From Diabrotica undecimpunctata (taxonomy: Eukaryota > Arthropoda > Insecta > Coleoptera > Chrysomelidae), in NCBI RefSeq assembly GCF_040954645.1, contig NC_092811.1, forward strand, positions 83,213,063-83,277,062: a stretch of DNA of 64,000 bases, read 5' to 3'. The position numbers were made by a program, and so were the translations under genes. Shown piece after piece: positions 1-64,000 of the stretch. Each line of letters opens with the position of its first letter. Within the stretch, counting starts at the first letter, position 1. The notes under the pieces were generated by a model, which was not told where the DNA came from, made no database searches, and saw only the letters and a list, made by a program, of their open reading frames with translations.

Positions 1-639
1 CAAAATGTACCAATGTTGCCAATCTGGTAAATGCATAGAAAAAAAATATTTTTTGTTAAATCGGAAAACAATAGAACAATATGTATAGTACCATCTACTA
101 AAGGAAAATACTCTACTACAACATAACAATGTTGTTACAATTTTCAAATAAAAATCTATGTTTTATTTAAAATGTACTTTTATACCCCGAGGGAAAAAAT
201 GTAGCGAATTGGGTACCTTTGTACCCAAACGGCAACGCTGCTAATTAAAAGAACTACACCAAACCAGAGCGGCATTCCTCTCTTGTTCGGTGAAATCGTG
301 GGCAGAAAATAAATAAATCATGTTGAATTTCGCTAGATAATGTGATGTCTAATATGTCAGACAGAGCAATGCCGTGAGGCTTGCCTCGGCGGCTATAATT
401 TTTAAAGAGAGAATGAGATGCGCAGATGATATATTAGAAGCTGGCGCGGAAAATGGAGCCGTTGTTTATTTAATATTTTGTGGTTTAAGCTTGTCCCTTG
501 TCCGGCCCGTAGATTATGAAGAAATATACAAAGATAAGACATCAGGGGTGTACATATTTTAATTTTTTATCATAATGAAAATAAAGTTATTTAGAAAATT
601 CCAAAAAGTTAAATTGTAGTTAAAGAACGTAAATAGTCG
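1..639. other. AT-rich stretch without a recognisable gene
   Basis: I see no recognisable coding sequence. A 62-codon plus-strand frame at 374-562 matches nothing I know. The segment near 380-395 (GTGAGGCTTGCCTCGGCGG) resembles the GC-rich palindromic ends of insect hAT elements and could be internal to the element whose end is noted at 640-692. Confidence 0.4.
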
Positions 640-692
640 ATTGATACTGGTGAGGCACTGCCTCACCTGCCTCATAGGACCAGCCGCCCCTG
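640..692. mobile_element. possible hAT terminal inverted repeat
   Basis: Read on the minus strand, this GC-rich block begins CAGGGGCGGCTGG and continues into a palindromic GGTGAGGCAGTGCCTCACC. Ends starting CAGGGGCGGC are typical of hAT elements related to ZMYM-type transposases. The other end was not found, so this is only a candidate terminus. Confidence 0.3.
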
Positions 693-779
693 GTACAGAC
701 AGATTAAATTGAGAAACAGAAAAAGAAAAATTAGAATAATTTAGTGTGCCATTAAAAGCATTATATACATATACTCCTC

Positions 780-1197
780 AGACTTCTCATCAACAAGCTT
801 ATGATATTGTTAATGAAGAGCATCATCAAAATTTTCAAGACAGCATCTTTCAAAACCAGCTGACTTAATAGAATTAAATTTTTCCACAAATAAAAGAGAA
901 CTATCATATATTCAGATTCATCATCCTCCATTAAAGTTACTGGTAGTTACAGGTTCCTCTAAATCTTTGTTGTTTCCGCAGTATTTTAATGTATAAAGAA
1001 GGACTTTTGTGCAGAAATCCCCATTTTTTCAGAATTTAATCAGGAAGGTAAGATTAAGTTCCATCTTTTTGATTTTTATAGAAGTTTCGATGGTCTTTTA
1101 GGACTAGATAACATAAAATATCTTAATGCTAGGTTAGATTTCGTAAATTCCCAATTAACTGCTCCATATTCTAGTATACCTATAGTCGAAATTCAAT
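780..1197 (+). pseudogene. Ty3/Gypsy protease-region remnant
   Basis: A decayed stretch of a Gypsy polyprotein. Around 930-990 there is VTGSSKSLL, matching the aspartic protease active site DTGS/T with the catalytic Asp changed to Val. After a frameshift, 1065-1190 reads FHLFDFYRSFDGLLGLDN followed by a hydrophobic strand pattern, as in the flap and C-terminal helix of Gypsy proteases. The reading frame stops at 1198, exactly where the next TA-flanked element begins. Family identity is from motif resemblance only. The preceding 780-915 could be the end of gag. Confidence 0.5.
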
Positions 1198-1199
1198 AG

Positions 1200-2439
1200 G
1201 ATTGTCAGGTTATCGCTTATAAATGATAGATCCTCGAGGGGTCCGAGATGAGAGACGCGTGTAATTCAATGGTGGCGTGTATATTTTTAAAATAAGGAAA
1301 ATAATAGGAAACTTGCACATAAAAATATTTTTGCGTCAACGGTAAAATTGTTAATTTATGTTAAATATATTTTGTTAAAATGTTATGTAAAAATATTGTA
1401 TTCAAAATATTACGTCTTAACAATTAATTGTGTAAGCCAGATATACACACAATACTTTCATTCATTTATATTATTTTTAATTTAAGAAATATGTACATGT
1501 TTATTTTACAACATCTCAAATGCTAAATTATACTTACTTAGGCCGTCCTTTTGTACCTTACAGTGTCGAGGTGCTAAATTATATTAGGTATATTTTAAAT
1601 GCAAAACTTTCTCCCTTATAATAATGAAATGTCACGAATATACTTCTGGTTCGTAATAATTTGTAATAAACAAAACCTATTATTTATAAATATCTTAAAT
1701 TCATAACAAACAAGAAAGAAAATAACTTAAAAATATAAACGAAACTTTTAGTAGTAAACGTAAGAATAACTAATAACTATTGTATCGCCTTGCATTTCCC
1801 CAATAGAATATCTTCCACTGCTTTTTATAAAATTTTCCACCGTTAAGACATCAAACTGTAGATGAATTGTCAGATTAACCTTTTAAAAAACCCTCGTTAG
1901 TCATAATATGCGTTTTAAACTAAACGTAGCATTCAAATTGATCAATTTCCAAGAACACAAATATAATACCTGGAAATTTCCAATTAAATACGATTAAAAT
2001 GGAAATAATAGAATTCCCGAAACAACCTTGTTTTTTCTTTTGAACTTTTATTTACAATCAATTTCTACATGAGAGTTTTAAGTAAATGTGAATAAATTTG
2101 TAAATAGGTAATAGTTTCGAAATAACTTAGTCGCTTTGTGATCGACTTTGAGATCGGTAGAATGTACAATTTTTTTTTTTTTTTTTAAATAAAATCCATA
2201 TTAACATATAAATACCAACTTCTTTACAGAAAATAATAATTCTAGACCCAGCAACCTAATCTATACTACAATTGTGAAAAACAAACTTGCCATAATAATA
2301 ATAATATAGTTATTAGGTACATACCTACTTAGAAAATTATAACCAGGTAGGACGAAGGATCTCACAGGTAGTCTCCGAATGTAGCAACAAAAAATCTCTA
2401 GAACTGTACCTATTAGTTATTATTTTAAAGAAATATTTT
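1200..2439. other. AT-rich non-coding part of the IS630-like element
   Basis: No coding potential is recognised here. It contains a T14-15 run near 2169-2186 and lies downstream of the transposase stop codon on the minus strand. Confidence 0.4.
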
Positions 2440-3717
2440 TATTCTGAATCACTTCCTGTTGTTAATTCACTATCACTACTGTCTTCTCCTGGAGTAATGA
2501 TAATGGGCTCTATAAGAACATCAACACGCGTGTCTACGTCCCACATTTTATCTTGTTCTTTCTGTGTATGTTTAATGCATGACTGCCAGTTGGAAGCGGT
2601 TATATTTTGTATGGCTTGGTCTAATAATAATTTGACATCTTTTAATTTAAAGGTTGTATTCTTTTGCGCTACCTCATTTTTTATTTGTGCCTATATTAGC
2701 TTTATGTGATTCAATTCACAATGATACGGTGGAGTTCTTAATACGGTGATGCCATGCTCGCGTGCCATTTCGTCTACTGCAAATCTGATGTATCAACTCT
2801 TATGTTCGCGCACTATATCAAGTAATTGAACCTTTATCATGGATTCATCAAAATCTATATTTTTACTTCTTAACCAATCTATTATATCTGCCTTTCGAGA
2901 TGCAGAAGTCGGTATTTTTTCCATAAGACGGCTGTGATAAGGTGCATTATCCATTATAATTACCGAACCAGGATCTACAAAAGTCAGTATAGACGAAAAC
3001 CACTTGTCAAACACATCCGAATTCATATCCTCATGATAATCGCCCGTTTTGATTGAGGTAAACACATTTAAACCATCTTGTAAAAAACCTGAATCACTTC
3101 CAATCTGCGTTATAATGAGACGTCTTCCTTTGCCCGAGGGTGCTTTTAAGCCGGTTGAAAGTCCCTCAATGAAAGCCTGTCGCGCACTTTTAATAATTCA
3201 AGTCTTGCCATACTTTGGATTTCGTATGACCACGTTTCGTCCGTATAATAAATTTTTTTACCAAGTCGTCTAAAATCACGAATTTTTTGCAAATATTTTC
3301 TCCGCCATATCACTAATTCGTCTCTATCGATCAACAAACTTTTCCGATTTCTCTTCACATACCGAAAGTCCATTTCATGTAAAGTTCTTTGTAATACTCT
3401 CATGGATATTTTATTTAAAGTATCATCTGCGTCTGCATTAACTTCTCGTTGAATAGCCTTTAAGGTGGGCAGTTCGTTCCTAAAATAAAATCCATGAACT
3501 TTTCCTCGGATTATACTTTTCGTACTATCGTCCTTTTTTGCACGTCCTTTATGGATTGGATATGTTTGTTACCTTGAATTATTCGGAAAACCGTACGAGT
3601 CGATACTTTCGTTAAATCTCCAGACAATGCCGCGACGTCCTCTATAAGCATATCTGGATATCTTCTACGCAATCCCTCATAAACCGATTTTATCATTTGC
3701 TTTTCTCTCACAGACAA
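2440..3717 (-). pseudogene. IS630/Tc1-mariner-type DDE transposase (broken)
   Basis: Would cut and join transposon ends in the nucleus. Reading from 3717 down: an N-terminal helix-turn-helix region (SVREKQMIKSVYEGLRRRYP, ending near 3511); then a segment with the first catalytic Asp in YYTDETW (about 3250); then the second Asp in IIMDNAPYHS (about 2940); then the third acidic residue in HCELNHIKLI near 2720. The Trp codon that usually follows is a stop. The acidic C-terminus ends at the TAA at 2440-2442. Several frameshifts separate the pieces, so the gene is dead. It sits inside the TA-flanked interval 1199-5391. Confidence 0.8.
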
Positions 3718-4129
3718 CCACCTTTTTTATTTTGTTTATTAACAGATGTACTGCACGTTGGTTTTGATGACATGATGTTACCCGATGGTACCCTCATGAA
3801 ATATTACGACCCACCTGATTTTAATGGTTATTTGCATGATATAAGGATACAAGATATGATATTGCCACGCACTAAACTCGTACATCTCGCGCATGACGTC
3901 ACCTTGTGCTAAATTTTCAAAATGTATCCATGCTTGCGGATGAAATGAACTATTGAAATTCTTATATAATTTAGTAGATGTTTTATTTACTACGTGAATT
4001 TAAGCTTAAGTATTTAAACTAGTATATTGTAGAAAATAACACTTTTCCCATGAGAGTGAAGTTTGATGGAGCTAGCCATGGCCGAATGCCACCAATTGCA
4101 AACCGTGGAATGTGATTTTCATACACAAC

Positions 4130-4134
4130 ATATA

Positions 4135-4195
<61 letters not shown>
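4130..4195. repeat. (TA)n microsatellite
   Basis: About 33 TA units, nearly uninterrupted. Confidence 0.95.
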
Positions 4196-4199
<4 letters not shown>

Positions 4200-4359
4200 C
4201 GTTAGGTAAACTGACGTTTTATTTTGAGGTATAAGTCATTAATAGGGCAGGATAAGTAAAACTCATTGTTCTTTTATTTAGCTTTCTCAAAATTTATTCG
4301 CTTCTTCATCAGGATATGCTAAAATATGTTTATAATTATTTTATCTCCTTCTACCTTTA

Positions 4360-4361
<2 letters not shown>

Positions 4362-4418
<57 letters not shown>
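4362..4418. repeat. (TA)n microsatellite
   Basis: About 28 TA units, second tract within the same inverted-repeat element. Confidence 0.95.
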
Positions 4419-4422
<4 letters not shown>

Positions 4423-5393
4423 GTAGATATCGGCGTAGCTCGCAACAATGGAAAATATATAATAAAATATGTGCAAGGGACGGAAGGTAACCCTATATCT
4501 GATTATTGGTCAATATATAATGGTCAAGTATAATAAATCATCCACAAGTCTTTTTTGTTGTCTTTTATGTTGCCGGTTCGTTATATCAAAATTCGCCTTC
4601 TCGTTCTGTTTATTTTAGATAAATTCATTGACGAAACAGCGTCTTTTTTAAAAGAACGATGTTTTGCTGGTGTATACCCCAGCAATTCATGTTTTAAATT
4701 ACGTTTTTAATCACTTTCAATAAAGTGCTTAGAGCAAACACGAGCAAATTTAACATTAAAACTATCCTGGCGTTTACACAAATGTTTCCAAACAGCTTGC
4801 ATTTCCTTATCTTTTGAAAAGCTATAAAATGCTGTACCGGGTACAAAACTCTTGCACATATTGTCAACGGCACAACCATACACTGCACACCTAATATTGC
4901 GAAAAATGTAAAGCCTTTAACACTCTCAAAATTTTATTTTACTATATATTGGCTATGAACCGTAAATGTACATAAATATCAAAACACAATATGCCGAAAT
5001 TTAGCACAAGCTGACGTCACATAAGCCACGCCTACATGCGCGGTATCTTATCTGTTTGTATTTGTATTTGTATCATGGGTTATTTGTGGGTGAGTTTTCA
5101 CAATGTTGCCGTATTGCATTAAGAATATTACTTTCGAAAAGAAATAACGGTGTCCGCCTGCCTCTCTATTGGCATTCAGGGTATACCTCAATGGCACGGA
5201 TAAGCTGCAAGCGGTACTAAATAATAAATTTCGCAACAAGGCGAGTGTACCTTCTCTAGTTCGGACTTCCAACAGATGTAAACGTCAAAAATGATAATTG
5301 AGAAGTGGATTTGTGTGCTAATAAAGAAATAAATATATAGCCGCTTACCACCGAGTGTTAACGAACTACAAAATGTCTGCCCTGACAATCCTA

Positions 5394-6034
5394 TTAAATT
5401 TATATTATAAATGGAGTTATCTTTTTTGCAGATTAAGCAATCGATTTGCCCAATGGGTCGATAACGACCCATGTATGTATGTCTACTATGTATTAATGAC
5501 GTCATAATTTTTTAAATACTTTTTCCACATAATTTGAATCATTCAAACGCAACATATATCAAAATAAACTATATGTAAAAGAAAAATAGTTTAGGGCATA
5601 AATGGGTTAAAGTATCTACTGTAAGTAAAATTTAAACAAAAAACCATCAAGAGACATATTTTAATACAGTTTTGTTTTCTATTGCACAATCCTTGCAATA
5701 AGACGTCTTGGTAGCATCAATTTGACAATTTTTAACACAATGTCACTTTTCGTAATTTCTTCGCTAATACCGCAATTAATTTTTCATTAAGATTTACCTT
5801 ACGTAAACATTATATGGTACAATATAATAAACATCAAACAATCAAGAATAAGATCTGTGTATTTTAGAACACGTTTACAAACTTATTAATTCAAAATACT
5901 GAAACAAGTAGTTATAAATATATGTACTTCCAAAAATCTCTTATTTCCAACTTTTGGTGATGAGTTGTAATACTACATGAAATAAAAAATTTACACATTT
6001 TATGTAACATATTAAAATATGCAATATACTGGTT
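5394..6034. other. LETMD1 3' flank, no other feature seen
   Basis: AT-rich sequence immediately downstream of the LETMD1 stop codon (minus strand). It should hold the 3' untranslated region, but no convincing AATAAA signal was pinned down. No other gene is seen. Confidence 0.4.
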
Positions 6035-6210
6035 TTAATCGTATTTTTCCTTATAGATAAGCATCCAGTTTGAAGGTGCATTGTAGCTTAGTAATACGGG
6101 TGCATGAAGCAGTAGAGAGTATGAATCTTTATCAACTTGGGATGACAATTGAATCCAATCAGTTAGCCATTTTATCATTTCTTCATTTTTCATATTAGTT
6201 GGATTTAAAC
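6035..6210 (-). CDS. LETMD1: LETMD1 exon 3 (C-terminus)
   Basis: Last coding exon of a LETM1-domain-containing protein 1 homologue, an inner mitochondrial membrane protein family. The acceptor is TTGCTTTTAG at 6211-6220 on the minus strand. The exon begins at phase 1, so the split Gly codon joins exon 2 to read [17 protein letters not shown]. It continues with the WLTDW and [12 protein letters not shown] pattern that matches the end of vertebrate LETMD1 and stops at 6035-6037. The exon lies about 17 kb from exon 2. The exact phase match and conserved residues across the junction make the assignment firm. Confidence 0.85.
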
Positions 6211-6689
6211 CTAAAAGCAATACTACATTAAATTATTAAACCGATATAATGGAATAGGTATCGAAGAATCCGACAAAATTCTTGAAATAATGACAAACTT
6301 TTGCCTAACGTACTTGTTTTAATCTGCGAAATACTAGCCATTTGTAGGTCTATGGATCTCATGAAATTTAACTGTATATGGGATATTTATGTTTTCATTT
6401 ATAGGTTGAATTTCGAATTCATATAGTCTCATATTATGTCACAATAGATAGATATACAGACAATTAAAAAATTCAGCATTAACAAAAGCCACTAATCATA
6501 AAAATATTTATTTTGAATGATTAGATCAACACGTTATTTTATTTTTATTCATATAATTTATTGATAAAGCAAATTGTATATCATTTATTTCTTACATCAA
6601 TAAACCTTTACCTTGCAAATTCAGCAATTATATTCTAGACAATTGGGAAAATATACAACTTCTTTTTTATTTTTCTCTCTCTTTACGGA

Positions 6690-7325
6690 TTCATCAGAGT
6701 TAAAAACTAGGAAAATCTACACACTTTATAACCAACAAGCGACAATTGGAACCGATATAGTTAAAATTACAACAAATATAAAGAAAGATCCGAAAATTAG
6801 AAAGACGAAAGATTACGTACAGGAGAGATTAGAACTTCTGGACAAAGGAACAACGAAGAGATGGAAAATGTTCGTTGCAAACAGAGTATAGGAAATAAAA
6901 CCATGATAGTACCCGAGAAATGGTACAAAGTTGACACAAAAGACAACCCAGCGGATATTATATTCCGTGGGATAGATGCACCCGATCTAGTAAAATTTGA
7001 TTTTTGGTGGAATGGACCTACATAGTTAACAAACAAACAGACATTTACTCCAATAACTATAGACACTCTTGAAACTAACGAAGAAGAGATCAAAACAAAA
7101 ATATCAGTAAACACATCAACAAAGGAAGAAGACATATGTGAAAGATTTTCGAACTTAGAACGGGTGAAAAGAGTACTGTCGTACTGTAAAGATTTACAAA
7201 GAACTGCAGGAAAAAGAACGACAGATCTAAGGAGTTAACCGTCCAAGAATTAGAGGAAACATTGCTCAGAGTAATAAAATACACGCAACTCATTCACTTT
7301 AGGCAAGATATACATACACTCAGGA
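6690..7325 (+). pseudogene. BEL/Pao pol fragment (RNase H-integrase linker)
   Basis: Frames on the plus strand spell the stretch between RNase H and integrase of a BEL/Pao retrotransposon: MFVANRV near 6873, then after a frameshift WYKVDTKDNPADI and FDFWWNGP (6930-7020). These match the conserved 'tkdNPADi.sRG' and 'WWnGP' blocks of that superfamily. A basic, acidic-rich stretch follows to about 7325, where homology stops because other sequence intervenes. The integrase resumes near 9255. Several stops make it non-functional. Confidence 0.65.
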
Positions 7326-7329
7326 ATGA

Positions 7330-9060
7330 AAGATAAGTAGATATGTAGCATAAATAATTTCCTTATAACTATCGAATATTTAATGTACAGAAATTATTTA
7401 ATACGCCCCTGGCTATGTATAAAAATTCCTTGAAGTTTTTGTTTATACAAGTGTTTTGCGACACACCTAAGAAAAATTTTAACTGCGTAGTTAAATAATT
7501 GTCATATTTACGTTTTAATTTTTACAATCTTCAAAGCCCAGCACTCTTAAGGTCCATAATCCCGTAAAAAGCGTCATTTGAGAAAATTCCGATTGGTCAG
7601 CAGCGAGAACTGGTGAGAGAGGTTATGAAGGTCGACTAAACCGAGAGGAAGAAAGACAGTTAAGTTTGGGTAAGATTCGGAAGAAATAGCTTGCGGGTGT
7701 AGTCTTCAAATCTGGCAAATTTTTTAATTTTAACGGTGAATTTGTACTCAAAATGTGATCTGGCAGTTTTTGTTGAGTTAATCGTCGATTGTTTTTGCTG
7801 TGTTTTATCTGAGAGATTTGTAAGACGGCGTTTCCAATCATTTGAGAGGTCCACAAGATTGCAGTTTGTTGAAAAGAAATGGCCATTTCCACGGTCCAAT
7901 TGCCCATTTTTATGTTCCATGATTTATGTGGGTGGGACACAGTTGTGTGTTTGTTTGCAGTGTTTCAATTCCGATCCCAAAAACTTTCTTAAAGGAAATA
8001 CATCAGCCAGAGTGATATAAGGTACTTTTTGTTAAAATTTTTGTAAGTAAAAATAGACATGTTTCATTAATTAATAAAAAAATTTGCTTTCATGACAAAC
8101 TAAAAAATTGTAAATAAATGAAATTTATTTCCGATCGGAGAGATAAGTTTTATGGATTAGCTAAATGTCATATTAGTTAAGTGCAATTAATTTAAAAATT
8201 TAATTAACATTACAAAAAGGGTTGGTATTTCATTTCGAAATATGACAGTCAGTATTATCCCTTTTTTTGACAATTGGTACATAACCATAAACTTGAATTG
8301 TTTTGTTTTAAGGATAACCTCAATGTAAGCTCCGTTGAAAAATCTAGATATTTTCATTTTAATAATAATTTAAATTCCTGTAAGTATTCCCAACGTCTGG
8401 AGCTTGTTGTAAATGGTTACAAATAGCGCCATTGTAAGTTTTGTTTATAAATTTTGCTAATATTATTTGTATTAACTGTTAATGTGAAGTCATAATAAAT
8501 GTATAATTTTCCCTCTAAACCAAGAGTTGTAGAATTGTTTCCTTTAAAAAGATTTTCACCCTTTAATATTTTTTATAGGAAAGAATAGCCTTTCTTTCTA
8601 TCCAGCAAGAGGATTCTTTTAAACGGCGTCCAAATTCAATTAGTTTAGGAATTGTGTTTTGTTGTCCAGAAAATCTATGTAAGTATTTTTTTGATTTCTT
8701 TCTTTGTAGTTACCCCATCCAGTCCCTCTTTTATTCACTTACTTACGACCCAGCTCTCCAACCAAACCAAGAGTGGCCGTTCTCAAACGTTTCGGTTTGT
8801 TTGCTTACCCTATCTCCAGCCCAGTAATTGCTGTCCCTACTTTCAACTCCCTATAAGTGACACCCAATGAAGTAGGCAAAATAAACCGTTACAGATAGAG
8901 GTAGCAAATTTAGGAAGCAAATTTAGCAGTAGGAAGGTTAAGGCATACAGAACTACTCCAAACTACACTACTACTCTATAATACTACCAAATAAAAGTAT
9001 ATAGACCAAACTAATAATTAAGGAGAGTCATACAATAAACTTGATAATATGAAATACCAC
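7330..9060. other. unassigned sequence between BEL/Pao pieces
   Basis: I recognise no protein here. Overlapping short frames at 7623-8020 on both strands do not resemble known families. The block separates two parts of one BEL/Pao element, so it is probably inserted DNA whose ends I could not define. Confidence 0.35.
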
Positions 9061-9064
9061 AGTT

Positions 9065-9252
9065 AATCCTACAAGGGAAGATCGAAGGTAGGAGAGGAGC
9101 CGGCCGCAAACAATTATCCTGGTTAAGAAATATTAAAGAATGGACAGGAATACACAATACAGAGCTGTGTCACGCCGCCAAGAACAGAATTCTAGTAATG
9201 AGATAGTCGCCTACGCACTTTGGTGTATGGCATGTTAAGAAGAAGAATACAA
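9065..9252 (+). pseudogene. LINE (RTE-like) 3' end
   Basis: Encodes the very C-terminal zone of a LINE reverse transcriptase (EGRRGAGRKQLSWLRNIKEW), then a short 3' region ending in a TAAGAAGAAGAA tail as in RTE-type LINEs. It is 5' truncated, which is normal for LINE insertions, and lies between the two halves of the BEL/Pao element. Confidence 0.55.
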
Positions 9253-9254
9253 TA

Positions 9255-9595
9255 AACTTACATAGTAGACTACAAAAGACATTACACTACGTAAGAAGGA
9301 AATACTGGATAATTAAAGGTAGAAGAACCGTAAAAGCAAGAATTAACAACTGCGTAAAATGTAAACGTTACAAAGGACAAGCAGCACAGCAATTTATGTG
9401 AGATTTACCCAAACAGAGTTTGCCCGACACATCCATTCACAAAAATAGGGGTAGATTACGCGGGACCAATACGAATAAGTAATACAAAAGGCAGAAGACA
9501 CAAAAGTTACAAGGGATATATTGCGATATTCGTGTATCTGTCTACAAAGGCCGTACACCTTGAGGTCATAAGTGATATAACCACAGGTACATTTC
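9255..9595 (+). pseudogene. BEL/Pao integrase fragment
   Basis: Plus-strand frames give the integrase zinc-binding region (LHYVRRKYWIIKGRRTVK, then INNCVKCKRYKG) and the start of the catalytic core (IGVDYAGP and, in the frame at 9526, FVYLSTKAVHLEVISD). The core breaks off at about 9595, where it is fused in frame to envelope-like sequence. This implies an internal deletion of the rest of integrase. One frameshift lies near 9400. Confidence 0.7.
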
Positions 9596-10072
9596 GAATA
9601 AATTGCGATGACATACTAGATAAATTGAATGAAGAAAAAGGAAGAGCAAAACTGATAAGTGAATCACTGTCAATCGAAATAAAACAAAGGAAAAAGAGAG
9701 GAGTATTAGGAACTGTACTAACATCTCTTTTTGAAGTGAACAATGAAGCATATAGCGATATAGAGGCACTCGACAAGAATCAAACGCAACTAATAAAAGG
9801 AGCACACCATCAGACAAAGATTATGTTAGAAACAATAGCATCGATTAACTATACGGAACTGAGGATAAACAGATTTCAAGATGAACTCATTAAAGGGATG
9901 CAAGAAATATCTAAAGGGCTTAACGCCTCAACGGAGAAATCAAAGACATTAGAAAAAGAATACATTACACTTAGAATACAAACGATCACTCAACAAGTAA
10001 TGGAATTCATACAGAAATACATACAAATATACGAAAGGATATTGAATTTACAATACAACCATTTTACAGATA
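9596..10072 (+). pseudogene. envelope-like (fusion glycoprotein) remnant of an endogenous retroelement
   Basis: Part of the open frame 9532-10245. After the integrase stub comes a basic cleavage-like cluster (KQRKKRG) followed by a hydrophobic segment and then a long helical, Gln/Glu/Asn-rich region. This layout recalls the F-like envelope proteins of insect errantiviruses and some BEL elements. There is no signal peptide, receptor-binding part or membrane anchor. The remnant is cut at 10072 by the Tigger element. It is an old broken copy; family placement is by resemblance only. Confidence 0.5.
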
Positions 10073-10260
10073 CAGTACAACGTCGGTATAACGAATCTGA
10101 AAGCTCCGAAAAAAAAATTCGTTATATCGGGAATTTTTCAATAACGGGGTTCGTTATATCGAGGTTAAATGCGACCAATATTCGTTATGAAGAGGTTCTT
10201 AGAGCTGAATTCAAACCTCTATATAACGAATTTCTCATCACTTAACCTCAGTTTAACAAA
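10073..10260. mobile_element. Tigger/pogo element left end with subterminal repeats
   Basis: A TA (10071-10072) is followed by CAGTACAACG, the CAGT start typical of Tigger ends. The next 170 bp repeat TTCGTTATATCG-like motifs in both orientations (about 10110-10230), plausible transposase-binding sites. The motifs run inside the open frame shared with the envelope remnant, so its last 57 codons are transposon end, not gene. Confidence 0.6.
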
Positions 10261-10429
10261 TAATGATTTACAAAATAACTGTAGACCTGTGTCTTAACTT
10301 AAAAAGTACGCTACCAAAAACCGGGGAAAAATCCTAAATATTTTTGAGAATAACGTAATTTATTTGACAAAGTTAAATTCGTGTTGGAAATGTAATAAAT
10401 AAAAATAAGCAAATAAAAAACTACTTTTA

Positions 10430-11905
10430 CTACGTCCATCTATGTCCATCGTTATTGAGTACCCTGATTACCGCTGAAAAGTCAGTAATTTTTGATTGTT
10501 TACCTTGTTGTGTTAGGTTATCCATTTCACAATCCAGCACAGTGATAGATTTAACAACACCATCATTTAAAGCATTTTTTTTTGAAAATAACACTTTCAA
10601 CACATTGAGGGCATCTCTTGCGTCCTTTGATATAAAATCTGGTTGACTAACGAGTTCTTCATTTACGTCGTCTTCTGCTTCTACTGTTTCTTGCTCCCCT
10701 GCCACGGAAGATATGATTTCAGGATCAGTGAGCTCTCCACAGATTGCAACATCATCATCCAAGTTGACAAACTCTTAAAAATCCAAGTCCATGTTTAAAG
10801 CCTCCCTCACTCTCATCCAACATCCTTCAATTGTTTCTGGTTGTTGAACTTCTGGATTGTCCTAATCTTGGTTTTGGTCACGATCATTCACTTGAAACAG
10901 TTGACAATAGTTTTATCGTTAACATTGTTCCATGCCTTTGTAAACATCCACATAGTATCTAACACACTAATTTTGGTTGGAGATTGGCATTCCAAGTCGT
11001 TCAAGAATTGAAGGGCAACCTCCCTTCTGTACTTGGTTTTGAAATTTTGTATTATTCCTTGATCAAGCGGTTGGAGTTTAGACGTTGTGTTGAAGACAGG
11101 AACTGAACTTTCATGTTTGTTAGCAACAGAATATCTTCATGTGCAGTGCAATTGTCGATAAATAAAAGAATGTGTTTCTTCTTCTTTTTCATCGCGTTGT
11201 TGGTTTGTTTCAGCCAGTCATCAAGACCTCTCCGATCATCCACGCTTTTTTATTACCTGTATAGTCTGTTGGTAAGGTTGATACGTTTTTGAAACAACTG
11301 GGTTTTTTTGATTTTCCTATGACGAGAGGTTTCAGTTTATCTGTACCGGACGAGTTAGTGACGAGTAAGACTGTCAAACGATCTTTGCTGTTTTTGCCCC
11401 CTTTGCAAGGGTTTCCTTTCAACACTAACGTTTTGTCCGGTAGGCACTTAAAAAAAGCCCTGTCTCATCAGCATTGTAGATATCATCTGCATTGTATCCA
11501 CGGGTCAAGTCTGGCAATTTAGCTTTCCAATCTTCGCAAGTTACATCATCCACGGCAGCACTTTCACCACAAACTTTTTTGAAACTAATTTCGTGTCTCT
11601 TTTTGAACCGATCCAACTAGCCATTACTGACTCGAAAGACTGCATGCCCTAATTGTTCTGCAAACTGTTGAGCCTTTTCTTGGAATATGGGACCTCCAAC
11701 GGGTACATTTTTTTCACGGCACTGTTTAAACAGCTTCATCGACATCCTGTAGCTCACCTTTCTTAGACTTTTTGCAAATTTTGGACAGTCCACCGTCAAC
11801 TCCGTACTTTTCTTTATTTTTTATTTTTGTGGCTAATGTGGAGGGAGTGATGTCAAAGTTCTTGGCAATCTCAAATGTTTTTGCGACATAGCAAATACGA
11901 ACACA
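10430..11905 (-). pseudogene. Tigger-like (pogo superfamily) transposase (broken)
   Basis: Minus strand, N-terminus near 11905. In order: Psq-type helix-turn-helix (FEIAKNFDITPSTLATKIKN); CENP-B-like DNA-binding region (NVPVGGPIFQEKAQQFAEQL, then WLDRFKKRHEISF); first Asp in IYNADETGLF (about 11470); a TDKLKPLVIGKSKKP block; second Asp in LLFIDNCTAHEDI (about 11140); a degraded 'LqPlDqg' region (about 11060); and an acidic C-terminal tail ending at 10430. Several stops and frameshifts are present. A CAGTACA-like mirror ending before TA at about 11934 might be the right end, but the match is weak. Confidence 0.75.
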
Positions 11906-11934
11906 AAATAAAAAAAACTTTACACTTCGATGTA

Positions 11935-12441
11935 CTGTACGATAATAACACTCAAATCTTTAGGTACTGATCACAGTGCAACCACAGTGTCAAGGTCAAC
12001 ACTGCACTGACTGACTGATGGTTCTAGGGGTAAGGGGTGGGAAACGAGTCCTCTCATCGTTATAATAATTTAGATATTTCCTGGATTAGTACCCCTTTGT
12101 TAATTTTTTTCTTTCTTCAATTCTTTAAGATTACCCGTAATATATGTTCACCTTATCATCTAACTTCCACTGTTTATTTTTTGTAAATGATTTTTGGTTT
12201 TTTGAGATTTGATGCATTTTTATTGTTTTCTATATAATTATCACTAGAATTCCAGTTCCAGACTTCATTATTTATCAACTATTGAAAACTGCTTCTTAGT
12301 TTTCCCCTTCTCCCTTTTTTCTCATTCTTTCTTTTAATGCCACTTTCATTTTAATCATATGCTGGTTTATGAAAATTTCCTCTATATATAAAAATAGTTT
12401 CAATTTGCTTTTATTTATCACCATTTCTTCTTTGTCTGCTG
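11935..12441. other. non-coding stretch between Tigger and pogo elements
   Basis: No coding sequence recognised. Probably Tigger 5' region plus original intron DNA. Confidence 0.35.
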
Positions 12442-12805
12442 TAAGATAATTGACCCTATATTTGACACCTTAAGACATAAAACCGTTTAAAACTAGGTTA
12501 TAATAGTGACCCCAAATTTGGCAGCAAAATTTTGATTTTGTTCATAAATTTGACATGAAATTGTATTCAATTTTGACAGTGTCAAAAAATTTGACAGTGG
12601 ATTGTATATATATTTGACTTACATTTACACTTACTTAGGGAATATAAAATTGATAATAATAATTGTTGTTAGGTGGTAAGCTAATAAACTATTTTTACTG
12701 AAAATAAAATTTTTATTTTCAATTACATAAACGTACAAAAGATACATAGGTATCTACATATTTAGGTAAGTAAGCCATTTTTTTGACTTTTCCCGGGAAT
12801 TCTTA

Positions 12806-15620
12806 ACCCTCATAACGAACTATAACGTAGTCGGTCACCTTAGTTTCAGATTTTGGAGCAGTTTCGTTATTTTCGACACCAACTGAATTATCTTCAGTAT
12901 TTTTTTCATTAAAAAAAAATATTCTTCACAAATTCGACTGCGCTGGGTTTACAAAGTTTCTTCACTGATCTTTTCTTCCTGAAGTTGAAGTTTTTTCTCC
13001 TCTCACTTTCTTTTCTATCTAGAATTGCATTTTCTTTCTCATTCTTCTTTTTCAAATAATATTTTTTCCGCTGTTCTGAGGAACATACACTTGGAACTTT
13101 TTCTTTATTGGCTCTTACTGATTTTTTGTTTGTACTTCAAACAAAATAGATACGGGAAGGGTATCAATAGAGCATCCTTATTATTCTTTAAAATCATATT
13201 TTTATTTTCCTTTACTTTGTCTATCACTTCTTTATCGACGATTTCTTTCTCTATCTTTTTCAGTCCCTTAATTGTTATTTCATCTCTTGCTACATTTCTC
13301 ACTATTATCCAAAGTTGTATTTGTCATTTCTTTTTCTTTCCAATTTGTTTCTCTTACTTTAATTGTCTTATCACTTAGTTTCTCGCTACATTAATTTTCC
13401 CATCAGCCTCGAAAATCGTTCCATCTTCTCTTTTGTTTCCTACTATTTCTATTATTTTAGTTATATTTATATATTTAGTTCTATAATTCGTTTGCTCCAC
13501 ATATTTGCTAGTGTTTTCCAAAACTATATTTTCGCCCTCCATCACTCTATCTATACTAATGATAAGAAGTCTTATAGTGTGCTGCTTGTTCTTCACATTT
13601 CTTACTAGGGTCTAAAATAATAGTATCTTTGTTTAAATTCAAATATGATTGTGTAAATTAATCTATACATTTGTCCTCTCTGTATCCCTACGATCCCTAT
13701 AGTACTGTTCGGGGAATGCATCTCGCTAACCACAAGAGAGTGATCGTTGATAAGAGAGATAGACGCAACTCGACAGTGAACCATTGTAGACATATTAAAT
13801 TCGTTTTTTTCGTTGTTTCGTAAAATAGTGTAAACCATGGTAACCAACTTCAATCACCGGTAAGCCTTACCTAGTTTTACCTGAACCTATACATTGTTTT
13901 GATTGTTTATTGCAACCATTTAAAATTTGAAGATTATTTGCACCTATGAATTAAAGTTCATTCATCTCTCCAGGTTATCGAAGGAAATATAGTTGATGTT
14001 AATTTAATTTTTAGTAATTATCTCGTAATAGTTCGTTGTTTGTTTAATTCGCCACAATCCTCTTTATCTAATATTGTTACATTTGCCTATACACTTTCCT
14101 TAATGACTGCCGAGTTTTCTCAGTCATCTAAAATTTCTTGTTTCTGTATTCCCAATTTATGTCCTCCCAACACAACACCAACATGCAACCTCCATTATTA
14201 TATCATTCGAAACCTCTCCTTGAGGAAGCTTGTTTTCTTGTACCTTTTTCAGATTCTTCAAAAGAAAAACTAAATTTATATCTTCTACCTTTCCATTCCA
14301 TTTAGCCAATTTCACCTTAGTTCGAAAGCTCTTAAGTAAATTTTTGTCTACAAATTATCCTACGACCCTTAAAGCACCTATTAAATCATCTTTAACTTTA
14401 TTTGATTTCAAGGGGCATGTATCTTGTACATCTGACAGAGTTGATGAAATTTCATTTTCCAAAACTTTGGAGAAATCGACACCATTAACGTCGAATGGAT
14501 ATAATCCACATTTCCTAAACGCATTTTTTAGTATTTGCTCTTTTCCAGAACCAAGGACTTTTTGCAAAACTTTATTATGGAATGGCGCAATATCTTCCTT
14601 TTTATGGGTTTTTTTTATTTTCTAATCTACAAGCATAAACTTAATTTTGCCACCCACTTTTTAATGGATGAAAAACGACTACATCCATAGGTTGTAAAAT
14701 GTGGGTGGCGTTAGGTTAGGTTAGGTTTCGGAACAAAACGCACTTAAATTGTAAGTTAAGTGGGATTTATGCCCATCAACAAATAAAACAACTGGAAATG
14801 GATCGTTATTTTTTAACAACCAGTTTTAAAAATTATTGGATATGAATTCAAAGAAACTCTCAGCTGTCATCCAGCCAGACTTCGAGCGTCTTATTACCCA
14901 GCCAAGTTGTGGCCATTTTAATATTATATTTTTAGGGGTCCGTTCATAGCTTAAAATTATCATCGGCGAAGCTACTTCACCTGCAGCATTGCCTAAAAAC
15001 ACGAAAATGTATTAAAATAATAAAAGTGTTATTATTTAACATAATTTACCTGCTATTAGTATAGTGATACATTCCTACTATTTTTGATCCTTTTTAGTAA
15101 GAACTTTTGTGCCCTTTGGCGACAACAAAAAGGCTGTTTCATCAGCGTTACATATTTGTCTGGGGTTGGTGATTTCAATGTTGTTTTCAACACAATATTC
15201 ATTGATTTCCTCAAACCTTTCGGATATTTGTTTCTGAGACAGCAGACCTAGAGCTTGTTAGGTTTTGGGTCATTCGTTGATTTAATTCCCGATGTCGCTG
15301 CAAAAATTCTTCAAACCAACGTCTACTAGACCTACCATTTGTAAAATTATTAGGCCTCTTCAACCTTTTCACAAGCAGAGCAAAACTGTCTAACAGTTGG
15401 TTACGGGAAAACCGGTTTTGGGAAACCATGGGAAATATTCCTCATACTATGTACATCAAAGTTATAAGTGGCATATTAAATTGTTTAGCTGCTGAAACAC
15501 AACACATACTATTTTTACAGGCTTTTATATCTCTACTCAGATCCTCCTACTTATTAAAAAAAAATAATGTTAAATTAATTCAATTTTTCACATAGCAACT
15601 TTCGTATATCTATTTTTGAC
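12806..15620 (-). pseudogene. pogo-like transposase (broken)
   Basis: Minus strand. From high to low coordinates: CENP-B-type helix-turn-helix (RPNNFTNGRSSRRWFEEFLQ at about 15330); first Asp in ICNADETAFLLSPKGTKVL (about 15150); WMTAESFFEFI (about 14860) and second Asp in VVLFVDGHKSHL (about 14780); ILQPMDVVVFHPLK with the third Asp (about 14680); the FRKCGLYPFD block (about 14510); a Lys/Glu-rich linker through 13100-13600; and TDYVIVRYEG with a stop near 12806. Many stops and shifts are present. A (TTAGG)3 run interrupts the frame at 14711-14725. Family assignment is firm; exact ends are not. Confidence 0.7.
13025..14030. other. T/C-rich stretch within the pogo gene region
   Basis: The plus-strand frames at 13025-13608 are pyrimidine-rich artefacts. 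The minus strand gives a Lys/Glu-rich low-complexity peptide that may be the transposase linker. 13620-13990 shows nothing recognisable. Confidence 0.35.
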
Positions 15621-15916
15621 ACCTCTTGATTTTAAATTTGACTGGGGTGTCAGATTTAGGTTTTTAAAACATTGTTAGTGAAATATACCAAAAAAGGAAA
15701 ACTATACGTAATTTCTATGCGATGGATACAGAAAAAGAATATCTATTATTAATATAGTTCGGCAAATAATGAAGGAAATGATTTATGAGCGTAATCAGTT
15801 GGTTTTTCGTATCGTTTAGCTATCGCAATCAGGGCCGCATTTAGGTCAATTGATGCCAATTTTTATTTAAATAAGAATATATTAAAAATGGATTTAAACT
15901 ACGATGTTTATATGTA

Positions 15917-15918
<2 letters not shown>

Positions 15919-16008
<90 letters not shown>
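15919..16008. repeat. (TA)n microsatellite
   Basis: About 45 TA units near the left end of the hAT element. A plus-strand frame through it would encode only alternating Tyr/Ile. Confidence 0.95.
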
Positions 16009-16009
<1 letters not shown>

Positions 16010-16275
16010 CAGAAAAAGGTGTCATTCCGGTTCGATCACATTAGTGATTTCTTTCTTGATTTTTTTTTGGTAAATCGTCTATAATGTCGTCATAATTTAT
16101 CGCCTTTGTTACGTCACTTTCTATGGACAAAATCGACAAAAAAACAGAAAAAGGTGTCATTCCGGTTCGATCACATTAGTGATTTCTTTCTTGATTTTTC
16201 TTTGGTAAATCGTCTATAATGTCGTCATAATTTATCGCCTTTGTTACGTCACTTTCTATGGACAAAATCGACAAA
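16009..16275. repeat. tandem duplication of the hAT 3' coding end
   Basis: Two nearly identical units in direct tandem with a 135-bp offset (16009-16143 and 16144-16275). Each contains the last codons of the transposase. The second unit is the one continuous with the gene. Confidence 0.85.
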
Positions 16276-17650
16276 TTGTTAAGACGTTCTTGCTTCATAC
16301 TTGATCGGAAATTATTTCTAATTCTTGACATTTTCGAAAATGACCTTTCAGCGGACACGTTGGCAACTGGTATACACAAATAAATGCGCAAAGCTATATC
16401 AAAATTAGAGAAAATATCTTTTAATCCACTCTTCTTTAAATATTTAGATATGTCAATTGGTGATTTTCTTGTGGTATACAAATGACCCTTTAAGTGAATG
16501 CATTCATGTATGAATGATGTATCTAGGTCGTCTTTATAAATTTGTATCAGATTTTCAGCATCTTTAATAATTTCTTCATTGTTTAATTTTGTCAAATCTG
16601 TTATAACACGAAAACGTTGATAAATAAGTCCATAAGATTCCAGATGTCTGTTCAGGTCTCTTATCGGAGTGTCGATTATAATATAGAATGTGTGGATTTT
16701 CATCTCATCACTAGCTGAAAAGTTTAGTTCATCATCAGCCCCCTCGTCAAATTAAATTTTTCTTTTTCTCTTTCTTATTTCTTTATAAGTTTTATTTTGG
16801 CACAATCGTTTAGCTTCCTCTTTATAAATGGCAAAATTATTTTTGAATGAGGTAAAGTAATTTAAAAGAGCTTCATACTCTTTAACGACAAAAGTCAGAT
16901 CCATTGCAGGACTCTGGACATACTTATTGGATAGGTTCATTCTTTCTAAAATATGTTGCCAAATGCCAGCTAATAAAGCCATTTCAAAAGTGTCAATTTT
17001 TTCAAATATAGAAACGTTTTTTTTATTTCGCTGAAACCAGTGTATAACGCTTGGTGATTTAAGTTGTCAGTAAAAATGTTCTATCTATATGTGGAAACCG
17101 AGAAAAATGTATATAATTCTTGTAAAACAATGAAAAAGGAAGTGGCGTTCAGACATGATTCTGCTGTCAAAGATCCTACCAAATTGAGATAATGTCCAGA
17201 TCAAGGTACGCACTCAGCAAGTTTATTGTGCTTTTTTATTCTGGCCTGCAGCGCTGAATATTTTCCAGACATATTGGAAGTGTCATCATACGGCTTGATG
17301 CGACAATCACTTAAATCAATGATACATTCCTCTAAAGTCGAAATCACTGTCGATTCCAAAGCAGCAGATTTGTAACTTTCAGATGGAATATACTTAATAA
17401 ATCTTTCAGTCGGCATACCATCACCAGGAACATAGCGAACTAAAAATGCTAAAAATACTAGCTGATCAACATGAGACACGTCTGGTATCAAATCAACTAT
17501 TATAAAATAGTATTTTTTTTTTGCTTTAATTCGCCAACCATCGTTCTTCTTACTTTTCATCCCATCAAAATTATTAGTTCCTCGTATATAGTGTTTGACA
17601 GATAATTACACTTCCCTTGACCAATATTTTCAAATTTAGGAGCAAATGTG
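16176..17650 (-). pseudogene. hAT transposase, ZMYM1-like (broken)
   Basis: Cut-and-paste transposase. Minus strand pieces: 17560-17201 holds DUF4371-type RNase H core sequence (YYFIIVDLIPDVSHVDQL and IKPYDDTSNMSGKYSALQAR); 16982-16752 has the insertion-domain stretch (LLAGIWQHILERMNLSNKY); 16703-16176 ends in the hAT C-terminal dimerisation motif (IALRIYLCIPVANVSAERSF, then KMSRIRNNFRSSM). Frameshifts and stops separate the pieces and the N-terminus is missing. The family is clear from the dimerisation motif. Confidence 0.75.
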
Positions 17651-18320
17651 CTCACGTAAAAAAGGATCAAATACTGCGTTCTAAACAACCTAAAAAGTTG
17701 CCGTTTTGAACTGATCCCATAACTGAATTATCTCCTCTAATGACAAGTCCTCTTGTGGTCAGTGTAATTATTGTTGCAACAACACGTTGCAAAATGTTGC
17801 GCCAGTATTGTACTTCGCTTCTGAACGTTCTTGTTATGGAACAGTATATTCTGTTTTTTTTTTTTAAAATTTACCTCGATTGAATAAACTCAAGACAATC
17901 AAAGGGCCCTGTGGCCCTTTGATTTTTCATGTTGTTTTAATGTGACGCCAGCATTCTTCCAGTCATTAAAACCTGTAGTGAAAGAAGTCGATTGCGCCTG
18001 AAATAGATGGCAAGGAACAAGGAATACAAAATACACTATTTTTCGATCTAGAATAAAGTAGCCAATTTCTGAACTTCATTTCACTGTTAAACATTTTCTT
18101 GGAAAAAAATGTTATTCGATTTTAATTTTTATATACAAATATTTTTTTGCGCAGTATTTTTGCCGCCCTCTCATAATTTGTCGCCCTAGGCAACTGCCTA
18201 TATTGCCTAATGGATAAAGCGGCCCTGGTCGCAATTAATGTTACCAGGAAGCGTGTCAGTAGCGGAGAAAGGGTGCGTATATAGTCAGTATATATTTAGT
18301 TTTCTCAGAGTTATAAGTAC

Positions 18321-18740
18321 TGTTACGTAAAAATATGAGTCATATTAAAAACCTGTAAACATGTTGTTTATTCACTAATATGTTGTAGATTATACGAGAC
18401 CCTTCGATCAGCTGGCAGAAATCTACCTGAAACACTCGCTTCGAAGTTTCCAGAAACCGGTCGGATGATGACCCGGCCGATTTACTTTCTAGTATAATCA
18501 GAAGGATTCGCCTGAACTCTCGAAAGCTGTATTCTCATATATAATAACGGAGCTTTCATTGAAGGGGACAGTCAAAAAAGAAGCTCGCGCTCGCGTTTAA
18601 ATTGTAACGTCCGATAGATAAATTATGTGTATTATTAGTCAAATAAATTGTTGTACAGTGGTTTAATAAATTGATATAAATTATCGTGTTTTAATAAATT
18701 AAAATAAGAACAATAAATTAGAATTAATTAAAATATTACA
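18321..18740 (+). repeat. 5' LTR of the macro-domain Gypsy element
   Basis: Begins TGTTACG and ends ATTACA. Repeated at 20695-21114 with a constant offset of 2374 bp, which suggests a recent insertion or gene conversion. Confidence 0.8.
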
Positions 18741-18920
18741 GTACATTGTGTGTTAGAAGTATACAGGTGGCTTTGTGTTTAAAGATATATTGCTTTTGTT
18801 AAATATTGTTTAATTAAATAAAAATGGAAGAACCTAGTTGTAGCAGGGAGAGTATAAATGTAAAAAGTTCTCTCAAACAGTTGGAAGCTAAAAAAATAGT
18901 GTCTAATGTGTACGAGTATT
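18741..18920 (+). repeat. duplicated 3' flank (start of IS630-like gene) inside the Gypsy element
   Basis: Identical, apart from two single-base changes, to 21115-21294. It encodes a start MEEPSCSRESINVKSSLKQL followed by KKIVSNVYEY, then jumps at 18921 into Gypsy pol. The copy here keeps the frame, whereas the copy after the 3' LTR has a compensated indel creating a stop. Confidence 0.75.
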
Positions 18921-20050
18921 CTCTTTCCAGAAGGCCATGCCCATCAGAGTGTTCCCACTGCAACAAAACGGAATCGAAGGAAGCAGCAGTGCTAAGAACG
19001 ACGATGGTCAACGACGACTGGACGCCTACCAAGATAAGGGAAGAACAAGAGAGAGATCCAGTTGTACAGAAAATTCTAAAATGGAAAGAGGAAAACCGTC
19101 GACCACCTTGACAAGAAAGAGCAGAATAGCCGAAGTACTTCGTCAGTTACACGACAGTCCATCAGGAGGGCATTTTGGTGTAAAGAAGACCCTTCAGCGA
19201 ATTCGGGAACGGTTTTATTGGATGAACAGCTCCGACGATGTAAAAGACTGGTGTAAGAAATGTACTATTTGTGCTACGAGTAACGGGCCTTATCGAAAAA
19301 GAAGAGCTCCTATGAGACAATATAATGTTGGAAGCCCGTTTGAAAGAATAGCATTGGACATTGCAGAGCCATTTCCAGAAAGTGAAAATGGAGGCAAGTA
19401 CATGTTGGTAGTAATGTATTACTTAACTAAGTGGGTCGAGATTTACGCACTTCCAGACCAGAAGGCCGCCACCGTTGCAGATAAGTTGATCCAAGAATAT
19501 ATTAGCCGATTTGGAGTGCCTTTGGAGATCCATAGTGACCAAGGCAGAAACTTCGAAAGCGATTTATTCCAAGGAATATGTGATAGACTAGGCATGAAGA
19601 AAACAAGAACTACAGCTTATCATCCGCAATCGGATGGTATGGTAGAACGGATGAATAGGACAGTTGGCAAGTATTTGACAAAGATGGTGTCCGATCATCA
19701 GCGGGACTGGGACCAATATCTTCCGTTCTTCACAATGGCCTATAGATCTGCTGTTAACGAATCAACAGGCCAGACACCAGCAAGGGTCCTATTCGGACGC
19801 GAGATGCGACTACCTTGTGATCTACAGTTTGGGTGTCGACCTGGAGAAGATGTAGCAGGTGAAGAAGAAACGGTACGATACGCAAGCCGAAAAGGGATGT
19901 TTTAAGAAGAACGACAAAGTCTGGCTCTATATCCCAAAAAGCGAAAAGGTTGTTCTCCCAAGTTGCAGCAGTTTTGGGAAGGTCCATACCTCATTATGGA
20001 GAAGATCAATGATGTCTGACGTGACCACGACGTGGATGAAGAAGTGGAAG
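18921..20050 (+). pseudogene. Gypsy integrase region
   Basis: Starts at the pol linker SLSRRPCPSEC. It continues with the H2C2 zinc-binding region (RQLHDSPSGGHFGVKKTL, then WCKKCTICATSNG) and a DDE core: Asp in ERIALDIAEPFPES, Asp in EIHSDQGRNFES, Glu in GMVERMNRTVGKYL. The C-terminal part includes FGREMRLPCDLQFG and, in the next frame, KNDKVWLYIP. Frameshifts occur near 19100 and 19860-19930 and there is a stop near 20015. It integrates the retrotransposon cDNA when intact. It is followed directly by the macro-domain frame. Confidence 0.8.
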
Positions 20051-20712
20051 TAAACCATGTCCAACATGTGTCTGACCTCACGTTTGAGGAATTCATGGGT
20101 GCCTGTGGAGGTACCGGTAAAGCAAGACATGGTGTTACCACTGAAGAAAGGCAAGATCTACTCGTGCTTCTCGATTCACTGGCCCTTACCATCCCGGCCA
20201 GTATCAAAGACGGACCAGGGTTGGCATCCGTCTTTCGAAGGAAGTTCGGTCGAGTTGCAGAACTTCAATGCCAAGTGCCAGCTCTCGGTAAAACCTTAAA
20301 ACTCCAAGATGCATCACGTTACCTTTTCTACCTGGTAACAAAAGACACTGCCCGTGATCAACCTACCTACCGAGATGTATGGGAAACCTTACTTCAATTG
20401 AGAGAGCACGTACTAGAGTCCGACGTGCAAAAGTTAGCCATGCCAAAGTTGGAGTGCCGCCAATTAGATTGGAGGGTTATCCGAAATATGGTGGAGGAGA
20501 TCTTTAAAGACACCGAAGTCCAGGTGTTAGTCTGTTGCAATCCGCATAGTTACTGGTGCGGAGAGAAAACCGTCCCTTGTCATTTTTATACAACTGGAAG
20601 TTGTAAAAGAGGGTCTAGTTGCCGATACCAGCATATCGTTCCAGTTCCAGTCCCGACAAGGTTACAGGAGGAACCATCTTTTAAGAGGGGACAACGTTAC
20701 GTAAAAATATGA
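20032..20712 (+). CDS. TARG1/OARD1-like macro domain plus CCCH zinc finger, 3' ORF of Gypsy element
   Basis: A 226-codon open frame after integrase. Residues about 43-170 follow the order of OARD1/TARG1 macro domains: DSLALTIPASIKDGPGLASV, FRRKFGRV, RYLFYLVTK, QPTYRDVWETLLQLREHV, KLAMPKLECRQLDW, then a VLVC strand. The loop that is normally GCGLD, which contacts ADP-ribose and holds the catalytic Asp in TARG1, reads LECRQLD, so hydrolase activity may be lost. Residues C183, C191, C197 and H201 form a C-x7-C-x5-C-x3-H zinc finger, an RNA-binding type. The last codons read into the LTR. It is probably the C-terminal part of the polyprotein read after frameshifts. The start codon is arbitrary. 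Confidence 0.7.
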   Translation: MDEEVEVNHVQHVSDLTFEEFMGACGGTGKARHGVTTEERQDLLVLLDSLALTIPASIKDGPGLASVFRRKFGRVAELQCQVPALGKTLKLQDASRYLFYLVTKDTARDQPTYRDVWETLLQLREHVLESDVQKLAMPKLECRQLDWRVIRNMVEEIFKDTEVQVLVCCNPHSYWCGEKTVPCHFYTTGSCKRGSSCRYQHIVPVPVPTRLQEEPSFKRGQRYVKI

Positions 20713-21114
20713 GTCATATTAAAAACCTGTAAACATGTTGTTTATTCACTAATATGTTGTAGATTCTACGAGACCCTTCGATCAGCTGGCAGAAATCTAC
20801 CTGAAACACTCGCTTCGAAGTTTCCAGAAACCGGTCGGATGATGACCCGGCCGATTTACTTTCTAGTATAATCAGAAGGATTCGCCTGAACTCTCGAAAG
20901 CTGTATTCTCATATATAATAACGGAGCTTTCATTGAAGGGGACAGTCAAAAAAGAAGCTCGCGCTCGCGTTTAAATTGTAACGTCCGATAGATAAATTAT
21001 GTGTATTATTAGTCAAATAAATTGTTGTACAGTGGTTTAATAAATTGATATAAATTATCGTGTTTTAATAAATTAAAATAAGAACAATAAATTAGAATTA
21101 ATTAAAATATTACA
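20695..21114 (+). repeat. 3' LTR of the macro-domain Gypsy element
   Basis: Second copy of the 420-bp LTR. Its first base differs (CGTTACG against TGTTACG). It is preceded by the purine tract and followed by GTAC. Confidence 0.8.
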
Positions 21115-22000
21115 GTACATTGTGTGTTAGAAGTATACAGGTGGCTTTGTGTTTAAAGATATATTGCTTTTGTTAAATATTGTTTAATTAAATAAAAATG
21201 GAAGAACCTAGTTGTAGCAGGGAGAGTATAAATGTAAAAAGTTCTCTCAAACAGTTAGGAAGCTAAAAAATAGTGTCTAATGTGTACGAGTATTTGAGAG
21301 AAACATTGTCTCAGTCGGAGGTAATAAGTCAAAAGTTATTTCAATTTGGAAAAAAATAATATGGGTCCATTGACATCTGTTATGGCAGTTCAGAACGCAC
21401 ATGCGATGCTTGCGGTATCTCAGAGAGGACATTCCGAAGAATTAATGACTGAGTGAGGATGAAATAAATAAGTAAGCAAGAGAAATCGTCGACATCCAAA
21501 CTTTAGGGTCGACCTAAAAACTTTAGGTTTGCACCGGTCAATTAAACTTACAATTAAAAATATTATATATAATATGTATAAAACCAAAGAACAGGTAACA
21601 ATTAGTGTTGTGTTAAAAAAAAATAAAAGACAAGGAACTGTGTAATATTAGTTTAACAAGTTTGTGGAGAGTGCTGAAACATTTAGTTTTTCGATATAAA
21701 AAGACAAATAATAGATAGATAAGTATTATGTGAACTCTATAATGTTGTTTCAAAACGGTGGCATTTTTAAAGAAAATACATGAACAATAAAACGTCTGAT
21801 AGTCCGAGGCAAGTTGTATTTTTAGATGAAACTTGGATTTTCGCTAAAGTCGAAATCGACACAGACAAACTCTTAAAACTGTCGTTTTAACTGACAAGAA
21901 CGACGTGTTCAAGTCGAGCAAGGAAGCATGTTGCTCTTTAAGTATTAACATTTACAACCGTTGTCATCGACCTAGGGCCGCATTATATTTTAAATTTAAA
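21115..22000 (+). pseudogene. IS630-like transposase remnant
   Basis: Pieces on the plus strand: MEEPSCSRESINV at 21199; KIVSNVYEYLRETLSQSE (about 21270-21320); a helix-turn-helix-like RTCDACGISERTFRRI (about 21390); and the first catalytic Asp in RQVVFLDETWIF (about 21810). These match the N-terminal half of insect IS630-type DDE proteins. Stops and frameshifts are frequent and the second half is not seen. Both the hAT and the Gypsy element appear to have landed in its 5' region. Confidence 0.55.
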
Positions 22001-22906
22001 TATGTAAACCATATATTGATGTCTCCACTGTAATTTTAGTGGTGCTAGTACCAAAACCAGATACAGGATGATCTGAGCTAGATCGAAAACATTATGCATC
22101 TATAAGTTTTGGACGACACTTTTAACAAGTTCAAGTTTTAATTAAATGTTTTTACACCAATATACAAATTTTAAAGTTTTTTACTTCTGTATAAGTTTTT
22201 TAACTATGGTATACAGCCAACTACTGGGATTTTCTCATTAGTTATATATATTTGAGTATCTTATATCTTTAGGTATATAGTCGACTTCCACTCATCCGAA
22301 ACATTATTAATGTGAATGAGAACTTATTTTATAAACTAGATCTAATGTATCATTTTTATTATTTTAAGCAGAAATATAATATTCCACTGTTACAATGTTA
22401 AGTGACCGCAAGAAACCACATTTTCTTAAGCGCCGCCAATGATCGAATTCAAAATTTCCTAGAATTCATGAAGAGCACGTGATTTCCGCTACATTTGACA
22501 ACGTACGGAGCGTGATTTCTGATTTATAGTTTCATTTAATATTTGCCAGACTTTAGTTGGGTGTCCCTATATTTGACACCTACATGTCAAATTTAGACAA
22601 TAAATGTTATATCAAGCAACAAAACCTTCCTTGCATCAGTAGCAACATTGTAGAACACATTTTAAAAGAAACCTAATTTTCACTCACCTTAATTTATTCA
22701 CCACATCAAAACACAACAGACGCTATTACACCATGTGCATGCTCATTACAACTGCTTTTTTGACTACCAACTGAGTAAGAAAGTCGGGGTGAGTAATTTC
22801 AGAACAAATGAAAGATGGCGTTACTACCACAAATATACTGAATTGAGGATCGATCAATTTTCTTAATTTTTAGCTTTATTGATAAAACCTGTCAAATATA
22901 CGGACA
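22001..22906. other. non-coding right arm of the pogo element
   Basis: No coding sequence. It contains TTTGACACC-type motifs near 22575 and 22595 resembling the subterminal motifs at the left end. Confidence 0.4.
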
Positions 22907-23140
22907 GTGTCAAATATAGGGTCAATTATCTTATTATTTAGTTCCACTAAACATATTTAATTTCCTTGGTTGCTCTCTAGCAACAGTAGTGTTATTTGCA
23001 AAAAAAAATTCAAAAAATCAAACATCCCAAAATTCTATGTCTATGTCCTCTAGCTAATAACTCTCAACAATTGATGCAGATTTTCATTGTCCAGATAAAA
23101 AAATAATTTTTAAATAAAAAAATGTTTTTTTTTAATTTAC

Positions 23141-23306
23141 CTCGAATATAGCAAGCCTTCTTAAGAGCATCTATAGGTAAATTATGTACACCACCTTCTC
23201 TCATTATTGCTTTATCCATTTCTTTTAAAATATAAGCTCTTTCAGTCAATCGACTCCTTCTGAAAAATATGCCTACTGACATGTCATGCATTTTTAAAAG
23301 ATGAAC
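23141..23306 (-). CDS. LETMD1: LETMD1 exon 2
   Basis: Acceptor ATTTTAG at 23307-23313 and donor GTAAAT at 23140-23135 (minus strand). Starts at phase 0 with VHLLKMHDMSVGIFFRRSRL, then EMDKAIMREGG and ALKKACYIRG. It corresponds to the LETMD1 segment with a conserved 'LdkAl...G...Lt..elk.AcylRGLN' pattern. It ends at phase 1, which matches exon 3. Confidence 0.85.
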
Positions 23307-24874
23307 CTAAAATTTAAAATTTAGTTAATGTAATATACAGTTGTGCAAATTAAATGGGGCAACTAAAAAACTAGCCCAAAGTTATATAAATTGTTCATTT
23401 CTCCTTCATGAAAGTTTAGTTCGGCTAATGGATTAAGTCCACAGTCAAAAGAAACCAACAGCACACACACACCTTCATGAAAGCATACTTTTATTTCTTT
23501 ATTAATCTGAATATGCCATTTACAATGTAATAATCGCAATAAAAAATAAACAATTGATATATTAAAATAAACAAATCACAAAATGTACACAAGTTGTAGA
23601 AAAAAAAAACAATTCAAGCTATGTGCTATAACCATAGAATAACCGAACACACGTGTGTTCGATTGTTCTCTGCTATGACAACTGTTTTATTATTTTTTTA
23701 AATTGGCTGTAAGACATAGTAAACAAATCGAATTGAGATTGATTTTCATTCAAAATAGTAATTATGGTAAAACGGAATATGAAATAAATAACTATTCCTT
23801 GTTCTGTGAAATTTAGTACAGGAAATAAGTTCAAGATGTTCATTATAATTAATAATTTGTCTTATATACAAGGAAAATAGAAATAACTGGTGTCTAGAGT
23901 CCCAAGAGATTTTAGATACTGATGATTCATTACCAGTGTTTAGCTGTAATATTGAGAGTGGAGTTTTAAGACACTATTATAAAAATACATTGCTTATCAT
24001 ATATCTGTAACTCATTCCATATTATCAAAAGGCTCTACAAAATTTCTATAAAGTTTAAGTCTAGTGTTTCAAAACCCATAGTATTATATTTACCTTTCTC
24101 TTGTCTTGCTATTATTATTTAACAGATTTCATTGTATCCCTTACTTTGTCACACTATGCTCCTGGAAGTGAATCAACTTCTTCAGGTTTATTGATCAGGT
24201 TTTAATCAGAGTCTCATGCTAATTTGATGTTTAATCGAACTGTTATGAATTCAATATAATTGCAATGATTTGGGATGACAGAAAAACCTATTATAATACA
24301 CACAGGCACAACAGTTTTGCCTCACTCAGTTTCTTGCACAAGAGTTTGCTGTTTGTTTGCAAATCCTCAATAAACATGACCTTATTGATGATAATTACCA
24401 TTCACATTTTGCCACAAATTGTGAATGTCACTTAACGTGCAAAATGTAAAATATCATAGGTAAAAATGGCCTTAAAAAAATGTACTACAAAAAACAAATT
24501 ATCTATAAACCAATGATCTTTTAATAAAGAAAAAGATCAGGTACTTATAATCATAAATTTTCAGAAAATAATTTTAAAATATTAAAATTTGGTAATGCAA
24601 AACTATTTAATCCATGTGAATGTATAGGAGGAGGTAGATAATGTAACAAGAAAGTTTTGGAACTGCGAAAACAATATCAAATCTGGATCTAAAAAAAGGA
24701 TATTGACAACTATGGAAATTTATATAATGAATAATAATAAAAAGCAATCAATGTTTCATTCCCATTCATTTGCACAGTACAATACTTATGTTGGTATAGG
24801 AGTTACTAATATATAATCAAAAACCTTTCTGCCATATAAGTAATATAAGGTGTAAGGTTATAGGAGTTACTTAC
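23307..24874 (-). other. LETMD1: LETMD1 intron 1
   Basis: GTAAGT donor at 24874-24869 and TTTTAG acceptor at 23307. No transposon coding sequence recognised. It holds an 18-bp perfect palindrome at 23644-23661. Confidence 0.7.
23644..23661. repeat. 18-bp perfect palindrome
   Basis: CGAACACACGTGTGTTCG, centred on an E-box CACGTG, within LETMD1 intron 1. Confidence 0.8.
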
Positions 24875-25594
24875 TATGTGATTGCTGCTTAAATAAAGGA
24901 GATGGTAAGGCTCGGTCATAAAGAGTTCTTTACACTTAGCAATTTCGCCAACAGTAGGATGCACACCACTGCCTATTTTACCAACTACTTCTTTCCAAGA
25001 CTTGTAAAGGCAATGCGGTTTCAAAAAATACATCTGACTTTGCAAATGTCGAAAAATAGGTCTATTATGAGTTAATCTATCCTTTAAACTTAATATTTGA
25101 TATTCTGACTTTTGTTTTAAATTCCAAAAATGGGAACATAGTAAGTAACGAGGAAACATATATGCTAAAGGTAAAATCACATAAGATCCAAATGGTATAG
25201 AGAATATAATTAACACTGGGGCTACTTTTTTCATATCTTTTGGCATCTGTTGATATAATTCCATTTCTCTTCTAAGTAAATTAGCAAAACTTTTTCCAGG
25301 TGTATTTAGTATCCTAATAATCCTGAAATATTCTTTGGTATCTTTAATAAACTCTTTAGTTCCATCTATAAACAGTCTATAAGTTTGTACAGTTTCAGGG
25401 AAGTTTTTTGCTAGAACTTTATCAAAATTTTTTAAATATTCAACATATTTTGTAACAACATAAAAGCGTAGCTTTTTAGCCTCTTCCCTTTTGTAGATAG
25501 ATTTTCTATGTTTACATCTAACTATTGTATAGCTAAAAGAAAAAATATATTTTAACAAATGCTCAAACTTTAGCAATACAATTAGAACTTTCAT
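24875..25594 (-). CDS. LETMD1: LETMD1 exon 1 (N-terminus and LETM1-like core)
   Basis: 240 codons from ATG at 25594-25592. Domains: basic N-terminal segment consistent with mitochondrial targeting; KLRFYVVTKYVEYLKNFDKV, as in LETMD1; a membrane segment around VLIIFSIPFGSYVILPLAYM; then FPRYLLCSHFWNLKQK, the signature of the LETM1-like domain. The exon ends with NHI before GTAAGT. With exons 2 and 3 the frame totals 353 residues, close to the roughly 360 of vertebrate LETMD1, an inner mitochondrial membrane protein tied to mitochondrial structure and metabolism. No frame damage is seen, so it is probably functional. Confidence 0.88.
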
Positions 25595-26414
25595 GAATTA
25601 GTAAAAATGTTTTAGTTCCAATATGTTAAAATTGTTTATATTATTATACTGCAAAGAGCTTATCACTGCTCTGGCAGAACAGTGACCTAAGTGCAAAATA
25701 TTCAATATTGAGTTAAAACCACAATTTGTCCTAAAAAGGTCTAATAATTATGGAATAATATTTATGTATGTGTACTACCACACATTACTGCTGGATGGCA
25801 GTTGCATCAATTTCAATTTGTATGAGTAACTATTAGGCAGTCGTTGGCAAAACAATGATACATTGTTTAGTTGCGTCTAACAATTCAGGTGGCATGCTGC
25901 TTGTAAAAAAACGTCGCAAGTGCAGTTTCTGTTAGTGACACTTATAAATTGTGTTGTTTTTGTTTAAAAATTTGGAGAAACAACGACGTAAGTTGTCATT
26001 GTTATTATAGGTAATGGATTTTGACAAGAGCTCTGACCCTGTAAATAACAGATAAACTTGTGTACAGGTAAACTTGTTAAAATCCATTACCTCTATGAAA
26101 TCTCATTATTTTCTTTTGATACCTTAAGATGTTAAGACGTAAATGTATTTTGTGCCATTATTGCTCCATTTTTGTTTTATTTTTAACAACAGGTTAAGTT
26201 GAATATTGTCGCATTTGTATTTTGCGTCAGTGTTGCTTTAAAATTTGACTACTCATTTGAGTAGTTAGGGCTTTATACTTAAAAAAAGTTTTATAAAAAA
26301 ACAATACATTAGTAATGTAAAATAGCAGGTAAATACTAAAATTATTTGTTTTTACAGTTGGAATACATTAAAACTTAGATAATTTATTTTAAATGAATAA
26401 TCTTTCACACACCT
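25595..26414. promoter_or_regulatory. LETMD1 upstream region
   Basis: Non-coding sequence upstream of the LETMD1 start, separating it from a divergently oriented transposase remnant. It should contain the LETMD1 promoter, but no TATA box or initiator can be assigned with confidence. It includes a hairpin at 26010-26091. Confidence 0.35.
26010..26091. repeat. imperfect hairpin, 19-bp arms
   Basis: GGTAATGGATTTTGACAAG at 26010-26028 is the inverse of 26073-26091 with one mismatch and a 44-nt loop. It could be a small foldback element or a structured RNA. Confidence 0.6.
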
Positions 26415-28517
26415 TTGTTATCATTCATTTGCTTTTCCAAAATGTTTTCGGACTCACATCTATTTACTGAAATTACAGTTGCGAATATAGGATTTAATAA
26501 GAGTAATTCTGAAACTACCCACAATACCATTCTACATCCAGTTAATGTGCCTCCTACCGATTTGAATGAAGATATTAGTGAAAATATTAAGGGTAATATG
26601 GAAAATATAAGTTCATTTGCCTTAGAAGTAGACCCCGGGGCCATCTATCCACATTTGGATTTCGACACAGTTTCAATTGAGAATGTTCCTAGTACTAAGT
26701 ATTATGTGATACCAAAATCAAGAACGACTGCTCCCAAATACATTGTTGACAACAGAAGCTCAACAATTATTAAATTAAGGAAAATCTCTAGAATACAATA
26801 CAATCACCTGGATGGTGCTGAAGAGCACAAAGATTTTTCTTCAGGTTTAAGTGATAACTTTTCTTTATCATAGAGTAAATATTGTAACAATTCAAAAAGA
26901 CTTGAAAACGAAGAAAATTCTTTAGTTCCTAAAAAAGCAAAAAAAAAGAAAACATAACCCTGATAATTGGATTAGAGTAAAGGCTAAAAGACTAAGAAAT
27001 AGTGGTCAGACCTATACATCAAAATAATCAACAAAAAAATGGGATTGCCATATTGGAATGGAATAAAGAGAGATGCGTGCTGTCATGTTTTAAAAAGATT
27101 GGTGAAACACGGATATCTCAGTTATTTACAGAATATTGGGCACTGGCCATGTTGCAAAAGTAGAGAGACTTGTTGGCTTCTGCCATCGAAAAGCTAAATC
27201 TTAAATATAGTCACATATCTGCTGAGAAACACAGAAATCCAAATTCTGCCTTTTACATTCCAATAGAAGGGAAAAGAGTTCGAATCTTTAAAACTTTTTT
27301 AATAAATACCTTCGTTATAACTACAATGAACAGTGCGAATAGTTATTAAGGCCAAAGCAAATGGAACTAGAATTATTCCCACGAATAATAGAATCAAGCA
27401 TCAAAACTAAAGAAAGATTAATTATGAAATTTTGAAGTCTGTATGTGACCACATCAATTCAGTTCCTCGTATTGAAAGTCACTACGTCAGAAAAGACACT
27501 AACAGAAAATTTTTTGACAATGACCTTTCTACAGCTGAGTTATACCGAAACTATTCAGTAAAGAGGTCATCTGCCAAGATGCCCAGGGCAAGTTACGATA
27601 AATACTCAAGAATCTTAAATACAGAATTCAACATCGGTTTTTTTTGCAAAAAAATGATAACAGTTACAGAAATCATCTTGAAAAAAAAAAAGAGTTAAGT
27701 CAAGGTGAGAAACAAAGAGACAATGAGAAAGCTTTTAATAAAGAGATCCTGTTGGCTTTCATACAGGGCAAAGTCCTATATAAGGTGTTATAATTTGACT
27801 ATAAGTAAAAAGGATAGTTACTACATACTTTTCTTCTAACTTGTAGGTAGCTCTATCAGTTTTTATTCATTTTTTTGTATTGTTGCAGGTAACAGGAATC
27901 ACAAACTACAAATCTTGCTGTTTCTTTTGTCATAAAAGTCTTCGCCACAGGGGAGTACAGAAATTGCTTCGTGTGTTTTACACTATCTTGAAGAACTATC
28001 ACAAAGAAACCCTGGAGGGGACTTAGTATTTTATTTCGATAATTGTGGCAGTCAACAAAAAAATCGGTATGTAAAATAAAAGTATTCATTTATTTAGTCA
28101 TTAATCAATAGTTTTTTCAAGTGTAATAATAGCCTTTTCTATAATAGTTAATCACAGATTTTTTTCAGACACATGCTTGCTACATACATCTATGCTGTTT
28201 ACTGCCACAAAATCAATTCCATAACGCTTAAACATCTGATTCACAGTCATACCCAAAAAGAAGGGGACGTCATTCACAGTATTATAGAGAAGTCTGTGAC
28301 AAAAATCAAAAAATCTGATCAAATTTACGTTCTTGACCAGTACATCTCTGCAACTCTGTCTACAAAGAAAATTGGTAATCCATTGGAAGTAAAAGAAATG
28401 AATTTTGATACTGTTGTGTATATAAAACTTATCTGTGATAAAATGGTGCTCAGTTTGGAAGACAAGAAGAAAAAGACAACTCTTTGTTCATGTACAAAAC
28501 AAGCTACAAACAAGTAG
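26415..28517 (+). pseudogene. Sola-like (uncharacterised insect DDE family) transposase, copy 1, with introns
   Basis: Belongs to a large insect family of uncharacterised transposase-like proteins. Pieces: acidic N-terminal frame 26415-26873; basic region NPDNWIRVKAKRLRNSGQTY (about 26960); ICDHINSVP/IESHYVRKD type block (27432-27560); acceptor at about 27887; GGDLVFYFDNCGSQQKNR with the second Asp (about 28020-28066); donor GTATGT at 28067; acceptor TTTTTTTCAG ending 28168; then HMLATYIYAV and HTQKEGDVIHSIIEK, which carries the acidic residue pair. The intron 28067-28168 joins in frame. Several stops in the middle make it a pseudogene. 'Sola-like' is my tentative label. Confidence 0.6.
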
Positions 28518-30348
28518 AATGGGCCTGTGTAGAGTTTAGGTCAAAAAGAGGGCGCACTTCTGAATTAAAACCTTGAAGAGAGATGCAAATAAAACCTGTA
28601 TATTCAAAAAAACATTCCAATACCCGGTATTAAAAAAGAAGTAAATAGTTTAATTGACTGTAAAAGATTTTATATACCTTTCTTTGAGTCTGTATTATAA
28701 TTTAAATAATCAGTATTGTTTAAAATTAGTTTTATGCATTAATGATCTTTTTTATTGCAAGCCAGTTCCTAATTTATGTAATTAAATTGTGTACATAAAT
28801 ATGAACATTTTGTTCACTTTGAATGTTGATATGTTAGTTTATATATTGTAGAATTATCAGTTTTTTGTTTGTAAAAATTCTAATAAATAATATGTTTTAC
28901 ATAACTGTCGATTATAGTCTTTACTTTGTAAAGGGATACATGCTAGTTGATGTAATGCCCAATTGTCTTATTAAGACAGCACTTTCAAAGTTGCAACTAT
29001 TCATACAAAGTTTTGGTATAGAATAAACAAAAACAGTTTGAGTTTTTGCCTCTCATAAAATTTTTTTATTTTTTGCACTTCAGTCACTGTTCTTCTGAAG
29101 CAGTGATATAACAATTCATAAGCAGTTTATATAAATATTATACATGACAAAAGAATAATAAAGTCTATGTTTTCTGTAATAAAAAAAATTGGCATGGATG
29201 TTGTCATTTGAAAGTAGATAACTCTGGTAACAATTGAAACTAATGCAGACCAGGTATCTTAAAATTCCAAATATTTTACTACAATACCATAGCAATCTGA
29301 ATCTATAATTATCAACATTAACCAATGATCATTTATAAGATTTTCTTGATATTATTATCTAGTTTATAAAAAAGTATTTTACTAGTTGAATGTCTCCTTA
29401 ATTTTTTGGAATTACATCACGGAATTATCAAATTGTTTGAGAATTTAAAACTCTTAAAATACACATATATACGCATTCTACACTACAGATACCTTAATGA
29501 ATTGTTCACAGGACAGGATTGTTTAAAAACTATAGAACCAAAATTGGGACTTCTCATGTATGTACCTGCTACCGCAGGTATTCTCGATAGATGCATTTTG
29601 TCAAATGAGTTTGTTAGACATAACGAATATACATCTCATATATTACAGAACAAATGAACAATAAATAATCACTAAAAATTTAATGTATTTAGTGTTGACA
29701 TTTTAAAAATTCAAAAAACTTCATTTGTAGGTTAATCATCATCTTCTTTTTTCATTAAACGTCAATAACAACAGATCTGAAGGTTTTCAAGCTATCTTCC
29801 CCATTTATTCATAGAAAAAAAAAAAATGGGTTGAGTTTTGAGTTTACCGAAGTACAAACTGATTGTAGCCGTAAATGTCAAACATGGAACAAATAATTTC
29901 AGTTTAGTTAGCAGTGTTGACATGTTTTTATAATGTAGATGCTGTATGCTTCAAATATAAAAGAAAAGTACATTTTGTTTATATTATGTTATTAATTCTG
30001 CAATTTATAATATATATAAAACAATATTGAGTAAATATTTGTTTCTTTTGAGATTAATTACAGTTAATTATTAGAATTTTTTTTGCAATTACCCTTTGAT
30101 AGATTAGGGAATAGATTTGGCAATCGTTAAATCAGCAGTTGCCAGATTGCAACAGATGTTTGCAATTAATCTCGAGAGAGACAAATTATTACTCGTTATT
30201 GTTTCATATAAATTAAAAATTGCAGAATTCATAAAATAGTATAATTGATATGTACTTTTTAACTCTCTTTATATTTTAACATACAACAGATGCATTCTAA
30301 AAACATCCCAACACTGCCAAGCCAAACGGCAAACCGAAATAATTCATG
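28518..30348. other. AT-rich stretch without recognised gene
   Basis: Downstream of the Sola-like remnant. An 83-codon plus-strand frame at 29406-29657 does not resemble any family known to me. No repeats with clear ends were seen. Confidence 0.35.
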
Positions 30349-31455
30349 GTTGTGGCAAAGAATATAGACGCTTATCACCATAGATAAAGAATATATATTA
30401 CTGAATAGATAGGAAACTGTGTAGGTTATTTCTGGACAATGCGCCATCTGGCGGCCTTAGGAAAGCAACATCTTTTTAAAAAATCTTCTCGTAATTCTTC
30501 AAATATAAAGATTAATATTGAGGGTTTGATTACAAAAATAAAACAAACTTTGGTTCTTTTTCTACTTTATTTTCTTTTTTACGTTTTTATATAAACATTA
30601 ATTACATGTATTTAAATGTAGTTGGTTAAACAGTGGCTATTCTGTAGTTTCTATAAATTACAACACAGAAACAGAGAAGGAATAGCATCACATTTCAAGG
30701 TGGACTTATATCTCAATCCAACATAGCGGGCTTCTGGTCCAAAATGAATTGTGCAAGTCTTCTCTGCCAATTTTGTTAATCCAAATATCATAAAGCTAAA
30801 AAATAAATAGTTTGTTTTTAATATTTTCTGTGAAATAATGTTACATAGTATATTTCTAGAGGTGCTTTACAAAAGGACAAATAAACAAAAGTTTTGTAGA
30901 AAAAGTTCTTGAAACATTGAAGAATTGCCACATTTTTAATGGCGATAATTTTAATTCCTAAAAAACTTTTACCTAATTCTATATCGGCAACAATTCTAAT
31001 ACACATCATAACGTGAAAGAAAGAAGTTTGGGACAACATCGGACATTTTAAGGCAATTATTAAAAAATAAATAAAATCTTATATCAGCATTTTCTAATTA
31101 CCGCCCTATCTTTTGGAAAAATATGCATTTGAGCATCCTTATTGTAATTATTACAACCATTAACGCAACAGTTAAAAACCGTAATTATTTAAATATGATG
31201 GCAAAAAAACAAACAATTATTTAATCGCAAATAATACAACTCAAAACACTGTGTCGAAACCACAATAAAAATGGCGTACTTGTTTTGTTGGTTGCGGTAT
31301 TGCGCAGTCACGAAGCTTTGCTATGAATGCTACGCCCTCTGGTGTCCTTAGGAAATACAAATTTCAGAGGACTGTCACTCCCATAAGAGATACCCGGGCA
31401 TGCTTATCACGCTTATATCACTTATATATATAGCGTCTATATTCTTTGGTTGTGG
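30349..31455. mobile_element. P-like element with THAP domain, 7-bp target duplication
   Basis: The element proper, 30356-31448 (1093 bp), has perfect terminal repeats CAAAGAATATAGACGC / GCGTCTATATTCTTTG, flanked on both sides by GTTGTGG (30349-30355, 31449-31455). Ends beginning CA, a 7-8-bp duplication and an internal THAP domain point to the P superfamily. It is internally deleted: nothing of the catalytic part remains. Confidence 0.65.
30648..31195 (-). pseudogene. THAP DNA-binding domain of a P-like transposase (split, decayed)
   Basis: Minus strand. The first half near 31190-31085 reads VFNCCVNGCNNYNKDAQMHI then FPKDRAVIRKC, the start of a C2CH THAP zinc finger. The expected initiating ATG is ACG. 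The second half, after an acceptor at 30796, reads LAEKTCTIHFGPEA and LKCDAIPSLF, matching the THAP C-x2-H pair and the AVPTIF box. The segment between (31080-30800) is presumably intron. The frame stops soon after the THAP domain, so at best a DNA-binding fragment could be made. Confidence 0.6.
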
Positions 31456-31969
31456 TGACTGATGGTTGACATTTGCGGCTATATTCAGCTTGTTTTTTCG
31501 CTAAACTCGGCCAAAAAAGGTTTTTTATTATCTCAACTCAAACAATATAGCTTAACAGGAGATATGAGAGATAGTCGAGATAGCTTGGGAAGTTCCTTTG
31601 TATAACAAGAGATATAGAAAATTTGAGGAGAGAATATCCTTTGGTTTGACATAATTTTCCCGCTATAAATATCAAACACTTGTTAGAACCTCAACTTCTT
31701 TAGCAATATTACCAAAAAATATAGACGCTTATATTACTGTGCCTCAGCCTTCTGCACCTGTTACTTGATGATTCCCGAGTCCTGAGCAGTGATAAGTATC
31801 TTTCATATCACGTCCTGAGTCCCGAGTCATCCCTCATCCAGCAGCGTGGCACTGTGTTGAAGTTTTTTTGTGGAGTTTATATGGTGATTTCGCTTTTTGG
31901 ATGTCAAATTAGTATTGAAATACATTAAATTAATTAGTATTGAAATACAAGTAAATTAAGTTTAATAAA
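31456..31969. promoter_or_regulatory. upstream region of the acidic first exon
   Basis: Non-coding. It presumably includes the promoter and 5' untranslated region for the exon at 31970. A further copy of the P-like end motif AATATAGACGCTTAT lies at about 31718-31733. No core promoter element could be assigned. Confidence 0.3.
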
Positions 31970-32222
31970 ATGGAAGTAAAACAAGAATTTAGTGAGGAGT
32001 CCTATAAAGTAGAAATAGAGGATTGTGACTTGATGATGAGAAGGGATGATGCTGTTCTGGATGGCTTTAAATGTGAAATTAAGGAGGAATCCATTGTACA
32101 AAGTACACATGACGCATGTGATTATTTAGACATAAATATAAAGGAATATTCTACAAATATTGAAATAAACCAAGATATAAATAAACTGAACCCATTTGAA
32201 GAAAACCAAAAAACTGAAAAAG
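31970..32222 (+). CDS. acidic N-terminal exon of a zinc-finger/recombinase-like gene
   Basis: ATG at 31970, 84 codons plus one base, ending AAAAAG before GTAAAC at 32223. It reads [18 protein letters not shown], then [11 protein letters not shown]. This acidic KIEIE/CEIKEE pattern is, from memory, common at the N-terminus of beetle zinc-finger proteins. The exon ends at phase 1, which matches the acceptor at 44814. The in-frame stop at 32231 falls after the donor. The partner exon is inferred; it could instead join some other gene outside the window. Confidence 0.55.
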
Positions 32223-32368
32223 GTAAACAATAAAAATAACAAGTTTTCATCCATTCATTCAATGTCATACCCATTACACTGTATAACAAGAGGATTTACC
32301 TCTGATATTTAATATGTTTTAGTTACGTTTTTTTATTAAGACATGAATATATCGTCGCAATAACCGCA

Positions 32369-32660
32369 ATATGTCGTAACCCACAAAAAATTTTTTTTTT
32401 CATTATTGAAGATTTTAATTCTGTTGTTGAAGACACATGTTTCTGCAAAATATCGTAAGCCCTAGAATGTTCCTTATTTTTCTATTAATATTTAAGTAAT
32501 ACGTCGGAAGTCACAATGCATTTAAATTACCAGCGTAATTTGTCCTAAACCACAATTAATATTTAAGTAATACGTCGGAAGCGACAATGCGCTTAAATTA
32601 CCAGTGCAATTTGTCCAAACCCACAAAACCGTTAAAATATATGTGGCTTACGACAGATTA
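32369..32660. repeat. left subterminal motif cluster with 71-bp tandem repeat
   Basis: TATGTCGTAACCCAC-like motifs recur about seven times in both orientations. Two copies of a unit starting ATATTTAAGTAATACGTCGG sit at about 32487-32557 and 32558-32625. The same motif occurs twice near the right end (35850-35905). These are probable transposase-binding sites. Confidence 0.65.
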
Positions 32661-32803
32661 CAACAACGTGAAAACATAGTATTATTTTCACAGTTGAAGT
32701 AAACCTACAAAACTCTGTAAAAGTTTGTTATTTTTTATTGTTTATTCAGTAATTAATACTAAGTACAGTATTCAAAGTATTGTGTAGCTCTTCTAATATT
32801 AAG

Positions 32804-33119
32804 GTAAGTACAAAACAGTCTGATAATTAGCAACTGGGCGTGTAATTTCATCATTTTACTCTTCTAACCTATACTATAATCAAGATGCAGTAGAAATAAA
32901 CAAACGAGGACACGTTAAATGCTACTAGGAACACTCCCGAATCATAATTTACAATGTATAAACTTTGGAAACCATGATTTGGGATTTACAATGTATATAC
33001 ATTGTAAATTATGATTCGGGAGTGTTCCTAGTAGCACTTAACGTGTCTTGGTTTGTTTATTTCTACTGCATCTTTATTGTAAATTTAGTATAACTTATAA
33101 GGTTAATTTTTTATTTTAG
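32804..33119 (+). other. probable 5' UTR intron of the Sola-like gene
   Basis: Donor AAGGTAAGTAC at about 32802 and acceptor TTTTATTTTAG ending 33119, six bases before the ATG at 33126. The intron would contain the whole hairpin at 32883-33073. Confidence 0.4.
32883..33073. repeat. long near-perfect hairpin (77-bp arms)
   Basis: 32883-32959 is the inverse of 32997-33073 with three mismatches and a 37-nt loop. It lies just upstream of the transposase start codon and would fold into a long stem if transcribed. Confidence 0.85.
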
Positions 33120-33125
33120 AGCAAA

Positions 33126-35558
33126 ATGAATAGCAGAAGTAGACGCATACTTGCGTTATGTGATATGGAGGAAACCGTCATTCAATCGAACACTGAAAGC
33201 AATTTGGTATGTAGTATTAACTCTGTTATTTATCCTGTTCAAAATCATTCACACAGTGAGTGTCAAGCAGATGACCTAACAATTCCTCTTGATCTTGGTA
33301 ACCAGGAAAATAAAGAAAATAATGGTTTTACTCTGACTCTTCCTAGTACAACCCATGCTGATGACCAGTTAAATTATGCTATGTTGTTAGACCTTGACGA
33401 TAATGTAATTGCATATTCAAAAAATGTGCAAGAGAACTTAGATTCTATTAACCTAACGAATGAAATACAATTACTAGACACGGATGGAGTTAAAAACAAT
33501 CAAACCATGTTTTTCTTAAATGACGGAATACAAGTTGAGGAAATAGTGACAATTGAAAGTACATTTGTTACTCAAGAGAGCAATGGGGAATGCACAGATC
33601 GCTCTGATGAAAACATTGATGATAATGAAATTACCTTTTCAAAAAATCTACAAAAGAACTTAGAGACTGTTAACGCACAAAATGAAGTACAATTATTAGT
33701 AAAGATGGATATAGTTAAAAATACGTCAGCCGATGAAAAAAATCAAACAGAGTTGGCCTTAAAAGATGGAACACAACTCGAAGAAGGAGTGACAGTCGAA
33801 AGTACATCTGTTGCTCAAGAAAACCATGAAGTTATCAACGAAGAAGTCATAAAAAGGAAAAGAAAACAAAGGGCTGTTAGATCTGAAAAATCAAAATGGT
33901 ATCGAGCTGTTAATAAAAAACTTAGATTAGAAGGTAAAGAATATATAGGCTATGAAAGAAAAGGAAAAATAGTAACCCATAACAAGCCAAGAACAAATAA
34001 GAGTATTGGACCCCGTTGTACGTCTGAATATTGTAAGAAATTCCAAAAATGTCACAAGATAAAAGAGGATCAAAGGCTGGAAATTTTTCAATGATTCTGG
34101 GAGAAAACATCATGGGAACAAAGGCGAGTATACATAGCTGGCTTAGTACAGACAATCCAACCCAAACGTCGATACACAACATCAGATCATTCGAGACGAG
34201 GACAAACATTTATATACACGCTTAAAGTGGAGAATGAAAATTTTCCTGTGTGCAAAACCATGTTTCTGTCAACTTTCTCTATTGGGGAGAGATCTGTCCG
34301 TGATTGGGTGATCAATAGTAAACACGGAATGGCTGAATCTCAAGAAGTCAAGAATTCACTTCGTAAAGTATCTAACAAGAAACTGAAAGACAAAGTTATA
34401 TTAGAACAATTTTTAGACGATTTACCAAAGTTACCGTCGCATTATTATAGAAAGAACAATTCAAAATTTTTTGTAGAGCAATGTTTTGACTCTTTGTCAA
34501 AATTATACTCAGTATACTGTGAACACGTTAAAAACAAAGGTAGAATACCCTTAAGTAAAACTAAGTTTTCAGTTGTTTTCAAAGATAAAAATATGTCATT
34601 ACATACTATCCAAAAAGATAAATGTGACACTTGCACAAAATATGAAGTAGGAAATATTACCGAAGATGTCTGGAAACAGCATGTAGATCGGAAAAATCGA
34701 GCTAGAGAAGAACTGGAGAAAGACAAAGTAGATGCTGTTAACAAAAAAACTAGACTTATTCAAATGGATTTACAGGCTGTTAAGGTGGCCCCTTCAATAC
34801 AATCAAGTTCAGCATACTTTAAAACAAAATTATGTTGCCATAACCTGACTGTGTATGATATCGCCACTAAATATACGGTATGTTTTTGGTTTAGCGAAAC
34901 TGACACTGACTTAAAAGCATCAACATTTGCTACAATATTAATTCGTTACCTGCAAACCCACTGCCAAGATGACGACGAAATTTTAATTTATTCCGATGGC
35001 TGCACGTATCAAAATAGAAATTGTATAATGGGAAATGCTCTGTTAGATTTTGCGATAAATCATAAAAAAACAATAATTCAGAAATATCTCGAAGTTGGAC
35101 ACACTCACATGGAGTGTGATTCTGTTCATGCGAATATTGAAAAGAAAGTTAAAAACAAGCCAATTTTTCTACCAAGCTTTTATTTGACAGCTACCGAAAC
35201 TGCAAGATCTAAGCCTATGCCTTATTTTGCCAAGTGGATGAACTATGATGAATTTATTGACTACTCCGATTCATCAAAAAATCGCTTCAAGTCACTTCGA
35301 GCAGGTACGAACAAAGTTGTTGACCTAAGAGCAATCAAATACACTCCAGGAGGGGAGGTACTTTACAAAACAAATTTTGATCACGAGTGGCAGATATTAC
35401 CTCAAAGGATGATTCAAGTTGCAGCACCCATCACTTGGAACAAGCTTAATAAAGAACCAAGAAAAATGTCTGCATCGAAATTCAAGCATTTACAGGAACT
35501 TAAACCAGTCATTCCCAAAGACTGTCATGCTTATTACAACATACCTCACTTTACATAA
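33126..35558 (+). pseudogene. Sola-like DDE transposase, copy 2, one in-frame stop
   Basis: One frame from ATG 33126 to TAA 35556-35558, interrupted by a single TGA at 34092-34094 (811 codons including both stop codons). N-terminal third: two acidic repeats (ENLDSINLTNEIQLL-like at about 33430 and 33650). Then a basic stretch KRKRKQR, SEKSKWYRAVNKKLRLEGKE and a Cys-rich CTSEYCKKFQKCHK. C-terminal part: Cys pairs in DKCDTCTKYE, first Asp in LIQMDLQAVKV, second Asp in ILIYSDGCTYQNRN, acidic residues in VGHTHMECDSVHANIEKK, and a C-terminal KHLQELKPVIPKDCHAYY. Apart from the one stop, the frame is intact, which implies a young copy. The function is inferred from its position between terminal repeats. 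Confidence 0.75.
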
Positions 35559-36204
35559 TGATAATCGTCTTACTATTACATCGTTTATTATAATTTAGTA
35601 AATAAAAAATTTTCCTACAAACTACCAGTAGTTTTTATTAAACCAGATTTCATAACACAGGACTTGCCTACTTTAGATATAATGAGATTAAGGCAGAATG
35701 AATGGTGAAAGGTGAAGCACATGCATGGACAAATGCATGGCAATAGGGGAAGAAAATTCCTTTTAAATTATAAGAACAAAATAAAATCAATTTTAATTAT
35801 TTTCGTCTGTTCTATTTATATTATATATATAGCCCAATTATGTAATAATATGTCGTAATCCACAGAATTAGTCCAAATTGTAAAATTCAATATGTCGTAA
35901 GCCACCGTTAACGAGAAAAAAGTAATAGAACCAATTAAAACGTAATAAAACATTAATCTAGCAATGAAATAACTTTATACATATTAATTACAATTTTTTA
36001 AATTTGCTTTAAATGACATGACAGTTTTTTCCTTCTCCTCTAAAATCAAGTGTTGGTGGGTTACGACATAATGCGGTTATTGCGACGATATACTTTTTTT
36101 TGCCTTTTATGTAAATTGTTTTTTATTCATAATACTTTTTTTGTAATTTTTTTCTGTATTTTTTGATTATTTGGGCACAATTACTAGTTTAAAGCACAGA
36201 AAAC

Positions 36205-36445
36205 ATTAAAATTTGATCACTTTTGCTTCGTCTGTATGTCGCGTTAATGGCTTAGCGATATCTGCAAACTTCTTAATAAACCTCCGGTAGTAAGTACATA
36301 GTCCAAGAAAACTTCTCACTCGATGTTTGTCGGTTGGTTCTGGCTATTCCTTAATGGAATCGATTTTTCCTTTATCCACGGCCACTCCTTCTTTACTGAC
36401 TATATGACCCAGAAATGTCGCAGGAGCATTTCAAGAGTCCAAATG
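36205..36445 (-). pseudogene. Gypsy reverse transcriptase fragment with internal deletion
   Basis: Minus strand: FKVMPFGL joins, with a frameshift and loss of the YxDD region, to LGHIVSKEGVAVDKGKIDSI, then PEPTDKHRVRSFLGLCTYYR and FADIAKPLT. These are typical Gypsy RT thumb/connection blocks. One stop follows SIKE. Confidence 0.75.
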
Positions 36446-36540
36446 GCATAACTTTGAATTGATAAATATAATATAATATAAATATTGATAAATAAATTGA
36501 AAATGATAAAATAAAAAACAAATGTCTTCGACTCAGTATT

Positions 36541-39095
36541 GGATAGTTGGGAAGTACGCCTGTAGACGTTATGGAAACAGAAACATGTGAACCACCATTG
36601 AATCTTCGGAGAAGATTTCTATCTGACAAATTCGTGTTAAAGTTAAGAAGTCAGAAATCCAAGTTGTTGGTTAAAATATCTCGTTTAGCTGGTTTGGTTT
36701 TAACATCTAAATATTGGGGTAAGAAAAAAATACCATTATTAGTTGAAAGTTTTATTACCAATGTACACAGATATGAAAAACTCTATAAATCCAATGGAAT
36801 TCGTTTATGGAATTATTCTTATGAAATTTTTCTTTCTCCAGTTAAGACCCATATTAACGCTCGCTATTTCTGTCAAAACAATATCATTATACAAAAAGAA
36901 TATTATCAAGATTGTATAGTAAAATGGAAATAGTATGAAAAAGTTTATACTGATAGATCTAAATCGGAACATGGAGTTGGCTGTGCAGTATATTATCCTT
37001 CCAAAATTATTAAGCTAATATACAAACTATCAGATCTGGGCCCTGATTCTAATTGAGATTTCGACTCAAAACATGTCGAAATTAATATGGCGACGTCGAA
37101 ATGCGACTTTGCGAACGTTGTGGATTTTAGCTGAACTAACCAAACTACGTCACTAATTTTCGACTTATCGAAATTAATTTCAACTTCAAGAAAGTGGTTG
37201 AAATTTCATTTCGAGTCGAAATTAATCTGACATGACTGACTGGACTGAGAGAAGTGAACTTAGGTTCAGTTTAGGTAGGCGGTGTTTTGATCCTTGCAAG
37301 GAAAACTAAGTCAAAAAGTATTAATGTGTTTTACGGACATTTGCTAGTTTTGGAGGAATTAGAGAGGATAGATATCCGACGCTCATAACGGAAGATAAGA
37401 AGAATGTTACGGGATACTCAAAATTCTTTTTCACTAAGTGATGCTCAATTTAGGCAGCAATTCCGGCTTAATAAACAAGCTGCAAATTATTTAATAAGGG
37501 TATTGGAACCATATTTGGAAGAAGGTGTTTATGCCTCTAGGATACCCAAAATGTTTAGGGTTAGTATTACTAAGCTGCAGTAAATTTAAAAATATATTAG
37601 AATATAACCACTAAGTCAAATCTTAGTGGTTATAACTTAAGGATATCCCACATCGCCTTTTTTTTTCTTGCCATCTTTTCTTTCAATTCAAAATATAATT
37701 GAGAATGGCCAATATTTATGATTTAACAACTCAAACAAGAAAAAAAAAACGTTCACGTAACTTAAACAAAACAAACATTCAACAAGCGTAGTGCAGCCAA
37801 TAAACAACAGGGCCAACCCAAATTTTCAGCAGTGTCAAAATGATAAAGTAAATATCCCCAGTTTTAACTACAATCGAAATGAATGAGAATCGCTAGCGAT
37901 TGCGACTGTCATGGCGTAGTCGCTTTTAAATTTCGACATCGAAATGAAATAGAATCAGGGCCATGATGTCAATTTTCAGTGCTGAGCTTATTGCCATAAA
38001 ATTAGCAATTAATCTGTGTTTAGAACAAGAAGAGGATAAATTTGTCATATTTACAGACTCTAAAAGTTCGGTAGAAAAACTTAATAATCTGTGTTTGAAT
38101 CCTAATTTAAATTACATCCTTCTTGATATTTTGGAATTGTATCAAAATGTATCAAGTAGAGGAAAACAAATTTATATATCATGGATAAAAGCCCATTCAG
38201 GGTATAGAAGACAATGAAGAAGTGGACTATTTAGCAAATAGTCCACTTCTTCAGTCCAATATAAAAATACCAGAGTCTGATTTTATTCCAATTTTTCGAA
38301 AGGAACTTAAGGAAAAGTGGCAGATAAAATATAAATGTGGAGACAAAGGACAGTTTTTTAAAAATATACAACCAAAAATAGTGGTCAAACCCTGGTTTGA
38401 GAATACACGTAATCGTTCAATTATTCGGATAATAAGTCGAATGCGCTGCAATCATGCACTATTTCCAGCCTATAAACATAAAATAGGGTTGTTAGATAAT
38501 AATAAATGTTTATGTGATGAAATTGCAGATTTACAACATATTCTTTTAGAATGCCCGTTAAAAAAAATAGAAATTGATAAGTTTTATCAACATTTAAGTA
38601 ATATCGTACAAAATGAAATTTCCAATAAATGTTTCAAATCTATTGATATTAGAGGATAATAGTATCTAGAACATCATATATATCAGTATGTAAAATCTAC
38701 TAATATTACTTTGTAAGCAGTATTGCGACATATGAATAAATTTGTAAGCCTAAAACGAAAAAAAAACAATATATAAATAAAACCAAAAAAAAAATCAAAC
38801 CGATAAATGAATAATATTAAACAATAAAAAAATACTAATAAAAAGAAATTAACAATAAAAATAAAAGAAAATTTACAATGTTATATATACTGATATAAAA
38901 AAAAAACAATAAAAATGAAAATAAGTAACCAAAATATTTCGGCATTTACTAACACACTAAAAATATTGTATCCCAATTTAACATGTATATAATATTAATA
39001 TGTATATAATGTAAATAATGGAAATGGATGATAAAACTATGAGAAAACATGACTGGCCTTTTGGCTTTGCCAGTGCCATTAACTTAGGAAAAAAA
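36541..39095 (+). pseudogene. non-LTR retrotransposon (I/R1-like group) C-terminal half with RNase H, interrupted by a Harbinger element
   Basis: 36547-36933 encodes the RT C-terminal region (NLRRRFLSDKFVLKLRSQ, then SRLAGLVL) and the RNase H start VYTDRSKSEHGVGCAVYYP (about 36940-37005). After the insertion 37039-37962 the RNase H continues (IFSAELIAIKLAINLCLEQ; VIFTDSKSSVEKL; ISWIKAHSGY). 38222-38659 holds the tail with a Cys/His block (CNHALFPAYKHKIG, CLCDEIADLQHILLECP). The 3' region ends near 39095 in an A-rich tail. The frame is broken at about 36931 and 38215. The domain order fits RNase H-bearing LINEs of the I/R1/LOA group. Confidence 0.7.
37036..37965. mobile_element. PIF/Harbinger element inserted in LINE RNase H
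   Basis: The element proper, 37039-37962 (924 bp), has ends GGCCCTGATTCTA / TAGAATCAGGGCC and 3-bp flanks CTG and ATG. Removing it and one flank restores the LINE frame LSDLMSIFSAEL. It carries a Harbinger transposase N-terminal fragment on the plus strand (FSLSDAQFRQQFRLNKQAAN, YLIRVLEPYLEEGV at about 37430-37530). A hairpin lies at about 37611-37643. Confidence 0.75.
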
Positions 39096-42000
39096 TAGTG
39101 GTCATTTCAATAAGGAATGCAAATCTTCCGGGTGTCGTTAATATGGGAAAATACACTACACACTTTTACACTTTCAAGGTAACTCACAAAAGCTTATTGA
39201 AACCAGTAATCAAACCATCAGCAGTTTACCTTGCTCAGCTCATAACGTTTCGTTTGAGCACAACTCTACTAATTTGCTGTAAACGGTAAAAATAAACGTC
39301 TTTGACATCTCAGGTAACGAATACGAGGCTCGTGCGCTTCTAGATAACGGCTCGGAAAGTAATTTCATTTCTCAGCGCCTGTTAAACCTTCTAATGTTGC
39401 CTACAACCAAAACACATTTTTTCTATTTCTGGTATAAACCAAACAAATTCTATTGTAAGCTACAGAACATCAGTAAAATTTAAATCCAAAACTATAAACT
39501 TTTCTCAAGGAAATTTACCTTCGCTCACATTCGATAAGAAAACACTTAATATCCCTTCTAATATTACTCTGGCCGATCCAGACTTCAATATTTCATCTTC
39601 TATTCTCTCTATCATCTCAGGTCCATTATTTCCAAACAATACCCTTGCAGCCAGAACTACATATGCCATTTGTCGACTATAAACAATTTGAGCATTGAAG
39701 ATCAACTTCAAAAATTTTGGGAAATTGAAGAATGCCCAAAAACAAAATTTTTGTCTAACGAAGAATTTTCTTGTGAAGATCACTTCTTAAAAACGACTTC
39801 TCTTAATTCTTCTGGTAGGTTTGTAGTATCACTTCCTTGAAATTTTCCGTGGACAATCTAGGCGACTCTAAGACTACAGCAACTTTTATTCTCTTGAAAA
39901 GAAGCTTAATGCGAATTTCGAATTAAAAGATGATTACACTCGATTTATCGATGAATATTTATCCTTACACCATATGTCCGTTTCACCCTTTGAAACCATA
40001 GTGTCTGAGTTCTTTCTTCCTCACCATTGTGTCTATAGAGGCAATAAAATTCATGTTGTTTTTGACGGTTCTGTCAATACAGGTACAGGTGTTTCCCTGA
40101 ACGACATTCTTATGGTTGGACCGAATTTACAAGATGATCTTTTCACTATCATCTCACGTCTTCGTAAACATAGTTTTGTACTAAGAGCCGACATAGAAAA
40201 GATGTATCGACAAATACTGATAAAGGAGGAAGAACGCTCCTTTCAAAAGATCATATGACAATCTGATCATACAAACTCTCTCGAAACGTATACTTTAAAT
40301 ACCGTAACTTACGGTACTGCTTCTGCTAGTTTTCTTGAAACTAGATGTCTTCAAGAAGTGGCACATATGTATGCAACCGATTTTCCCGACATATCTTATA
40401 TCTTCTATAATTTTCGCACGATCACAATTGTCGACGATCTTCACACAGGTGGTTCTACAATAGAAGATATCAAACGCATCAATCACTTACTTCCGCATTA
40501 TTGTCTCGTCATGGTTTCCAATTGAGAAAATGGAAGTCAAACGCACCTATTTTAAACTTTGAGAACCAAAATAATGTTTCCTTGGAAATTGGAGCTGACG
40601 ATACTATCAAAACTTTAGGCTTATTGTGGTGTCCAAAATCTGACACTTTTCATTTCAATGTTCAGCATATAGAGCACAAGTATAAAGTTACAAAGAGGCT
40701 TATTATTTCCACTATATCGAAAATATTTGATCCACTAGGTTTGCTTTCGGCTGTAGCTATAAGATCTAAAATTATTCTCCAAGACTTGTGGAAATTAAAA
40801 ATTTCCTGGGACGAAGTCGTGCCCATGGATATCTTACGAAATGGTTTACATATCAGATTCAACAGGTTAAGCTTAATCAGTTACAAATTCCTAGGCATGT
40901 AATTTGTACAAACTACAAGTCAATTCAACTACACTGTTTTTCAGATGCATCCACCACTGCATATGGTGCTTGCATTTATATTCGTTCATCTGAAGCTAAA
41001 CCAGAAACTCATTGGCCTAATAGAACATTTGAACCTTCTGAACTCCCTGAGCTTCGACCAGTGTCAGCTCTTATCGCAAGAGTTCACATGAAATTGGACA
41101 TCATCACTAAAATATCCTCATTTGTAAAACTACAACGCATTATCGCTTATGTAGAACGCTTTATAAATAATTGTAAATTTTCTCCTAAACGAAGGAGTTT
41201 CGACAACCTTTCTTGTGAGGAAATAGATAATGCTTTAAAATATATAATTCGTCTAGTACAAAATGAAACATTTTATGAGGATTTGACACACCTTAAAAGA
41301 CATTGTAACGTTGTCTGTAAAAGTAAACTACTTACCCTCAATATGTTTATCGATAAGGATAAAATACTCCGCGTTGGTGGAAGACTGCATAATTCTGATT
41401 TTTGTTACGATAAAAAACATCTCATTGTCCTTGATTCTAAACACCACTTTACTACTATTCATGTACGAAATGAGTATCTTACCTTAAATCATTGCGGTCC
41501 TCAAATATTATTAGCTTCCATTCGTGAAAAATGTTGGCCCTTTAATGAACGTCGAGTGGTTCGCAAAATCGTTCGCGATTGTATTATCTGTTGTAGAGCG
41601 GCTCCTAAATTAGAAACCTATCTTATGGGTAATTTACCCTTTGGCAAGGAAGGTAACAATTGGCAGTTTATTCCGCCACGATCACTTCACTTTGGCGGAG
41701 TTTGTAAAGAGGCAGTAAAATCTGTCAAATTTCACCTAAAGCGTGTCATTGGCAATACAATTCTTTCATATGAAGAATTTTCCACTGTTTTATGTCAAAT
41801 TGAAGCTTGCATAAACTCACGACCACTCTCACCAATGTCTAACGACCCTTCCGACTTACTTCCTCTTACTCCAGCACACTTTTTAATTGGATCCACATTG
41901 ACCGCAATATCTGAACGTAATTTCTTAGACGTCAAGGAAAAAAGCCTTAGCAGATTCCAAAGGCTGCAACAAATGATCCAAGGTTATTGGACTAGGTGGT

Positions 42001-42340
42001 CCAAGGAATACATTTCATCCCTCCAGCAGCGACTTAAGTGGAAAAAACATTTCAACAGTCTTCTCAGAATTGGAAGTCTAGTGACGGTGACGGAAGATGG
42101 GACTGAACCCTTAATATGGTGCCTGGGTAGAGTGACTGAATTACATGCGGGTAGTGACGGAATAGTTCGTGCAATGACAATTAAAAATAACGGAGGTTGT
42201 TTCAAGCGACCAGTGACAAAGGTGTGCGTCCTACCCACAGATCAGTAACTTAAGCTTCAGTGAAACAAACAGTGAAAGAAACTTTTAACTCAACTCTTTT
42301 ACTTGTTGAACCCCTGCAGGCGTTAAAGGGAGGCGGCTTA
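39091..42340 (+). pseudogene. BEL/Pao gag-pol (broken)
   Basis: Order on the plus strand: gag zinc-knuckle tail GHFNKECKSSGCR (39101); protease ARALLDNGSESNFIS (39330); RT start FFLPHHCVYRGNKIHVVFDG and SLNDILMVGPNLQDDLF (40010-40140); catalytic VDDLHTGGST (40433); RT-RNase H connection ISKIFDPLGLLSAVAI (40715); RNase H FSDASTTAYGACIYI (40940); integrase zinc-binding KRHCNVV..LRVGGRL and HCGPQILLASIREKCWPF (41300-41540), CIICCRAAP; C-terminal INSRPLSPMSNDPSDLLPLT (41815) and GYWTRWSKEYISSLQQRLKW. The RNase H end and the catalytic core of integrase are deleted, leaving a long joined frame at 40788-42248. A purine tract near 42325 precedes a probable LTR start. Confidence 0.8.
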
Positions 42341-42476
42341 AATGTTAAAACTTTCAAGCAACCCCCACTTTCAGTTAAGTTATACCCGCCCTTCATTTTA
42401 CACCCCTCGAGAGGGGCTCATTTAGTTGCAGACAGAAGAAGGTCGACCCTCAAAGAGTCTCATCACATCAGTGTTA
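42341..42476 (+). repeat. start of BEL/Pao 3' LTR (interrupted)
   Basis: Begins TGTTAAAACTTTC after the purine tract AAAGGGAGGCGGC. It is interrupted at 42476 by a Harbinger element; the LTR probably resumes at 44632. The 5' LTR is not in the window. Confidence 0.45.
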
Positions 42477-42842
42477 GGCCGTCCGCACATGAAGCTACTA
42501 AAAAGAAACCAGTTGGTAACTTTAGTTACCAATCAGTTGCTTATTAGTTACAGTCCATGTATTTTAAAGAGTATCCGCACACAGCGCTACTATACAGCGT
42601 TCCACGTTAAGAAAATAACATTAGGCTTATGGAGATCAGTGTTGCCAAAACTCTCAGGCATACGGTTTACTAGATTGTCGATATATTTTTCGAATTTCCA
42701 TTTTCAATTAACATTTAACTGTAAAGTCAGAATAACAACTGAAGAACCACAAAGCCTTATTATCATGATGTAGTCTCAGAGAACGACATAAAATCGCTGA
42801 CATACGTACACCGTATTATTTTAAGTTGCAATTAGTAATTAG

Positions 42843-43663
42843 ATATATGTATTCCAGACGTTTTGCCGACGATCAAGTAGTCATCGCACAAGATGAAGAA
42901 GATCTCAGCTTTATGCTCAGAAAACTAGAAGAAGAATATAAAAACAACGGAATGGAAATAAACTTAGAGAAAACCGAATACCTAACAACAGAAAACAAGG
43001 ATATGAGAAACCTAGAGATAGACGAGGGAAGACAAATAAATGGAACAGATAAATTCAAGTATTTAGGAACCATAATATCGAACCAGGGAACAACAGAAGA
43101 AGATATAAACAACAGACTGAGACAAACAAGAAACTGTATAAGACAACTAAACTCAGTGTTGTGGGATAAGAACATTACGATAAAGACAAAAAAGAGAATA
43201 TATAACACCCTGACAAGAAGTATCCTGACATATGGGTCCGAAAACTGGACAATAAACAAGAGAAATAGAGGTAGAATAAGAGCAGTAGAAATGGAGTTCC
43301 TGAGGAGAAGCTGTAGACTTACAAAAAGAGACAGAATTGAAAACGCAGAGATTAAGCGGAGAATGGGAGTGCAATCAGACATAATCGACTATATAGAGGA
43401 GAAGAGACTATCCTGGTACGGCCACGTCAGAAGAGCGGACAGAGGACGCTGGATAAACAAAATCACAGAATGGAGCCCGATTGGAAGAAGAAAGAGAGGA
43501 AGACCCCGAAGGTCATTCAGAGATGAAATCGACGAGGCTATGGAGAAAAGAACCCTGCGAGATGCAGACTGGAATGACAGGGAAAATTGGAGAAAACGGT
43601 TGAGTGAAGGAAGACAGTGAAAACTGTGGAAATCCTTAGTAGTAGTAGTATATATGTATTCCA
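42843..43663 (+). mobile_element. 5'-truncated RTE LINE with 14-bp target duplication
   Basis: The element proper, 42857-43649, is flanked by ATATATGTATTCCA on both sides. Its frame starts inside the RT active site (FADD at about 42865) and runs to 43620: EEDLSFMLRKLEEEYKNNGM, FKYLGTIISNQG, YGSENWTINKRN, WYGHVRRADRGRW, RGRPRRSFRDEI. It ends with a (TAG)n tail. The frame is open and probably young. The ATG at 42826 lies outside the element and is not its start. Confidence 0.85.
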
Positions 43664-44202
43664 AGCGGTCCGTTTATTTGCTTTTAAATCTTTAATAGCC
43701 GGCAAAGTGCGTGATTTAACTAAGCAATATTTTCTACTGATTTCTATGATTCATGGTATATGATATTCTTACCGAAAAACAAATAAACTGTCGTTACTAT
43801 AATTAAAATAAGATAAAATAAAATAATCTTTTGTAAATACTATTTATTTAATTAAAATCATTTTCCCTACTTTTAATCTCTTGTTTCGAATGGGTACTTT
43901 TGGTCAATTACGTTAAAAAACATTAATTTAATTCATGTCTGTGAAAACGAAAATACAAATTATACAACCCTGAATCGTGCTTGTGTTCATCGTGGCATCG
44001 CTGCGCTTCTATCGTCCATAAGAAATACATGGCCCTATCTCCGCAATGTTATTTTCTTAACGTGGAACGCTCTATAGTTAGTAACCGATCTCTAATGCAT
44101 AATGCATCAGTGATCGGTCGACAGCAGACTGGACGTGCAGGTCGCTTGGGGACTAGTTTCTAGTTTGTTGTGATATTTTTAAAGTTTAAAGTTTTCGCGA
44201 AA
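43664..44202. other. non-coding part of the Harbinger element
   Basis: No recognised coding sequence. It includes the right partner of the internal inverted pair (44048-44082) and a 17-bp-arm imperfect palindrome at 44083-44117. Confidence 0.4.
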
Positions 44203-44366
44203 TGGCGAAATTGGTAGAACAATCGTTTAATATAAAATTAGTGCAAGAAGTGAAAAAACATCCCTGCCTATACAACTATACGTTAAATGAATATTCGCGT
44301 AAAGATATTACTGAAAAGGCTTGGAATGATATATTATATGGTATTCCTTCCCGTTTTCGTACATAA
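44203..44366 (+). pseudogene. MADF-like DNA-binding domain fragment
   Basis: Reads MAKLVEQSFNIKLVQEVKKH, then PCLYNYTLNEYSRKDITEKA and WNDI, followed shortly by a stop. This is the first two-thirds of a MADF (Adf-1-type Myb/SANT-like) domain. Harbinger transposons commonly carry a second Myb/SANT-like gene beside the nuclease, so it likely belongs to the element around it. It could continue through an intron, since the coding sense is lost after a possible GTATTCC donor. Confidence 0.55.
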
Positions 44367-44814
44367 TTATGTAGAACACAAACAGATTGTGTTATCTTAA
44401 TAATTTTTTCGAGTGAGTGACATTTTTAACGCTATAATAACACTCAATAATATAATATAAAGGTTAAAATTTAAACACCCTATAAAAAAGCTTCTCGTAC
44501 AGGCAAGAAGTGACTCCTTTCTATTAATTTTCAGTAGCGTAGTGTGCGAGTCACAGTTAGTAAACAGTTGGTAATTCTAGTTACCAACTAGTTTAGTTTC
44601 TTTTTAGTAGTTTCATGTGCGGACGGCCTTAGGATAAGGACGCTATTTTTAAATATCTCGTTTATAAAATATTTTACATGCGTTTTTTTTTCTACAATAC
44701 AGTTTAGTTTAAGTGATTTGTTTTTGTATTATTACAAAACGTAAAATTCTTACATCTCCTACAGCCATATAATTTTAACGCAATCATATCATTGATTTAC
44801 TGTTTAATTTTCAG

Positions 44815-46175
44815 AATATTTTAAAGAAGAACTTCAAAATGATACAGCAATAAAAAATGAGTCCGGCCTTCTGGATTTAAATATAACTGAAACTTCACTA
44901 ATTACTTTAGTTCCTCATTGCATCGAAACTGAAAACACCTCAATTGAAATGAGATCCAAGGATGCTTTCGAGTCTAGCGACATTTTTAATATGGATCAGT
45001 CTAATAAACTTGACTGTGATAAATTATCTAATTTTCACGAGAATAGATTAAGTTGGTCTGATCCTTCATTTTTGGCGATGTCAGGATCACACTACGAACA
45101 TAGTTTTGAGGATTTACATTCTATATCGCTAACTGCTTCCGACAGAATCATTTCTGTAATTTCTCATAATTCTCCTGAACCGCAATGTTCATCATACCTT
45201 GGCTCCACGCCAACGTTAAAAGAAAATAAATTCGTTCCTGAAAATAAAAAGAAAAATTCCAGGCAGAAAAGGAAGCATGCCTGTCAATTCTGTTGTATAG
45301 AAGTAGGAAATTATTTTAGACATATGGAACGGCATCACTCAGATCAGTTAGAAGTACAAAAAATCTTGTCAGTGAAAAAAAATTCCAAAGAAAGAAAGAC
45401 ACTTATTGATAAATTACGCCGTGAAGGTGACTTTATAACCGGAGAGATGGTACCTGTAAGATTAAATAAAATTAATGCTTCAAGTACTATTGTGTGTATT
45501 TTCTGTAGGGGATATTACTCTTCAAAAACCTTAAGACGACATGTCAAAAGATGTACTTCTAATCCTAACCCATCCAAAAAAATATATTCACAAAAAGAGG
45601 GACATACTTTAATGTGTGGAACATTTGAACCGAACGATCCACTGGTAACAGGTAAAGTACTCAATTTTATGCGAGCGGACGACATATCATTAGTTGCAAA
45701 AAAAGACTATCTTATATGCGAAGTTGGTAGAACATATATAACGCATCATCAAGAAGCTCATTTGGGAGCCGTAGCAAAAAGAAATATGCGCAGATTAGCC
45801 AGAATGTTAATAAAAGTTCGAGAAATAAATAAAAACAATAAACTTAGACTGGTTGATATACTTTCTGCTAACTATTTCAAATATATTGTTGAAGCAACTA
45901 AAGTAATTGCAGGATACAGTGAAACAAATCGTACATATAGGTCTCCATCGCTTGCAATGCAAATGGGAGCACTGATTAAATCAGCAATAGACAGTAGTAT
46001 ATACATGGAACTTCAAAAGGAATTTTCATCAACTACAAAACTCGAACAATTTCGTACTCTTAAAACCCTTATTGAAAGTGACTGGTCTGTTCAAGTATCA
46101 TGTGAAGCTAACCAAAACTTATCAATCAACGGATCCAACAAACCAACACTTATACCATCTGCAGAAGATATAAAG
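44815..46175 (+). CDS. zinc-finger exon of a Crypton-like recombinase gene
   Basis: Acceptor TTTAATTTTCAG ends at 44814 and donor GTAAGT starts at 46176. It begins at phase 1 and is open throughout. The N-terminal part is acidic and Ser/Thr-rich. Residues corresponding to about 45290-45340 form a C2H2-like finger (ACQFCCIEVGNYFRHMERHH), with a second at about 45500-45560 (VCIFCRGYYSSKTLRRHVKR followed by C). Then comes a helical region (LARMLIKVREINKNN, LVDILSANYFKYIVEATKVI) like the core-binding domain of tyrosine recombinases. It ends at phase 0 and continues in exon 3. Nuclear DNA-binding function is inferred. Confidence 0.7.
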
Positions 46176-47199
46176 GTAAGTTTTTAACTTTTTTCGTCTC
46201 GTGATTATCCAAGATAGTACATAAGTATGAATGTGTTTATTTGTAAAACTTCTACCTTCCCTTTCTGATGTGGTGTCTCGTTATATCTGCGTGAGTATTT
46301 TCGACATAATTCCATAATAATAACATGAATAATTATTGCCACATCTATTTTTTAATAGATGAATAAAATAGATGAATTCTAGTATTTTCTTGACCCTTGC
46401 TGTAATTATTTTCGGTGAGCTACCTGTAAAATCTGCTTTGATGAGAAGATAAGTTTTGATAAATTACTGTTAAGTATATGATACTTTCCTACATATAAAC
46501 CACACTCAGTCACAACCTAATTCCATTATGGATATTTTATAGTATCAAAAATTCATAGGGACCATAATTTTTTATTCAATGCTTAATTCATTGATATAAT
46601 TAAATTATTGTTAAATTTTCTAACAAACACTGTTTTATACATATTGTTCGGACTTAATCCAAACTGGCAACAGCGCTCCCACGTCCTACCCCTCGCTGCA
46701 ATATAGCGCGGTCCAAAATTTAACTCTGCGAAAGATTGCACAGAATTCTTTCTCTTTACGTTCAACTGCCGACCCGAGAAGACACACCGCTCTTAAGTTT
46801 TAACTGCCACACGGTGAATCATACGATCACGTGTTAAAAATAATTGTAAGTGATAATATTTCTTATATAAAGCAGGGAGCAAATAAATGGTAACTGCATT
46901 ATCTATCAAACAATTTAAAGGTATACTATTTATAATTGAAATACATTTCTACTGAGTAAGAAGTACTTTATTTAAATACACACAGTAAAAAAACTACCAC
47001 TTAATGGATATATACCAAAAATCGAAGGAATAATCCGAAGTAATTATAATATTAATTACTTGTACCCAGCCGAAATATTTATTCAGCTACACTTATACGG
47101 TGTTAGAGAAACCCTGCCCGCTTCACATATAGTGAGTTTAAATACATAACCGGTGTTTACAACACTGAAATCTCGACATCCTCATTATCACCCAGCCTG

Positions 47200-47810
47200 G
47201 TGTTTAGTCCACTGCTAGACATAGACCTTCACCCTAATCCAGTGGCCATCTACTCTTTTCATATCGTTACTCCAACGTGTCGGCGGTCTACCTCTACTTT
47301 TCTTGTCTGCCTAGAGTCTCCGATTTATTATTATTAAAGACTAACAGTCATCATTCAATCTCTCAACATGTCTTGTCCACTTCCATCTTAGTTTCGTAAT
47401 TCGTAGTATTATGTCTTATACTTGTGTTCTTGATCGTATGTGTGTATCTTTTACGTGATCTTGGATTCGAATTCCACGCATAGCTGGCTCCATTTTTCGT
47501 TGATAGATCTCTAATTTTTTTTACGGTGTACGTTGTCGTTGTACTTTAAAAACATCCTTTACCTTTTCTTGATACTAGATACTTGTATTTGTCGACATCC
47601 TTAATAATTTTGTTCTAAAGATATACCTAGTTCCCTGAGTACCAAATGAGTTATCAGTGTTTTTTATGACTTTATACAGACCAACTTTTGTATTGCCTGC
47701 TCTAGGTCTCTTATCATTGAGTCGGCTTCTTTTAAATTTTCTGTTATCAATATTATGTCATTTGTAAATCGTAGATTGTTTAATCTCATTTAATCTTAAG
47801 ACTAGAGTTT
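47200..47810 (-). pseudogene. LINE reverse transcriptase C-terminal part
   Basis: Minus strand: LRFTNDIILITENLKEADSM (about 47770, the FADD catalytic motif decayed to FTND), then EIYQRKMEPAMRGIRIQDHV (about 47500), LRWKWTRHVERL (about 47390) and RGRPPTRWSND (about 47290), followed by a 3' region at 47150-47230. Typical of RTE-type LINEs. It lies in the same orientation as the endonuclease piece at 48900-49450, with foreign DNA between. Confidence 0.65.
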
Positions 47811-47912
47811 TAAGGTTGCCAGACGTGAGCCCCTTCAATCCGCTCTCTTTCTCCTGAAGAAGCTACATATAATTGTAGCAAAAACGTAGAGATGTGCCCA
47901 CACTCGGGTCAC

Positions 47913-48345
47913 TCAAAAAGGGCACGATCTCTTCAGATTAATGCAACACACAGTAATTCGTACGCCGGTTTCTCGGAAGACCACTTCAAGCATGCTTCTG
48001 ATAATCTTCCAATCTAGATTTTCTAGTGCATGGCCTGTGTTGGGTAAGGCCAAATTCTTGATGTCATAGTTGCACACGATTTTCTTTAAATTAGTTAAAG
48101 CACGCCATATATCCTCGTAACTTGCCCTGTCTGTATACGACTTCCTGGTCACCATATACAGCAAAAGCGAGGTTCTAATCTCAGTACTCTTCCAACTTTA
48201 GGCTGCTGATTTATTAACTCGTCCAAACGACCGAACTTCTTAAAAAATACGTACGAGATTCCTTTAGAGAGATTTCTGCTGCAGGCCATAAAATGAAGCT
48301 TATTTATTACAGACAAAAAAGAATATTCCCACTACGTTAGAAAAG
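47913..48345 (-). pseudogene. second TARG1/OARD1-like macro domain (broken)
   Basis: Minus strand from 48345: GNILFC (start of strand 1), a frameshift, LHFMACSRNLSKGISYVFFK then KFGRLDELINQQPKVGRVLR, another frameshift near 48160, and LLYMVTRKSYTDRASYEDIW, LALPNTGHALENLDWKII, TGVRITVCC, followed by RSCPF and a stop. Order and spacing match an entire OARD1-type macro domain. The loop that is GCGLD in TARG1 reads GHALE. The ending resembles the start of the CCCH finger in the Gypsy copy at 20032-20712, so this is probably a fragment of a related Gypsy element inserted in a LINE. Confidence 0.65.
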
Positions 48346-48439
48346 GTGATTGACAGAAAGTAGGGAGCGACTACAATGAAGTATAGCACAGATGCCGTAG
48401 GACGTATGCCTATGATGGAATTAGCTCTTCTGTCAACAT

Positions 48440-48589
48440 AGAACAGAATATTTAGTCTACCGGACAGAAAGAGCGAGGGCGAATATTTATTCTACCGGAA
48501 AGAAAGAGAGAGAGCGAATATTTATTTTACCGGACAGAAAGAGAGAGGGCGAATATTTATTCTACGGGACAGAAAGAGAGAGAGGGCGC
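48440..48589. repeat. 35-37-bp tandem repeat, about 4 copies
   Basis: Units of the form TACCGGACAGAAAGAGAGAG followed by GGCGAATATTTATTC, with small differences. They lie directly upstream of the minus-strand macro fragment and may be part of the same retroelement's untranslated region. Confidence 0.8.
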
Positions 48590-48899
48590 CAACTATTTTT
48601 TGAAGAAAAAATAGTAAAAAGGAAACTGAAGGTTAAAGAATTATAAATTAATAGAGAAATTAAAATAAAATAATTATTTAAATATAAATTAATAAAGATA
48701 TGACGTTTATAACTTTACACCTTTTTCCATGTTCCAACACATTCTTTCTTCTATTTCTCTTCTAAATTGAACTTCTTTTTCGCTTGTTAACGTCAATTAA
48801 TTGTTTTTGTGACTCTCCTCGATATTTTGGTTTTATTTCATATTTTACTTCTATGTCTAGCACCAGCACTTTATGCTGTTGGCTTACAGTTTCACTAAT

Positions 48900-49450
48900 T
48901 ATTACTTTAGAATCTTAACATCAGGGATTGATTTACGATACATATTTGGAATTGATTTTGTCTGCTTTTGAATTTGATAAGTTGGCTTTCTCTCTTCTAA
49001 AAGCATTTACTAAAAGTGGTCATAGCTAGTGCTACTGCTAAGTCCAACATATCATCTCCTGGGCTATTTCTAGTTCCAATGCCGTATCCTCCATCTATAT
49101 GTTCATTTCCTCTGTTTAATTAGCCTACATGAGCATTGAAATTACCTCCTATTATGAGTCTTTTCTTAGTTGGAATATTTCTAAGTCTACCACCTAATCA
49201 TAGAAAGCTTTCCCACTTGTGGCACATAACATATACTATATTCAACTTTTCTCTGTAAGTACAAATTTCACGGATATTATTCTGTTAGTCATTTTTATCA
49301 CATTTACAACTTTCTCTTTCGTTTCTTTATTAGCAAATACTCTTATACCTACCCAATTTGGATTCTTCTTCTTTTCAGTGCATCAACTAACGCCATTGTT
49401 TTACCTGTTAAACTACAAAGGTTATAAATTCTTGTTCTTAGTCTTTTTTT
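48900..49450 (-). pseudogene. LINE endonuclease fragment
   Basis: Minus strand: GIRVFANKETKEKV, RIISVKFVLTEK, then IPTKKRLIIGGNFNAHVG, NRGNEHIDGGYGIGTRNSPG, DDMLDLAVAL and KRESQLIKFKSRQNQF. This is the C-terminal half of an APE-type endonuclease, with the GGDFNAHVG Asp changed to Asn and several stops. It belongs to the LINE whose RT end is at 47200-47810. Confidence 0.7.
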
Positions 49451-49868
49451 CTTATTGGAATGAGCTTTTGCCCACCCCATATCCGAGTGCCGATCCCCAA
49501 TGTGTTGTTAGTAAGGGACCGAATCTGCTGGGGGCAAGGGATCTGGATAATCCCACACCCCCCTGAGGACAAGTTTCGTTAGTTTTAAAACTTATTTTTG
49601 TTTGTTGGTCATTGGTTTACCCACAGATCAAATGCAGATTGAAGGTATTGGGATGTTTTCTGGGTTGGGTGTGGTCATTTCATTATTGTGACTTGAAATA
49701 ACCTGACATTTGATTGGAGCTTGAATGCTCTTTCTATCAGTATCATGTCGAGTAGGATTCAGTCGTGTCAGAATTTTATGAATGAACCGAATTTTACCGA
49801 TTTTTGTAAACAATAAATTTTAAAAAACTGTGACAAAAGTAATAATTTAATTATTTTGATTTTTTCAG

Positions 49869-50903
49869 AATTTCGAGAACTATTTGAAAAAGTTAATAAA
49901 CGAGTCCATTGAGCTGTTACATTCTGATGTGATGAACAAATGTGCGTTTCAACACCTAAGTGAAGGAATCTTTTGTAGTGTGCTTCTATTTAATAGAAGA
50001 AGAGTTGGAGAACTACAGAGGATTACTGTTGAAGATTTCGAAAAAAATTATGAAAATACTTCCTCTTCGGAATTTCAAAAGTTCATAACAGATACGGAGA
50101 AAATTTTGTTGAGCAGCTTAAAAAGAATTGTTATCGGAGGAAAACGAGGACGGGGCGTTCCAATTTTATTTCATAAAAGACATTTAAATGCCATACAAAT
50201 TCTTCTATCCGTAAGAAGTAAACATATAAAAGATAATGCTTTTTTGTTCGCAACTTCTACGTCAAAAAATTCCCTAAATGGTTACCAAGTGGTAAAGAAG
50301 CATGTAACAAAGGCATTAGGAGATACAACAAAATCATTACTATTAACATCTAAAAAACTAAGAAAACACTTGGCAACTATTACTCAAATTTTCAATATGG
50401 AAAAGATTGAGCTGGAACAGTTGGCATCATTTATGGGTCATACGGAAAGAACACACGCTGAGTTTTATCGGCTTCCAAACGATGTATACCAAACAGCTAA
50501 AATTAGCAAATTACTTCTTTTACCCCAAAGTTGTGGTATAGAAAAACATAAAGGAAAAAGCTTAAGTGAAATTGACTTAGATGATGAAATCTTAGAAGAT
50601 ATTGAAAATGATGATTTTGAAAATGGTATTGGTTTTGAAAATACTCTCGATGAAAGTGAAATACCACAATCATCCACAACGACCCCTGAGGCACAGAAAT
50701 CCAGAAAGAGAAGATTAGTGCCTTGGACACGACAGCAAAAAGAAACAGTGGAAATTTTTTTTAAAAAACATATCAAAGAAAAGGTTCCTCCAAAAAAACA
50801 CGAAGTGGAGTGTTTAATTAATAAAAATTTAACCTTATTTAAGAATAAAACATGGGAACAAATTAAAGTATACGTTTACAATAAATATAAACAACAAAAA
50901 TAA
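49869..50903 (+). CDS. Crypton-like tyrosine recombinase domain exon
   Basis: Acceptor TTTTTTCAG ends at 49868; open to TAA at 50901-50903. Reads NFENYLKKLINESIEL, then the box I-like FNRRRVGELQRITVEDFEK (first catalytic Arg), KRIVIGGKRGRGVPILF (Lys-containing hairpin), SKKLRKHLATITQIF (box II Arg, with the usual His replaced by Lys), LASFMGHTERTHAEFYRL (His and the candidate nucleophile Tyr). After an acidic linker comes a basic C-terminal domain WTRQQKETVEIFFKKHIKEK. This is the layout of animal Crypton-derived proteins. The frame is intact, so it may be an expressed gene. Whether it is domesticated or a transposon copy is undecided. Confidence 0.7.
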   Translation, partial: NFENYLKKLINESIELLHSDVMNKCAFQHLSEGIFCSVLLFNRRRVGELQRITVEDFEKNYENTSSSEFQKFITDTEKILLSSLKRIVIGGKRGRGVPILFHKRHLNAIQILLSVRSKHIKDNAFLFATSTSKNSLNGYQVVKKHVTKALGDTTKSLLLTSKKLRKHLATITQIFNMEKIELEQLASFMGHTERTHAEFYRLPNDVYQTAKISKLLLLPQSCGIEKHKGKSLSEIDLDDEILEDIENDDFENGIGFENTLDESEIPQSSTTTPEAQKSRKRRLVPWTRQQKETVEIFFKKHIKEKVPPKKHEVECLINKNLTLFKNKTWEQIKVYVYNKYKQQK

Positions 50904-50934
50904 TAACATATGTTAATAATAATAATACAACTCC

Positions 50935-53900
50935 ATGATGTGGATTCAACTCCATGATGTAAATGATGTTAGTCAGGCGACAGTGCGAGCTTTATTAGCC
51001 TATGAAAAGGAAAAAGAGGCTAGAAATGAAATTACGAAGCAAACCATGAGGATTTCTAATGGGAAAATATTGGCTCTTATTCTAGAGTTTTTAGCCAACA
51101 GGAAAAGTGGTAATGTTGCCGTATGGCTAGACCGAACTGAAAAAAATTAAAACCGTTTATGCAGTTGCCGAAGATGTTATACAACTTATAGCCATTAAGT
51201 TGACAGAGCGAGCCAAGGACTGGTATTTAAGTGAACCTGATTTTATTTCATTGGATTGGAATGGCTTTAAGCAAGCAATTAGAAATATGTATGATGCTGA
51301 AATAAATCCAGTAGTATTAAGAAAAACCATGGAAAGCAGGAGATGGAGGAGAGGCGAAGCTTTTTCAAATTATTTTCATGAAAAGCGCATTTTAGGTAAC
51401 AATGCTAGTGTAAATGATCGAGAAATGATTTACTACATAATAGATGGTGATCAAATGCTGCAAAACCAGGTTCGAATTATGTTACCATCAATTAATTAAT
51501 AGTACCGAAGACATTTTCAGACTAATGAGTAACGTTGTTAAAGATGAGGGAAGCTCTAGCACAAGAGTATTAACAGCCCAGATTCCAGCTGATAGATGTT
51601 CAAGTCGAACAGGGGTGCAGGTAAAACAATCTACTCATATTAAGTGTTACAACTGTGGCCGACCAGGGCACAGAATGAACAAGTGCCGCCAGCCAAAGCG
51701 AGATCGAGGATCATGAATTGATTGGTCCAATAACTTTTCAACAAGAATAAAGTTGAGATTCAGACAGAGGAAAAAATCACTTATATGTTTTATTTATTGA
51801 AAATATGATTGCCCTAATTTAGATCCAGCTTTAACATATGCTGAATCGAGTATAGTTTAAGATACCTTTACTAAAAATTATATAAATGTGGGGAGACCAG
51901 ATAAACCTAAAGTTAATTTTGACATGAACTTAATTGTAAATAAATCAAAACATTTTGCTTTTCATCCAATACGTATGACCTTTGTAGAAAAACATGCTTT
52001 AAATAAAATAATCACAGAGCTTTTAGAACAAAATATTATTCAGGAAAGTAGTTTATCTTATTGTTCACCAATTTTACTTGTAAAGAAAAAGTCTGGAGAT
52101 TATCGCTTATGTGTTGATTTTCGAACTTTAAATAAAAACTTAGTACGAGATCAGTTTCCTTTACCAATTAAAAGACAAAAATGTTTCACAAGCTTAGACT
52201 TAAAAAATGCTTTTTATCATGTTATCTTGCATCCTGACTCAAGGAAGTATACTTCTTTTATTACCCCTTCTGGGCAATATGAATTTTGCAAAATGCCTTT
52301 TGGATTGTCATCCAGCCCATCAGTTTTTACACCTTTTATTAATAAAGTATTTAGTGAATTGGTTAAACAAGGAAAAATTCTAATCTATTTTGATGATATA
52401 CTTATTGCTACTGAATTATTTTCTGAAAATGAAATATTAGAAAGTATTTTGCAAATTCTAGTTGACAATTTATTAGAACTTAGATTTGACAAATGTCAAT
52501 TCTTGCACAAGAAAATTGAATTTTTGAGATATCTTGTTAGCCGAAAGGAGCATTAGTCCAAATCGTAACAATGTTAGCGCCATAAAGAATTACCCAGTAC
52601 CAACTGATGTTACACAGGTACACAGGTTTTTGGGTATGGAAAGTTATTTTCGAAAATTTATAAATAGTTTTTCAATTATAGCCAAACCTCTTTATGATCT
52701 ACTAAGAAAAAATTCAAAATTTGAAACTAAACAAGAACATATACCTATTGAAATAATTAAGGATAAGTTAATATCTCAGCCTATTTTAGCTATATATATA
52801 ATCCAAATGCAGAAATTGAACTGCATTGTGATACTAGTTCACAGGGATATGGATCAATATTATTGCAGAAGCAAGCAGATGGGAAATTTCATCCTATATT
52901 CTTTTTCAGTAAAAAGAACTATTGATTATGAGCTTCGAGTTAGAATGTCTTGCAATAATTTATTCATTAAAAAGGTTTCATGTGTATTTACAAGGAATTT
53001 CTTTTAAAGTCTTAACTGATTGTGACAGTTTTAAGTTAGCCATGTCCAAAAAAGACATAAACCCTAGAATTATGGGATGGTGTCTTACTCTACAGGATTA
53101 TAACTATGCAATTGAACATAGGCCAGCGGATCGAATGAGGCATGTTGATGCTTTGAGTCGAATAAATAGTGTGCTTATTCTAGAAGGAAATACATTACAA
53201 CAAACTTTAGCCATCAGACAAACCATAGATGAAAATATAGTGCAATTAAGGAATGGACTAGTTTATAGAAAAATCAAAGGAAAAATATTCTATGTGCCAA
53301 AAGATATGGAAAGTCACATTTTACACACATATAACAATATGGGCCATTTTAATGTTAACAAAACCTATGAATTAATTACAAGAACATATTGGTCTCCCAA
53401 ATTAAAACTAAAATTAAGGAGTATATTAACATTTGTTGAAATGTGTTGAATAAAACCCTAGATCAGGTAAACAAGAGGGCTATTTACATAATATACCTAA
53501 AGGAAATTTACCTTTTGAAGTAATTCACATAGATCACTATGGACCTCTTCCAGCAGTAGGTAAACAAAAATATATATTTGAAATTATTGATGGATTTACA
53601 AAATATGTCAAACTTTATTCTTGTAAAAGTACAAATACTAGTGAAGTTTGAGGTTATTAGACATTTAGCTGATTATTTTTGTTATTATTCGGTTCCCAAA
53701 CAGATAATCTCTGATCGAGGATCTTGTTTCACATCAGGAGAATTTTCTGAAATTATGGAGGAGTATGAAATCAAGCATACATTCATTACTACAGAATGTC
53801 CTCGAGCAAATGGACAAATTGAGGGGGTAAATCGGTTATTAACTCCCATGTTAGGTAAATTTTCGAATGAAAATCAGACCAATTGGACAAAATCATTGAG

Positions 53901-54280
53901 TGGGGTAGAGTTTAGCATAAATAATAGTATAAATAGGTCTACGGAAGAAACACCCGCTAAACTGCTATTTGGTAGAGACCAAAGAGGAAAACTTAGAGAT
54001 AATATTAGAGAGACATTGCAGTTACTAGATGAAGAAGAAAGATGCTTGAAAGCCATTAGATTAAATGCAGAAGAAAGAATAGTTGCGTAACAGGAAAAAT
54101 GTATTATAAAAGTCATAAACCTTCTCATGTTTATCAACCTGGAAAATATGTTATGATTGGGAATAATGATACCACACCACATATAAATAAAAACTTATAC
54201 CCAAGTATAAAGGTCCTCATGTTGTGGAAAAGCTTTACCGAATGATAGATATTGTAGTTAGGGATATCATAGGATTAGGT
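50935..54280 (+). pseudogene. Ty3/Gypsy retrotransposon gag-pol (broken)
   Basis: Order: gag pieces 50935-51500 (ERAKDWYLSEPDFISLDWNG); CCHC zinc knuckle IKCYNCGRPGHRMNKC (51630-51690); protease missing or lost near 51720-51880; RT at 51888-52556 with YRLCVDFRTLNKN, FTSLDLKNAFYHVILH, MPFGLSSSPSVF and catalytic YFDDILIA; RT thumb YPVPTDVTQVHRFLGMESYF (52590); RNase H with LKRFHVYLQGISFKVLTDCD and HVDALSRI; integrase H2C2 near 53320 and core (IISDRGSCFTS, CPRANGQIEGVNRLL). Frameshifts at about 51490, 52540, 52800, 52950, 53450 and 53640. LTRs not defined; the 3' end is probably within 54290-54500. Confidence 0.8.
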
Positions 54281-54513
54281 TGACGTTATGATTTATTGGC
54301 TTACTTTTTGGAGTAAACAGTTATGTTTGTGTTACACGTTAAGTCAGATAATTATGTTACGTTATGTCAAATATTACTAAAATTTATGAAAGTATGTTTA
54401 AGTTAGACTCTGTATTTTAAGAAACTTTTATTATTTTTATATGCTATGCTGTATTTAATAAAGTATTGTTTCTTTAGAGAGAATCGATCGAAGTCGATCA
54501 AAGTGTCAGGTAT

Positions 54514-54946
54514 GGCCACAGAATAAATAACAATCAGAATGCCCACCCTCAGATGCCGCCTTTGAAGTTTGTCAGGACACGATCGCCATATTTTAAACGG
54601 AAACAGACTCGAATTGAGAAATTTGTGACAAGCTATGACAGAACTGTAATTTAAATTTTTAGAGATTATTAATTTAGTACATTTTTAATAATTTAATCTA
54701 TTCTTAAACTACAGAAAGTACGAATAAACTTAAACTGTAGAAGTACGAATAAAATAGTGCATATTCTGTCTATAGTTGCCGTTAATAACTTAAACCGGTT
54801 TAATTTTTCTATGCACACCAGATAAAATGTCACTGAACATCAGTGGTTCAGTTTAAAACATGGCTGATTCCATCTGCGCGAACGAGATGCGCGTACTTAT
54901 TTTTTCAAGCGGAGTGGGCATTCTGATTATTTATTATTCTGTTGCC
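54514..54946. mobile_element. MITE with about 35-bp inverted ends
   Basis: The left end (GGCCACAGAATAA and CAATCAGAATGCCCAC) mirrors the right end at 54911-54946, with small indels. No coding sequence. Target duplication unresolved. Confidence 0.6.
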
Positions 54947-55018
54947 ACGGTTTGAGTTTATTTTCGAATGTATATTTCGAATGTAAAAAGCATTCATAAA
55001 ATATTTTTTTACTTTAAA

Positions 55019-55655
55019 TATTGTCCACTTCTAGCATTGTACCTCTTTACTGTACAATCTCCGAAATGACATAATTGTCGGACTTTGTATAAAAGAATGG
55101 CTGTACAATGTTCGAATTTCAATAAGTAGCCATGCGTCAAAGTTTGGGAGAATATGACAGATATCGATTCAGATCGATTTTTACTATTATTCACCATTTG
55201 TTATTGAAAACAACCAAACATCAATGAGGTTATAAATCCATAATTAATTAGCGCTTCTGACTTCTGGATTGTAGGATTAAATTATTTTAAATTATCATAC
55301 ACATCTCTTGAAAATCTGAAATGTTTTACAAACATCTTCCCTGTATTATAGTGATTAAAATGTTTCATTAACATTATCACTCTATTGCAAAAAAATTTCT
55401 TCTTATTATTTATATTTTAGTTTGACACAGCCTTTTATCACATTATCCTTTCGAAAAAAAAAAAAACAACTTTATATAAATAGAAAATAATATACAAATA
55501 TCAAATAATTAACAAGAAATGTTCGATTTATGATTTGGTGTGTCGCTTGTCAATAATAGTCGATTCGAATCGATGAGCGTTTCGATAATCATTTTTAATT
55601 TTGATCACTTCGGACATTGTACAGTTTGGGGGTACAATGCTAGAAATGGACAATA
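55019..55655. mobile_element. TA-flanked MITE, about 45-bp inverted repeats
   Basis: The element proper, 55021-55653, has ends TTGTCCACTTCTAGCATTG mirrored with few mismatches over about 45 bp, including ACTGTACAAT further in. TA on both sides fits the Tc1/mariner superfamily. A partial extra copy of the end motif follows at 55660-55695. Confidence 0.7.
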
Positions 55656-55704
55656 ATTTTCGTACAATGCTAGGATTGTCCAATTTCGGACTTTGCTCGT
55701 AACA

Positions 55705-55769
<65 letters not shown>
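55705..55769. repeat. (TA)n microsatellite
   Basis: About 32 TA units. Confidence 0.95.
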
Positions 55770-55774
<5 letters not shown>

Positions 55775-56654
55775 TACAGATTGAACCAATTTAAAACGGA
55801 ACATACAATTTAATATATATCTGTTTGAACTGCATTTGAAATAGTGGACCAATATAAAACTTGGACAAAAATAAATCCATACCTGGTGATAGACATTGTA
55901 TAAAATATTGTTCAACTATCAGTCTCCTTTAAAGGAAAGAGGAGCTTGCCTAATAGTCGGAGAGATATAGCCGAAATTTTGAACTGATCAGTAATATGAC
56001 ATTTCTCTTTTGGAATATATTCACTGTAACTGGGTTAAGACTTTGCCTTACAGGCGGACGCCCCTCGTGGTACAGGAGGTGGCTATACAGGGATGAAGTT
56101 GTAATTTTTTTCGGAAAAATTAACGATCGATAATATGGCTAAAAATTTGCCCAGAGTAAGATCTTGGTATAACTAGACGAAATCCCAAAGGACTGACGCG
56201 AGAGTGGATACATAAGGTGTGGCGGACAGGGGTGAAGTTGTAATTTTTTGGGGAAAAATTAACGATAAGTAATATGTCCGCCATTTTCATGGCTCATTAT
56301 TTAGCCCCTAAAAACTATAAATCCAAAAGGGCGGACAGCTGGGTTGGTACAGAAAGCCTTAAAACGGGGTCAAATGTACCACTTGCCTGCGCATTTTAGG
56401 TCTCGGCAACAATTTTCAAACTGATTTTATTATGATATTTTTATACCGATTGATTTGAAAATTTGTATGCTCACTTCTGTTACTATACTGAAAAGCGTCA
56501 AGTAGAGTTTTGCTCAAAATTTTTCAAAAAAATTTCCGTAAATGAAAATTTTCGTAATTTTTTGAGGTAAAATCTAATTTGTAGAATTCTTTCGATTTTA
56601 GATTTCGATTTTTTTTTTTCGAAAAATTTAGATAAACTTTAAAAATTTCGTCAT

Positions 56655-57178
56655 TTTTCTCACTCTCATTCATTTCAATTATTTTTCATTTTCAATCACT
56701 ACTTCTCGAACTGATTCTGGCATCTGAGGTCCACTAAACCATTTGAATTTATATGTTTCATCTTCAAACTCCCAACCATGTTCTTCAACAATCAATTCTG
56801 TTGGTACTTTTTTACGAGCATTTGTCCAAATATTTGAAATATAATGAGCTCGCAGTAGATGTTGGTGTAACTCATCTTGACATGGTGGTAAGCTTGAAGC
56901 ATCGAAATTTTTCAGTTTTTTTTTAAGGTTCGTTCACATCATGCAACTTATACTGCCGGTTAAATAGTGAAAATCTTACATCGTTTACTTTTCTTTTTGG
57001 AATTGTTCTCGTCAGTCCTGTTCCATATAAGTGACATACGAAAGTTTCTAAGGTTTCAAAAACTTCATTACAATCGAAGTCAGTTTCACCAAGTTGAATA
57101 AGAGCATCTTGGTACTTATTACATTTAGCGCATGCGTCTCGAATTACTGATCTAAATGAACGCGCATCATTATTATTT
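56655..57178 (-). pseudogene. uncharacterised transposon-associated protein fragment
   Basis: Minus strand pieces: ARSFRSVIRDACAKCNKYQD, DFDCNEVFETLETFVCHLYG and TGLTRTIPKRKVNDVRFSLF, then (next frame) SSLPPCQDELHQHLLRAHYI, NIWTNARKKVP and WFSGPQMPESV. I recall an 'LPPc...L..H..Ra.Y....W' block followed by a 'GW...WF.gp.mPe' block from uncharacterised proteins widespread in metazoan genomes and associated with repeats. Here the protein is truncated and frame-broken. Function unknown. Confidence 0.5.
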
Positions 57179-57203
57179 TAATATTTTAAAATAATAATGA
57201 TGC
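57164..57203. repeat. 17-bp perfect hairpin
   Basis: GCATCATTATTATTTTA and its exact inverse around a 6-nt loop, at the broken 5' end of the coding remnant. Confidence 0.8.
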
Positions 57204-58723
57204 AACATTCCAAACAGTCCAAACAGAATTTGTAAAATTATAATTAACTAATGAAAAAAAATTCAATCAATTTGAAAGGTAAAAAAAATATTGAAAATAT
57301 CTACAAAGTAAATTTCAAAACTTAAAAAATTGATAATTCCACTATTAAATTGATTTTTATTAATAATTATTTGTAAAATGTTAAAGGAATTCTACAAATT
57401 GAATTTTATCTATTGATAAATAGAAATAATATATTTTGTATTTGATTATTAATGTAATAATAAATCAAATTTTTCTTATATCTGAACAATCATTATTTAT
57501 GCAACATAAATTTAAAAACCTTTTTATTGTAATAAAAATAAGTAAAATTACTATTTGTTATACCAAAAATATTTAATAATTACCATTATAAAATTACTTT
57601 AATTTAATAAAATATCAAATATCAAACATTTATTCAATTAAAAATTCATTCGTAAAATATTTATATTTAAGAAAAAAATGTGATTTGTAAAGTAAATATG
57701 ACTTTAGTTTGGAAAAAAAAACATTATCATAATATCATTTTAATACTACAAAATATTCTATAAAAGATTCAGCCGATGACGTAGAGTTTTATCAAATTTT
57801 TAGAAAAGTTTTTCTAAATTTTTTTTCTTATCGGAAAAATCGTTTGAAAATTTTTGGAAAAAAATCATGGTATAACTTACAGAAAATCGAAAGGATTCTA
57901 CAAATTAGATTTTACCTCAAAAAATTACGAAAATTTTCATTTACGGAAATTTTTTTGGAAAATTTTGAGGAAAACTCTACTTGACGCTTCTCAGAATAGT
58001 AACAGTTGAAAATTGTTACCGAGACCTAAAATGCGCAGGCAAGTGGTACATTTGACCCCGTTTTGTGGCTCTCTGTACCAACCCAGCTGTCCGCCCTTTT
58101 GGATTTAAAGTTTTTAGGGGCTAAATAATGAGCCATGAAAATGGCGGACATATTCTTATCGTTAATTTTTCCCCAAAAAATTGCAATTTCACCCCTGTCC
58201 GCCACACCTTATGTATCTACTCTCGCGTCCGCCCTTTGGGATTTCGTCTAGTTATACCAAGATCTTACTCTGGGCAAATTTTCAGCCATATTATCGATCG
58301 TTAATTTTTCCGAAAAAAATGACAACTTTATCCCTGTATAGCCACTTCCTGTACCACGAGGGACGTCCGCCTGTAAGGCAAAGTCTTAACCCAGTTACAA
58401 TGAATATATTCCAATAGAGAAATGTCATATTACTGATCAGTTCAAAATTTCGGCTCTATCTCTTGGACTATAAGGAAGCGATAAGTGGTTTGACAGCATA
58501 ATAACTGCTTGTTTAGTCTAGTTTTTTCAGTGATTCTAGGCAACCTATTTGGGTGGAGTTTTGACTTGTTCTTGAATGAGTTCCGAATCCAGCAGCCCGC
58601 TGAATTATTGGATTTTTATAATATAATTATTTGACAACCTTTTGTTGGCCAACCACCTAGAGCGGAGTTAAGCCGAAATACATTGATTTCGTATGTTCCG
58701 TTTTAAATTCGTTCAATCTGTAT

Positions 58724-59066
58724 ATGAGGCTATGAGTGCAATAACGGACTAACCCCAATATTAGTAAGTGTTAGAAAATGGGTTTGAAAAAAAAGTGAAA
58801 ATTAGGAGATCAACTATAACCTTGTTTAAGAATATTTTTTGTTTTGAATGAATGGAAGTATGTTATATATATTACTTGTTTAATACATTTTGATAATAAA
58901 TTTTGGATAAATACCTATATACGATTTTTTAATGTGGGTTGGTCCACTTTGCATTTAAAATATTTTTAGTTAGTGAATGGGTTATCCCACAAAATAATAC
59001 ACTCAATATTACATCAAAGACTTTATTACCACAGAGTGTGTAAAAAAACATCAGAAGTTAGAATGT
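58724..59066. other. non-coding stretch
   Basis: No feature recognised. Confidence 0.4.
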
Positions 59067-59345
59067 CTAATCTTCTTCGTCGTCAAATGGGCCAATTAGT
59101 TCACCTCCGGCTGCTTGCGCTGAAGATCTCAGGTTTTTATAAAATTCATGGTGTATAGGGGGTATCAATTCCATTAACTGAAGAAGATCTTTTTTTAGCT
59201 TCGTTAATGGTATTACCATTTGGATACAGCAGTGGCAATTCCATTGTATTCTTGGAAACAGATTTCCTTTTATTAAGATCCACTGTTTCAAAATACACAT
59301 CTTCATTGTTCGAATACTTATATTAAATAGTGTAGTATCCTTGTA
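59067..59345 (-). pseudogene. Sola-like transposase C-terminal fragment, copy 3
   Basis: Minus strand. A frameshifted start reads LPLLYPNGNTINEAKK, then KKDLLQLMELIPPIHHEFYK and NL with an acidic tail and stop. The 'KK.DL..L...IPP..H.FY' ending matches the C-termini of the family represented by copies at 26415-28517 and 33126-35558. It is cut at its 5' side by the Gypsy LTR. Confidence 0.45.
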
Positions 59346-59533
59346 ATAATACGACAATTACGGTAAATAGTTTTATTTTACTAAAATACCCGCTAAAAGG
59401 GTGAGCACAAATGTTTATATTTTTACAGCAATTTTACAAGTGTCCTTTTTTTAGGTTGACAGCTGACGGTTGCCAGACAGCCGTCAGCTAACACCCTAAG
59501 GTCGGGTTCACACTGTCTAAGCTTACGACACTA
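59346..59533 (-). repeat. 3' LTR (partial definition) of the minus-strand Gypsy element
   Basis: On the minus strand it begins TGTAGTGTCGTAAGCTTAG after a purine tract GAGGGGAGGTAT and probably ends ATTATTACA near 59346. An inverted pair with arms GACAGCTGACGGTTG / CAGCCGTCAGCTAAC sits at about 59458-59491. The 5' LTR is not in the window, so the end is uncertain. Confidence 0.5.
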
Positions 59534-59545
59534 CAATACCTCCCC

Positions 59546-61714
59546 TCACAAATTCAAGCGCTGGGGTGGTTTAATATTACGCTTTGGTCGTTCACTTATA
59601 TTAACCTGACCCTTTTCAGTTGTAACTTCAGATGCAGTCTGAGGATAAGGATGATCAGCTAAACTTTCATTGATTTTAATTTCTTCCTGTCCCAGAGTCT
59701 CATTCGTTTGAGAATAGGGCTCGTTTATTGACTCGTTTAATAACAATTTTGGTTGGACATTCAAATGTATAGCACTAGGCCCCTGTTCGCCACTTGACCA
59801 CTTATTTTCAAGACCTTCCCTATAAACTTTTTCAACCTGATCCTCCACTACATCCGATTGATTCCGCCGAATTTGATTCAAATGCCTCTTCCAAATCAAA
59901 TTCTCATGAATCAGTTTACACAAATAAATCCTATCATTTAAAACTTCATCTATTACACTCTCTACCCATATTTTTCTATTTGGATTTCGATAGTCCCTGC
60001 ACCAAACTCTATCCCCCTCTACAAAACTATCTTCTCTTTTTCCTTTATAATTTAAAATTTGATTTTCAGCTTTTTCTTTTGATGAAACCCCTTTTAGAGA
60101 CAATAAATCTAAACGTTTACGTACCTTAGTTTTAAACATCATACTGCTAGGTGACATACCAGTAGTAGCATGTATCGAATTTCTATATGAAAATAAATAT
60201 CTGTAAATCAAAGTTTCCAGTTGCACATTTTTATTTTTTTCATCTGAAAGAGCTTTTTTTAATCCTAATTTAACCGATTTAACACAGTTTTCTGCAAACC
60301 CGTTAGTTGAGGGATGAGAGGGTGGAGATGTTACAAACTTAACTCCGTTATTACTCAAAAAATCAATAAAGTTTTCGGATGTAAATTGGGTCCCATTATC
60401 CGTTTCTACTATACGCGGTATACCAAAACGTGAAAAACATTCCCTAAATCTACTAATAGTATTTTCTGAATCAGGTGTGTTCATCACGAATACCTCTGGC
60501 CATTTAGTGTATGTGTCCACAATAATTAAAATTGTCTTTGTCCTAATGGGCCCTAGAAAATCAGCATGTATTTTTTCATAAATGTAGTGAGACTCCAGTG
60601 ACTTCATCAGCTTAGCCTTAGGCGGATCTGGCCGCAATTGGCAACAAACTTTACAATTATTGACCTGCTGCTCAATCTCGTTATCTAGCGATGGCCACCA
60701 GAAATAGGAACGGGCGCTGGACTTCATCTTCGTCATACCTTCATGATTACTGTGTAATTCTTTAAGTAACTGCCCTCTCAGTGCAACAGGATTTACCGCG
60801 CGATACCTCCACATTATAATTACTTGCTCAATAAAAAGCTCCTGCCTCCTAGCTATAAATGGTTTCAATAGTTCATTTTCTGTATGCTTCGGAAATCCAT
60901 ATCTAATAAAATTGAACACTTTGCCCAAAATTGGATCTTTTCTTGATTCTGATCTCAGTTTTATTGAATCTATAGGTATTAAACTCTCAACCATGTTTAA
61001 ATAATCATATTCAGGCTCATCATTTTCATAGTCATCCTGTAAAGGCAATCGTGACAACGCATCTGCTCTTGAGTTATCCACTCCTCTGATAAACCTAAAA
61101 GTGTAATCAAAACCAGCTAGAAATAAAGACCATCTTTGAATTCGACCCGCCGCCATTTTCGGTAGGCTTTTATATTCACCAAAGATCGATTTCAATGGTT
61201 TGTGATCACTTAATATTTCGAACTTCCGTCCCGCCAAATATTGGTACAATTTAGATACCGACCAGTAGACAGCCAGAGCCTCCTTCATAATTTGAGAATA
61301 ATTTCGCTCTGCTTTGTTTAATACCCTCGAGATATAGCATATAGGCCTCTCACTCCCATCTGGTAAAACATGAGACAGAACTCCTCCGATTCCATAATCA
61401 CTCGCATCACACGCTAAACGAATTGGTTTATCTGGGTCATAATGTACTAAAATCTTTTGTGAAGCTAACTCAGTCTTTGCATATTGAAAAGCATTTTCAC
61501 ATTGTTTTGTCCATTTAAATTTTTTCATTTTCCCTACTAACTCATATAAGGGTTTTAATTTCCCTTGTAAATTTTCACAAAAACGAGAATAATAATTTAT
61601 CATTCCCGCGAAAGCCCTAACCTCTGTAATATTTTTGGGTCTAGGAGCACTTATGATTGCCCTTACCTTTTCTTCGTCTTTTTCCAACCCATTTTGTGAT
61701 ATTTTGTATCCCAA
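59546..61714 (-). CDS. Gypsy pol: RT thumb, RNase H, integrase (open frame)
   Basis: 722 codons without a stop. From the N-terminus: RT end YKISQNGLEKDEEKVRAI and RPKNITEVRAFAGMINYYSR; RNase H-like ACDASDYGIGGVLSHVLPDG, ISRVLNKAERNYSQIMKEAL, LSDHKPLKSIFG, VDNSRADALSRLP; integrase zinc-binding HSNHEGMTKMKSSARSYFWW and NCKVCCQ; catalytic Asp in IHADFLGPIRTK, Asp in IVETDNGTQFTS, Glu in NGFAENCVKSVKLGL; C-terminal WCRDYRNPNRKIWVESVI. It resembles K02A2.6-like Gypsy polyproteins of insects. It is a 3' part of one pol frame, separated from 62136-62975 by a MITE and a one-base slip in an A-run, and probably inactive as a whole. Confidence 0.85.
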   Translation of the reverse strand: MGYKISQNGLEKDEEKVRAIISAPRPKNITEVRAFAGMINYYSRFCENLQGKLKPLYELVGKMKKFKWTKQCENAFQYAKTELASQKILVHYDPDKPIRLACDASDYGIGGVLSHVLPDGSERPICYISRVLNKAERNYSQIMKEALAVYWSVSKLYQYLAGRKFEILSDHKPLKSIFGEYKSLPKMAAGRIQRWSLFLAGFDYTFRFIRGVDNSRADALSRLPLQDDYENDEPEYDYLNMVESLIPIDSIKLRSESRKDPILGKVFNFIRYGFPKHTENELLKPFIARRQELFIEQVIIMWRYRAVNPVALRGQLLKELHSNHEGMTKMKSSARSYFWWPSLDNEIEQQVNNCKVCCQLRPDPPKAKLMKSLESHYIYEKIHADFLGPIRTKTILIIVDTYTKWPEVFVMNTPDSENTISRFRECFSRFGIPRIVETDNGTQFTSENFIDFLSNNGVKFVTSPPSHPSTNGFAENCVKSVKLGLKKALSDEKNKNVQLETLIYRYLFSYRNSIHATTGMSPSSMMFKTKVRKRLDLLSLKGVSSKEKAENQILNYKGKREDSFVEGDRVWCRDYRNPNRKIWVESVIDEVLNDRIYLCKLIHENLIWKRHLNQIRRNQSDVVEDQVEKVYREGLENKWSSGEQGPSAIHLNVQPKLLLNESINEPYSQTNETLGQEEIKINESLADHPYPQTASEVTTEKGQVNISERPKRNIKPPQRLNL

Positions 61715-61786
61715 ATAATAAATGTTTTCTTTGAAAAATTCGCATTTTTTTTTCGTTTAATCTAAACCCTGCTCTTTCTATACCCT

Positions 61787-62144
61787 GGCCGATGAAAACA
61801 TGGAATTCAAGGTCGCATGATCACTTAATGCAGGCATCGACAGGCGCTCGAAACTAGACCTTATGGGAAACTGTTTACACCGTCATTATTTGTGTTATGA
61901 TACTATAACTTAAATGTTTTATGTATCATGATTTGTGTTTCAGTTTCGCCGGCTGGTGAATTTTGTGAAAATGTTTAAAAATAATGTACATCAATAACCT
62001 CTAAAAAACGGTATAAATATATTATAGCAACATTGTTAGTTCGTTTTTGTTGAGCGGTGTAAACGTGGGAAAAGTGATAACATAGGAAGAGGAATATTTA
62101 AGAGTGCGTGCCATTCACATGATCATTCCATCTTTTCAGCGGCT
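61787..62144. mobile_element. MITE inside Gypsy RT
   Basis: The 354-bp insert 61789-62142 has imperfect 18-bp ends CCGATGAAAACATGGAAT / ATTCCATCTTTTCAGCGG. It separates LKRL from AGFRLN, which are contiguous in Gypsy RT. Target duplication not clear. Confidence 0.6.
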
Positions 62145-62975
62145 CAACTTTAGTCGCTTTAACACCTCCTCCAAGTTTTCTAAATGCTCTCTATCGTCTT
62201 TCCCTGTTACTACTACATCGTCCAGAAAATTTACTGTACCCCGACACCGCTGCAAAACCTTTTCAATTACATTTTGAAAAATAGAACAGGCTGGCTTCGT
62301 GCCATAAGGTAACCGCTTTATTCTATATATACCTAGAGGTGTGCTCCAAGATAATAACTCACTAGTTGTATCATCTAGTACTAACTGGTTATAAGCATTG
62401 AGAAAATCGAGTTTTGAATATTTTTGTCCTCCTTGTAACTCGGCGAAAATGTCCTCAATACGGGGCAATGGATGGTTGAAATCTTTTAAATATTTATTTA
62501 CTGTGATTTTATAGTTAGCGCAAACACGAATATCTTTGCCATTAGGTTTCATAACTGGTACTAATGGTGTTCCCCACAGAGAATTATCTGCCCGTTCAAT
62601 AGCACCCTCTGACTCGAACCTCTTTAGTTCCACCTCCACCTTTTCCCGAAAAGCAAATGGTAAGGGATGAGGTTTGTGGAAAACTGGTTTTACATTTTCA
62701 TCTATTTCTAAAGTAACTTTTTCCCCATTGTACCTACCCAACTCCCTTTGAAACAGCTTTGAATATTTTGACAATATTTTATCCAATTCATTGTTTTTAT
62801 TTTGAATAGCTAGGTCATTAATTGTTATTTTGGAATTTTTTAAAGACATGTTAAATTTACTAATTATATCGCGACCTAACAACATTTTAGTAGCTTTCTT
62901 GACTATTGTAAAATTACAAATTTTTGAAACATTCTGTATAGAAATTTTTACAGTAATTTTCCCTTCTGGATTCAC
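62136..62975 (-). pseudogene. Gypsy pol: protease end and RT fingers/palm
   Basis: 279-codon frame, N-terminally incomplete. It reads the protease end (KATKMLLGRDIISKFNMSL), the RT entry KPHPLPFAFREKVEVELKRF, GTPLVPVMKPNGKDIRVCAN, YSKLDFLNAYNQLVLDD, RLPYGTKPACSIFQ and the catalytic motif as NFLDDVVVTG. It is stopped by the MITE at 62142. The frame continues upstream to about 63110 in decayed form, where the satellite array begins. Confidence 0.8.
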
Positions 62976-63176
62976 AATTTCTCCAGAGTAAAAACTACAA
63001 CTGGAATATACAGTGGCTTTATAAAATTAACTTGTTGAATGTCTGTTAAGTTGTACAATGAAAGTATATTCTCATTTTCTTCCTCTTCCACCAAATGATT
63101 CTGCTCTAAATTAAATTAAATGGCCAAATATATGGCCAAGGAGGACAAATTCGTTAAACTTCCCGTGCTCGAATCG

Positions 63177-63241
63177 GTATCAATAAAGTGTTATGATCAT
63201 TTCGGCCTAGCCCAGCCTCATCAGACACTTTGGGCTGATAC
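63177..63241 (-). ncRNA. type I hammerhead ribozyme, copy 1
   Basis: Minus-strand reading: outer stem I GTATCA, internal loop GCCC, inner stem I AAAGTGT, core CTGATGA, stem II GGCT with loop GGGCTA and GGCC, core GAAA, stem III TG-AT-CA (closed by A15.1-U16.1), cleavage-site A, inner stem I ACACTTT, internal loop AT, outer stem I TGATAC. All core positions match the consensus and both stem I helices are perfect (7 and 6 bp). Predicted cleavage lies between 63192 and 63191 (minus strand). The 3-bp stem III with a 2-nt loop is too small to be stable alone, but ATGATCAT is self-complementary, which suits dimeric action. Activity is untested. Confidence 0.8.
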
Positions 63242-63500
63242 AAATTCAAACTCGGAAAGTCCAACGAATGTCTCCCAAAACTTCACTACAACAGTAGTTA
63301 GCTACAAAGGCGCCACCTGCTTTGGCGGCCGTGAACGAAAACGATATGATAATATCGTTTTCTGTATCCTCTGCGCTATGCGAAATGTGTAAAAGATATA
63401 ATCTTTTAGCGAAAGCCGCTATCGGTTTATTAAATTAAATTAAATGGCCAAATATATGGCCTAGGAGGACAAATTCGTTAAACTTCCCGTGCTCGAATCG

Positions 63501-63565
63501 GTATCAATAAAGTGTTATGATCATTTCGGCCTAGCCCAGCCTCATCAGAGACTTTGGGCTGATAC
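63501..63565 (-). ncRNA. hammerhead ribozyme, copy 2 (stem I mismatch)
   Basis: Same layout as copy 1, with one base change at 63550 that puts a C-C mismatch in the inner stem I, two pairs from the core. The core itself is intact. Probably less active. Confidence 0.75.
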
Positions 63566-63824
63566 AAATTCAAACTCGGAAAGTCCAACGAATGTCTCCC
63601 AAAACTTCACTACAACAGTAGTTAGCTACAAAGGCGCCACCTGCTTTGGCGGCCGTGAACGAAAACGATATGATAATATCGTTTTCTGTATCCTCTGCGC
63701 TATGCGAAATGTGTAAAAGATATAATCTTTTAGCGAAAGCCGCTATCGCTTTATTAAATTAAATTAAATGGCCAAATGTATGGCCTAGGAGGACAAATTC
63801 GTTAAACTTCCCGTGCTCGAATCG

Positions 63825-63889
63825 GTATCAATAAAGTGTTATGATCATTTCGGCCTAGCCCAGCCTCATCAGACACTTTGGGCTGATAC
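63825..63889 (-). ncRNA. type I hammerhead ribozyme, copy 3
   Basis: Core and stems identical to copy 1. Confidence 0.8.
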
Positions 63890-64000
63890 AAATTCAAACT
63901 CGAAAAGTCCAACGAATGTCTCCCAAAACTTCACTACAACAGTAGTTAGCTACAAAGGCGCCACCTGCTTTGGCGGCCGTGAACGAAAACGATATGATAA

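Follow-up and report, generated by a model that had tools for sequence, protein, structure and literature searches.

A probable non-LTR retrozyme with two-armed, one-tailed insertions in the beetle Diabrotica undecimpunctata

A short hammerhead-bearing repeat of the Diabrotica undecimpunctata genome is best explained as a non-autonomous, non-LTR retrozyme mobilised by a Penelope-like protein with reverse transcriptase (RT) and GIY-YIG domains acting on self-cleaved RNA circles, a reading to which we give a probability of about 0.8. The repeat is a young, dispersed, non-coding retrotransposon and fits the known class of metazoan non-LTR retrozymes as that class is outlined in the portions of PMC7229834 drawn on here. 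The case is built from the ribozyme motif, the family to which it belongs, the anatomy of the insertions and the duplications that flank them, a clonal tag at the unit junctions of one locus, and Penelope genes in the same genome. The two-armed, one-tailed form of the insertions looks new for retrozymes: a literature search of main texts and passages returned no report of such insertions, and an earlier notice is possible.

The hammerhead motif and the unit RNA

The window, meaning the whole 64,000-nucleotide stretch of DNA analysed here (83213063-83277062 of contig C9 in the 1.74-Gb genome), ends in a tandem array, each unit of which carries a type I hammerhead with minimal stem III on its minus strand (Table 1), as the original prediction had held. 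On inspection all three cores are intact, running on the minus strand from CTGATGA through a 4-bp stem II, GAAA and a tiny stem III to A17. Stem I has an outer helix (GTATCA/TGATAC), an internal loop (GCCC/AT) and an inner helix (AAAGTGT/ACACTTT), and stem III is a U-A pair and an A15.1-U16.1 pair enclosing GAUC, in the layout GAAA-UGAUCA-UA. The base numbers A15.1, U16.1 and A17 follow hammerhead numbering. Self-cleavage of unit 1 is predicted from the motif at the same position that had been proposed earlier.

A strict type I descriptor, requiring the core, a stem I of at least 5 bp and a stem II of at least 4 bp, matches units 1 and 3, with no further match in the 64-kb window; unit 2 is missed because of a C.C mismatch in stem I. 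Dinucleotide shuffling of the 64 kb gave two matches in total over 300 shuffles (0.0067 per shuffle), and the hammerhead motifs are well above chance expectation. Two results count against the retrozyme reading. One of the 300 shuffles produced a match with stems as long as the real ones, and the covariance check that had been suggested for the motif came out negative: Rfam found no hammerhead at gathering score over the whole 64 kb, nor at E<=10 in the last 1 kb of the window or in the 86 bases around the unit 1 motif. The Rfam model RF00163 does score 42 bits on another hammerhead family of the same genome (see "A second hammerhead family").

The unit RNA is predicted to be strongly self-paired, as in the published animal retrozyme circles described in PMC7229834 (in the sections used here). 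Closed as a circle, unit 2 folds at -117.3 kcal/mol against a shuffle mean of -71.5 (sd 5.2, n=100; z -8.75); unit 1 folds at -115.7, with a minimum-energy structure that retains all pairs of the inner (7/7) and outer (6/6) helices of stem I and of stem II (4/4). Inner stem I and stem II are both absent from the minimum-energy fold of the unit 2 circle, which is likewise counted against the retrozyme reading. The GC content of the unit is 0.41. Across four joined units the RNA strand runs for at most 62 codons without a stop, and the unit, with no long frame present, holds no ORF with RT and GIY-YIG domains.

Table 1. Features of the retrozyme array and its surroundings (window coordinates)
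Feature	Position	Strand	Basis or remark
Left arm of retrozyme insertion, three units	63109-64000	-	Tandem Repeats Finder; unit blast
Array units	63109-63432, 63433-63756, 63757-64000	-	Third unit continues past the window to coordinate 64080
Left target-site duplication GATTCTGCTCTA	63097-63108	.	Shared word 13 nt including first element base
Outer 3' end of window arm, no tail	63109-63110	-	Arm-end mapping
Hammerhead 1 (type I, minimal stem III)	63177-63241	-	Core intact; descriptor match 63192-63224; stems I and II in circular fold
Hammerhead 2	63501-63565	-	Core intact; one C.C mismatch in stem I
Hammerhead 3	63825-63889	-	Core intact; descriptor match 63840-63872
Predicted self-cleavage site 1	63192/63191	-	Position of last unpaired core base in motif
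Predicted self-cleavage sites 2 and 3	63516/63515, 63840/63839	-	Motif position
Hairpin GGCCAUAUAUUUGGCC just 5' of untailed start site	63122-63137	-	Sequence; fold of matching stretch of unit 2
Hairpin AAAAGAUUAUAUCUUUU just 5' of tailed start site (unit position 41-51)	63391-63407	-	Sequence; arm ends; unit 2 fold
Segment 60697-64178, tandem duplicate at 64182-67905 (99.7%)	60697-64000 (window part)	.	

A young family dispersed through the genome

A genome-wide search with the unit, which had been proposed as a check, gave at least 219 matches (from 40 scored of 1338 candidates); among the matches listed, identity is 89-100% and the places are dispersed over contigs C1-C11 and C507. Places read with their flanks, about half of those scored, are given L-labels here and comprise 20 loci and the window's own. 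The 324-nt unit of the original prediction holds at the window locus and is specific to it, the unit being 319 nt at the other 20 loci read. Arrays at the loci read are short, reaching about six units per arm, and scattered over contigs C1-C11, and no LTR layout is present in the 22 arrays. What had been called a satellite is instead a set of short, dispersed mobile-element arrays, mostly with target duplications.

The family looks young. From these loci 94 full ribozyme copies were extracted, with 13 partial copies set aside; 62 of the 94 are identical to the commonest sequence, and the core is intact by eye in 89 (five have a changed core base; a looser regular expression counted 90). Relative to the majority sequence, units diverge by 0.58% in the stretch outside the ribozyme, by 0.94% within it and by 0.33% in its core. 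Core changes number 4 in 1209 sites against 57 in 6045 across the entire ribozyme, core included, a weak shortage that is suggestive only; selection on the ribozyme core was considered and dropped on these figures.

A second hammerhead family

A second retrozyme-like family, with a 386-nt unit, is present at loci L001-L008. Rfam recognises its type I hammerhead at up to 42 bits, and stem III is tiny, as in the first family, with the layout GAAA-UACGUA-UA. Its ends fall in two zones, at unit positions 89-96 (six ends) and 295-298 (three ends), and seven of its eight loci are one-armed; L004, the sole two-armed copy, has one end of each zone, and this likeness to the first family counts in favour of the retrozyme reading. 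The ends lie 53 and 256 nt past the cut, unlike those of the first family, which together with the one-armed form at 7/8 loci is counted against the retrozyme reading. L003 contains both families, approximately 400 bp apart, and the loci of the second family were counted separately from the ends of the first.

The window locus

Tandem Repeats Finder reports a period of 324, 2.8 copies and 98% matches at 63107-64000. The array extends beyond the end of the window, and unit blast identifies the window part as one arm of an inverted structure. More exactly, the window array is the copy severed by the tandem duplication of 60697-64178, with the intact array directly beyond. The duplication is recent; about 240 bp are found only in its second copy (64182-67905). 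The right copy of GATTCTGCTCTA lies past the window, beside the intact duplicate (from L010:5333 on). Judged from the untailed outer end, reverse transcription of the window arm would start at about unit position 324.

Other repeats lie nearby. Ty3/gypsy-like pol pieces on the minus strand are next to the retrozyme (59549-61756 and 62139-63026; RNase H, integrase; RVT_1). Elsewhere in the window two inverted copies of a repeat of about 490 bp are 94% identical (55944-56435 and 57991-58479), and at 16008-16275 a 135-bp unit is present in two tandem copies that are 99% alike.

Insertion anatomy and the one-tail rule

A two-armed insertion has minus-strand units in its left arm and plus-strand units in its right arm. 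The arms meet 5' to 5' (head to head), so that RNA 3' ends point outward on both sides, the geometry expected from double-sided target priming. Centre junctions vary among loci outside the C11 group and show either a short overlap or filler of 0-35 nt. Some arms begin near the ribozyme cut (q237-241 in L010b, L040 and the C11 group), which we do not take as evidence for a linear RNA template. The outer ends fall in two zones: one at unit position 305-324, and another in which the arm extends to position 41-51 and forms a one-sided "tail". Exact end points shift by several bases. Exactly one tailed and one untailed end were found in 18/18 independent two-armed insertions read, an outcome with a probability of 0.5^18 if each end were chosen freely at one half.

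These 18 are L003, L010b, L034 to L048, and the four two-armed C11 copies taken as one, three having been dropped as all four have one junction and flanks in common. Left out of the end count were L010a, which is severed by the local duplication, and L032, which is one-armed and shares a flank with the C11 group. At L036 one end (q305), which (TA)n blurs, was scored as untailed, and the left end of L034 was scored beyond its LINE-like insert. This insert (L034:576-3030), with a 642-codon RT-like frame, interrupts the retrozyme array near a unit boundary.

Targets are (TA)n tracts in 8/18 insertions (7 of the 17 independent loci tested, and L003); tracts of at least eight TA occupy 0.4% of the window versus 1.3% of the array loci, targets included. 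Outside (TA)n, words of 9-14 nt, which may include one or more bases of chance element match, are common to both flanks in nine of ten loci, as compared with a mean of 4.9 and a maximum of 10 in a control of 90 mismatched flank pairings, of which 2.2% reach 8. At L034 no target duplication was found, the best word at the true ends being 4 nt; the left flank, first measured at the nested LINE-like insert, was re-measured at the true left end, and the result is counted against the retrozyme reading.

A probable single template per insertion

Variants are private to single units in 19 of 22 arrays (the exceptions are L035, L045 and L050). Several of these arrays are variant-poor and hence say little; in L034 all 22 variants are private. 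Arrays without shared variants were most likely born tandem rather than grown later.

The window locus offers a clonal tag. An extra AATTT (5 nt) is present at 8/8 scored unit junctions there, including 5/5 in the intact duplicate (three in the minus arm and two in the plus arm), and is absent at 80/80 scored junctions of the other 20 array loci, where L003 has no scorable junction. With AATTT the only variant that units share at the window locus, gene conversion explains the tag poorly; a 324-nt circle copied into both arms over several laps explains it well. The tag points to a single template, in the simplest case a circle, for both arms and for every lap; two molecules supplied by a rare lineage of 324-nt RNA, or a linear RNA multimer, are other possible sources. 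Spread by way of putative unit-length RNA circles, as in retrozymes and raised as a possibility at the outset, is favoured by this variant, by the tandem birth of the arrays and by the reverse-transcription footprint.

Penelope-like elements as candidate machinery

Penelope elements have been proposed as strong candidate machinery for metazoan retrozymes (PMC7229834) and as elements that may, or likely do, move them (PMC7761336, PMC8969392), at least in the portions of these sources drawn on here. Endonuclease-bearing Penelope-like elements, as presented in the sections of PMC3846280 used here, can insert with pLTRs inverted head to head and duplications of 8-10 bp, and one of the two pLTRs has an optional tail of 31 bp. 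Copies without duplication are also described there, and for the inverted junctions self-priming on an antisense template is suggested, a route to head-to-head arms other than double-sided priming.

Biochemical work on the purified anole Penelope protein, in the parts of PMC11167929 consulted, adds cutting and extension of both strands, a preference for AT-rich DNA and two adjacent internal start sites. The main start lies 111-118 nt into the ORF and the ribozyme cut at +26, which by subtraction places the start 85-92 nt past the cut; for the retrozyme starts the distances from the predicted cut are 80 and 123-128 nt. Anole ribozyme mutants still inserted, so cleavage is unnecessary for priming itself in that system. 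Two published features are counted against the retrozyme reading: the anole system as reported there has no strand difference in start site, whereas the retrozyme has one of each (PMC11167929), and the Penelope tails described in print are optional, unlike the one-tail rule (PMC3846280).

Penelope-like genes are present in the beetle. Matches to GIY-YIG are frequent in the genome, at least 73 (from 150 scored of 6686 candidates), and one 605-aa frame scores 29.0 bits for RVT_1, just under the 29.6 cut-off, and 27.6 bits for GIY-YIG, above the cut-off. In L042 a relative adjoins a retrozyme array; its direct repeats of 300 bp are identical and end in (TA)n. L042:1-3334 is itself a Penelope-like element whose direct repeats are perhaps longer than 300 bp, as the locus begins there. 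The one L042 pLTR examined yielded no hammerhead, and two Penelope copies compared with the unit have only short words in common with it (best E 0.06); both results are counted against the retrozyme reading.

Alternative explanations

In foldback elements the tandem arms are inverted, the outer zones constant and the centre variable, and foldback transposons have identical terminal inverted repeats and duplications of fixed length. The arms, zones and centres of the beetle insertions resemble the first of these descriptions, and target duplications are present, so one could envision a foldback-type DNA transposon that is moved as DNA by a transposase, with long inverted ends of tandem subrepeats in which the hammerhead is incidental. 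Such an origin is quite improbable in our estimation: the two ends are not copies of one another, one being tailed in 18/18, the end points wander, flanking words run from 9 to 14 nt, centre junctions differ from locus to locus, and the second hammerhead family is one-armed at 7/8 loci. Copying from one template would also fit the 5-nt insertion, the only variant shared at the window locus. With ends that differ and flanking words that vary in length, the insertions lack the identical terminal repeats and fixed-length duplications of foldback transposons. An ordinary satellite grown by unequal crossing-over, with the hammerhead a relic, would account for tandem 324-bp units and is hardly credible for arrays that, where read, are short (at most about six units per arm), dispersed, inverted and mostly flanked by duplications; growth by unequal crossing-over is disfavoured by the 19/22 arrays whose units have no variant in common.

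It is also conceivable that an autonomous Penelope-like element has the unit as its pseudo-LTR, in which case the arrays would be ORF-less derivatives of that element rather than an independent retrozyme. The footprint is the same as that of Penelope elements, and Penelope pLTRs carry minimal hammerheads (PMC7761336, in the portion used here). Against this stand the stop-free stretch of at most 62 codons on the RNA strand of a unit run, the lack of a Penelope frame between units in the loci read, a small part of the genome (the L034 interruption is LINE-like), and an L042 Penelope pLTR that has neither a hammerhead nor a likeness to the unit. We therefore regard a pseudo-LTR origin as unlikely.

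Proposed mechanism

For the favoured reading, a retrozyme mobilised by Penelope-like machinery, we infer transcription, self-cleavage, ligation to a circle and two-sided target priming by a Penelope-type enzyme. Minus-strand transcripts would cut themselves at each hammerhead, and a host ligase would close the unit-length RNA into a circle. A Penelope-like RT/GIY-YIG protein would nick AT-rich DNA in a staggered fashion, and both 3' ends would prime reverse transcription, which would begin at two internal sites that lie about 80 and about 125 nt downstream of the ribozyme cut. Several laps round the circle by each polymerase may yield the tandem units; the stop point would vary, and the two cDNAs would be joined at the centre of the insertion.

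A more specific version can be envisioned, to which we give even odds: one RNA circle serves both target strands simultaneously, and a Penelope-type RNP, perhaps a dimer, provides each nick with one fixed start site, so that rolling-circle reverse transcription from both would leave tandem units in two arms, exactly one of them tailed. The window locus would then preserve, as a fossil, one molecule of this kind, a circle of 324 nt. The Penelope footprint, including the one-sided tail, is present in the insertions themselves, which bears on how metazoan retrozymes spread; and the one-tail rule, if true in the remaining copies, constrains how Penelope enzymes use the two strands.

Comparison with known systems

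Set beside Penelope-like elements, as characterised in the parts of PMC3846280 and PMC11167929 drawn on here, the retrozyme has much in common: inverted head-to-head copies, short duplications and a tail on one end (PMC3846280), together with AT-rich targets, two adjacent RT starts, 5' truncation and a hammerhead upstream of the starts (PMC3846280, PMC11167929). The tail is about 45 nt in the retrozyme versus 30-40 in Penelope-like elements (PMC3846280, PMC11167929). The retrozyme differs in having no ORF, no endonuclease and tandem units of only 319-324 nt, and in a hammerhead whose stem III is closed, if tiny, unlike that of Penelope-like elements in the same accounts (PMC3846280, PMC11167929).

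Plant LTR retrozymes, as summarised in the sections of PMC7229834 used here, are also non-coding and hammerhead-processed, with a circular RNA intermediate of the kind that we propose for the beetle. They differ in their type III hammerhead, 600-800-nt circles, LTRs with PBS/PPT, 4-bp duplications and probable use of Gypsy machinery (PMC7229834). The pDo500 satellite of Dolichopoda cave crickets is an insect tandem repeat with a transcribed hammerhead, but its repeats are of about 500 bp and make up about 5% of one species' genome, according to the portion of PMC2837043 consulted; the word "inverted" is absent from the main text of that paper.

The closest likeness is to the metazoan non-LTR retrozymes, which, as set out in the parts of Cervera and de la Pena 2020 (PMC7229834) available here, have type I hammerheads, many with a short stem III, units of 170-400 nt and GC below 50%, occur as dimers to multimers without LTRs, and have target duplications of more than 4 bp. 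With such retrozymes already described, the expectation of an undescribed system does not hold. The beetle unit matches them in hammerhead type, unit length, low GC, tandem arrangement and duplications of more than 4 bp, a likeness of description rather than of sequence compared with other species' units; Penelope-like elements in the same genome are a further point in common (PMC7229834). Where metazoan retrozymes are described in that source as direct tandems, the two-armed insertions of the beetle are inverted and have one tailed end.
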